A stretch of DNA of 45,053 bases, taken from assembly GCA_020721225.1 (NCBI GenBank), contig DYNE01000018.1, forward strand, positions 1 to 45,053, written 5' to 3'. The position numbers and the translations under genes are program-made. Below the pieces are notes generated by a model, which saw only the letters and a program-made list of their open reading frames with translations, was not told the DNA's origin and made no database searches. How positions within the stretch are numbered: position 1 is the stretch's first letter; each line of letters opens with the position of its first letter. The DNA comes from Pelodictyon luteolum (GTDB lineage: Bacteria; Bacteroidota; Chlorobiia; Chlorobiales; Chlorobiaceae). Below, piece after piece: positions 1 through 45,053 of this stretch.

Positions 1-222
1 CCTCTTCAACCTGACCCGTAACACTCAGCTCGTTTTTCCGATCTCCACTCAGAACCAAGAACCAAGAACCAGGAACCAATTCCCCAATCTTCTACCGCGA
101 AGCGATACTCCAGCAATGCGAAGCGAGCTATACTCCGCGATGCGACAGCGAGCATACTCCCGTTCGCCCGCGAACGATACTCCTCTTCCCGCCCACAATT
201 CCCATCTTCCCATTTCCCTCCC
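1..222 (-). repeat. Truncated copy A of a long intergenic repeat
   Basis: Read on the minus strand, this stretch matches the block at about 43930-44115 and, less closely, 7021-7215. It has the same chain of GGAGTAT words separated by short palindromes (GTTCGC..GCGAAC, GCTCGCTTCGC), then the GTTCTGAG/GTTCTTGG-type heptamer run, then a block around GAGATCGGAA, then GTGTTACGGGTCAGG. The copy runs off the window at position 1. On its other side it loses similarity near 222 (GAGGGAAATGGGAAG on minus), so the terminal sequence found in copies B and C is missing here. It is inverted relative to both other copies. Confidence 0.85.
50..83. repeat. Short tandem heptamer run inside repeat copy A
   Basis: Four successive units of the form AGAACCA/AGGAACC are seen. 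The equivalent positions in copies B (7141-7171) and C (44044-44070) carry GTTCTGA-type heptamers in different number and sequence, so this is the most variable part of the long repeat. Heptamer runs of this kind are common intergenic filler in many bacterial genomes. No coding role is visible. Confidence 0.7.
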
Positions 223-309
223 GGAGCGCATCAGGCCGCTTCCTTTTTGCATCGTGGCCGATGAACACTATCTTGCAGAAATACTTTTTCCCTGAATAAA
301 CAGCTTTTC

Positions 310-975
310 ATGCCTCTTCAAGACGGTTACGGCGTTCTTGCAGGAACCTTGCACAGCTATTCCTGTGATCGGATCAAACATGATGACCAGTATTACCACT
401 GTACTGTCAGAGTCAAGGCAGGAGCGCTTATCTACCGCTGTCCGGTTGACCTCGACAATAAAAAATCCTCTGACGGTATTCAGTGGAGGGTTGTGGAGAT
501 GGGGAGAACTTCACTCAAAGGGATTTCCGAACTCAGGGATGGCTGGCACGCGCTCCGTTCAAATCCGCATTCCGGAGCCCTTGATTACTACCGCTCGCCG
601 GAACTGGCACCTACCGACGAGTGTCGGCGAGCAGATGACGACGCGTCCGACAACGTCATGAGCGCACCGGCTTCAGGTTGTGTTCCGTGGCGGTATGGAA
701 CCGGAGCTGCGGCATTCAGAGACCTTGAACCCCTCCTGAAGCATGCCCGCAGGCTTTATGTGTTCGGTGAGCCCTTCAGAACCGGGAAAGGCGTTCATAA
801 TATCCATCAGAATCAGGGTGATCCCCCTGACAGCCGGTGGTTTGGCGAAAACGGCATCTGGCAGGACGGGTGCGTCGTTGCGGAAAGATGGAATCACACC
901 GTTGCCGCTTTTCTTTGCAAGTTCAAGTCACAGCGGTTCATCACAGCCGACGCGATGTCTCATCTCTCCGCCTGA
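310..975 (+). CDS. DUF2278 (YukJ-like) family protein
   Basis: A 221-residue protein matching the remembered layout of the DUF2278/YukJ family. It begins MPLQDGYGVLAGT, where family members begin with a similar YGVLKG motif. It contains ALDYYRS in the middle and, near the C terminus, the hallmark GVHNIHQNQGD followed by a conserved WQDG and a hydrophobic stretch ending in FKSQRF. The length is the normal full length. The biochemical role of the family is unknown; the His/Asn-rich motif looks like a possible catalytic or metal site (inference). The ATG at 310 is the first in frame, and no strong Shine-Dalgarno is visible. It sits alone between repeat copy A and a 295-bp gap. Confidence 0.8.
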   Translation: MPLQDGYGVLAGTLHSYSCDRIKHDDQYYHCTVRVKAGALIYRCPVDLDNKKSSDGIQWRVVEMGRTSLKGISELRDGWHALRSNPHSGALDYYRSPELAPTDECRRADDDASDNVMSAPASGCVPWRYGTGAAAFRDLEPLLKHARRLYVFGEPFRTGKGVHNIHQNQGDPPDSRWFGENGIWQDGCVVAERWNHTVAAFLCKFKSQRFITADAMSHLSA

Positions 976-1062
976 AGCCTGTTTGCCGTCGTTTTCCTGC
1001 AAGCAGTTGTAACGAAAGGAAATCTGTCAGGATGATCAGGTAATGGTAAAGAGAGCGGTAAC

Positions 1063-1098
1063 AAACTGTAACCTTTTTTTGCATAAAAGTTACAGTTT
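1063..1098. promoter_or_regulatory. Perfect 10-bp inverted repeat upstream of the membrane-protein gene
   Basis: AAACTGTAAC at 1063-1072 is repeated as its exact reverse complement GTTACAGTTT at 1089-1098, separated by a 16-nt T/A-rich loop. It lies about 170 bp before the next gene, inside the 295-bp gap 976-1270, which holds nothing else recognisable. It could be an operator or an RNA hairpin. There is a T-run in the loop but none after the stem, so it does not look like a standard terminator. Confidence 0.5.
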
Positions 1099-1270
1099 GC
1101 GGTTGTTGCATGTTCACTGCTTGTGTAACTTCTATCTGGACACTGAACCGGCGAAGGGAAAACGTCAATAAACTTTCGCACCGAAGGAACCGTTTTGTTT
1201 TGCGGCAGCACAGTATGCCCGCAGACGAAATATATTTTTCAAACAAATACTATCACGGAGAGCAATAACA

Positions 1271-1927
1271 ATGGCTGCTTTTGATTATGGACAAAAAGCG
1301 GATCCTGTCCTTTTTGCAAAACTGATTTCCGGAGGTTATCAGGTAAATGTACAGGATTCGATCAGGCAGGGGTGGGAGATGTTCAAACTGCATATCGGAG
1401 AGTTTGTCGGATATACGCTGATTATTTTTGTCATATCGGCACTCTGTTCAAAAATGGGGGCATTCGGATCGATAGTGTTTTCCGCAGTCGCGGCGCCGTT
1501 TTATGCCGGATATGCGATCGTCGCTTTCAATCTGCTCAGCGGAAAACCGTTGCAGTTCGGCGATTTCTTTAAAGGGCTCAACTATTTTCTTCCGCTTTTT
1601 CTTGCCGGTCTTGCAAGCGGTATTCTTGTAAGCCTTGGCTTTGCGCTTCTCATTCTTCCCGGTATCTATCTTGCTGTCTGTTACATGTTCGTCACGCTGC
1701 TGATTGTCGATCATCGAATGGAATTCTGGGATGCCATGGAAACCAGCCGTAAAATCGTGTCGAAAAACTGGTTCGCGCTGTTCGGGCTCGCTTTCGCCCT
1801 TTTCGCCGTGAACCTTCTTGGCATGCTGGCTCTTGTTGTCGGTCTGCTGGTTACAGTGCCGGTTACCTCATGCGCGGCCGCTGTTGCCTACAAGGAGATT
1901 ATCGGGCTTCACTCAAGCGAGTGGTAA
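1271..1927 (+). CDS. Polytopic inner-membrane protein, unknown function
   Basis: A 218-residue protein. After a soluble N-terminal region of about 40 residues it has five or six hydrophobic segments (about 44-62, 66-88, 105-145 as two, 168-210 as one or two), with a short charged loop (VDHRMEFWDAMETSRKIV) between the middle and last ones. This pattern resembles the loosely defined family of predicted integral membrane proteins related to the membrane domain of glycerophosphodiester phosphodiesterases (YciC/DUF975-like), but I cannot name a function. The start is supported by GGAG ten bases upstream. It is followed after 23 bp by a SIMPL-domain gene, so the two are probably co-transcribed. Confidence 0.75.
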   Translation: MAAFDYGQKADPVLFAKLISGGYQVNVQDSIRQGWEMFKLHIGEFVGYTLIIFVISALCSKMGAFGSIVFSAVAAPFYAGYAIVAFNLLSGKPLQFGDFFKGLNYFLPLFLAGLASGILVSLGFALLILPGIYLAVCYMFVTLLIVDHRMEFWDAMETSRKIVSKNWFALFGLAFALFAVNLLGMLALVVGLLVTVPVTSCAAAVAYKEIIGLHSSEW

Positions 1928-1950
1928 AAAAAAATACAGGAACTGAAAGA

Positions 1951-2682
1951 ATGAACGCATTGAAATTGCCGGCTTTTGCTGTCTGGGCTTTTGTGCTGCT
2001 GTCCGGCTTTTCGACAGCACTCTATGGTGAAGAGCCTCAGATTGTCGTATCGGCGACGGGCAAGGTTTCGGTGAAGCCCGACATGGCCGAATTCGGCGTG
2101 CTGGTGAAGTCTGTGGCGAAGAACGCCGATCAGGCAGCACTCCGAACCGCTGAAAAATACCGTGCTCTTCAGCAGGCCCTTCGTGCCGCAGGTATTCCTG
2201 CCGAGGATGCTCCGACGGCGGGTTATACCGTCAGTCCACAGTGGGAGTGGGTGCAATCGGAAGGCAAAAGCGTACTGAAAGGGTATGCAGCACAGCATAT
2301 CGTCATGGTGAAGGTGCGTAATCTCGCCTCTACCGGAAAGGCAGTCGATGCTGCTGTGCAGTCCGGCGCCGATGAGGTACACCAGATCACCTTCACCTCG
2401 AGCCGTTACGATGAACTGCGCCGTCAGGCGCTTGCCGCAGCGGTCTCGAATGCACGGGGTGATGCTGAAATTATGGCGAAAGCTGCCGGTGGGCGTCTCG
2501 GCGGGGTTATCGAACTGACGGTCGGTCAACCGTTGTACAGGCCTGCGCCCTCTATGGATATGATGACGATGAAAGCTGCGGCTCCGGAGGCAGCTCCTCC
2601 TACCGAGATAGCTCCTGCCGAGCAGGATATTGCTGTAAGTGTCAGTTCAAAGTGGAAATTTCTGGGTACACCTGCCCGATAA
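1951..2682 (+). CDS. Exported SIMPL (DUF541) domain protein
   Basis: A 243-residue protein starting at the ATG at 1951, which gives a clear signal peptide (MNALKLPAFAVWAFVLLSGF, with cleavage probably after ALYG or nearby). The mature part begins PQIVVSATGKVSVKPDMAEF, the typical opening of SIMPL/DUF541 proteins such as YggE and BP26. It ends with the family-typical PLYRPAP and a C-terminal beta segment. These are periplasmic proteins of uncertain role, linked in some bacteria to oxidative stress. An in-frame upstream extension to 1870 exists but overlaps the previous gene and would bury the signal peptide. The gene follows the membrane-protein gene closely. Confidence 0.85.
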   Translation: MNALKLPAFAVWAFVLLSGFSTALYGEEPQIVVSATGKVSVKPDMAEFGVLVKSVAKNADQAALRTAEKYRALQQALRAAGIPAEDAPTAGYTVSPQWEWVQSEGKSVLKGYAAQHIVMVKVRNLASTGKAVDAAVQSGADEVHQITFTSSRYDELRRQALAAAVSNARGDAEIMAKAAGGRLGGVIELTVGQPLYRPAPSMDMMTMKAAAPEAAPPTEIAPAEQDIAVSVSSKWKFLGTPAR

Positions 2683-2723
2683 AGGGCTGAACGTGTTTTC
2701 GTCTTGCTGCGGTGGAGGTAAGC

Positions 2724-3314
2724 GTGAAAAAGCAGATACTTGAACGTTATGAAAAGACAGCTGCTGGCAGCCTCATCGTCGACGTTGCCGCCAGGCGTGT
2801 TGCAGATCTCTATGAGAACTTCGATAAAAGCTCCCCCTATCACCGGAAGGATCTTGACGGAGATCTTGTTTCCTATATTACCGACAGCGTTCGGGAAATA
2901 GGTAAAAGGGATTTCGTCGTCAGGTTTTCGATAGAGCAGCCACTTTCCGAAGAGCTGATGGACATGGTGCGTGCAGGCATGCATGCCTTTTTCATGTACA
3001 AGAAAGAGCTGGAATACATCGCCATGAAAAAAATGGTGAGGACATCGCTTTTTCTGCTGGTAACCGGTATCGTCATTCTCGGTGTTTCGCTCAGGGTGAA
3101 CCATCTGTTGGCCCTGTCCGGGCCGATCTCTTTTCCGAACAGTTTTTTTGCTGAAGGTCTTACCATTGTTGCCTGGGTTTCGATCTGGGAAGGATTGGCC
3201 ACCTTTCTGCTGAACTGGGCGCCGCATCTCTTCCGAACCCGTCTTTTTCAGCGAATCGCCGTTGCATCCGTGCTGTTTCGGTTGTCCGAAAAGCGTGAAG
3301 AAGACGAATCGTGA
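2724..3314 (+). CDS. Two-helix membrane protein, unknown function
   Basis: A 196-residue protein if read from the GTG at 2724. This start is chosen because an exact GGAGGT (2714-2719) lies four bases before it; the in-frame GTG at 2712 would overlap that site. The N-terminal ~105 residues are soluble and mostly helical, with many charged residues. Two hydrophobic segments follow, at about 107-125 (SLFLLVTGIVILGV) and 145-165, and a basic cytoplasmic-looking tail ends KREEDES. I do not recognise the family. It follows the SIMPL gene by 41 bp and probably belongs to the same transcript. Confidence 0.7.
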   Translation: MKKQILERYEKTAAGSLIVDVAARRVADLYENFDKSSPYHRKDLDGDLVSYITDSVREIGKRDFVVRFSIEQPLSEELMDMVRAGMHAFFMYKKELEYIAMKKMVRTSLFLLVTGIVILGVSLRVNHLLALSGPISFPNSFFAEGLTIVAWVSIWEGLATFLLNWAPHLFRTRLFQRIAVASVLFRLSEKREEDES

Positions 3315-3589
3315 ACGCATGACGAAAAGGCCCGGGGTTGGAGCGTAAAGAAAAAAAACCTATCTTTTACACTTGTTTTATGATTTGTACTGTGTGATTG
3401 ATATGTACCGGATTTCCGCATTGTCCGATCTTGTGTCGGCAGTGTTGCCGCATCGAATCGTCCGGTATCAGAAGGGCGGAACCTCGCGTTCTGCATTCTG
3501 ACGCCGCTTCAGGGTACTGTGTTATGTTTTGTTAAATGTCAAGAGCCGCTGCCCTGACGGGCGGAGCTTAAAACTCAGCGAGGTTGCTT
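3315..3589. other. 275-bp non-coding gap before the L,D-transpeptidase genes
   Basis: No gene is visible. The second half holds an imperfect stem (CCG..CCC / GGGCGG around 3549-3567, with flanking AAG/CTT) shortly before the ribosome-binding site GCGAGG at 3578-3583. It may be a structured 5' leader for the next gene. An AT-richer stretch near 3355-3400 is the likeliest promoter area. I could not match the leader to a known riboswitch class. Confidence 0.35.
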
Positions 3590-4315
3590 ATGATTCGTTC
3601 TATGGTAATGTTATTCTTCATTCTTTCGGTGCTTCCTGTACCCGTTCACGCCTTTTCCTTCCAGCAGAACTCTTTTCGTAAACAGATCTCCACTCTTTTC
3701 CACTCTTCCGAACTGAAAAACAAGGTCGATCCAAAAGTACTCAATATGGCACTTGCCGGTTATTACTCCCTGAAAGAGCAGGGAAAGGTTAACCGCGATG
3801 GAATTCTGACTGTGATCGATTTCAATAAACCCTCGGTTGATGACCGTCTTTTTGTGATCGATATCAATAGGGGAAGACTGCTTTATTCCGGTCTTGTCGC
3901 TCATGGCAGCGGCAGCGGCGATAATTACGCTTACGATTTTTCGAACGCTCCGGGTTCGCACAAGAGCAGTCTCGGGTTTTACAGGACGGGAATGACCTAT
4001 GACGGAAAACACGGCTATTCACTCAGGCTGCAGGGAATGGAGCCGGGTATAAACGACAATGCCGAGTCGAGAAGCATCGTTATTCACGGCGCCGATTATG
4101 TTTCACAGGATTTTATAAGGAAGCATGGACGTCTCGGACGAAGCCAGGGATGTCCTGCCGTATCATTTGACAGCTTTCAGCATGTCATCGATCTCATCAA
4201 GGACGGAAGTTGCCTTTTTATCTACCACAGGGATGGCGAGTACTCGTCAGGTTCGCGCCTGATCAATCCCGGCTTTGCATTTCTGCAGAATAATCCGGGC
4301 ATTCTCGCCTCATAA
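3590..4315 (+). CDS. Murein L,D-transpeptidase catalytic domain protein (YkuD_2 type)
   Basis: A 241-residue exported protein. The start ATG at 3590 is placed six bases after GCGAGG and yields a signal peptide (MIRSMVMLFFILSVLPVPVHA). The mature part carries the L,D-transpeptidase signature: IVIHGADYV with His166, then GRSQGCPAV with the nucleophile Cys188. The arrangement and the NRDGILTVIDF and RLFVIDI strands fit the YkuD_2 (PF13645) branch. Such enzymes make or remodel 3-3 cross-links in peptidoglycan, or attach molecules to it, in the periplasm. It is followed after 14 bp by a second, unrelated-looking L,D-transpeptidase, so the two probably form a cell-wall operon. Confidence 0.88.
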   Translation: MIRSMVMLFFILSVLPVPVHAFSFQQNSFRKQISTLFHSSELKNKVDPKVLNMALAGYYSLKEQGKVNRDGILTVIDFNKPSVDDRLFVIDINRGRLLYSGLVAHGSGSGDNYAYDFSNAPGSHKSSLGFYRTGMTYDGKHGYSLRLQGMEPGINDNAESRSIVIHGADYVSQDFIRKHGRLGRSQGCPAVSFDSFQHVIDLIKDGSCLFIYHRDGEYSSGSRLINPGFAFLQNNPGILAS

Positions 4316-4329
4316 TAACACCATCGTTC

Positions 4330-6012
4330 ATGAGAGCTTTCGTTTTTCTTCTGTTTTTGCTTGTTTCGGCTCGAATCGTTCAGGGCGAGCCGGTTTCTCC
4401 CGGGAATCAGACTATCGGCAAGAAAACGACGGCTCGGCAGCATGCGCCCGATTCCGTTCTCGCCTCACAGTTGCGTTGTCACTTTCAGGCGACGGGCAGC
4501 AATGCAGCAGCTCCGGAAAGAAGGGTATTCAACAGTCAGCTGGCCCGCTTTTATGCCGCGCGGAGCTATAGGCCTGTCTGGACGGAACGGGCAAACGTTG
4601 CCGAACTCATCGAAGCCATCGGTGAAAGTGAAAACGATGGCCTGATTCCCGATGATTATCACATCAAAGAGATCCGCAGTTTTTTTTTCTCTCCTCCGCG
4701 TACTCCTGAGCTGCAGGCAAAGTACGATCTGCTGCTCAGCGACGCATTACTGAGCCTTGCATATCATCTTCGTTTCGGGAAAGTCGATCCGGAAAGCCTT
4801 GACCCCAACTGGAATCTTGACGGTACTGCGCGCCGGACGGCACTTGAATACAGGTTGCAGAATGCTCTTGCTGCGGGCCGGCCAAAAGCGGCGCTCGATG
4901 AACTTCGCCCGACGAATTCCGGATACGCCGATCTGAAAAAAGGACTTGCCCGCTACCGGGTCATAGCCGGAGCAGGGGGTTGGCAGAAGGTTCCCGAGGG
5001 GGATCCTTTCAGGGAAGGAGTGAGAGATCGCCGGGTACCCCTGCTTCGAAAACGGCTTCAGCAGTCCGGAGACCTTCCCGGCGGAGTTGCCGATAGTTCG
5101 AATGTTTACACTGTCGCCATGGCAAACGCCGTGAAACGGTTTCAGAAGCGCAACGGCCTGGCGGTTGACGGCGTGGCCGGAACGGCGACAATCGGAGAAA
5201 TCAATATTCCGGCAGCAGAGCGTGTCGATCAGATACGCCTTAACCTGGAGCGTTACCGCTGGTTCGTCAACGATCTCGAACCAACCTACGTGCTGGTGAA
5301 CATTGCCGGCTTCACTCTGCAGTATATTGAGAACGGGCGCTATCGCTGGGGAACGCGGGTGATTGTGGGACAACCATATCGCGAGACTCCGGTTTTCAAG
5401 GCAGATATGCAGTATATCGTCTTCAATCCGCAATGGGTTATTCCACCGACCATTCTTGCCAAGGATGCTCTCCCGGCCATTCGTAACAGCCGCTCCTATC
5501 TTGACAGAAAGAAACTCAGGGTAATCGATTCCAGGGGCAGGGTGGTTGATCCTGCATCTGTCAACTGGTCGGGCTATTCGGCAGCCAACTTTCCCTATCG
5601 GCTTCAGCAAACAGCCGGTGACCATGGAGCCCTTGGCAGAATCAAGTTCATGATGCCCAACAAACACATTATTTATCTGCATGATACGCCGACCAAAAAT
5701 CTGTTTGACAAAAGCGAACGCACCTTCAGTTCCGGTTGCATAAGGGTTGAAAATCCGCTCGATCTTGCGCAGCTTGTGCTGCAGGATTCGGTAAAATGGA
5801 ACAGAAAAAGTATCGACAGCACTATCGCTGCAGGAAAAACCAGCACGGTCAATCTTCCGAAAAGGATTCCGGTTTTTCTGCTCTATCTGACGGCAATCGC
5901 CGAAGGTGAGGAGATACAGTTCCGCAGGGATGTCTATAATCGTGACGATCGCCTTCGGAAGGCGCTCGATTCGCCGGTTCCGCAATACCGGATACAAAGC
6001 TGCGGACTCTGA
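4330..6012 (+). CDS. L,D-transpeptidase of the YcbB/LdtD type
   Basis: A 560-residue protein with a signal peptide (MRAFVFLLFLLVSARIVQG). An N-terminal scaffold region (about 45-190) of the YcbB type is followed by a peptidoglycan-binding domain (AVKRFQKRNGLAVDGVAGTAT, about residues 262-290 including its start). The YkuD catalytic domain contains a conserved IYLHDTP and SSGCIRVENP with the catalytic Cys470. Length and domain order match the large YcbB/LdtD class, which builds 3-3 (meso-DAP to meso-DAP) cross-links and can give beta-lactam tolerance in enterobacteria. It lies directly downstream of the YkuD_2 gene. The next gene starts 4 bp after its stop. Confidence 0.9.
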   Translation: MRAFVFLLFLLVSARIVQGEPVSPGNQTIGKKTTARQHAPDSVLASQLRCHFQATGSNAAAPERRVFNSQLARFYAARSYRPVWTERANVAELIEAIGESENDGLIPDDYHIKEIRSFFFSPPRTPELQAKYDLLLSDALLSLAYHLRFGKVDPESLDPNWNLDGTARRTALEYRLQNALAAGRPKAALDELRPTNSGYADLKKGLARYRVIAGAGGWQKVPEGDPFREGVRDRRVPLLRKRLQQSGDLPGGVADSSNVYTVAMANAVKRFQKRNGLAVDGVAGTATIGEINIPAAERVDQIRLNLERYRWFVNDLEPTYVLVNIAGFTLQYIENGRYRWGTRVIVGQPYRETPVFKADMQYIVFNPQWVIPPTILAKDALPAIRNSRSYLDRKKLRVIDSRGRVVDPASVNWSGYSAANFPYRLQQTAGDHGALGRIKFMMPNKHIIYLHDTPTKNLFDKSERTFSSGCIRVENPLDLAQLVLQDSVKWNRKSIDSTIAAGKTSTVNLPKRIPVFLLYLTAIAEGEEIQFRRDVYNRDDRLRKALDSPVPQYRIQSCGL

Positions 6013-6016
6013 TCGA

Positions 6017-6487
6017 ATGGCATTTACCGTTAACATATCGCTTCAGCGAGAGTTTACAACTTCAGGCAGCTTTGACGGGGTTTTTGCGCTTCTTGCCGAT
6101 GTTCCCCGATCAGCAGCGCATTTTCCGAAAGTCGATGCTCTCGTCGATCTTGGTGGCAATGTCTTTCGCTGGGAGATGGAAAAAATCGGTATAGGAGGCT
6201 ATACTCTTCAGCAGACGGTTTACGCCTGTCTCTATCGGGACGATGCGGTCGCTGGGAGAGTTTTCTGGGAACCGGTAAAGGGGGTCGGCAATGCCGTTGT
6301 TGGCGGGGAGTGGAATGTCCGCCAGACCAGTGCAGGCACTGTGGTGACGTTGAATACAAGAGGTTCGCTGACCGTTGATTTCCCCTCATTTCTGCAGTTC
6401 ATGCTTGCTCCGCTCGTCGAGATGGAATTTACCGGTATGGTTGACCAGTATATCGTTAACCTGAAGGAGAGCTTCAGCAGACTGTAA
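6017..6487 (+). CDS. SRPBCC-fold protein (START/polyketide-cyclase-like)
   Basis: A 156-residue protein starting at the ATG at 6017, four bases after the preceding stop. It opens with a beta strand and the motif GSFDGVFALLADVPRSAAHFP, the usual strand-helix-helix start of SRPBCC (START-like) proteins. Further strands follow, and a long C-terminal helix ends in VDQYIVNLKESFSRL. No catalytic residues are identifiable; members bind hydrophobic ligands or act as subunits of larger enzymes. The ligand is unknown. The longer in-frame start at 5906 lies inside the transpeptidase gene and is rejected. Confidence 0.75.
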   Translation: MAFTVNISLQREFTTSGSFDGVFALLADVPRSAAHFPKVDALVDLGGNVFRWEMEKIGIGGYTLQQTVYACLYRDDAVAGRVFWEPVKGVGNAVVGGEWNVRQTSAGTVVTLNTRGSLTVDFPSFLQFMLAPLVEMEFTGMVDQYIVNLKESFSRL

Positions 6488-6491
6488 CCGC

Positions 6492-6959
6492 TTGTCGATT
6501 ACCATTGTTTCCGGTGGACAGACCGGAGTTGACCGTGCGGCACTTGATGCGGCGATCGCTGCAGGACTGCCGCATGGCGGATGGTGCCCGAAAGAGCGCC
6601 GTTCCGAGGACGGAGCCATTCCATCCCGTTACCGGTTGAAAGAAACGTCGGCAAAGGCATATCGAATAAGAACGACGGCCAATGTGCGCGACTCCGACGG
6701 AACGCTTCTTCTTATAAGGGAGCGACTCAAGGGAGGAACGCGACTTACATTGCAGTGCGCAGAGAAAACGGGACGCCCATATCTTCTTTTGCTCTTGTCC
6801 GGTCGACCGGATACCGTTCCGGTTGTGCAGTGGATGCAGAACAATGCCATCAGGGTGCTCAATATTGCCGGACCGCGAGAGAGTTCCGAGCCCGGAATCT
6901 ATGCCGAAGCACGATTCTGGCTCGACAACCTTTTTGAGCAATTGAAAAGAGAGACGTAA
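6492..6959 (+). CDS. YpsA/putative molybdenum carrier family protein
   Basis: A 155-residue protein with a Rossmann-type opening, ITIVSGGQTGVDRAALDAAI. It is followed by HGGWCPKERRSEDG and IPSRYRL, a pattern I associate with the family annotated as putative molybdenum carrier protein (related to YpsA and the SLOG/DprA-like fold). The TVPVVQWM and RVLNIAGPRES segments also fit. The family probably binds a nucleotide or similar ligand; the molybdenum role rests on historical annotation. Translation appears to start at TTG 6492, four bases after the preceding stop, which implies coupling to the SRPBCC gene. Repeat copy B begins 15 bp after the stop. Confidence 0.8.
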   Translation: MSITIVSGGQTGVDRAALDAAIAAGLPHGGWCPKERRSEDGAIPSRYRLKETSAKAYRIRTTANVRDSDGTLLLIRERLKGGTRLTLQCAEKTGRPYLLLLLSGRPDTVPVVQWMQNNAIRVLNIAGPRESSEPGIYAEARFWLDNLFEQLKRET

Positions 6960-6973
6960 CGGCGTTATGTCTT

Positions 6974-7407
6974 ATTCCAATTCTATTTCAATAATGCACG
7001 TATAATCCAGGAGCAAGCGATGAGGGAATGGGAAGATGGGGATTGTGGGCGGGAAGAGGAGTATCGTTCGCGGGACGAACGGGAGTATAGCTCGCTTCGC
7101 ATTGCTGGAGTATCGCTTCGCGGCAGAAGTTTGGGGAATTAGTTCTAAGTTCTGAGTTATGAGTTCTGAGTGGAGATCGGAAGAACGTGCTGAGTGTTAC
7201 GGGTCAGGTTGAAGAGGCTGGAGTTGAAAAAAAACATAATTTTATGCCGCGTGGCGTGCAATGCTCCCATTCGCGGAGCGAATGATACGCCCGGGCGTAC
7301 CCGACCGATACTCCCGCGAAGCGATACTCCTTTTGTGCTGGTTAATGGGAGGGAATTTCAGGATTGTCGCGGGCAATATGATTGCTTATTTGTATTGGAA
7401 ATGGAAT
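6974..7407 (+). repeat. Complete copy B of the long intergenic repeat (~434 bp)
   Basis: The left end is ATTCCAATTCTATTTCAATA and the right end, reverse-complemented, is ATTCCATTTCCAATA. The two ends are therefore imperfect inverted repeats sharing ATTCCA..TTTC..AATA. Inside are the GGAGTAT/ATACTCC words separated by small palindromes, a heptamer run, the GATCGGAA block and a second palindrome-rich segment at 7261-7330. Copy C (43828-44464) has the same ends and order. Copy A is a truncated inverted copy. No intact ORF is credible inside. It may be a non-autonomous mobile or structural repeat (inference). Confidence 0.85.
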
Positions 7408-7453
7408 TAAGCGTTGGCAGGAAGCGATCAGCAACAAAATAAGGAGGTTTTTC

Positions 7454-8032
7454 ATGCGAAGAACAGGTTTCCGGACTTTTCTGTCCATGTTGTCCATTTC
7501 GGCATTGACGCTGACATCGTCTGTTCAGGCCGAAATTATCAAACCCGTTTCCGTCAAAGGGATCGGGAAATATACCAACAGCCTTCGTCTGCTTATAGAC
7601 GGTCGTACACCGCTCCAGGGTGCTGCCTTTGACGATCCGTCCTGCGTTTACTGGTATGATCCCACGGTTTCATTCGTGATCGATCTTGGAGCTCTTTACA
7701 TGATTACCGGTATAACCATGCAGGTCGACAACAACGACAACTATCGGCTTTCATGCTCCAGGGACGGTCGTCATTATACAACCGTACTCTATCTCGGCAG
7801 TGAAACAGGCGAGATAGATTGGGGTATGGAGACCGTAAGTACGGGAAAAGGGCACAAAGAGTACCTTCAGGATCTGCGGTTTACCCCTGGCCCGGCCCGC
7901 TATATCAAACTGTCGGGAAGCGGCGGTGATCTGATCTATGCCGCATCGGAAATCCTTGTTACCGGCACCAGAGCCGTAAACCTCATCCCGCAGCAGAACA
8001 GCGGAAGCACAAATCCACCCCCCATTAATTGA
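7454..8032 (+). CDS. Secreted discoidin-like (F5/8 type C-like) domain protein
   Basis: A 192-residue protein. The ATG at 7454 is preceded by an excellent AAGGAGG (7441-7447), while the longer frame from 7382 extends into repeat copy B. The N terminus is a signal peptide (MRRTGFRTFLSMLSISALTL, with cleavage near VQA). The mature part contains FVIDLGALYMITGITMQVDN, CSRDGRHY, PARYIKLSGSGGD and YAASEILV, the strand order of F5/8 type C/discoidin carbohydrate-binding domains. It probably binds a glycan or surface polymer in the periplasm or outside the cell. The tail is Asn/Pro-rich. The ligand is unknown. It converges on the cytochrome b gene. Confidence 0.75.
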   Translation: MRRTGFRTFLSMLSISALTLTSSVQAEIIKPVSVKGIGKYTNSLRLLIDGRTPLQGAAFDDPSCVYWYDPTVSFVIDLGALYMITGITMQVDNNDNYRLSCSRDGRHYTTVLYLGSETGEIDWGMETVSTGKGHKEYLQDLRFTPGPARYIKLSGSGGDLIYAASEILVTGTRAVNLIPQQNSGSTNPPPIN

Positions 8033-8056
8033 GAAAGAGGCCACGGTCAAGCAGGG

Positions 8057-8094
8057 AGTCAGCTCTGAATCTGTTTTAAGGGTCAGAGCTGACT
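8057..8094. terminator. 12-bp perfect inverted repeat between convergent genes
   Basis: AGTCAGCTCTGA (8057-8068) and its exact complement TCAGAGCTGACT (8083-8094) flank a 14-nt loop. The repeat lies between the stops of the discoidin-like gene and the convergent cytochrome b gene, the expected place for a shared bidirectional terminator. No T-run follows on either strand, so it is not a textbook intrinsic terminator. It may instead protect 3' ends. Confidence 0.5.
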
Positions 8095-8104
8095 GACAAA
8101 GCGG

Positions 8105-8710
8105 TTACTCATCAACCTCCTCCCATCCGGTGATCATCGCCTTTATGTTCGAGGTCAGGGTGTGTCCCGTTGTGGTCATATACACGTGCATGATCACGAA
8201 TGCGATAAGCAGGTAGGCAAGCAGGGTATGAATCAGGGCGATCGGCTCCATCCATGCAGGGTTCATGCCGAGAGCGACCAGTTCGTTGAAATAGAAGTAG
8301 ATAAAGCCGAAAATAATCTGCGAGGGTAGTCCTACAAGGGTCAGCATAAGGTAGGTGATACGCTGAAGCGGATTGAGCCTCGATATTTCGTTTTTCTTGA
8401 ACGGATGCGGTTCGTGTTTGAAAATGCCGATCATGTAGTAGCGTACCTGCATCCATATTTTTTCAACAAGGTTGCCTTCGGTAAGATACTGGCGGAAATC
8501 ACCGGTGGTGATATACCAGAAAAACGCGATGAAGATCAGCCCCAGGAGACCCCATCCGGAAATGTTATGGATCCTGAATGCGTTTTCGTAACCCATGAGG
8601 GTATACAAGCCGTGCACTTCAAGTCCGGTCAGCAGCAGTACGGAGATAATGAGAAACTGCGTCCAGTGCCAGAAACGCTGAAATCGTGCGTACAGATAGA
8701 TCTTTTTCAT
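8105..8710 (-). CDS. Cytochrome b561-type membrane subunit (partner of the octaheme cytochrome)
   Basis: A 201-residue protein with four hydrophobic helices and the histidines expected for two b hemes: RFWHWTQFL (His15) in helix 1, RIHNISGW (about His48) near helix 2, and LIHTLLAY plus FVIMHVYMT in the last helix. This is the layout of Ni/Fe-hydrogenase or thiosulfate/formate-type cytochrome b subunits, which pass electrons between the quinone pool and a periplasmic partner. The start ATG overlaps the stop of the octaheme cytochrome gene by 4 nt (ATGA), so the two are translationally coupled. This protein is probably the quinol-oxidising or quinone-reducing membrane anchor for that cytochrome. 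Confidence 0.85.
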   Translation of the reverse strand: MKKIYLYARFQRFWHWTQFLIISVLLLTGLEVHGLYTLMGYENAFRIHNISGWGLLGLIFIAFFWYITTGDFRQYLTEGNLVEKIWMQVRYYMIGIFKHEPHPFKKNEISRLNPLQRITYLMLTLVGLPSQIIFGFIYFYFNELVALGMNPAWMEPIALIHTLLAYLLIAFVIMHVYMTTTGHTLTSNIKAMITGWEEVDE

Positions 8711-10314
8711 TTGCCACCTGCCTTCTTCAGTTTTTTAACGGTGAAATACCGGATGATCGAGTGGATGATGACCCCGATAAGTGACCCCGATATGGCCAGA
8801 AGACCGAAATATTCCACAAAGGGGTTCGTATCTCTTCCCATCAGATAGAAACCGCTGAGATTCTGCAGTCGTCCGCTCCGTGAATGGCACTCTCTGCAGC
8901 TGAGGGATTTTTCCTTCGGAGATACCATATGAGAAATCGGCCAGTACATCTCGGTTTTCACAAAAGCATATTTTCCGCTGTACTCGAGACCCGCATTTTC
9001 CATTCCCTTACTGATCGACTTGTCCCAGTTGAAGTCCGACCAGTAGGCTCCGGAACCTTTCGGTCCGTAAACGATGGGTTTTACGAAGCGTTTCAGTACC
9101 GGATCGTAAGGCTGCATACCGCGATGCACCTTGAACGGCCAGATTCTTGAAAGGGGGTCGTTTGCCGCGCCGTCGGGATGATTGACCGAAACGACTTTCC
9201 TGTCGTCGATTATGGTTTTAAACGTCGTGTAGTTCATTTCGCCGTTGAACCAGCTGTATTCGGGAGCAACGTTTTTCGCCCATCTGAACTCTCCTTTTTT
9301 CGATACATACAGAATGCATCCCGAAGAGTCTTTAATGGTGATCTCTTTACCGTTTTTATCGAATTTGCCGGCTTTGGACCAGTCCCACCACATTTTTGTC
9401 GGGCGTTCTTTCGCTATGAAAGGTATATGACAGGTCTGACAGGCCACTCTGGCTACATGGTCGTTGAGTTTTTTAAGCTTTTTATGCGGTTTGAGACCGT
9501 GACATGAGCTGCAGGTTGCCGGATTGTTATCCGCAAGCGGATAATCGAATCCATGCGTATCATGAGCTTCCGGCGTATACCGGCTTCCGGGAACCTGATG
9601 ACCTTCTGTTTTATGGCAGTCCGCGCAGGTCATGTTCAGCTCTTTTTTACCGATCGCCATATGGACGTCGAGTTCCCGATCGGGTTTGAGCAGGGAGTTG
9701 TCGAGATCGCCATGCTTGACCGCATCGGCGCCGCCCCCTTCGAAATGGCAGATGCCGCAATTGTGCCGGTCCGGGTGGCCGACACGCTGCGCAACAAAGG
9801 AGAGATCAACTTTCGGGAAGGTTTTTTTCTCGAACACTGTGGTCTGATAGGCGGGATGTCCGGCTCCCGCAGGCAGCTTTTTATAGGTTCCGGTCATATC
9901 GTGGCAGGCAAGGCAGTCGACATTCTCTTCACTTTTGAAGTTGAAGTTTTTGTCTTTCCAGTCGTAGCCGATATGGCAGGAGGTGCATCGCGGTTCGTTG
10001 CCTTCCACCGAGATGCAGAAATTGTTCACGACATTTTTTTTGCCCAGCCTGTCGCCTTTTTTCATGGGTACATCCCATGTCCAGTGTCTGGTGCGATGGA
10101 GCTGTTTGGATGCTTCGGTATGGCAGGTCAGACAGGCTTTCGTTACCTCGGGACCGCTTTTGAAATCCTGTTGAAGAATTTTGAATTTCTTGTGATCGGT
10201 TGTCGATATCAGCAGGGAATCAACTTTATGATGAAAGGGCTCTGCGGAAAGCGGCTCCGATAACGGAAAGAGAAGACCCGAGAGAAGAGTGCCTGTCAAC
10301 AGCAGTTTTTTCAT
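8707..10314 (-). CDS. Octaheme c-type cytochrome, tetrathionate reductase (OTR) family
   Basis: A 535-residue exported protein with eight CXXCH heme-binding motifs: CLTCH (61), CTSCH (110), CLACH (134), CGICH (186), CADCH (230), CSSCH (268), CQTCH (292) and CRECH (473). A signal peptide covers residues 1-24, and a C-terminal membrane helix at about 502-521 is followed by a basic tail. Heme number, spacing and length match the octaheme tetrathionate reductase family, whose Shewanella member reduces tetrathionate, nitrite and hydroxylamine in vitro. In a sulfur phototroph the true substrate and direction are open. It is the first gene of an operon with the cytochrome b gene. The start lacks a strong ribosome-binding site. 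Confidence 0.9.
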   Translation of the reverse strand: MKKLLLTGTLLSGLLFPLSEPLSAEPFHHKVDSLLISTTDHKKFKILQQDFKSGPEVTKACLTCHTEASKQLHRTRHWTWDVPMKKGDRLGKKNVVNNFCISVEGNEPRCTSCHIGYDWKDKNFNFKSEENVDCLACHDMTGTYKKLPAGAGHPAYQTTVFEKKTFPKVDLSFVAQRVGHPDRHNCGICHFEGGGADAVKHGDLDNSLLKPDRELDVHMAIGKKELNMTCADCHKTEGHQVPGSRYTPEAHDTHGFDYPLADNNPATCSSCHGLKPHKKLKKLNDHVARVACQTCHIPFIAKERPTKMWWDWSKAGKFDKNGKEITIKDSSGCILYVSKKGEFRWAKNVAPEYSWFNGEMNYTTFKTIIDDRKVVSVNHPDGAANDPLSRIWPFKVHRGMQPYDPVLKRFVKPIVYGPKGSGAYWSDFNWDKSISKGMENAGLEYSGKYAFVKTEMYWPISHMVSPKEKSLSCRECHSRSGRLQNLSGFYLMGRDTNPFVEYFGLLAISGSLIGVIIHSIIRYFTVKKLKKAGGK

Positions 10315-10453
10315 GGTACCAGATATTTGGTTACGGACAGTAAAACCGCGTATACCCCAGTAAGGTACAAATAACTTTATGAAAAATAATCAGTTAACGA
10401 TTGTTGATTATGAAAAGATCGAAAAAAAACCTTTAAGCAGGTCTTGGCGGAAC

Positions 10454-10485
10454 AATTCCGGTATAGTAATCACGATACCGGAATT
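10454..10485. promoter_or_regulatory. 11-bp inverted repeat downstream of the peroxiredoxin gene
   Basis: AATTCCGGTAT (10454-10464) is followed after 10 bases by its exact complement ATACCGGAATT (10475-10485). It lies 60 bp beyond the stop of the peroxiredoxin gene and 140 bp upstream of the octaheme cytochrome start on the same (minus) strand. It could be a terminator hairpin without a U-tract, or an operator site for the cytochrome operon. The rest of the gap 10315-10546 holds no convincing gene; the 73-codon plus-strand frame from 10379 runs into the antisense of the peroxiredoxin gene and looks fortuitous. Confidence 0.5.
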
Positions 10486-10546
10486 GAAAGCGGAAATTCG
10501 GGGTGCGGATGGGTTTGCGACAACAGCAGGGAAAAACGCGATCGTT

Positions 10547-11008
10547 TCAGGAGTGCTCCGGTTTCATCCCGTCGATTTTAGCGAGCAGATCTCTGGTTGA
10601 CTGGTAAAACAGCGGGAGCAGTTCGCTGAACGAGAGGCGCACCGTTCCGCTTTCGTCGATGAAGACGTAGGCTCGCTGCGACATGCCGAGAAAATCCGTC
10701 GCTTCGTACATCCGGCTCACCTTTTTTTCCCGGTCGCTCAAAAGCGTAAAGGGAAGGCTGTTCTTTTCGCCGAACTTTTTGTGCGAATCCACCGAGTCTG
10801 TGCTGATGCCAAGTATGATAATGTCCCGTTTGGTGAACTCGGTGTAGTTGTCGCGGTAGCTGCAGAGCTGCGTCGTGCAGACCGGGGTGTCGTCGCCCGG
10901 ATAGAATGCGAGCAGCACTCTTTTACCGGCATAATCAGCAAGGGAGATCATGTTCCCGTCCGAGTCGGGAAGGGTGAAATCCGGTGCTTTGGTTCCTTCT
11001 GCAATCAT
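10547..11008 (-). CDS. Thioredoxin-dependent peroxiredoxin, Bcp/PrxQ type
   Basis: A 153-residue protein with the thioredoxin-like opening KAPDFTLPDSDGN and the active-site segment FYPGDDTPVCTTQLCSYRD. The peroxidatic Cys44 and resolving Cys49 are five residues apart, as in the CX4C subgroup of PrxQ/Bcp enzymes. It reduces hydrogen peroxide and organic peroxides in the cytoplasm with electrons from thioredoxin. The length is normal. It stands between metH (164 bp upstream on the same strand) and the cytochrome operon, probably as its own unit. Such enzymes matter for strict anaerobes meeting oxygen. Confidence 0.92.
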   Translation of the reverse strand: MIAEGTKAPDFTLPDSDGNMISLADYAGKRVLLAFYPGDDTPVCTTQLCSYRDNYTEFTKRDIIILGISTDSVDSHKKFGEKNSLPFTLLSDREKKVSRMYEATDFLGMSQRAYVFIDESGTVRLSFSELLPLFYQSTRDLLAKIDGMKPEHS

Positions 11009-11049
11009 AAGGCATCTCCCTTGTTGCGGTTAATGAGCATCTTTTAAAG

Positions 11050-11080
11050 AAGAAACCGCAGAAGCCGCTTTGTGGTTTCT
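11050..11080 (-). terminator. Possible metH terminator hairpin
   Basis: Read on the minus strand, AGAAACCAC and GCGGTTTCT (one G-T pair) form a stem, followed by a T-rich stretch TCTTTAAAAG. It lies about 95 bp past the metH stop and about 40 bp before the peroxiredoxin start, so it could end metH transcription. The stem is imperfect and the T-tract is broken. Confidence 0.4.
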
Positions 11081-11172
11081 GCGAACAGGAAAAAGTGGAG
11101 AAGAAAAGGGAGATCTGGTGGACGGAGTGGACAGGCAACGGTGATTGTCCGTGCCTGTCCGTGATTTTTTCT

Positions 11173-14859
<3,687 letters not shown>

Positions 14860-14950
14860 TCGTTACGGCATGGCGGCGTTAAAAAAAAAGAATATACGAT
14901 TCTCCCGGCAGAACCGTCACCGGGGACAGTCTCGATGAGGGAGTTTCTGC

Positions 14951-15622
14951 TCATTCGTCAAGTCGGGCAACTCTCTCCTGCAGCCATTCCGAAACAAGCT
15001 TCAGCGCTGCCGGGCTGATTTCATGAGCCATCGGGAACTCCCGGTAGGTCAGGTCGGCGACCATGCTTTTCAGAAAACGGTTGGATTCCGCCCCCTTCCC
15101 GACAGGGAGAACATCGTCAAAAACTCCGTGAACCACAAGAAAGGGGAGCTGCCGGAGAGCGTGTTTGCTGTTTTCGGGAACGCACTCCTGCCGGGGGAGC
15201 TGGCCTGAGCAGGCAATCACTCCGTGCAGCAGTTCCGGCCGTTCGAATGCCGTCAGATAGCTCATGACCGATCCCTGGCTGAATCCCATGAGAAAGACCC
15301 GGTTTCCCTGTGGCCGGTACTCGGCAATGATTTCGCCGATGAAGGTGATAAGCAGTCGCCGGGCTTCTTCAGCCGCATCGTAATCGACAATAATGCCGTT
15401 TGCTGTGAATTCAATGGGAAACCAGCCGAACATGCCGAAGTCAAGGGAGTGCGGGGCTCTCGCGCTGATGTAGCGGACTCTTTCATCCAGCATCGGGCCG
15501 AGCTGGATCAGGTCTTTTTCATTGCTGCCGTAGCCGTGCAGCATGATCATCAGCGGCGCGTTTTCCCCTTCAGGCGGTGCATGGTCGAGATAGGTGAGCG
15601 TAAGGTGTTTTCGTTGCAGCAT
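14951..15622 (-). CDS. Alpha/beta-hydrolase, phospholipase/carboxylesterase family
   Basis: A 223-residue protein with the alpha/beta-hydrolase elements LMIMLHGYGSNEKD (oxyanion region) and FLMGFSQGSVMS, the nucleophile elbow GFSQG. A later FLVVHGVFDDVLPV carries the catalytic Asp, and PMAHEIS carries the His. This is the compact carboxylesterase type that cleaves short acyl esters or lysophospholipids. It has no signal peptide and is cytoplasmic. The mnmA stop lies 14 bp upstream, so it probably shares a transcript with mnmA. The physiological substrate is unknown. Confidence 0.87.
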   Translation of the reverse strand: MLQRKHLTLTYLDHAPPEGENAPLMIMLHGYGSNEKDLIQLGPMLDERVRYISARAPHSLDFGMFGWFPIEFTANGIIVDYDAAEEARRLLITFIGEIIAEYRPQGNRVFLMGFSQGSVMSYLTAFERPELLHGVIACSGQLPRQECVPENSKHALRQLPFLVVHGVFDDVLPVGKGAESNRFLKSMVADLTYREFPMAHEISPAALKLVSEWLQERVARLDE

Positions 15623-15636
15623 GGAATAAAACAGGT

Positions 15637-16713
15637 TCAGGGTTGATGGGTGTGGTCGATGAATCCTCCGCCGAGCACCTCGTCGCTGCGGTAGAAGACC
15701 ACGGCTTGACCCGGAGTGACTCCGTGTTTCGGGGTTTCGAACGTTACGCTCACTTCATTGCCGCCGATCGGTTCGACCCTGCAGGGACTTTCCCTGTCGC
15801 GGTAGCGAATACGCGCAGCGGTTTCAAACGCAGAAGAGGGCGTTTCGATGCCTATCCAGTTCAGGCCCGAAGCCGTAAGGGCTCGGCACTCCAGATCGGC
15901 CTTGCTGCCCACACGGATGCGGTTGCGGCGTGCATCCAATCCGGTGACATAGAGCGGTTCCGGTGCAGAAATGCCGAGGCCGCGGCGCTGGCCGATGGTG
16001 TAGAAGGGATACCCCCGGTGCCTGCCCAGCACGTTTCCCTCGGCATCCACGATTTCCCCCCCGGCTACTTTTTTTTCAAGACCCGGGATCGAGTTTTTCA
16101 GATAACTGCAGTAATCGTCGTCAGGCACGAAGCAGATTTCCTGGCTCTCTTTTTTTTCTGCCGCTCTCACGCCAAAGGTTCGGGCGAGTTCGCGCACTTC
16201 GGGTTTCGTCAGAGCGCCAAGCGGCAGCAGGGTTTTCGAGAGATCGGCCTGCGAGAGCATCCAGAGAAAATAACTCTGGTCTTTCTCGGGGTCGCATCCC
16301 TTCATGAGACGGTACCGGCTATCGCTGAACGATGTTCGCGCGTAGTGTCCGGTCGCTATCATCTCCGCTTCGAGCATGCGGGCCGCTTCGAGAAGCCCAT
16401 ACCATTTGATGGTTTTATTGCAGACCATGCAGGGATTTGGCGTTCTTCCCGAGAGGTAGTCGTCCCGGAAGTAACGGATGACCGCATCGAAGAATTTTGC
16501 GCTCAGGTTCAGGCTGAAGACCGGAATCTGAAAGTCGGGATGGTCGCTGATCACCAGCCGGGATGGTTCCAGCGAAGGATTATCGGCATGAGTGTCGAGG
16601 ATTCTGATATTGATGCCGATGACGCGGTACCCCTGCCTGTGCAGCAGACATGCAGCAACGGCGGAGTCAACACCGCCCGATATGCCGGTTACGACGGCCT
16701 GTGAGCTCTTCAT
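15637..16713 (-). CDS. mnmA: tRNA-specific 2-thiouridylase
   Basis: A 358-residue protein with the PP-loop ATP-binding motif SGGVDSAVAA near the N terminus. The first catalytic cysteine is in NPCMVCNKTIKW and the second in SQEICFVPDDDY. The conserved ATGHYAR and the C-terminal beta-barrel beginning near YTIGQRRGLG are also present. MnmA puts sulfur on C2 of the wobble uridine in tRNAs for Lys, Glu and Gln. The length is normal for the family. It is followed closely by the carboxylesterase gene and preceded by the ETF-quinone oxidoreductase stop 3 bp upstream, so the three are probably co-transcribed. Confidence 0.95.
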   Translation of the reverse strand: MKSSQAVVTGISGGVDSAVAACLLHRQGYRVIGINIRILDTHADNPSLEPSRLVISDHPDFQIPVFSLNLSAKFFDAVIRYFRDDYLSGRTPNPCMVCNKTIKWYGLLEAARMLEAEMIATGHYARTSFSDSRYRLMKGCDPEKDQSYFLWMLSQADLSKTLLPLGALTKPEVRELARTFGVRAAEKKESQEICFVPDDDYCSYLKNSIPGLEKKVAGGEIVDAEGNVLGRHRGYPFYTIGQRRGLGISAPEPLYVTGLDARRNRIRVGSKADLECRALTASGLNWIGIETPSSAFETAARIRYRDRESPCRVEPIGGNEVSVTFETPKHGVTPGQAVVFYRSDEVLGGGFIDHTHQP

Positions 16714-16716
16714 GCG

Positions 16717-18393
16717 CTAACTGAGTTTATAGCCTGGTCCGCCGCCACCCTCGGGCGGAGTCCAGGAAATGATTCCGTAAGGGTCGGCAAGCGTACAGGT
16801 CTTGCAGTGCAGGCAGTTCGATGCATTGATTTTCAGCGCCGGTTCCGGCGTTTCGGTGAATTCGTACACCTTTGCCGGACAGAATCGGGAGCATGGGTTG
16901 CCGTACTCCTCCCTGCACCGCTCAAGGCAGATCTCCGCCATGTCGGATGGGTTGATCCGGAGATGGCAAGGCTGGTTCTCCTCATGCATGGTGCCCGAAC
17001 GATAAAGGCACTCTTCCTTGCCGAAGGTGAGTTTTCCGTCAGGACGAAAAGGTTTGGGGGGGGCGCCGGTAAATCTCTTTTTCTCCTGCCGAAGCTCTCC
17101 GGAACCCTCTTTTTTCCGGAGAAACCCTGATGCGAGCGATACTCCGGGAAACTTCAGTTCCATTCCCGACTGCAGAAGACCGTAATAGAGACCATTCTCG
17201 AAAGCCTGCCGGAAGTTTCTGGTGGCAAGCAGTTCCTCATACGCCCAGGAGTTTCTGAACCGCGTTTCATAACCCTGCAGCATTGCAGCCGAAAAATTGT
17301 TGTGCAGAAGCGCTTCAAAAATGGTTTCGGCGGCCAGCATGCCGGATTTCATGGCAAGATGTATCCCTTTGAGCCTTTGCATGTTCAGCATACCGGCGGA
17401 TTCGCCGGCAAGCAGGAACCCAGGCCCATAGATGCGGGGCATGGCGTTCACTCCTCCCGAGGTAATGGTTTTAGCGCCGTATTCGACGAGCGTACCCCCT
17501 TCGAGGATCGATGCAATAAACGGATGCTGCTTGAAAAGCTGCAGATTCAGATGCGGATCGCTCAGCGGCGCCGTCCGATCTATAGCCGTGACGAATCCGA
17601 CCGAAAGGTCGGTGTTCGTGAATGCGTAGAGCCATCCTCCGCCATAGGTTTCCGACGGAAGGGGGTACCCGAACGTATGCCGGGCATCGCCGGCTTCCAT
17701 GCGCCCTTCGGGAATGCGCCATACCTCCTTGACTCCGGTTTCGTAGAGCTGTGCCGATGATCCGGTCCGAAGGGGAAATGCTCTCTGCAATTCGTCCGTC
17801 AGGTTTCCCGCAGCACCTTCGCCGAATACGGTGATTTTTGCCCTGAGTTCAATACCGGCAAGGTAGTCCGGCTTTTGGTCGCCCTGCCGGTCAAGACCAA
17901 GGTCTCCGGTAAGCACTCCGCAAACCGCACCCTCTTCCACAAGAGGAGCGACGGCCGGGGTATTGTCGAAGAGCTGCACTCCGGCTTTTTCCGCTTCTCC
18001 GGCCAGCCAGGCTCCGAACCTGCTGAGTGAGACAAAAGGATAACCCTTGTTCCGGAACGGTTCCGGCAGAAAAGGGAAGGCGAACTTTTTCTTCTCCGTC
18101 ATAAAGAAGATCCCTTCGGCGGCGACAGCCGTTTCAAGCGGGCAGTTCCGCTTCCGGTAATCCGGCATCAGCTCTTCAAGCGCCCTTGTATCGAGCACCG
18201 CGCCGGAGAGCAGGTGCGCGCCTGCGTGACGCCCTTTATCGATAAGGGCGATCTCTGCTTCAACCCGATTGGAGCCGTTACGGTTATTATGATCTCCGAT
18301 AAGGTTTTTCAGATGGATGGCGGCGGCAAGATTTGCCGGTCCGCCCCCTGCAAATACCACATCGAATGCAAGTGATTCTCGTTTCTGATGCAC
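16717..18393 (-). CDS. Electron-transfer flavoprotein:quinone oxidoreductase
   Basis: A 558-residue protein. The N-terminal FAD-binding motif DVVFAGGGPANLAAAIHL is followed by the ETF-QO body, with RIYGPGFLLAGESAGMLN near the second FAD contact and a long ubiquinone-binding region. The C terminus has a ferredoxin-like 4Fe-4S site with Cys in NPCSRFCPAKVYEF and NCLHCKTCTLADP. The length matches ETF-QO (about 550 residues). It passes electrons from reduced electron-transfer flavoprotein to the membrane quinone, here menaquinone. No etfA or etfB is in the window, so the electron source is not shown. It probably heads the operon with mnmA and the esterase. Confidence 0.9.
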   Translation of the reverse strand: MHQKRESLAFDVVFAGGGPANLAAAIHLKNLIGDHNNRNGSNRVEAEIALIDKGRHAGAHLLSGAVLDTRALEELMPDYRKRNCPLETAVAAEGIFFMTEKKKFAFPFLPEPFRNKGYPFVSLSRFGAWLAGEAEKAGVQLFDNTPAVAPLVEEGAVCGVLTGDLGLDRQGDQKPDYLAGIELRAKITVFGEGAAGNLTDELQRAFPLRTGSSAQLYETGVKEVWRIPEGRMEAGDARHTFGYPLPSETYGGGWLYAFTNTDLSVGFVTAIDRTAPLSDPHLNLQLFKQHPFIASILEGGTLVEYGAKTITSGGVNAMPRIYGPGFLLAGESAGMLNMQRLKGIHLAMKSGMLAAETIFEALLHNNFSAAMLQGYETRFRNSWAYEELLATRNFRQAFENGLYYGLLQSGMELKFPGVSLASGFLRKKEGSGELRQEKKRFTGAPPKPFRPDGKLTFGKEECLYRSGTMHEENQPCHLRINPSDMAEICLERCREEYGNPCSRFCPAKVYEFTETPEPALKINASNCLHCKTCTLADPYGIISWTPPEGGGGPGYKLS

Positions 18394-18430
18394 AGCGTAA
18401 CGGGTTTCGGTTTACAGCAGCTTGCGCCGT

Positions 18431-19813
18431 TCAGAGCAGGATGCCGCGCAGGAGCAGCGAGGCGACGCTGAAGTAGATGACAATGCCGGTAACGTCAACG
18501 ATAGTTGCTACGAACGGTGCCGACGATGTTGCCGGATCGAGCCCGGCCCGCTTCAGCAGGAGAGGCAGCATCGAACCGGCAAGGGTGCCGAGCAGCACAA
18601 TACAGATAAGCGCTATGCCCACCGTAATGCCTACGGCAAGCCACGATGGATTGTAAATGCCGAGAATGTGAGCCCAGGTTATCACTCTGAAAAACCCTAT
18701 CAGTCCGAGAATGCCGCCGAGGGCAAGTCCCGAAAGCACCTCCCTGCGCATCACGGAGAGCCAGTCGCGTATCGTTATTTCTCCAAGCGCAAGCGAGCGG
18801 ATGATGAGCGTCGCCGTTTGCGATCCGGAATTTCCGCCACTTGAAATGATGAGCGGAATATAGGTCGCAAGCACAATTGCCTTCGAGAGCTCATCCTCGA
18901 AGAACGCCATGGCCGAAGCGGTCAGCATCTCACCGATAAAGAGCACCACGAGCCACACTGCGCGTTTTTTTATCACTTCATGGATCGGCAGATCCATATA
19001 CGGTTCTTCGAGGGCTTCGATACCGCCGAATTTCTGGATGTCTTCGGTTTCCTCCTCTTCTGCGACGTCGAGCATATCGTCAACCGTAACCACGCCGATG
19101 AGATAGCCGTTCGAATCGACAACCGGAAGCGCCACGTTGTCGTACCGCTTGAAAGCTTCAAGCGCATCCGACTGATCCTGCGTTGCCGTGAGGGTAACGA
19201 TTTTATCTTCCGAGATAATGTCCCGGACTTTTTTCCCGGGAGGCGAGAGCAGCAGCTCCCTTGCCAGCAGCTCACCCTTCAGTTTGCCGTGGTCGTCCAC
19301 GACATAGATGACGTTCAGGGTTTCGCTTTCATGGCCGTATGTGCGGATATACTCAAGTACCTGATTCATGTCCCAGTCTTTCTTCACGCTGAGAAAGTCA
19401 GGCGACATGAGACGGCCGACGCTCGCTTCCGCATAGGCGAGCAGGGTTTTGGCAATCTTGAACTCCTTGAACGAAAGCAGCTTGAGCAGCTCCTGTGCAA
19501 CCGGCCCGGGCAGCTCCTCGAGCAGTGCGGTACGGTCATCCGCCGACATGCTGTTGAGGATGTGGGTGACATCCTTCTTGGTCAGGGCGGTCAGCAGGTT
19601 TTGTTGCGAATCGAAATCGAGGTACTCGAACGTTTCCGTAGCAAGCTCTTTGGGGAGCAGCCTGAAGAGAATGGCCTGTTCGTTTTCCGGCAGGTCGGAA
19701 ATGAGCTCCGCCAGATCGGCAGGCATCCAGTCATTGAAAATCCGCTGCAGCGCGCTGAAGTTGCGTCGCTCGATCAGTTCCCTGATTTCAGGAAGTATTG
19801 GGGTCCCGATCAT
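18431..19813 (-). CDS. mgtE: Magnesium transporter MgtE
   Basis: A 460-residue protein. The N-terminal helical MgtE domain (residues about 20-130, including [18 protein letters not shown]) is followed by a pair of CBS domains ([12 protein letters not shown] and the segment with [18 protein letters not shown]). Five C-terminal membrane helices carry the signature [19 protein letters not shown] that lines the ion pore. MgtE is a Mg2+ channel in the inner membrane, gated by Mg2+ binding to its cytosolic domains. It is transcribed alone. Its upstream region (19814-20143) contains no sequence I can match to the M-box magnesium riboswitch. Confidence 0.95.
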
Positions 19814-19902
19814 GCTGTATAGAGTTTAGAGTTCAGCCGAAAAAAAGAAACTTTTTCCGAACTTTCCAACACCTGAAGGTACTAATCCGTAGCGTTTCTA
19901 TT

Positions 19903-20181
19903 TATAATATTTTATAAGTCATGTTTCAGCGCGTTTCCCGCTGTTTCTCATACGAAACGGGACGCTCCTTATTACTGTTACTTCAGGTGAGTTCAGAGAG
20001 GCAGAGCGACTTCCTGCGGTTAGCCGGTCTGGTCGACGCTTCAGGGGATCGCTGCAAGTTCCCGATCTTCCGGCGTGATCTCCCATCGCATTTTTATCCT
20101 GAATTCCCGGAGAAAATGTAACCATGGTCGCCACAAATCAATGAAAAAAAGAGGGTTATGTGCAAATAACCCTCTTTTTTT
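19903..20181 (+). ncRNA. Possible small RNA or small gene with its own promoter and terminator
   Basis: In the 567-bp gap between mgtE and the glycosylase gene, a TATAAT at 19903-19908 (weak -35) is followed by about 230 bp ending in a strong T-tailed terminator (20144-20181). A hairpin with bulges can form near the 5' end (GCGT..CCCG..TTTC with GAAACGGGACGC, about 19931-19972), and a GATCG..CGATC stem lies near 20048-20070. The same strand also has a 66-codon frame at 19921-20121 (MFQRVSRCFSYETG...) with no recognisable homology. Either an sRNA or a small protein could be made here; neither is proven. The rest of the gap (20182-20380) shows only a short TTCGTGTAATTCGTGG-type repeat and an isolated GATACTCCCG word like those of the long repeat. 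Confidence 0.35.
20144..20181. terminator. Strong bidirectional intrinsic terminator
   Basis: AAAAAAAGAGGGTTAT (20144-20159) and ATAACCCTCTTTTTTT (20166-20181) are exact complements around a six-base loop, giving a 16-bp stem with A- and T-tracts on both sides. It can stop transcripts from either side: the glycosylase transcript on minus (about 200 bp after its stop) and any plus-strand transcript from the gap. Confidence 0.9.
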
Positions 20182-20380
20182 GCCTTAAACATAGTCAAGT
20201 TGTTTTTATCGGCGAAGCCAGAGAAAACCAACTGCCAATTTCCTTTCGTGCAAATTCGTGTAATTCGTGGGCAACTCCCCCTCTTCATCAGAGTATTTTC
20301 TGCTACGGATCAACCTCCCCGAGGCACGATACTCCCGTCCTTGACCCCGCATCGTTATAATTCTTCGGGAATTCAGGTTT

Positions 20381-20986
20381 TTATCCCGATACCCGTCCTC
20401 TGGAGAGGTGCGGGTTGCCGATGATGAACTTTCTCCAGGGCAGGTCGCGGCTGCGGGTTATGCCCACTCTCGCGCTGGTGCCGATCGCCTTTTCCGGCAG
20501 TTCCGGGGCATCTTCGACAGAGAATTCTCCGTCGAAAAGCGATCGGCCGTTGCAGTCGAGGTCGATGGCCATCGCCCGGGTGAGTTTGCCCGGGCCGCTC
20601 ATGAGGTTTGTGGCAAGGGAGGTGCCGCGGCGTTCACGCATGAACGATTCTCCTTCAAGCGGTTCCAGGGCCCGTATCAGCACGGCTCCGGCAGTGTGTT
20701 CGGGTTCGCTGACGATGTTGAGCATGTAGTGGTTGCCGTAGGTGAAATACACGTAGAGCCTGCCGGGTTCGGCGAACATCATCCCGTTCCGCTCCGTTTT
20801 TCCTTGCCAGGCGTGGCAGGCTTCGTCTCCATGACCCAGATAGGCTTCGGTCTCGACGATTCTGCCTTTCAGCATAAGATCATCCGGCATCCGGCGGACA
20901 AGAATTTTGCCCAGCAGCTTTTCGGCAAGGTGCAGAGTCGGGTATTCAAAGAATTGTTTTTCAAGCGGTTGCACGAATCCCTTCAT
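20381..20986 (-). CDS. 3-methyladenine DNA glycosylase, AAG/MPG family
   Basis: A 201-residue protein of the alkyladenine glycosylase (MPG) family. It shows [14 protein letters not shown], the catalytic segment [19 protein letters not shown] (with the active-site Glu), [15 protein letters not shown] and the AVLIRALEP strand, then [11 protein letters not shown]. The enzyme removes alkylated and some deaminated purines from DNA to begin base excision repair. The length and motif order are normal. It is transcribed alone, divergently from parA with an 85-bp shared upstream region, and ends at the strong terminator to the left. Confidence 0.93.
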
Positions 20987-21071
20987 TACAGTTTGTAAAA
21001 GTGCGGGTAAGTATTATAATGTAACAGGTCATGACTGAACTTCAACTGCTGTAAAATTCGCTGCTTGCTAC

Positions 21072-21869
21072 ATGGGCAGAGTTATTGCGATTGCAAACCA
21101 GAAAGGTGGGGTTGGTAAAACAACTACGGCTGTCAACATAGCTGCATCCATTGCTATCTCCGAATTCAGGACCCTGTTGATCGATATCGATCCCCAGGCA
21201 AATGCTACCTCCGGATTCGGCATCGAAACCGGCGATGAGATCGATAATACCTTTTATCAGGTTATGGTGAAAGGGGGGAATATCGAAGACGCCATTCACC
21301 AATCAAGCCTTGAATATCTCGATGTGCTGCCCTCCAATGTGAATCTTGTCGGTATGGAGGTGGAGCTGGTGAACATGCGCGAACGGGAATATGTGATGCA
21401 GAAAGCTCTCCGGGATGTCCGCAGCAGGTACGATTACATCATTATCGACTGTCCGCCTTCTCTTGGGCTTATTACCCTGAACTCGCTTACTGCCGCCGAC
21501 TCCGTGCTTATTCCCGTGCAGGCGGAATATTATGCGCTCGAGGGGCTTGGCAAGCTGCTCAATACCATCAGCATTGTCCGGAAGCATCTGAACCCGAAGC
21601 TTGAAATAGAGGGGGTTCTGGTTACCATGTTCGATTCCCGTCTGCGCCTTGCCACACAGGTTGCCGAAGAGGTGAAGAAGTTTTTCAAGGACAAGGTTTA
21701 CAAAACCTACATTCGCAGGAATGTTCGCCTGTCCGAAGCGCCAAGCCACGGCAAACCCGCGCTGCTCTACGACGCTCAGAGTCTCGGCTCGAAAGACTAT
21801 CTCGATCTGGCCAGGGAGATATTCGAGAGGGATGGCAATATTAATAAATTTAAGGTACGGAAGCAGTAG
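21072..21869 (+). CDS. parA: Chromosome partitioning ATPase ParA (Soj)
   Basis: A 265-residue protein beginning [20 protein letters not shown], with the deviant Walker A motif. It is followed by [27 protein letters not shown] (Walker B) and [12 protein letters not shown]. These are the marks of the short chromosomal ParA/Soj class. ATP-bound ParA dimers coat the nucleoid and move the ParB-parS complex. parB follows after five bases. No parS site (a 16-bp palindrome close to TGTTTCACGTGAAACA) was seen in the window. Confidence 0.95.
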
Positions 21870-21898
21870 TCGCTGTGCCCGTAAGGATGATGGTTGAT

Positions 21899-22783
21899 AT
21901 GTCGAAGAAAGCGTTAGGAAAAGGGCTCAAGGCTCTTATCCCTGATGAAGGATTTGTTTCTTCTCCGAAAGATGAGGAGCAGGAACCTGTCAACGAGGGC
22001 TCTATCGGCAGCCTTCCCGTTGAAAAAATCAGGGCGAATCCGTTTCAGCCTCGAAAGGAGTTCGATGAGACGGCTCTCGAAGAGCTGAAGAACTCCATTA
22101 TCGAAAATGGCGTTATCCAGCCTGTAACGGTCTGCCGTGATGGCGACGGTTATCAGCTCATCAGTGGAGAGCGCAGGCTCAGAGCGGTCACCCAGGCAGG
22201 GTTTAAATATATACCGGCCTATATCATCGAGGCCCCCGAGGATTCGAGCAAGCTTGAACTCGCCCTGATCGAAAATATTCAAAGGGAGGATCTCAATGCC
22301 ATAGAGGTCGCCCTCGCTCTGAAAAGTCTGACTACGAAATGCAGGCTCACACAGGATGAAATTGCCCAGAAAGTAGGGAAGAACCGTTCCACGGTAAGCA
22401 ATTTTCTCAGACTTCTGAAGCTGCCCATGGCTATACAGGACAGCATCCGCAACAGGGTTATCACCTCGGGTCATGCTCGCGCGCTCATCAATCTTCCGGG
22501 GGAGTCGCAGCAGATCAAGGCGTGGAAGCAGATTGTCAGCCGTCAGCTCTCGGTACGCCAGACGGAGATGCTGGTGAACCGGATGTTCAAGGAGCAGCCG
22601 AAACTGACGGAAGCGCAGGCAAAGCCGTCGCCGCACATCAATCAGCTTGAAACGCGATTGAGAGGCCGGCTTGCAACCAAAGTTAAAATTATTGAAAAAA
22701 AGACCGGAAAAGGGGAGATCCATATCCAGTACTTCTCGCATGACGATCTGGACAGGATAATGGATCTGATGGGTGAAGCATAA
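21899..22783 (+). CDS. parB: Chromosome partitioning protein ParB (Spo0J/Noc family)
   Basis: About 294 residues. The N-terminal [15 protein letters not shown] is the usual ParB opening that stimulates ParA. Next is the CTPase/ParB-N domain, with [27 protein letters not shown] and [15 protein letters not shown] helix-turn-helix region ([22 protein letters not shown]) recognises parS, and a C-terminal dimerisation part completes the protein. I chose the ATG at 21899 by family comparison. In-frame starts at 21875 (GTG), 21887 and 21890 are possible, and TAAGGA at 21882-21887 could serve any start after it. It is co-transcribed with parA. Confidence 0.93.
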
Positions 22784-22820
22784 CCGTACACGGACAGGGT
22801 TTTCGCAAAGAAAAAAACAG

Positions 22821-23567
22821 ATGAAGTTTACTCTTACAGGAAGCGGAAGAATGGGACAGCAGGTCGCGGACGTCATCAACCGCTCCGGAATCCATGAAAT
22901 TGCCTCTATTCTCGATGACCGCAGCGTCGTCACTGCTGAAAGCTTTCTGGGCAGCGATGCCATAATCGATTTTACCGTCAGGGATGCTTTTCTGCAGAAT
23001 CTTCCGGCCATGCTGCAGTCCGGCGTTCCGGTCGTTGTTGGTACGACGGGTTGGGACGATGAGATAGAGAGCGTAAAACGCAGGGTTACCGAAAGCGGCT
23101 CATCGCTGCTCTATTCGGCAAATTTTTCGCTGGGCGTCAATATCTTTCTCAGAACAGTCAGGGAGGCGGCGCGGCTTATCGCTCCGTTCGATCAGTTCGA
23201 TATCGCCTTTACCGAACACCATCATACAGGCAAGGCTGATTTTCCCAGCGGGACGGCATTGCGCGCGGCGGACATGATTCTTTCCGTCAACCCGAGGAAA
23301 CGGACCATTGTACGTGAGCTTTTTGATGACCGGAAAATTACCGCAGATGAACTGCAGGTCAGCGCTTTGCGTCTTGGCAGCGTTTTCGGTAAACATACTG
23401 CGTATATCGATTCCGAAATGGATGAGATTGTCATATCGCATAACGCAAAGAACCGCGAAGGCTTCGCTTCCGGTGCCGTACAGACTGCAAAATGGCTGGC
23501 AGCCAGACATACCGCATCGCCTGGTTTCTATACCATGGATGATTTTCTCAACGAGATGCTTGCCTAA
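22821..23567 (+). CDS. dapB: 4-hydroxy-tetrahydrodipicolinate reductase
   Basis: A 248-residue protein. The N-terminal nucleotide-binding motif is [12 protein letters not shown], a short variant of the GxxGxMG pattern. [11 protein letters not shown] follows, then the catalytic signature [15 protein letters not shown] with the proton-relay His and Lys. DapB reduces 4-hydroxy-tetrahydrodipicolinate with NAD(P)H on the lysine and meso-diaminopimelate pathway, which also feeds the peptidoglycan that the two L,D-transpeptidases act on. I chose the ATG at 22821 because it starts directly before the first beta strand. The frame is open back to 22773, where it would overlap parB. It follows parB by 37 bp. 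Confidence 0.95.
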
Positions 23568-23580
23568 GCCGGACAACACC

Positions 23581-24129
23581 ATGGATACTGATCAGACGAA
23601 AGAGACCCTGCTGCCATTATCCGGGAGAGTTACGGCTGTAGCCATAGGTGCTGCACTGATCGTTATCACGACAACGGTACCCTACCTGACGCTGCTCAAC
23701 GCCTTTTTTTTCTCCGGGATTTTTATTGCCGGTATGGTGGCGATCTATTATGCCGTCATTAATCACCAGGTGCGGCTTACCTATAATGAAGCCTTTATTC
23801 TCGGGAGTTTCTGCGGTTTTGCGGGAGGCATGTTTTCTGAAACTCTCAGCTTCCTGCTTATTGAGCTGACCGGTTACAGGCCGGGAATGGAAGGCATGAG
23901 ACTGCTGCTCGACTGGGCCAGGGATATGGCCGCCGGAAAGCCGGAACTTGCCGAACAGCTCAGGGTGCTTGCCGAAATGGAAACGCTTGCGCTTGCTCCC
24001 ATGGATCTTACCCTTGCCGATCTGTTTATCGGTATCCTTTTCGCCTCGATTTTCTATGCCCCCGTAGCAGGCATAGGGGGGATGTTCACGGTGTTAAGGC
24101 TGAAGCGCCAGGCCGCGAAAGGCCGATAG
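23581..24129 (+). CDS. Four-helix membrane protein (DUF4199-like), unknown function
   Basis: A 182-residue protein beginning at the ATG at 23581, 13 bp after dapB. It has hydrophobic segments at about 17-45 (VTAVAIGAALIVITTT, then ALLNAFFFSGIF), 50-60, 70-95 (EAFILGSFCGFAGGMFSE) and 140-168. There is a soluble helical stretch between the third and last segments and a basic tail (LKRQAAKGR). The overall pattern is like small DUF4199-type membrane proteins, but I could not confirm the family. It is probably co-transcribed with dapB. The longer in-frame start at 23308 would overlap dapB and is rejected. Confidence 0.7.
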   Translation: MDTDQTKETLLPLSGRVTAVAIGAALIVITTTVPYLTLLNAFFFSGIFIAGMVAIYYAVINHQVRLTYNEAFILGSFCGFAGGMFSETLSFLLIELTGYRPGMEGMRLLLDWARDMAAGKPELAEQLRVLAEMETLALAPMDLTLADLFIGILFASIFYAPVAGIGGMFTVLRLKRQAAKGR

Positions 24130-24130
24130 A

Positions 24131-24154
24131 CGAGCAGTTGTTCGAGCAGTTGTT
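24131..24154 (+). repeat. 12-bp direct repeat, two units
   Basis: CGAGCAGTTGTT occurs twice without a gap, immediately after the stop of the membrane-protein gene, and is followed by a run of T. It lies in the 133-bp convergent gap before the end of menE. Its role is unknown; it may be a simple slippage product. Confidence 0.8.
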
Positions 24155-24262
24155 TTTTTGCGCGATCCTGACTGTCGCATCGGGTTTTTCCGGGGAGGCA
24201 TATATTTTCGCATGTTCACGAATCCCGCTTTTCAGGAGTTCAGGAAAGAGCGCTGACGAAAA

Positions 24263-25711
24263 TTAACCGGGGTTTCCTTCAGTAATCTGCCGGCTGTACC
24301 ATTTCCTGTCGATTTTCTGCGATCCCGGCAACGTTACCCATTGGCAAATTCTGATATACAGTACCGGTGTTTTCAGCCTTCCTGCGGTTTTCAGCATGGT
24401 TTCGGTAATGGTGTCGTCCGAAGGGGTGCCCGGTTGTGCGGTTTTGATGAACGCTGCCGGCCGCTGGCCATACTCCCTGTCTGCCAGCGGCACCACAAGA
24501 GCCTGTTCGACTCCCGCTACGGCGTTTAACGCCTGTTCGATCTCTTCGGGGTGCAGGTTCTCACCTCCCGATATGAACATGTTGTCTTTGCGACCCAAAA
24601 CCGAGAGATTTCCGTTGTCGTCGAGGCTTCCGGTATCACCGGTATGAAACCATCCTTCGCTGTCCAGCTCCGGATGCGGTTGACGGCCTGAAGCGCTTTC
24701 CCTGAGGTATCCCTGAAAAAGGCAGGCACCCCTGACAAGAATCTCTCCGTCATCTGCAATTGCGAGCTCCCGCCAGGGGAGCGGTTTGCCGCTGTTTTTC
24801 TGGACCGATCCGGCTGGTGCCTTTGTTGTTGCGATCTGTGAGCTCATTTCCGTCGAGCCGTAACTGATGAAGACGGGAATGTCCTCCCGGATGCATTCTG
24901 CAAGCAGCGGAGCCGGAACGGCGCTTCCTCCCAGCAGCACGGCCTTGAGTTTTCTCAGGTTCGGCAGGGCTTCCGGGTTCCGGAGAAGCCGGTAGAGCTG
25001 CGTAGGTACCAGTGAAAGGTGCGTTGCCTCGAAGCGATCAAGGCTTCGTTCAATTGACTCATTCGGGTCGGGCAGCGCAATGGCCGATCCGGAAACGAGA
25101 GCCCTGAAGAGTACGGCATAGCCTCCGATGTGAAAGAAGGGCAGCGAAAGCAGCCAGCAGTCACCTTTCCCGAGCGGCATATTTCTGGCGGCTCCGAGTG
25201 CGCTGTACCAGTGGTTGCCGAAGCTGTGCAGGGCGGCTTTCGGCACTCCCGAACTTGCCGAGGTGTGGATGATGGTGACGGGGCGCTCCATTCTCATCCG
25301 CGGAGCAGACGGAATCGCGATTTCAGGCCCCGCTGTTGCAAGCGCGATCTCCTGCAGATTTTCCGTTTTGAACGGGTTCTCTCCCGGCTTTATGATTTCC
25401 GGATCCGCCGAGAACACCAGGTCTGGCCGGAGAGTCCGCAGGGTTTTCAGCATCTGTTCCGGAGGATAGCGGTGGTTCAGGGGAGCCGCGATCAGGCCGT
25501 TTCCCAGCAGCGCCATCAACAACAGTGCCGATTCGGGACTATTTGGTGAAAGTATGGCGACAGTGTCACCCGAACGGAGCCCTTTTTCGCATAGCCTTCC
25601 GGCAATCCGGGAGGCTATGGAGGCACACTGCCTGAAGGAGAGTGTCGCTGCCGGAGAGATGAGTGCGGGTGAAGAGTCGAAAAGCAGGGAAGCCCGATTT
25701 ACAAGGTCCAT
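24263..25711 (-). CDS. menE: o-Succinylbenzoate-CoA ligase
   Basis: A 482-residue acyl-CoA synthetase. The start ATG at 25711 gives [15 protein letters not shown]; the longer frame to 25888 lies in menC and is rejected. AMP-binding motifs are TIIHTSASSGVPKAALH (P-loop), SYGSTEMSSQI, and GWFHTGDTGSLDDNGNL with the hinge Asp. FISGGENLHPEEIEQ follows, and the C-terminal domain ends near LPGSQKIDRKWY with the catalytic Lys. It makes o-succinylbenzoyl-CoA for menaquinone. It is the last gene of the men operon, and its start overlaps the end of menC by 13 nt. Confidence 0.95.
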   Translation of the reverse strand: MDLVNRASLLFDSSPALISPAATLSFRQCASIASRIAGRLCEKGLRSGDTVAILSPNSPESALLLMALLGNGLIAAPLNHRYPPEQMLKTLRTLRPDLVFSADPEIIKPGENPFKTENLQEIALATAGPEIAIPSAPRMRMERPVTIIHTSASSGVPKAALHSFGNHWYSALGAARNMPLGKGDCWLLSLPFFHIGGYAVLFRALVSGSAIALPDPNESIERSLDRFEATHLSLVPTQLYRLLRNPEALPNLRKLKAVLLGGSAVPAPLLAECIREDIPVFISYGSTEMSSQIATTKAPAGSVQKNSGKPLPWRELAIADDGEILVRGACLFQGYLRESASGRQPHPELDSEGWFHTGDTGSLDDNGNLSVLGRKDNMFISGGENLHPEEIEQALNAVAGVEQALVVPLADREYGQRPAAFIKTAQPGTPSDDTITETMLKTAGRLKTPVLYIRICQWVTLPGSQKIDRKWYSRQITEGNPG

Positions 25712-26769
25712 ATCGAAGTCAGCTTGATGCTTCTCAGCGCAACGTTCTGCCCTTTCCAGAAGAGATCCTGCGTGTCGAGGTGGGCATTGCTTGGGCCGAA
25801 AGGGGTGTCGAGCAGATCGTTTTTGAGAAACCGGAAGGTATCGAGCCCGCATGCGGCTGGACGGGATGCGCAGCATGCCGCCATCCATGCGTAGAAACTG
25901 AGACTGATACCGCTTTCAAAAGCGGAGCTGAAAACGCTTATCAGGTTTTTCCCCCTTGCTTTTTCAGCGAGAGCAAGCGTTGTTTTGATTCCTCCCAGAC
26001 GGTTCGGTTTGAGCACGTATGCCCTGAGGCATGCCGGGGGAATGCTGTCGGCGAGTTTCGGGTTCTGCCAGAGGGTTTCGTCAAGTGCCGATGGTATCGA
26101 GGTTTTTGCGTGGAACTCCTCGATCTGTTCAGGATTTTTCAGCGGTTCTTCAATGTATTCGATGCTTCCTGCAGGCAGCTCCCGGCTGAATGCGATAGCC
26201 TCGTCGAGGGACATGGATTGATTGGCATCGAGCCGTAGCGCGACTGAACCGTTGTAGGTGCTTTTCAGCAGTCTGATACTTCCGATCGCTTCTTCTGCGC
26301 CTGCAGCGTTGACTTTCAGTTTGAAGGTGCGGTACCCCTTCCGGAAATACTCATCAGCCCGTTTTGCTATAGTTGCCGTATCGCCGAAAAGCAGGGCGTT
26401 CAGCGGTACCGCTTGAGCCGGCACGCGTTCTGAAAGTCGGGGAGGCCGCTGCAATGTGTGCGCTTCGAGGTTGAGGAGCGCCATTTCCAGACCTGTTCTT
26501 ACCGAAGGGTAGAGGCAGTCGGAAATATCTCCCGATTTCGTGAAATCATGTATTGTCAGCACTTTCATGAGCTGCTGTTCCGCAGCGGGAAGGGGCTCGT
26601 GATGCAGGCCGGGAAGGGGAGCGATCTCTCCATAGCCAATGGACTTTCCGTCGCCGCTTTTCAGGGCGATTACAATACCTTCACGCTGCAGCAGCCGGTG
26701 CCCGTTGACGGTTACCGGCTCGCTGAACGGTATGGCATACCTGTAAAGATGTGAGTATGTTGCGTTCAA
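25699..26769 (-). CDS. menC: o-Succinylbenzoate synthase
   Basis: A 356-residue enolase-superfamily protein. The N-terminal capping domain contains [11 protein letters not shown]. The barrel carries TFKLKVN (catalytic Lys), [11 protein letters not shown] (metal Asp), EYIEEPL (metal Glu), SALDETLW (Asp/Glu), and [10 protein letters not shown] with the second catalytic Lys. It dehydrates the cyclohexadiene intermediate to o-succinylbenzoate. Translation appears to begin at a TTG that overlaps the menB stop (TTGA), a coupling arrangement seen throughout this operon. The length is normal. Confidence 0.93.
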
Positions 26770-27587
26770 GGGCGTTTCGGGAATTTGGAGAAATCCGGTT
26801 TCCGTTTTTCGACAAATGCATTTTTTCCTTCCTGGGCCTCTTCGCTCATATAGTAAAGCAGTGTGGCGTTGCCGGCAAGTTCCTGCAGTCCGGCCTGACC
26901 GTCGCAGTCGGCATTGAGCGCCGATTTCAGGCAGCGGATGGCAAGCGGTGAGTTTTCAAGAATTTCACGGCACCACTGGACGGTTTCCTCTTCAAGGCGA
27001 TCGAGCGGGACAACGGTATTGACCAGGCCCATCGCAAGAGCTTCGGCAGCGTTGTACTGGCGGCAGAGGTACCAGATCTCCCTGGCTTTTTTCTGTCCGA
27101 CAAGACGGGCCATATAACTTGCTCCCCATCCACCGTCAAAAGATCCAACCTTTGGACCGGTTTGACCGAAAACGGCATTTTCGGCTGCAATGGTGAGATC
27201 GCAGAGCATGTGCAGCACGTGACCGCCGCCAATGGCGTAGCCTGCAACCATGGCGATAACCGGTTTGGGACAGGTACGGATGTCGCGCTGAAAATCAAGC
27301 ACGTTCAGGCGGTTGACCCCTTTGGCGTCTGCGTAACCGGCATAGCCACGGATTTTCTGGTCCCCACCCGAGCAGAAAGCCATATCGCCTGCTCCGGTGA
27401 GGATCACGACACCGATCTCCTGATCGTTTCGGGCATCCGAAAGGGCCGTAATCATCTCTTCTACGGTCTGAGGACGGAATGCGTTGCGAACTTCAGGCCG
27501 ATTGATGGTTATTTTTGCCATACCTTCGGCTTTATGGTAGAGAACATCGGTAAATTCGCCTGCCGGTATCCATTGTACAGCGCTCAT
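26766..27587 (-). CDS. menB: 1,4-Dihydroxy-2-naphthoyl-CoA synthase
   Basis: A 273-residue crotonase-fold protein. It shows [19 protein letters not shown] near the start, [18 protein letters not shown] (oxyanion hole and bicarbonate region), [19 protein letters not shown], and [19 protein letters not shown], the last being highly specific for MenB. It closes the second ring of the naphthoquinone by an intramolecular Claisen reaction. It lies 8 bp after menH and overlaps menC by 4 nt. Confidence 0.97.
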
Positions 27588-27595
27588 AAATAGTG

Positions 27596-28384
27596 TTACT
27601 GTCTGGTTAACGAGTGCAGCATGCGGTCGATGAACAAATCCCTGTTTTCAAGGTGCAGGGTGTGGCCGCACTGCGGAAAGATATCAAGATCGAAGCAAGA
27701 ACATAAATTAACCATTTGACGGCCAATCTCAACATATTTGCCGTCTTTTTCCCCGGCAAAAAAGCTCATGGGGAGGTGGAAATCGGCAAGTTCGCTCCAT
27801 AAGGAGGGTTGATTTCCCGTTCCAAGCGTGCGCAGGGCGAGCGCCGCCTCTTTCGGGCGGTTCATTTTTCTTGCTTCGAGGGTTTTCGTGAACGCCCGGC
27901 TGTTTTTCAGGGAGGCAAAGAGCGGCTGGTCGTACCATTCGCGGAGGAAGGATTCGAAATTCTCTTCTATGTTCAGGGCAAGCCGTTCATCGCTCTCTTT
28001 TCTTGTCTGCCGCTCCTCTTCGGTCTTCAGGCCGGGCGATGCCGAAATTATCACGGTTTTTCTGAACAGGTTCGGAAAGCGCAGGGCAAGATAAAGCGCG
28101 ATGCGCCCACCCATTGAATACCCGGCAAGAAAGGAGGGCGAAGTCCCTTGCATGGTTTCAATCGAACGGGCGAAGAGCTCCATCTGAGTTTCGAAAGGGA
28201 GGGCTGATGCCGGCGTTTTTCCATGTCCGGGAAGATCGGGAAGCATGCAGTAATAGCTCAGGCTGAGCTTTTCGGCTATCGGCAGCCAATCTTCCGGCGA
28301 TCCGAGAAAGCCGTGAAGCAGGACAAGTCCCGGATTGTTCCGGGATCCTCTGCTCAGGATGCGATTGACGGAGCTGGCCGGCAT
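27596..28384 (-). CDS. menH: MenH-type alpha/beta-hydrolase (SHCHC synthase)
   Basis: A 262-residue alpha/beta-hydrolase with [14 protein letters not shown] (oxyanion region), [17 protein letters not shown] (nucleophile Ser in GYSMGG), [11 protein letters not shown] (Asp) and [10 protein letters not shown] (His). Its place between menD and menB and the motifs match MenH, which eliminates pyruvate from the MenD product to give SHCHC. The start at 28384 shares its A with the menD stop (TAATG), so the two are coupled; the frame further upstream lies in menD and is rejected. Confidence 0.9.
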
Positions 28385-30135
28385 TATCGTGAGAGACAGC
28401 TTGCGCCGAGAGCGGTAATCTTCGATTGAAGGGTACGATGCAGTGCAACATTTGCCTGACGGTTCCCTTTCACTTCGATGACGGAACAGGCGTCGCTCGC
28501 TGCAGCTTTTCTGCAGCACTCCTCGAAGTCGCGGTTTGTCGCCGGACTGCTGCACTGGATACCGAATGCCTCCGCAGCGGTTTTGATGCTGTAGCTCTGG
28601 GGCGCGGCGAAACAGGTTTCAAACACATCTTTTTCCGAGGCGACGGGAAGAAACGAAAAAATTCCCCCCCCGTTGTTGTTCAAAACAACAATGCATAATG
28701 GAACCGTAAGCGACTGCAGCAGACTGAGCGCATTGAGATCGTGGAGGAAGGCGATGTCGCCTATCAGCAGGGTTACCGGTTTCCGGAGTCCCTCGGCAAC
28801 TCCTGCCGCGGTAGAGATAATGCCGTCGATTCCGCTTGCTCCACGGTTCATGCCGGTCATGAACGGCCGGGAACCGGACGGCGAAGCATAAAGATCCATG
28901 TCTCTCACCGGCATACTGTTCGAGAGAAAGAGTCCCGATTCCGGGGTGACGAGCGAAGAGACTATTCTCGCCGCTGAAATTTCCGAAACCGGATGATCGG
29001 GCTGGCAGCAGTTGTCGATTTCAGCCTTTGCCTGCTGAAAAAAAGATTCCGGCATCGGCTGGCTGCCGGAAGGGAGCGGAGTGCGGCAGCCGAGGAGAGC
29101 TTCGGCAATCAGAGCGGGTGAGGCCTCGATGCTGAGGGTGATATTGTGGTCAGGGCCGAAACGATTGGCATGCGGTTTGACGACTATGTGGTTACGGGGA
29201 TTCCACATTCTCACTGCTGCCGACGGCTGTCGGGCAACGAGTGGTCCTCCGAAATGAATGACCGTATCGGGCCGGAATCTTTCCTGAAACTGCGAGGATT
29301 GAAAGGCCAGCTGCAATGGGTTGAAGGAGCCGTCGAAGCGCAGACCCGAAGAGAGATCCGCGTAGAGCGGAATGTTGAGCGACCGGGCCAGGTTTCCTAC
29401 GGCAAGGGAGTCGGAACGGTTGTTCAGTCTGCCGGCAATCAAGAACGGACGTTCCGAATCGGCAAGAATTTTTCGGAGCAATGGAATGCTGTCGCGGTTC
29501 GGTAAACGTTCCTGCCGCAGGGTTTGGCAGAGCGGCGTCGTATTGTCGATCCATTCTGAAACCGGGGCAAGCCAGGGATCATGGAGGTCGGGATCGATCG
29601 GCTCGAATGGCTCCCTGAAAGGGACATTGATATGTACCGGTCCGGGGAGCGAGCCGGTTGACGCTGAAACGGCATGATCGATTGCCGTGATGACCGACCG
29701 GAGCGGAACATCTGACGAGGGTTCCGGTAGTCTGAAGTTCCAGCGGCTGTAACCGCCGAATATGCCGAACTGCTGAATGGTCTGGTTCGCGCCGGTTTCA
29801 AGCAGTTCGAAAGGCCTGTCGGCGGAAAGGATCAGCATGGGCTGACAGTCCATCGATGCTTCAACGACTGCAGGATAGTAGTTGGCTACCGCAGTGCCTG
29901 ACGTACAGATCAGCACGGCAGGTTTTTGGGTGGCACGGGCATAGCCGAGCGCGAAAAAGCCGGCGGAGCGTTCGTCAGGAAATACTTTCCACGCAGCTTC
30001 GGGGTGGCGTGCCGCAGCGACCGTGAGGGGAGTTGAGCGGGAGCCCGGAGAGATGCAGAAAAAGCCTGCGCCGAGACGAACGAGCTCTTCTATGATGATG
30101 CGGCTCCAGAGCGAGGTGATTTCACGATTATTCAT
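28384..30135 (-). CDS. menD: SEPHCHC synthase (MenD)
   Basis: A 583-residue thiamine-diphosphate enzyme. The start ATG at 30135 gives [20 protein letters not shown] and has AGGGG six bases upstream; the frame extends to 30150 without a better site. Motifs include [40 protein letters not shown] and the ThDP/metal region [16 protein letters not shown] with the later [11 protein letters not shown]. It joins isochorismate and 2-oxoglutarate, releasing CO2. Its start overlaps the menF stop by 8 nt (ATGAATAA). Confidence 0.96.
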
Positions 30136-31549
30136 GTGAACCCCTCGCAATAGCCATAAGGTCGCCTATTTTCTGCTCTATCTCATCCCACTCGAGGTCG
30201 GGGTCCGAGCCTTCGACCAGACCGGCACCGGAGTACAGGTTCGTAAACTCTTCAGTAACCAGAGCCGAACGGATGCCGACGGAAAACTCGGCGCTGTCGC
30301 GGCTGATCCATCCGACGGGAGCGGCATACCAGCCCCGGCAGAACGGTTCCAGATCCATGATATGCTGCATCGCGTCGTCTTTTGGCACGCCGCCGACAGC
30401 AGGTGTCGGGTGCAGTACCGAGAGGACTGCGCTGTCGCTGCTGTACTCCGGTTTCAGGGTTGCCTTACAGCAGGTATAGAGGTGGGCCAGGCGGTTCAGC
30501 TGCAGTACCCGGAGATTTTCCTCCATTTCAACGGAGCTTGAAACCGGCTGCAGCTCCCTGAAGATGGCTTCTTTTACAAAACCGTGCTCCCTGATATCTT
30601 TTTCAGAGTTGAGCAGTATTTCCGAGGCATGAAGATCGTTGCCGTTCACGCTCTCTTTCAGACAGGTTCCCGCCAGGGCTTCGGTGAGAATCATCTGCCC
30701 GTCCCGCCGGTAGAGGCGTTCGGGCGTAAAGCTGATGAACGCATGGTTTTCCATCGGCTCATAACAGAACCGGAATGTCGCATTCCGGGGATAAGGGTAT
30801 CTGATCAGGTAGAGCAGCGGAGAAAAACTGCTGCTGAACTCGAGAACGGTTCTGCGGGCCAGCATGATTTTGTCCATTTCGCCGGATGCAAACAGTCCCA
30901 GGGCTTTACGGCACCCTTCAACCCAGAGTTTCCGGTCAGGAATACAGGAGACCTGTTTCAGGCGGGGTATTTCCGGTATAGCTGCGTCAGCCCTGAGATC
31001 GAGGGCTTCGAGCGTTTGAAGCAGCCCGGTTTTTTTTCTGCCGATATCTTCGCCCTCTTTCACGAAGAGGTGGCAGCTCAACGAGGAGCCGTCTTTCTCT
31101 TCTGCATACAGGATGAGCGGGAGCACGAAAGAGAATGAGGGGAAGGCACTCCACGTTTCGTCCTGATTTTCCATATTATTGAAACGGAATCCTCCAATAT
31201 AACGGACGGCAGGATCTTTTTCCGAGAGTGAGCGCACAAGGAGATCGAAGCTGTCGCTGTTCGAGCCTCTCGCTTCATGCCGGATGCAGTCGGCAGAACC
31301 GATGCCCGCGAGGGTGCAGTCTTTCTCCCGGTTCATCCAGAATACCCTGGGAAAGACTCTCTGCCGGAAAAGCCAGACAAGGGGGTCAGCCGGCAGAACC
31401 CGCTGACGGAAGATACACAGCGCCGGACTTCTGTTGACTGCGGAGGGTTCATAAGCTTGTATCGCCTTCCGCAGGGCGGCTACAGCCCGGTCTATCGGCA
31501 GGGGTTCCTGTTCAGGTATGATGATGTTCTGCTGTTCACGCATAAGCAT
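30128..31549 (-). CDS. menF: Isochorismate synthase
   Basis: A 473-residue chorismate-utilising enzyme. The C-terminal half holds the family's conserved segments: [52 protein letters not shown] and [18 protein letters not shown] with the metal-binding Glu. These fit MenF/EntC isochorismate synthases. It opens the menaquinone pathway by converting chorismate to isochorismate. It is the first gene of the men operon. The ATG at 31549 or the one two codons later could be used. The 174-bp gap 31550-31723 upstream shows no gene. Confidence 0.93.
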
Positions 31550-31723
31550 TGATCGCCATTATGATACTCTCTGAATTAGGTGTGCCTGTACATCATATTG
31601 CTTTCGGTATGCCCGTAACTTCTTGTATATACGGCTCGTAATCTATAACGGAACGAATTCCGGCGGGCGCTCGCATGAAAACTGCTTTCGCCCGGAATTT
31701 CAGCACCGGGCGTCCCTTGCGGT

Positions 31724-32350
31724 TTACTGCTTCGGAGTCTTCTGCCGTGCGGAATCCGCACTCTTGAAATGGTTTTTCAGAGAGACGGCAAGATAATTGT
31801 TTTTCTTAACAAGCAACCCATAAATTTCTTCGGCTTCAGCCGCTCTTCCGGTGCGGGCGTAGCAGACGCCCAGATTGTAGTAGGCCTCATCAAAAGAGGC
31901 GCTGTTTTCAATGGCCCTTCTGTATGCCGCAATGGCTTTGTCGTACTCCTGCATCTGCAGGAGCACATTGCCTATATCGTAGTTTCTCAGCGAGTCGTCC
32001 GGGGCCAGTGCCTGGTATTTCGTGAAATAGACGAGAGCCTCCCGATAGTTGCCCTGATTGAAGCAGGCCGCTCCAAGAGCGGCGAGGAGCTGTTCTTTTT
32101 CGGGATCGATCGAGAGCGCCTCACGATAGGCTTCCGTGGCTTTGCGGTACTGTTCGTTTCTCGCAAAGGCATTGCCGAGACGGAACCATGCGTCGGCATC
32201 GCCTGCGTTTTTCCAGACCTGCTGCTGCAGGCTGTCGATTTCCTTTGAAGACGGGCTGGCGCAGGAAGAAAAAACCGTCATACCTCCAAGCAGAACCGGA
32301 AGGGCAAGAGTTTTCAGGATGCTCCCGAAATGTTTTCGTATATGAATCAT
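31724..32350 (-). CDS. TPR-repeat lipoprotein
   Basis: A 208-residue protein with a lipoprotein signal (basic MIHIRKHFGS, hydrophobic LALPVLLGGM, lipobox VFSSC with Cys at about residue 30). Four tetratricopeptide repeats follow: DADAWFRLGNAFARNEQYR, EQLLAALGAACFNQGNYREA, LRNYDIGNVLLQMQEYDKA and DEAYYNLGVCYARTGRAAEA. It is probably anchored to the outer or inner membrane as a scaffold for protein contacts. The partner is unknown. It is divergent from the CopZ-like gene, with 98 bp between them. Confidence 0.87.
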   Translation of the reverse strand: MIHIRKHFGSILKTLALPVLLGGMTVFSSCASPSSKEIDSLQQQVWKNAGDADAWFRLGNAFARNEQYRKATEAYREALSIDPEKEQLLAALGAACFNQGNYREALVYFTKYQALAPDDSLRNYDIGNVLLQMQEYDKAIAAYRRAIENSASFDEAYYNLGVCYARTGRAAEAEEIYGLLVKKNNYLAVSLKNHFKSADSARQKTPKQ

Positions 32351-32448
32351 AGAAAATTAATATAATTACTGCCTGAATTATCTGCCAATCCCCTTTTAAA
32401 ACGATAGTTGATGCCCAATCATTTCTTGTAACTTACTATTTTTACAAT

Positions 32449-32655
32449 ATGCAGAAAGAGTTTGTCGTTACCGGTATGCGGTGTTCCTCTTGCGAAAATC
32501 TCGTAAAAGAGGCACTTGAAGAACTTTATGGGGTTGAAGAGGTACGGGTTTCGCATTCCGAAGGGGTTGTCGCGGTTTCGTACGAACCCTCCATGGTCAG
32601 CAGTGCTGCGATGATCGCGGTTATCGAGGAGCAGGGGTTCAAGGTGGTCTCATAA
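32449..32655 (+). CDS. CopZ-like heavy-metal-associated (HMA) domain protein
   Basis: A 68-residue single HMA domain with the metal-binding motif VTGMRCSSCENLV (Cys12 and Cys15) and the beta-alpha-beta order expected of the ferredoxin-like fold. It probably binds Cu(I) and hands it to a partner such as a P-type ATPase, but no ATPase or copper regulator is in the window. Only 19 bp separate it from the NYN gene downstream. Confidence 0.9.
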   Translation: MQKEFVVTGMRCSSCENLVKEALEELYGVEEVRVSHSEGVVAVSYEPSMVSSAAMIAVIEEQGFKVVS

Positions 32656-32674
32656 CGCTTTTCTTTTCAATTGT

Positions 32675-33424
32675 ATGGCTTGTGATAAATCAGGACGGCT
32701 TGCTGTGCTTATCGATGCCGACAACGCACAACCTGCGATCATAGAGGGAATTCTTTCCGAGATCGCCCAATATGGCACGGCGAGTGTCCGGAGGATTTAT
32801 GGAGATTGGACCTCCACGGCACTGAAAAGCTGGAAAGAGCTGCTGCTGCAGCACTCGATACAGCCCATTCAGCAGTTCGGCTATACCAAAAGCAAGAACG
32901 CTACCGACAGCGCAATGATCATCGACGCCATGGACCTGCTCTATACAGGAAAATTCGATGGTTTCTGTATTGTCTCCAGCGATAGCGACTTCACGAAACT
33001 CGCATCGCGGTTGCGGGAGTCCGGACTGACCGTCTATGGCTTCGGAGAGAAGAAGACCCCTTCGCCCTTTGTATCGGCATGCGACAAGTTCATCTATACC
33101 GAACTGCTGCGAGCGAAGATCAACGACAATGAAGTGATCGTTAAAAAAACCGCTGCCGAACTGAAAATGGACAGCAAGCTGGTACGGCTGCTCCGAAATG
33201 CAGTAGAGTCATCTTCCGACGAGAGCGGGTGGGCACATCTGGCAACCCTCGGTGCGACCATTGCCAAACAGTTGCCCGAATTCGATCCCCGAAACTACGG
33301 ATACGGGAAACTCGGAGAGCTGATACGGGCAACGACGTTGTTCGAGGTAAGCGAGCGGTTGATAGGAGAGGGCCCTTCAAAAGCTGTCTATGTTAGAGAT
33401 AAACGCAAAAAAAACGAAATATGA
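32675..33424 (+). CDS. NYN-domain (LabA/DUF88-like) protein with C-terminal LOTUS/OST-HTH domain
   Basis: A 249-residue protein. The N-terminal ~150 residues form a NYN (PIN-like) nuclease domain: LAVLIDADNAQP, KNATDSAMIIDAMDLLY and FCIVSSDSDFTKLASRLRES carry the acidic residues for metal binding. The last ~85 residues (starting near KKTAAELKMDSKL, with WAHLATLGATIAKQ and the GYGKLGELIRAT block) match the OST-HTH/LOTUS RNA-binding domain. The whole is the LabA/MARF1-like arrangement, probably an RNase acting on RNA recognised by the LOTUS part. Its stop overlaps the OmpA-family start by 4 nt. Confidence 0.88.
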   Translation: MACDKSGRLAVLIDADNAQPAIIEGILSEIAQYGTASVRRIYGDWTSTALKSWKELLLQHSIQPIQQFGYTKSKNATDSAMIIDAMDLLYTGKFDGFCIVSSDSDFTKLASRLRESGLTVYGFGEKKTPSPFVSACDKFIYTELLRAKINDNEVIVKKTAAELKMDSKLVRLLRNAVESSSDESGWAHLATLGATIAKQLPEFDPRNYGYGKLGELIRATTLFEVSERLIGEGPSKAVYVRDKRKKNEI

Positions 33425-34470
33425 GACATCAGGATTCACGTTCGCGTTCCGTATTCTGCCGGATGGGCAGGATTCATATGTTTTTGCCGCTCATTGTGTT
33501 TTTTTTGGCAGGAACGGATCTTTCGGCAGCCGATCTTCCGGGTTCGAAAGACAATCCTCTTCTCAAACGGTTCGCCGGTTCGGAAATTGTCGGTTATCAC
33601 GCAAAGAGCTTCGATGAATACGAGCTGCAGACCTCTACGTTTATTCGTTACAATTTCGATACCAGAAAACGGGATTATGCAAAACCGCCGCTTAAACCGG
33701 AAGGCAGGCTGACGAGAATCTGGTACGAGGCGGCCGGAGATACCGGTTCGCTGGAAGTTTACCGGAATTATCTCGATGAGCTGCGATTGAATGGTTTCGT
33801 CATTCTCTATGATTCCAAAAAAGATCCGGCGGCGACAAAATGGACGAACTACCTCGCTCCCTTCGGATCTGTCGATCTTACCACCAACAGAAGCAAGTAT
33901 GTCTTTTACGCTGCCGAGAAAAACGCTATCTGCGTTGCAAGCGCCAAAAAGAAGCGGCCTGAAGGGGATGTTTATGTTTATGTGACCGTTATCGAATGGG
34001 GAAAGGATGATTCGGTCTATAAGGCCAGGCGTGGAGCCTATGCGGCGGTCGATATCATCGAAACCAGGCCTATGCAGCAGAAAATGGTTACGGTCTCTGC
34101 CGATGACATGTCGCGCTCCATCGCTTCGACCGGCAGGGTCTCTCTTTACGGCATTTATTTCGATACCAACAAGGCGGATATAAAACCGGCCTCGAAACCC
34201 GCTCTCGGGGAGATCTCAAAACTGCTGAAAAAACAGCCGGCACTCAACCTGCATGTTGTCGGGCATACCGACAATGTCGGGGGCTATGCATTCAATATGG
34301 CGCTCTCGAAACGCAGGGCCGATGCCGTTGTCGCTACGCTTCAGAAGGAGTATGCCATCCCGGCATCCAGACTGACCGCCAACGGCGTAGGGAACCTGGC
34401 TCCTGTAGCTTCGAATACGACCGAAGCCGGCAGGGCGAAAAACCGTCGCGTCGAACTTGTGCCGAGATAA
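33421..34470 (+). CDS. OmpA-family outer-membrane/periplasmic protein
   Basis: A 349-residue protein. The frame starts at the ATG at 33421, overlapping the NYN stop (ATGA); an internal ATG at 33463 gives a better signal peptide (MGRIHMFLPLIVFFLAGTDLSAA). Residues about 40-210 form an unrecognised N-terminal domain resembling DUF4892. The C terminus is an OmpA-like peptidoglycan-binding domain: GIYFDTNKADIKPASKP, VVGHTDNVGGYAFNMALSKR and AKNRRVELV. It probably ties the outer membrane to peptidoglycan. A bidirectional terminator follows 60 bp downstream. Confidence 0.85.
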   Translation: MRHQDSRSRSVFCRMGRIHMFLPLIVFFLAGTDLSAADLPGSKDNPLLKRFAGSEIVGYHAKSFDEYELQTSTFIRYNFDTRKRDYAKPPLKPEGRLTRIWYEAAGDTGSLEVYRNYLDELRLNGFVILYDSKKDPAATKWTNYLAPFGSVDLTTNRSKYVFYAAEKNAICVASAKKKRPEGDVYVYVTVIEWGKDDSVYKARRGAYAAVDIIETRPMQQKMVTVSADDMSRSIASTGRVSLYGIYFDTNKADIKPASKPALGEISKLLKKQPALNLHVVGHTDNVGGYAFNMALSKRRADAVVATLQKEYAIPASRLTANGVGNLAPVASNTTEAGRAKNRRVELVPR

Positions 34471-34530
34471 CCGGGGTGACGATCGTGAAGAGTCGCCCGG
34501 TTGGCGGCTTTTCACGATTCTGCGGAAAAT

Positions 34531-34560
34531 AAAAAAGCCCTGAAAATACAGGGCTTTTTT
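34531..34560. terminator. Bidirectional intrinsic terminator between the OmpA-family gene and tRNA-Asp
   Basis: AAAAAAGCCCTG (34531-34542) and CAGGGCTTTTTT (34549-34560) are exact complements around a six-base loop. The A- and T-tracts let it terminate both the plus-strand OmpA-family transcript and the minus-strand tRNA transcript, whose 3' end is directly adjacent. Confidence 0.93.
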
Positions 34561-34561
34561 G

Positions 34562-34636
34562 CGGAGCTGACGGGGCTCGAACCCGCGACCTCCTGCGTGA
34601 CAGGCAGGCGCTCTAACCAAACTGAGCTACAGCTCC
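34562..34636 (-). tRNA. tRNA-Asp (anticodon GTC)
   Basis: On the minus strand the sequence folds as a tRNA. The acceptor stem is GGAGCTG/CAGCTCC with discriminator G. The D stem is GCTC/GAGC, the anticodon stem CCTGC/GCAGG with loop CTGTCAC (anticodon GTC), and the T stem GCGGG/CCCGT with loop TTCGAGC. CCA is not encoded; the next bases lead into the terminator at 34531-34560. It is the only tRNA found in the window. Confidence 0.97.
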
Positions 34637-34907
34637 TTGAACGAGTTGTAAAAGTAGGGAACCGGAAGTTTATATCCAAAAATTTTTTTCTTTTTTTCGT
34701 GATCAGTACCGTATGGCCATCTCCCTGTTTGTTGCAGATGTTTTTTTTGCCGGAATGGATCAGGTAACGATTGTTGATTTTTGGACTGCATAAATAAAGC
34801 CCAAGTTTCGTAAATTCGCATGAACAGGTTTAACGGATTTTTTTTTGACAACCAGTAGCCGTTCTGTGTTCATCCGGATCTTCTTCAATTCTTAACTCAC
34901 AACAGTC
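34637..34907. promoter_or_regulatory. 271-bp promoter region between tRNA-Asp and the citrate synthase gene
   Basis: This is a divergent intergenic region, notably AT-rich for this genome, with several long A/T runs around 34685-34700 and 34840-34850. It must hold the tRNA promoter and probably the citrate synthase promoter. I see no convincing ORF and cannot place the promoter elements with confidence. Confidence 0.4.
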
Positions 34908-36251
34908 ATGACGGTTACAGGGACAGGAAATTCGCTGACAATTGTTGATAACCGGACAGGAAAATCTTATGAGGTTCCGGTCGAGAACGGTTCCATCAAT
35001 ACGATGGAACTTCGTAAAATCAAGGTTTCCGAAGAGGATTTCGGTTTGCTGGGATACGATCCGGGATATTTGAATACCGCATCCTGTAAAAGCAGAATTA
35101 CCTACATTGACGGCGACAAGGGGATTCTCCGCTATCGGGGATACCCGATCGAACAGCTTGCCGAAAAGAGCACCTTTCTTGAAACGGCATATCTGCTCAT
35201 CAAGGGAGAGCTGCCCGACAAGGAGCGTCTGGCGGTATGGACCTACAACATCCGCCACCATACCATGACGCACAACAATATCGTGAAGTTCATGGACGGC
35301 TTCCGTTACGACGCCCATCCTATGGGGATACTGGTCGGAACGGTAGGCGCACTCTCGACCTTCTATCGTGACGCGAAGGATATCGGCAGCGAAGATTCCC
35401 GGAAACTGCAGGTTCGCAGGCTGATCGGCAAAATTCCGACGCTTGCGGCCATGAGTTTCAGGCACAGCATGGGATTTCCCTATGTCATGCCGGATAATGA
35501 TCTCAGTTATGCGGGGAACTTTCTTTCGATGATGTTCAAGATGACGGAGCTTCGATACAAGCCGAATCCGGTACTTGAACGGGCTCTCGATGTTCTGTTC
35601 ATTCTGCATGCCGACCATGAACAGAACTGTTCCACAAGCTCCCTGCGGGCGGTCGCAAGTTCAGGAGTCGATCCGTTTTCGGCTATTGCCGCCGGTTGTG
35701 CAGCGCTCTACGGTCCGTTGCACGGCGGAGCGAACGAAGCGGTTATCCGGATGCTTATGAAAATCGGATCGATCGACAAAATACCGGAATTCATCAAATC
35801 GGTAAAAGACGGCGAGGGCCGTCTGATGGGCTTTGGCCACAGGGTGTACAAGAATTACGATCCGAGAGCGAAGATCATCAAGGATATCGCATTCGAGGTG
35901 TTCGAGGAGACCGGCCGTAATCCGATGCTCGATATTGCGCTTGAACTTGAGAGAATCGCTCTCGAGGACGACTACTTTGTCAGCAGGAAACTCTATCCGA
36001 ATGTGGATTTTTATTCAGGTCTAATTTATCAGGCCATGGGATTCCCCATGGATATGTTCCCGGTGCTGTTCGCTATCGGAAGAATTCCCGGATGGCTTGC
36101 CCAGTGGATCGAACACGTCAAGGACGGCGAGCAGAAAATCGCCCGTCCCCGGCAGATCTATCTTGGTGAAGATGAACGACAGTTCGTCGCTATGGCAGAT
36201 CGTCCGAAAACAAGGCTTGACGAGCAGATGGCAGGGATCTGCAGGCTTTAA
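34908..36251 (+). CDS. gltA: Citrate synthase
   Basis: A 447-residue protein with the complete citrate synthase signature. It has GILRYRGYPIEQLAEKSTF near the N terminus, FILHADHEQNCSTSS with one catalytic His, LYGPLHGGANEAVI with the second, LMGFGHRVYKNYDPRA (substrate-binding His/Arg), and YPNVDFYSGLIY with the catalytic Asp. The length fits the type II (gram-negative) form. It condenses acetyl-CoA and oxaloacetate. Green sulfur bacteria fix CO2 by the reverse TCA cycle using ATP-citrate lyase, so this enzyme allows the forward reaction as well, for example in mixotrophic growth. It heads an operon-like run with gatC 28 bp downstream. Confidence 0.95.
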   Translation: MTVTGTGNSLTIVDNRTGKSYEVPVENGSINTMELRKIKVSEEDFGLLGYDPGYLNTASCKSRITYIDGDKGILRYRGYPIEQLAEKSTFLETAYLLIKGELPDKERLAVWTYNIRHHTMTHNNIVKFMDGFRYDAHPMGILVGTVGALSTFYRDAKDIGSEDSRKLQVRRLIGKIPTLAAMSFRHSMGFPYVMPDNDLSYAGNFLSMMFKMTELRYKPNPVLERALDVLFILHADHEQNCSTSSLRAVASSGVDPFSAIAAGCAALYGPLHGGANEAVIRMLMKIGSIDKIPEFIKSVKDGEGRLMGFGHRVYKNYDPRAKIIKDIAFEVFEETGRNPMLDIALELERIALEDDYFVSRKLYPNVDFYSGLIYQAMGFPMDMFPVLFAIGRIPGWLAQWIEHVKDGEQKIARPRQIYLGEDERQFVAMADRPKTRLDEQMAGICRL

Positions 36252-36279
36252 TTCCATAATGATTCAATGAAATCGATCT

Positions 36280-36567
36280 ATGTCCGTTACAAGAGATGAT
36301 GTCGCCTATATAGCCGCTCTTTCGCGGCTGCAGTTCAGCGACGAAGAAATGGCGACCATGACCACGGAGCTCAACAGCATTCTTCACTACGTGGAAAAAC
36401 TCAACGAAATCGATACTGATGGCGTCGAGCCGCTCAGCAGCATTCATGACCAGATGAATGTGCTCAGGGACGATGTTGAAAAAGATTCCATCGCAACAGC
36501 CCTGGCCCTGCAGAACGCTCCTGACAGGCAGGACCGTTTCTTCAAGGTTCCGAAAGTTATCGGATAG
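36280..36567 (+). CDS. gatC: Asp-tRNA(Asn)/Glu-tRNA(Gln) amidotransferase subunit C
   Basis: A 95-residue protein with the GatC pattern: an N-terminal helix MSVTRDDVAYIAALSRLQF, then LNSILHYVEKLNEIDTDGVEPL, and a C-terminal FKVPKVIG. GatC clamps the GatA and GatB subunits of the amidotransferase that makes Gln-tRNA(Gln) and Asn-tRNA(Asn). gatA and gatB are not in this window, so the complex is encoded elsewhere. Confidence 0.95.
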   Translation: MSVTRDDVAYIAALSRLQFSDEEMATMTTELNSILHYVEKLNEIDTDGVEPLSSIHDQMNVLRDDVEKDSIATALALQNAPDRQDRFFKVPKVIG

Positions 36568-36578
36568 GTGTTCTGCAC

Positions 36579-36884
36579 GTGGAACTTTCCGAAAAGAACG
36601 GCGCGGTACTTTTTCAGGTAAAGGCGCAGCCCCGGTCGTCGAAAAGCCGGATAACGGGCGCCTATGACAGGGGAGTGAAAGTGACCCTCAAGGCGGCGCC
36701 GGTTGACGATGCCGCAAACGAGGAGTGCTGTGCACTGTTTGCAAAAGTCTTCGGGTTTCCGGTTTCGAGACTCTGCATCGTTTCCGGCAGAAGTTCCCGG
36801 AACAAAACCCTCAGGGTCGAGGGCACGAGTGCCGAAGAGGTTTCACGCCTGCTTCGCCCCTATGTCGGGGGGGAGGCTTCCTGA
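36579..36884 (+). CDS. DUF167 (YggU-like) family protein
   Basis: A 101-residue protein read from the GTG at 36579, 11 bp after gatC. It carries the DUF167 features LFQVKAQPRSSKSRITG, GVKVTLKAAPVDDAANEECCALFA and IVSGRSSRNKTLRVEG. The family is widespread and small; its function is unknown. It ends two bases before dtd, so it is surely part of the gatC-dtd-kdsB run. Confidence 0.88.
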   Translation: MELSEKNGAVLFQVKAQPRSSKSRITGAYDRGVKVTLKAAPVDDAANEECCALFAKVFGFPVSRLCIVSGRSSRNKTLRVEGTSAEEVSRLLRPYVGGEAS

Positions 36885-36886
36885 CC

Positions 36887-37339
36887 ATGAGAGCCGTCGT
36901 ACAGAGGGTCGTTTCGGCTTCGGTCGCTGCCGGAAGCAGCCGTTTTTCGGAAATCGGCCGGGGTCTTCTGGTGCTGCTCGGTGTAGCCCGGGGCGACACC
37001 GGAACGGAGGCGGAATGGATGAGCCGGAAAATTGCGCAGCTCAGAATTTTTGACGACGAAGCCGGCAGAATGAACCTCTCGGTTCGCGATACCGGCGGCG
37101 ATATTCTTCTGGTTTCGCAGTTTACCCTTTATGGCGATGCGAGCCGCGGGAACCGGCCGGGTTTTTCCGGTTCCGCCGATTTCGAAATAGCCCGCCCTCT
37201 CTATGAATCGGTTCTCCATCTGACCGGTTTGCAGCTGGGCAGGCCGGTTACGGCAGGATGGTACGGCGAAGCCATGCAGGTTGCGCTCATCAACGACGGA
37301 CCGGTAACCCTGATTCTCGATACACCGCAACGATTATGA
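36887..37339 (+). CDS. dtd: D-aminoacyl-tRNA deacylase
   Basis: A 150-residue protein starting at the ATG at 36887 ([13 protein letters not shown]). It has the catalytic segment [20 protein letters not shown] with the conserved SQFTLYGD and the cross-subunit Gly-Pro motif [11 protein letters not shown] near the C terminus. It hydrolyses D-amino acids (and glycine on tRNA-Ala) mischarged on tRNA. The upstream frame to 36725 lies in the DUF167 gene. Its stop overlaps the kdsB start by 4 nt (ATGA). Confidence 0.95.
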
Positions 37340-38079
37340 ATGCCGTTATCCTTATTCCCGCAAGGCTCGATTCGAGCCGGCTTCCGAAGAAGATGCTTGC
37401 CGACCTTGACGGCGAGCCGCTGATCGTGCGTACCTGGCGTCAGGCACTGCTGTCGAACCATGCCGTGCGGGTCGTAGTGGCTACCGACAGTCCGGAGATA
37501 GCCGGGGCTCTCGAAGCGTACGGCGCGGAAGTGATGATGACCTCGCCTCACGCCCGCTGCGGAACCGAACGTATCGCCGAAGCGGCGCGAAGCATCGATG
37601 CGGACGTTTTTCTCAATCTGCAGGGTGACGAGCCGCTGATCGATCCCCGGAATATCGATCTCTGTCTGGAACCCTTTCTTGCCGATAATCCGCCGGACTG
37701 TTCCACTCTGGTCTATCCGCTTCTGCCGGAGGATTTTCAGCAGATCGATGATCCCAATGTCGTCAAGGTCGTACTCGACAGAAACGGCAATGCGCTCTAT
37801 TTTTCACGGAGTCCGGTGCCCTTTCAGCGGGAGGTGTATGCCGCGACGCAGTTCTACCGCCATATAGGGCTCTACGCATTCTCTGCCGAAGTCCTGCAGC
37901 ACTATGCTTCGCTCCCCCCTTCGATGCTGGAAAAGGCCGAATCGCTCGAACAGCTCCGACTGCTGGAAAACGGATTCAGCATTCGATGCGTCACTACAAC
38001 CGTCGATCATCCGGGGGTCAATACCCCTGAAGATCTCGATCTGGTCCGCAGAATGCTCAGGAGGTCGGCGGGCCGGTGA
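37336..38079 (+). CDS. kdsB: 3-Deoxy-manno-octulosonate cytidylyltransferase (CMP-Kdo synthetase)
   Basis: A 247-residue protein with the nucleotide-binding opening [21 protein letters not shown], the segment [24 protein letters not shown] (metal Asp) and [11 protein letters not shown]. It activates Kdo with CTP for lipopolysaccharide inner-core synthesis. It is translationally coupled to dtd. Its last 23 bp overlap the 3' end of convergent xseA. Confidence 0.95.
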
Positions 38080-39265
38080 CCGTTACGGCAACACTTCCGT
38101 CATGAAAGAGAATGTCCGCACGGTCGGAGAGCCCGAGTTCGCATGAACCGGTTATGAATCGGGTCTCTTTTTTTACCAGAGCGTAGCCCCGTTGAAGAAT
38201 TTTCCGGTAATCGAGCAGGGCAAGCTGCTGGTTGGCAGCGGCAAACTCCGTTGCCTTCTGCAGCCATTTTCGCCTGACGGCAAGGGCGAGCAGTTCCGGA
38301 AAGCTTTCGGCTTTTTCCGACAACTGCTGCAGCTGCATCAGCGGCCGGTTGAATGCGTAGCTCTGCCGAAGGGAGTCGATCTCCATTTCCGCGCCATCGA
38401 GCTTTGCCTGCATCAGGGTGCTTTGACGCATCTGCTGGTTTTCAATGGTTTTCAGCAGATCTCCCCTGTCGGGTACGGCAAGTTCCGCTGCAATGGACGG
38501 AGTTCCCGCCCGGAGATCGGCCACCATGTCAGCTATGGTGATATCGGTTTCATGGCCGACGGCACTGATGACCGGAACCGATGAGCGGTAGATGGCTTCG
38601 GCCACCATCTCTTCGTTGAACGCCTGGAGATCTTCCATGGACCCGCCGCCACGGGCAACGATCAGTACATCCGCGCGGTGTCGCGGATCGGCCGGATTGT
38701 TGAAATAGTCGATGCCTCTTTTCACCTCGCGCGCCGCATCGTCGCCCTGTACCCTGACGGGAAAGAGCAGAATCCGAACGGCAGGAAAACGCCGTTCGAT
38801 CACCCTGCCCATGTCCTCGATCACGGCTCCGGTCGGCGAGGTGACGATGCCGATGGTTTCGGGTATTGCCGGTATTTTTTTCTTTCTTTCCGCGTTGAAA
38901 TAGCCGGCCTTCGCGAGTTTCTGGAGCAGCAGGGCGAACGCCTGCTGCAGCTGCCCCTGACCGGCTTCGGTTACCGAGGAGCAGATAAGCTGATAGCGCC
39001 CTGAAGGCGGGTACACCTCCAGTCGTCCTTCAGCGATCACCTCCATGCCGTCACGGAGATCGAAGCTGATTCTGGTGCCGGTGTTTTTCCAGATTACCGC
39101 AGGTATCTGTGCCTGGTCATCCTTCAGGGTCAGGTAGGTGTGACCCGAACTGTGTCGTTTGCAATTCGAAATTTCGCCCTTGACGCGCACCACGGGGAAG
39201 ATGCTTTCAAGCTCGGATTTGATCCGGAAGGTCAGTTCGCTGACAGAGAGCGTGACATCGCCCAT
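38057..39265 (-). CDS. xseA: Exodeoxyribonuclease VII large subunit
   Basis: A 402-residue protein starting at the ATG at 39265 ([20 protein letters not shown]); the frame open to 39505 is upstream sequence. The N-terminal OB-fold contains [20 protein letters not shown]. The catalytic domain has [29 protein letters not shown] and [21 protein letters not shown] long coiled-coil follows, then the C-terminal barrel with [11 protein letters not shown]. With XseB it degrades single-stranded DNA. xseB is not seen in the window. Its 3' end overlaps kdsB. Confidence 0.95.
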
Positions 39266-39456
39266 CGCAATAAGATGAGAAGAGTTGAAAAAAAGATTCC
39301 TTTCAACAGAATAATAAAAAACCGGGCATAATCCGGAGCTCTTCTGTCTGGCCCGATGCAGGAGCATCCTTTGGGGGTGTGATTTACGGGATTGGATATA
39401 TTCCTTTATATTAGTGCCAGTGAGCCATTCGCGCATAACCGCAAGATCATTCATCG

Positions 39457-40461
39457 ATGAAATTCCAGCCGGGAACCGACAGCACGTCCTCTCCTGCCGC
39501 CGCAAGCGGGCAGAGTGCGGAGCACTATCTTCCGCTGCTTTCGGGAGGGATGCGCGCTGAACTGATCGGGAAACGTTCGGTTATGGTTTGCGGTCTCGGA
39601 AGCTTTATCCTCAGGCACTATCCGGCCAGACGCCGGTCGGGAAAGGGGGGAATGGAGTATCTTCCTCCGGGAAACCGGGTCGTATTTGAGGCAGGCACGG
39701 TTTCGCGACAGGTTTTTACGGAGCTGATGCTCTCGCGACTTCCGATCGACAGAGCGGAAGCCGAGCGCCTGTCCGATATTTTTCCGGCTTTTTTCAGAAG
39801 CCGGCTGCACGAGAACGGTGAGATCGTTTTTCCCGGTTTCGGCCGGATTTTTACGGAAAACGGACAATCCCGCTTTGAGCCCGACACCGCGCTCGAAGAT
39901 CTGCTGAACAGCGAATACCGGAATATGGGGCCTATTGCGCTCTCGTATTCCGAACCGGAAATGCCTTTCTGGAAGAGGCTGCTGGTTCCGGCAGCGGCGA
40001 TCGTCGTGCTTTTTCTTGTCACTGCCGGTCTGCTCTTCCTTTCGGTTCGGCGGAACCCGCTTCCTGATGCCGCGACCGCTCTGCAGCAGGCCCCTGTACG
40101 GCATTCTCCGGATCGGGAACCTTCGTTGCCCGATGAGAGCCGCTCAAAGAGAGCGGGAACGCCTGCACCTGAAACGGGAGTGCTTCTCGAAAAAGGGGAA
40201 TACACGGTTGTCCTTGCTACATTCCTCTCAAAGCGGACTGCCGAAAAGGAGCTTGCAGGATACACGGTTCCGGGAACCAGGGTGTTTATCTGGCCGGTTA
40301 CCGGCAGGGGAAAAAACTATTACCGGCTTGCCGCCGGAAGATTTGCCGGTTCCGGAGAAGCCCTCGCGTGGAAGGATTCCACGGATTTCGGCAGGTTCAG
40401 GGATATCTATATACAACAAGCAAACAGGAGGGTCGTACTGCATGGAGAAGAAGGGTTGTAA
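39457..40461 (+). CDS. Membrane protein with HU-CCDC81-like N-terminal and SPOR C-terminal domains
   Basis: A 334-residue protein. Residues about 30-80 and 85-140 look like the two HU-related domains of the bacterial CCDC81 type (VCGLGSFILRHYPARR, LPPGNRVVFE, then IVFPGFGRIFTE). One membrane helix lies at about 173-197 (LLVPAAAIVVLFLVTAGLL). The C-terminal ~75 residues form a SPOR domain (EYTVVLATFLSKRTAEKELAG, YYRLAAGRFAGSGEAL), which binds peptidoglycan stripped of stem peptides at division sites. The protein probably bridges a cytoplasmic filament or DNA and the septal wall. Its end overlaps the start of bchY by 20 nt. Confidence 0.82.
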   Translation: MKFQPGTDSTSSPAAASGQSAEHYLPLLSGGMRAELIGKRSVMVCGLGSFILRHYPARRRSGKGGMEYLPPGNRVVFEAGTVSRQVFTELMLSRLPIDRAEAERLSDIFPAFFRSRLHENGEIVFPGFGRIFTENGQSRFEPDTALEDLLNSEYRNMGPIALSYSEPEMPFWKRLLVPAAAIVVLFLVTAGLLFLSVRRNPLPDAATALQQAPVRHSPDREPSLPDESRSKRAGTPAPETGVLLEKGEYTVVLATFLSKRTAEKELAGYTVPGTRVFIWPVTGRGKNYYRLAAGRFAGSGEALAWKDSTDFGRFRDIYIQQANRRVVLHGEEGL

Positions 40462-41710
40462 CAATCTGCATCCCCAGTCGATGTGTCCCGCATTCGGCGG
40501 ACTGCGGGTACTCATGAGAATCGACGGTGTCCAGGTCTGTCTTGTCGCCGATCAGGGTTGCGCCTACGGGTTGACGTTCGTCTCGCACTTCTATGCTGCC
40601 CGCAAGTCCATTGTAACGCCTGAGCTCATGAACGTGCAGATTTCCGGCGGCACCATGATCGACGACGTTCGAAGGACGATCGGGGAGATTGCCCAGGATC
40701 CGGCAGTAAAATTCATTCCCGTCGTCAGTACCTGCGTTGCCGAAACTGCGGGGATAGCGGAAGAACTGCTGCCTCGTAAAGCGGGAAATGCCGATGTTCT
40801 GCTGGTACGTCTTCCGGCTTTTCAGCTTCGAACCCATCCGGAAGCCAAGGATGTTACGGTCGCTACGCTGCTGAACCGGTTCGCTCTGCCGGACAGGGAA
40901 AAAAAGAAAAAGTCTCTGGTGATTCTCGGAGAGATCTTTCCTGTCGATGCCATGACCATCGGCAGCGTGCTGCAGAAAATAGGCGTCGAGTCGGTTATCG
41001 CCCTGCCGGGCACCTCGCTCGAAGACTACGCAGAGGCCGGACGTGCTGAAGCATGTGCCGTGCTTCACCCTTTTTATGAGCGGACAGCCGCTTTTTTTGA
41101 ACAAAGGGGAGCGACAATCGTTAAAGGCAATCCTATCGGCGCAAATGGAACCGCCCAGTGGATAAAACGGGTTGGCGAAGCTCTTGAACTCGACCCGGCG
41201 CTTGTCGATGCGGCAGCCGAAGAGGAGGGGCAGAAAGCCCGCGACGCCATGTCGCGCTTCGGCAATCTGCAGGGCAGCGTTATTGTTGCCGGCTATGAAG
41301 GCAACGAACTGCCGGTTGTCCGGCTGCTGCTCGAAGCCGGTCTCGACGTGCCGTACGCATCGACCTCGATTGCCCGCATGCCTCTTGGAGAGGAAGATCA
41401 CAAGGTGCTTTCCATGCTTGGCACCGAGATCCGCTACCGGAAATATCTCGAGGAGGACATGGACGCCGTCATACGCTACAAACCCGATCTGGTGATCGGT
41501 ACCACCTCGCTCGACAGTTTCGCCAAGGAGAGGGGCATTCCCGCGATCTACTACACGAACAACATTTCTGCCCGCCCCCTCTTTTTCGCTGCAGGCGCGG
41601 CTACCGTGCTCGGCATGGTGAGCGGGCTGCTTGCCAGGAAGGAGGTGTTTCGCTCGATGAAAGAGTATTTCATGTCACCTCCCAAAAACCCCCAACCAAT
41701 TCATGAATAA
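40442..41710 (+). CDS. bchY: Chlorophyllide a reductase subunit Y
   Basis: A 422-residue protein starting at the ATG at 40442, preceded by AGGAGG at 40426-40431. It contains HPQSMCPAFGGLRVLMRIDG, DQGCAYGLTFVSHFYAARKS and STCVAETAGIAEELL. These match BchY and differ from BchZ, BchB and BchN as I recall them. BchXYZ is a nitrogenase-like complex that reduces ring B of chlorophyllide a to make bacteriochlorophyll a. The conserved cysteines bind the catalytic FeS cluster between BchY and BchZ. bchX and bchZ are not in the window. The upstream frame to 39935 is a shadow of the SPOR gene. Its pairing with that gene is unusual. Confidence 0.88.
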   Translation: MEKKGCNNLHPQSMCPAFGGLRVLMRIDGVQVCLVADQGCAYGLTFVSHFYAARKSIVTPELMNVQISGGTMIDDVRRTIGEIAQDPAVKFIPVVSTCVAETAGIAEELLPRKAGNADVLLVRLPAFQLRTHPEAKDVTVATLLNRFALPDREKKKKSLVILGEIFPVDAMTIGSVLQKIGVESVIALPGTSLEDYAEAGRAEACAVLHPFYERTAAFFEQRGATIVKGNPIGANGTAQWIKRVGEALELDPALVDAAAEEEGQKARDAMSRFGNLQGSVIVAGYEGNELPVVRLLLEAGLDVPYASTSIARMPLGEEDHKVLSMLGTEIRYRKYLEEDMDAVIRYKPDLVIGTTSLDSFAKERGIPAIYYTNNISARPLFFAAGAATVLGMVSGLLARKEVFRSMKEYFMSPPKNPQPIHE

Positions 41711-41807
41711 CAAAAGGGAAAAAGGTTATGAGGAAAAAACAGACCTCTGCTTCACCTTAAACGGTTATACATTTTGATAATAAGAGGGACACTGAAAAGA
41801 AAATCGC

Positions 41808-43103
41808 TTAGTATAAATCGGAAAGTTCCTTTTTTCTAAATACCCCTTTATTAACCAGCGTCGATTCTACAAGCAATGGAGATACATTAAAATAACTTGC
41901 TGCATCTTCGATTTTTTCATCAGTCAGGTCACCGTTGATGAAACCGATTAATTGGTCGGCAGGGCATAAAAAAGCCTGCGCAAAAGCTCGCTGGTACTTT
42001 TGTCGCGCAGTTTTTGCAGTGGTTACTGGCAACAGTCGATCCAAATCCGAAGAATACAGGTGATCGGCAACAACACGAAGTAGCGCAAATCGACGGTTTA
42101 CTTCGATAGGAGAGCCGAGAGTAGCATCGATATGATCGACATGACCATTACGAAAACCGATACTCATCGGAGCCTTCATGTCGGCTTTTGTCAAAGCATC
42201 GCTCTTCATTGAAAACAGATCGGTCAACTGACGGGTGCTTACAGGAGCCGGAGCAATCGACCAATGTTGCTTCACCATGCTCGCCGCCTTTTCAGCCCGT
42301 TGCCATGGCAGCAATGATGGATCAATCTGGCTGGTTTGTTCTCTCAGAATATCATTATCAGGAACGATTACAGAAATTGAAGCTTTAGAAGCATCTTCCG
42401 TTAACCAGTTCATAATTGGTCTGATTTCCTGTCCGCCAAATGCAATCAATTCATCGATTGCAGCACTTCCATACATATCCGATTTAGCAATCATTTCCTG
42501 TACAAGCTCTTCAGGTGCGAAATCAGGATCATAGCCAAGCAATGCTTCTACCGTTCGCCAACGCTTCATATCGGGATCCGTCAACTCCAGCATAAGATCC
42601 CGATGCAGATCATGAAGAGGAGTTGAGGAGAAACCGGTTTCCTGCAATCTTCCGATCACGGCATCAGCAAACGCGAAAACCTCGTTGGCAAAAGCATCGA
42701 CAGGAAACTGCGCATGAATCTCGTTGAGATAACGAACCATCTGTTTGCTGTCACGAGGCGTCGGAAATGAATGAACCGTCATTTCCAGGCTGTCACTGAG
42801 AAAACAGGCTTCGGGCCACAAAAACCCCTGGCCTATCGCTCCCATGCAATGACTCATTTTCCAGTCAAGAGTATTTCTTTCAGGCTCGGCAACAAGACGC
42901 CACCAGTTTTGCAGGAGCCAAACTGCCAGATCATAAGCCGATCCACGCATCGATGAACGAACCGTTCTCGAATTGAGGTCTTCAAGCTCGGTCAGAATCT
43001 GATCGGCGACAAAAACCGTCAGGGACGAAAACGCAGAACGCTCGACTCCTTCAGCAGTCGGACGGTCAAGCCACTCGAAATCTATAGCGAAAGGCCTATC
43101 CAT
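41808..43103 (-). CDS. ImmA/IrrE-like domain protein lacking the HEXXH motif
   Basis: A 431-residue protein starting at the ATG at 43103 (MDRPFAIDFEWLDRPTAEG), with GGAG eight bases before it; the frame to 43220 is not needed. The C-terminal ~110 residues follow the ImmA/IrrE peptidase layout: RRFALLRVVADHLY where the HEXXH helix should be, then QKYQRAFAQAFLCPADQL, then AASYFNVSPLLVESTLVNKGVF. The metal-binding HEXXH residues are absent, so it is probably catalytically dead or differently active. The N-terminal ~300 residues are unrecognised. It follows the small gene below with 8 nt overlap. Base composition is more AT-rich than the neighbours, and it lies beside mobile-element debris. Confidence 0.65.
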   Translation of the reverse strand: MDRPFAIDFEWLDRPTAEGVERSAFSSLTVFVADQILTELEDLNSRTVRSSMRGSAYDLAVWLLQNWWRLVAEPERNTLDWKMSHCMGAIGQGFLWPEACFLSDSLEMTVHSFPTPRDSKQMVRYLNEIHAQFPVDAFANEVFAFADAVIGRLQETGFSSTPLHDLHRDLMLELTDPDMKRWRTVEALLGYDPDFAPEELVQEMIAKSDMYGSAAIDELIAFGGQEIRPIMNWLTEDASKASISVIVPDNDILREQTSQIDPSLLPWQRAEKAASMVKQHWSIAPAPVSTRQLTDLFSMKSDALTKADMKAPMSIGFRNGHVDHIDATLGSPIEVNRRFALLRVVADHLYSSDLDRLLPVTTAKTARQKYQRAFAQAFLCPADQLIGFINGDLTDEKIEDAASYFNVSPLLVESTLVNKGVFRKKELSDLY

Positions 43104-43524
43104 CTGTTTCTCTCCATCGTTGAAGAACTGCCTGTGCAAAATAATCGGAACGAGGCATGGGATAGCCGTGATAAACACCGGAGGCTGCGTTTTCAAGTTG
43201 AGCTTCAACCGGTTTGCCATCGGCAGTGACCGATCAGATATTCCGGGGAAATCCCTGACGCCAGTGCTCGCTCACCATACCTCGTTTGAGGCCATCCCGC
43301 AACAGTCGCTCGGCTTCAGCTCTCCGAAAAACACCGATTTCGTCACACAACGATTTATCCGGTCGAGGCTGAGCCGGAGGGGTCAACCCGAAATCTCCCG
43401 GATTTCGTTTGTGCTCGGGGTTGCCACCATAGCTGACACGACTCACAATCTCATTGAGAACCTCCGGATCTGCAGGCTCCATAAAACGCCGTTTATCGTT
43501 GAATGAGCCTCTTTTTCTCATCAT
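43096..43524 (-). pseudogene. Small conserved protein interrupted by an in-frame TGA
   Basis: One frame runs 143 codons from the ATG at 43524 to a TAG at 43096, broken only by TGA at 43234-43236 (codon 97). Before the stop it reads MMRKRGSFNDKRRFM..., with RVSYGGNPEHKRNPGDFGL, PPAQPRPDKSLCDEIGVF and MVSEHWRQGFPRNI. After it reads SVTADGKPVEAQLENAASG, then VYHGYPMPRSDYF and LQRWRE. The two parts read as one continuous protein of a conserved but unnamed family, in which I expect Trp at the stop position (TGG to TGA). The end overlaps the ImmA-like gene by 8 nt, so the two form one unit. A sequencing error or readthrough cannot be excluded. Confidence 0.7.
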
Positions 43525-43827
43525 TGCATATTTGCTTGATCAAAAATTGAAAAGAATACACGGTGGAAAACAAGCAGTATTTCCACATGTCCAAATGTAA
43601 TATAACGAACGGCAATCTAAATCATTACATCATCCTCACAAGGCAAACCGATCCATTCGCCCCAACCCTCGACCCCGATTGCCGAAAAACCCTCATAATC
43701 ACTGTTCCGGTGCGGGAATACGCAATTTCTCGCATGTCGATTCAGCTCGAAAGCCTGGAATTTCGACATCGGCGGTCAGCCGGATTCTGAAGCGACACTG
43801 AGTTTATGTCGGTGTCTGTGGTGTGTA
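43525..43827. other. 303-bp gap upstream of the two-gene unit
   Basis: I see no convincing gene. A minus-strand frame of 50 codons (43617-43769, beginning MSKFQAFELNRHARN) and a plus-strand frame of 75 codons from a GTG at 43563 are both open but unsupported. The region must contain the promoter of the minus-strand unit; an AT-rich stretch at 43525-43565 directly before its start codon is the likely site. Confidence 0.3.
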
Positions 43828-44258
43828 ATTCCAATTCTATTTCAATAATGCACGTATAATCCAGTACCAGGCGATGAGGGAATGGGAAGAAGAAGATCGT
43901 GTTACGGGTTAAGTGATACGTGTTAAGTTTGGGGAGAGGAGTATCGTTCGCGGGGCGAACGGGAGTATGCTCGCTGTCGCATCGCGGAGTATAGCTCGCT
44001 TCGCATTGCTGGAGTATCGCTTCGCGGTAGAAGATTGGGGAATTAGTTCCTGGTTCTGAGTTCTGAGTGGAGATCGGAAGAACGAGCTGAGTGTTACGGG
44101 TCAGGTTGAAGAGGCTGGAGTTGAAAAAAGAACATAATTTTATGCCGCGCGGCGCGCAATACTCCCATTCGCGGAGCGAATGATACTCCCGGTCGTACCC
44201 GACCGATACTCCTTTTCCTCTGGTTAATGGGAAGGAATTTCAGGATTGTCGCGGTGAC

Positions 44259-44437
44259 TATAGGGCACATCTATAAAGTGTGATGAGCGATCAAAGTGCA
44301 AGGCGGACGGAGTCCCGATAGATCGGGATAAACTACAAAACCGGAGTCCCGACAAGTCGGGATGAGGATTTCGATCCCGACTTGTCGGGACAACGCAGCA
44401 ATTTGGGTGCGCAATAACTTTATAGAGGTACCCTATA
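44259..44437. mobile_element. 179-bp MITE-like element nested in repeat copy C
   Basis: The ends are TATAGGGCACATCTATAAAGT (44259-44279) and, on the other strand, TATAGGGTACCTCTATAAAGT (44417-44437 reversed), 19 of 21 bases identical. Copy B lacks this insert, so it is a later insertion. The interior carries three GTCCCGA..TCGGGAT palindromes. No ORF is present, so it would need a transposase from elsewhere, perhaps an IS of the group with GGTACCC/GGGCACC-type ends (inference). No clear target duplication is visible; GCGGT and ACCGC flank it as an inverted pair. Confidence 0.75.
44346..44391. repeat. Long perfect hairpin inside the MITE-like element
   Basis: GTCCCGACAAGTCGGGAT (44346-44363) and its exact complement ATCCCGACTTGTCGGGAC (44374-44391) flank a 10-base loop. 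Each arm is itself nearly palindromic, so the sequence can also form two small hairpins. A related arm, GTCCCGATAGATCGGGAT, lies at 44312-44329. Confidence 0.9.
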
Positions 44438-44466
44438 ACCGCATGGTTGTATTGGAAATGGAATAA

Positions 44467-44646
44467 ATGCTCATCAACGTCTTTATGTGCTCTCTGCATG
44501 AGGCCGAAGGAAGAAAAGATGTTATAGTTCCGGAGCGCGAACGTCAGGAACAGTTTATCGCAGCGATCGAAAAGAGTAGCGAGGCAGCCGGAGTCACAAT
44601 GCTCTTTGTGCGTCGGGCAGCAAAAGCGGAGTTCTGCCGTCGTTGA
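44467..44646 (+). CDS. Small ORF, unrecognised, directly after repeat copy C
   Basis: A 59-codon frame (MLINVFMCSLHEAEGRKDVI, then VPERERQEQFIAAIEKSSEA) with plausible helical character and no recognised family. Its first ATG lies three bases after the right end of the repeat, so it may be the 3' part of a gene cut by the repeat. It ends where the next frame begins (TTGA overlap), as if the two were once coupled or are one gene with a frameshift. Confidence 0.35.
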   Translation: MLINVFMCSLHEAEGRKDVIVPERERQEQFIAAIEKSSEAAGVTMLFVRRAAKAEFCRR

Positions 44647-45002
44647 GAAGAGAGCTTGCAAAGAAGGCAGTAAACGAATACGGAATATCGCTGTCAGAGA
44701 CAGCCAGACAACCGGGCGTTACCGCCAATGCCGTGAGCTATATGCTGAATCAGGGAAATGAATTCCTGAAAGGAGCTGCAGCTGATGACAATTTGTGGGA
44801 ACAGAACAGCGTCCCCGAAGTTGCTTCCTTGGAGATCAATACGAGGCGATCGCTACGGCAGCTCAGGAAAGAGCTCTTGAATGTACATGAAGCCCACATC
44901 CGTGATGAACAAACCGGCGAGGTTCACGTGATGCAGATGGATACCAATGAATTTGCTGGAAGCGTGCTCGGTAAACTCTTGGGTTCCGAACTTTCGCACT
45001 AA
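44643..45002 (+). CDS. ORF with transposase-like helix-turn-helix start, probably a remnant
   Basis: A 119-codon frame from a TTG. The first ~35 residues (RRELAKKAVNEYGISLSETA, then RQPGVTANAVSYMLNQ) look like the C-terminal DnaA-like helix-turn-helix found at the end of REP-associated (Y1 family) transposases. A Pro replaces the usual Leu in the turn. The rest (EINTRRSLRQLRKELLNVHE, MQMDTNEFAGSVLGKLLG) is unrecognised and may be a fusion of unrelated sequence. The Y1 catalytic domain is missing. I regard it as mobile-element debris. Confidence 0.35.
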   Translation: MRRELAKKAVNEYGISLSETARQPGVTANAVSYMLNQGNEFLKGAAADDNLWEQNSVPEVASLEINTRRSLRQLRKELLNVHEAHIRDEQTGEVHVMQMDTNEFAGSVLGKLLGSELSH

Positions 45003-45053
45003 TCCGAAGTTCCCCATAATAAAAAACAGTAACTCATTACAGTACAATCAAAA

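Follow-up and report, generated by a model that had tools for sequence, protein, structure and literature searches.

MITEs of the IS630/Tc1-mariner type are short, non-autonomous, multi-copy and largely intergenic elements, with inverted ends in common with IS630-type insertion sequences (ISs) and a target duplication at their borders. As for the ISs themselves, insertion of ISY100 is almost confined to TA, a dinucleotide that it duplicates, and IS630 likewise duplicates TA (PMC2170065). Another kind of dispersed repeat is represented by the REP/BIME–RAYT systems, in which a short fixed word precedes units that are often palindromic and occur in mixed orientation, and whose families are catalogued by their GTAG or CGTC tags (PMC2817692, PMC3733652). 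Prokaryotic MITEs such as Chunjie of Geobacter can moreover be diverse in size and sequence from copy to copy (PMC10969869).

The repeat family considered here was analyzed from a contig of Pelodictyon luteolum (DYNE01000018.1, assembly GCA_020721225.1, 45,053 nucleotides, the whole of which we call the window). Its members resemble IS630/Tc1-mariner-type MITEs in all the features listed above, but they are flanked by a 3-bp TNA instead of TA, and their interior is a mosaic of hairpin units and tandem tracts, variable from copy to copy, in elements of 316–1,037 bp. The partner IS that we describe below is comparable with ISY100 and IS630 in its inverted ends and in a transposase with an N-terminal HTH and a C-terminal DDE domain; the triplet at the borders of our family is TNA, as opposed to their TA (PMC2170065). 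The interior units recall REP/BIME sequences by being often palindromic, behind a short fixed word and in mixed orientation; unlike these, they carry no GTAG/CGTC tag, do not adjoin RAYT genes, and sit within an element that has its own ends and target duplication. With Chunjie the family shares the diversity of its copies in size and sequence, no kinship being claimed. What is unusual about the family is that it duplicates TNA and that its interior is a mosaic. Our search for literature on Chlorobium MITEs, Chlorobium IS630 elements or an IS630 element with TNA, which covered titles and abstracts and had most subscription journals outside its scope, returned nothing relevant; a relative of the family may already be listed in ISfinder or in subscription journals.

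Element limits and the duplicated triplet

The initial annotation had described, at positions 6974–7407, a repeat in which GGAGTAT/ATACTCC words alternate with small palindromes, and had held that two window copies, B and C, share both ends as imperfect inverted repeats. The repeat is there and its sequence reads as described, with precise element limits at 6975–7406. Copies B and C do share both ends and are the complete copies of the window, and these ends are fixed and inverted, the inversion being imperfect. The features of the window are as follows:

6975–7406, + strand: copy B, complete MITE, 432 bp, TTCC...GGAA
6972–6974, no strand: copy B left target-site duplication, TTA
7407–7409, no strand: copy B right target-site duplication, TTA
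6975–7031, + strand: copy B left end; its homologue in the IS630-type IS is the 3'-side end
7367–7406, + strand: copy B right end; its homologue in the IS630-type IS is the promoter-side end
7058–7122, + strand: copy B direct GGAGTAT array with hairpin-like spacers, words at 7058, 7082 and 7107
7262–7331, + strand: copy B inverted array with hairpin spacers, words ATGCTCC, ATACGCC and ATACTCC
43829–44463, + strand: copy C, complete MITE, nested insertion included; G071 is also occupied at this site (L168/L174)
43826–43828, no strand: copy C left target-site duplication, TAA
44464–44466, no strand: copy C right target-site duplication, TAA
44263–44433, no strand: second mini-element nested in copy C, GGGCACATCTATAAAGT...ACTTTATAGAGGTACCC, TATA flanks
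1–217 (about), − strand: copy A, internal part only, its left end lost and its right part beyond the contig end

Among ORFs of at least 80 aa, the longest one overlapping copy B has 82 aa and extends beyond the right end of the element, and an Rfam search of the window returned tRNA only. The nested insertion in copy C, which the initial annotation had not separated, measures 171 bp. This mini-element has inverted ends GGGYACMTCTATAAAGT and contains CCCGAC/GTCGGG hairpins; of it, only GAGGTACCC is kept in L174, the orthologue of copy C, and its end resembles GGGAACCTCTATAAATT, which adjoins a degenerate and divergent IS630-type remnant at G000:C58 (L241).

Beyond the window, we searched its genome for each 20-bp end with up to 3 mismatches allowed, which gave 41 matches for the left end, 41 for the right end and 0 for the reversed-pattern controls; a 461-bp query matched 72 pieces of the same genome. 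Pairing left and right ends yielded 23 complete elements, every one of them in left-to-right arrangement, with a median length of 503 bp (range 316–1,037 bp, measured from ATTCC to TNA). Their layout is T-N-A, then TTCC...GGAA, then T-N-A, the two flanking triplets being identical in 22/23 cases and their middle base equal in 23/23, which none of 100,000 permutations equaled. The boundary and target-duplication check proposed in the initial annotation thus provides exact limits and a duplicated TNA triplet, and its concern that the boundaries could be accidental is answered by complete copies that share their ends while their interior varies. The left triplet is TAA in 13 copies, TTA in 7, TCA in 2 and TAT in 1; since the TCA copies contain no TA, a plain TA duplication is ruled out for the MITE, whose duplication is of 3 bp. 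The base preceding the left TNA is itself strongly biased, with counts of G 26, C 7, A 5 and T 0 (e.g., window positions 6971 and 43825). The right side has no comparable bias, which makes this an asymmetric target preference.

Empty sites, distribution and a partner insertion sequence

To look for empty sites, the joined flanks of eight copies were compared with eight congeners. The site of C88 is empty in G065, where all 561 bp align, the join included; that of C4 is continuous and devoid of the element in both G070 and G071; and at that of C16, G065 lacks the element and shows just one TTA where the flanks meet. As these alignments have only 69–80% identity, the exact junction is clear for C16 only. 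Relatives thus have the same loci without the element, and the element therefore moved. Regarding the window copies, the place of copy C is occupied in G071, with a sequence identical there to that of the Chlorobiota MAG K_DeepCast_1200m, and no genome among the relatives matched both flanks of copy B together, hence no comparison site is at hand for it.

A pattern search for the left end in 86 genomes of the family found it almost only in the window's genome, with a few matches in congeners. In public genomes, the exact end pattern gave 10 single matches, 9 of which lie in unrelated organisms and were taken as chance, the remaining one being a genuine Chlorobiota copy; one match on a viral contig had no recognizable element around it. 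The earlier suggestion of a Chlorobi-specific element is thereby supported and narrowed further, to a family amplified essentially in one species with a few copies in two congeners.

Outside the congeners, a left-end match in G051 turned out to belong to an insertion sequence of ~1.12–1.13 kb present in other Chlorobiaceae, which resembles the MITE along some 55 bp of its left end. Its two reading frames encode an IS630-type transposase in two halves, HTH and DDE_3, with profile matches to HTH_23/HTH_33 and DDE_3 (PF13592, PF13384 and PF13358). Against NF033545, whose cut-off of 100 applies to the whole protein, the halves score 44.9 and 98.3 bits. The two frames, orfA and orfB, overlap at A7–A8, which suggests that the transposase may be produced by frameshifting. 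Relatives of this gene are found in 24 of the 86 genomes. We compared the MITE family consensus with both ends of eight complete ISs: identity reaches up to 46/60 at the left end and up to 18/22 at the right end, with left-end local scores of 25–36, where shuffles reach at most 13; the right-end match is short, and for several copies its local score is marginal relative to shuffles and does not exceed their maximum. All 11 complete copies of the partner IS are bordered by TNA at either end, and the middle base is equal in 7/11, which is not beyond chance, so that a 3-bp duplication is only possible for the IS.

Beyond ~55 bp on the left and 22 bp on the right, no match to the IS was found in the interior of the MITE, and the element is therefore not, today, a simple deletion derivative of it; our transposase searches of the window's genome likewise had no match in any element interior. 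No intact cognate transposase was found in the assemblies of the window's genome and of the other two array-bearing genomes, G071 and G004; all three are drafts, which can break at repeats, and its absence is therefore uncertain. As to a partner in the window's genome, the search found only a divergent IS630-type remnant, interrupted by stops, on contig C58. The one intact IS630-type gene of this genome, on C141, was considered as a partner and rejected, as it lacks these ends.

The mosaic interior

GGAGTAT or ATACTCC words occur in 17/23 complete copies. Because the six others have none, GGAGTAT is a common passenger of the family and does not define it. Neighboring GGAGTAT...GGAGTAT pairs nonetheless amount to 170 in the window's genome versus 0 in the control, their words being separated by spacers of 15–19 bp or by a common 9-bp one. 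Several spacers are unrelated perfect hairpins (CGTTCGC/GCGAACG, CGAGCAC/GTGCTCG, CATTCGC/GCGAATG and CGGTCG/CGACCG), and the two commonest long spacers are non-palindromic; over 53 distinct spacers, the mean outer stem is 4.06 versus 2.29 in shuffles (sd 0.15). Short tandem tracts are also found inside the elements in varying combinations, with units described as 7-mers (GTTCTGA, GTAGCC and GCGGTGA), an 8-mer (GCTATCCA) and a 10-mer (CACGGATTTT).

Some of these components exist apart from the ends. Matches to the GTTCTGA tract are also found in congeners, where the ends are absent, and the loci L040 and L042 (G005:C32, ~20880–20974) contain a tandem array of 21-bp units that matches this heptamer tract independently of the MITE. 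Within the window's genome, some arrays miss one or both ends, several of them keeping end pieces, and such arrays look eroded. A GGAGTAT array devoid of MITE ends was also observed in L031 (G004:C80) and at G000:C1:9850–10400; it may be older than the split of the two species, as it lies in the same flanking sequence in both. Given that end-bearing copies have differing interiors and that some arrays have no ends, the interior travels with the ends and does not define them.

Stop-codon placement and competing readings

Whatever the middle base, one strand of a TNA triplet (TAA, TGA, TTA or TCA) reads as a stop codon, and its duplication therefore rebuilds the stop. In 6/23 copies (C4, C16, C27_45572, C34_45529, C62 and C63_109314), the duplicated triplet is the exact stop codon of a long ORF of 242–375 codons. 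Stop codons are expected to form ~6% of the permitted TNA sites, that is, intergenic or stop sites, which gives p=0.0024 for a test picked after the data had been seen, with a background drawn from one window and from crude gene calls. This excess could come from selection or from target choice.

We give a probability of about 0.83 to the reading that these repeats of a green sulfur bacterium form a MITE family with IS630-type ends, which is mobilized in trans, inserts at TNA and is mosaic inside. The initial annotation had proposed a mixture of MITE and REP/BIME features, and its MITE part stands, by virtue of the fixed ends, the target duplication, the empty loci in relatives and the IS with the same ends. 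As for the REP/BIME part, one could conceive that the GGAGTAT-hairpin units are themselves mobile via a RAYT (Y1) transposase and that the shared ends are incidental, a scenario to which the fixed word with its 15–19-bp and often palindromic spacer, in direct and inverted arrays, the absence of recognizable ends from some arrays and the presence of RAYT-like genes in the window's genome and its relatives all lend some appeal. However, none of the RAYT loci inspected has a GGAGTAT array next to the gene, and any repeated word in their flanks is of the GGGGACGT...ACGTCCC kind; the fixed word of the hairpin units is GGAGTAT, with no GTAG/CGTC tag on them; several of the end-less arrays retain the end pieces that make them look eroded; and the word is wholly missing from the six complete elements mentioned above. 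We consequently hold this scenario to be improbable, and the REP/BIME part of the earlier proposal does not stand. As a separate observation on these genes, some Chlorobium RAYT-like genes (L149, L152, L153, L154 and others) encode ~325–340 aa with MPRGARLDAPGTLHHV near the start and are flanked by GGGACGTAAGT...ACTTACGTCC words; they may be RAYTs whose flanks are of the GACG/CGTC type, whereas PMC3733652 reports such an association as not found.

The two other readings seem to us less probable still, and equally so. Within IS5, the IS1031 group typically duplicates TNA, which raises the prospect of a MITE moved by another DDE family with TNA targets, its likeness to IS630-type ends being a coincidence; against this, the 60-bp left-end similarity to the IS630-type IS is far above that of shuffles, and DDE_Tnp_1 is represented in the genome by two short fragments only. 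The repeats could otherwise be conceived not as selfish MITEs but as functional elements selected for an RNA or DNA structure at gene ends, such as a structured 3' UTR, in line with the stop-codon excess, with the pairing that several spacers keep despite their different sequences, and with the folding of copy B, which is better than that of shuffles on both strands (z −3.0 and −4.7). Yet inverted ends and palindromes would give such folding anyway, a scan of copy B found no terminator-like or promoter-like site, the interior varies widely in both sequence and length, and relatives miss the element at the same loci.

Returning to the MITE family with IS630-type ends, mobilization in trans by an IS630-type transposase is most likely, judging from a Chlorobiaceae IS that has the same ends and encodes such a transposase. 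The imperfect ends, TTCCAATTCTATTTCAATAATGC... and ...TGTATTGGAAATGGAA, would be the recognition ends of this IS630-type (Tc1/mariner-like DDE) insertion sequence, at which the transposase acting in trans would excise the element before placing it at a TNA, a triplet that repair would then duplicate. When the insertion falls exactly in a stop codon, the stop would be restored and the gene left intact, so that such insertions would survive, presumably through selection. The interior would be dispensable for movement. It is now a patchwork in which GGAGTAT-hairpin units and short tandem tracts vary from one copy to the next, probably via slippage, deletion and recombination between copies. We also put forward, tentatively and as something we consider rather less likely than its contrary, that a branch of IS630-type transposition cuts a 3-bp TNA in place of TA. 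Each duplication would then be a stop codon in one of the two strands, the element could settle in stop codons with no harm to genes, and the hairpin units inside the MITE would serve as a cassette open to exchange.

From the perspective of genome annotation and mobile-element biology, an orphan and heavily rearranged repeat family is hereby tied to a specific type of transposase, with an exact boundary and target rule. Since the ends are fixed while the interiors differ wholesale, annotation based on the interior is misled. The family also opens two questions to testing: if a 3-bp TNA is a usable target for an IS630-type transposase, and if a mobile element survives in a gene-dense genome by means of targets at which the stop codon is restored.
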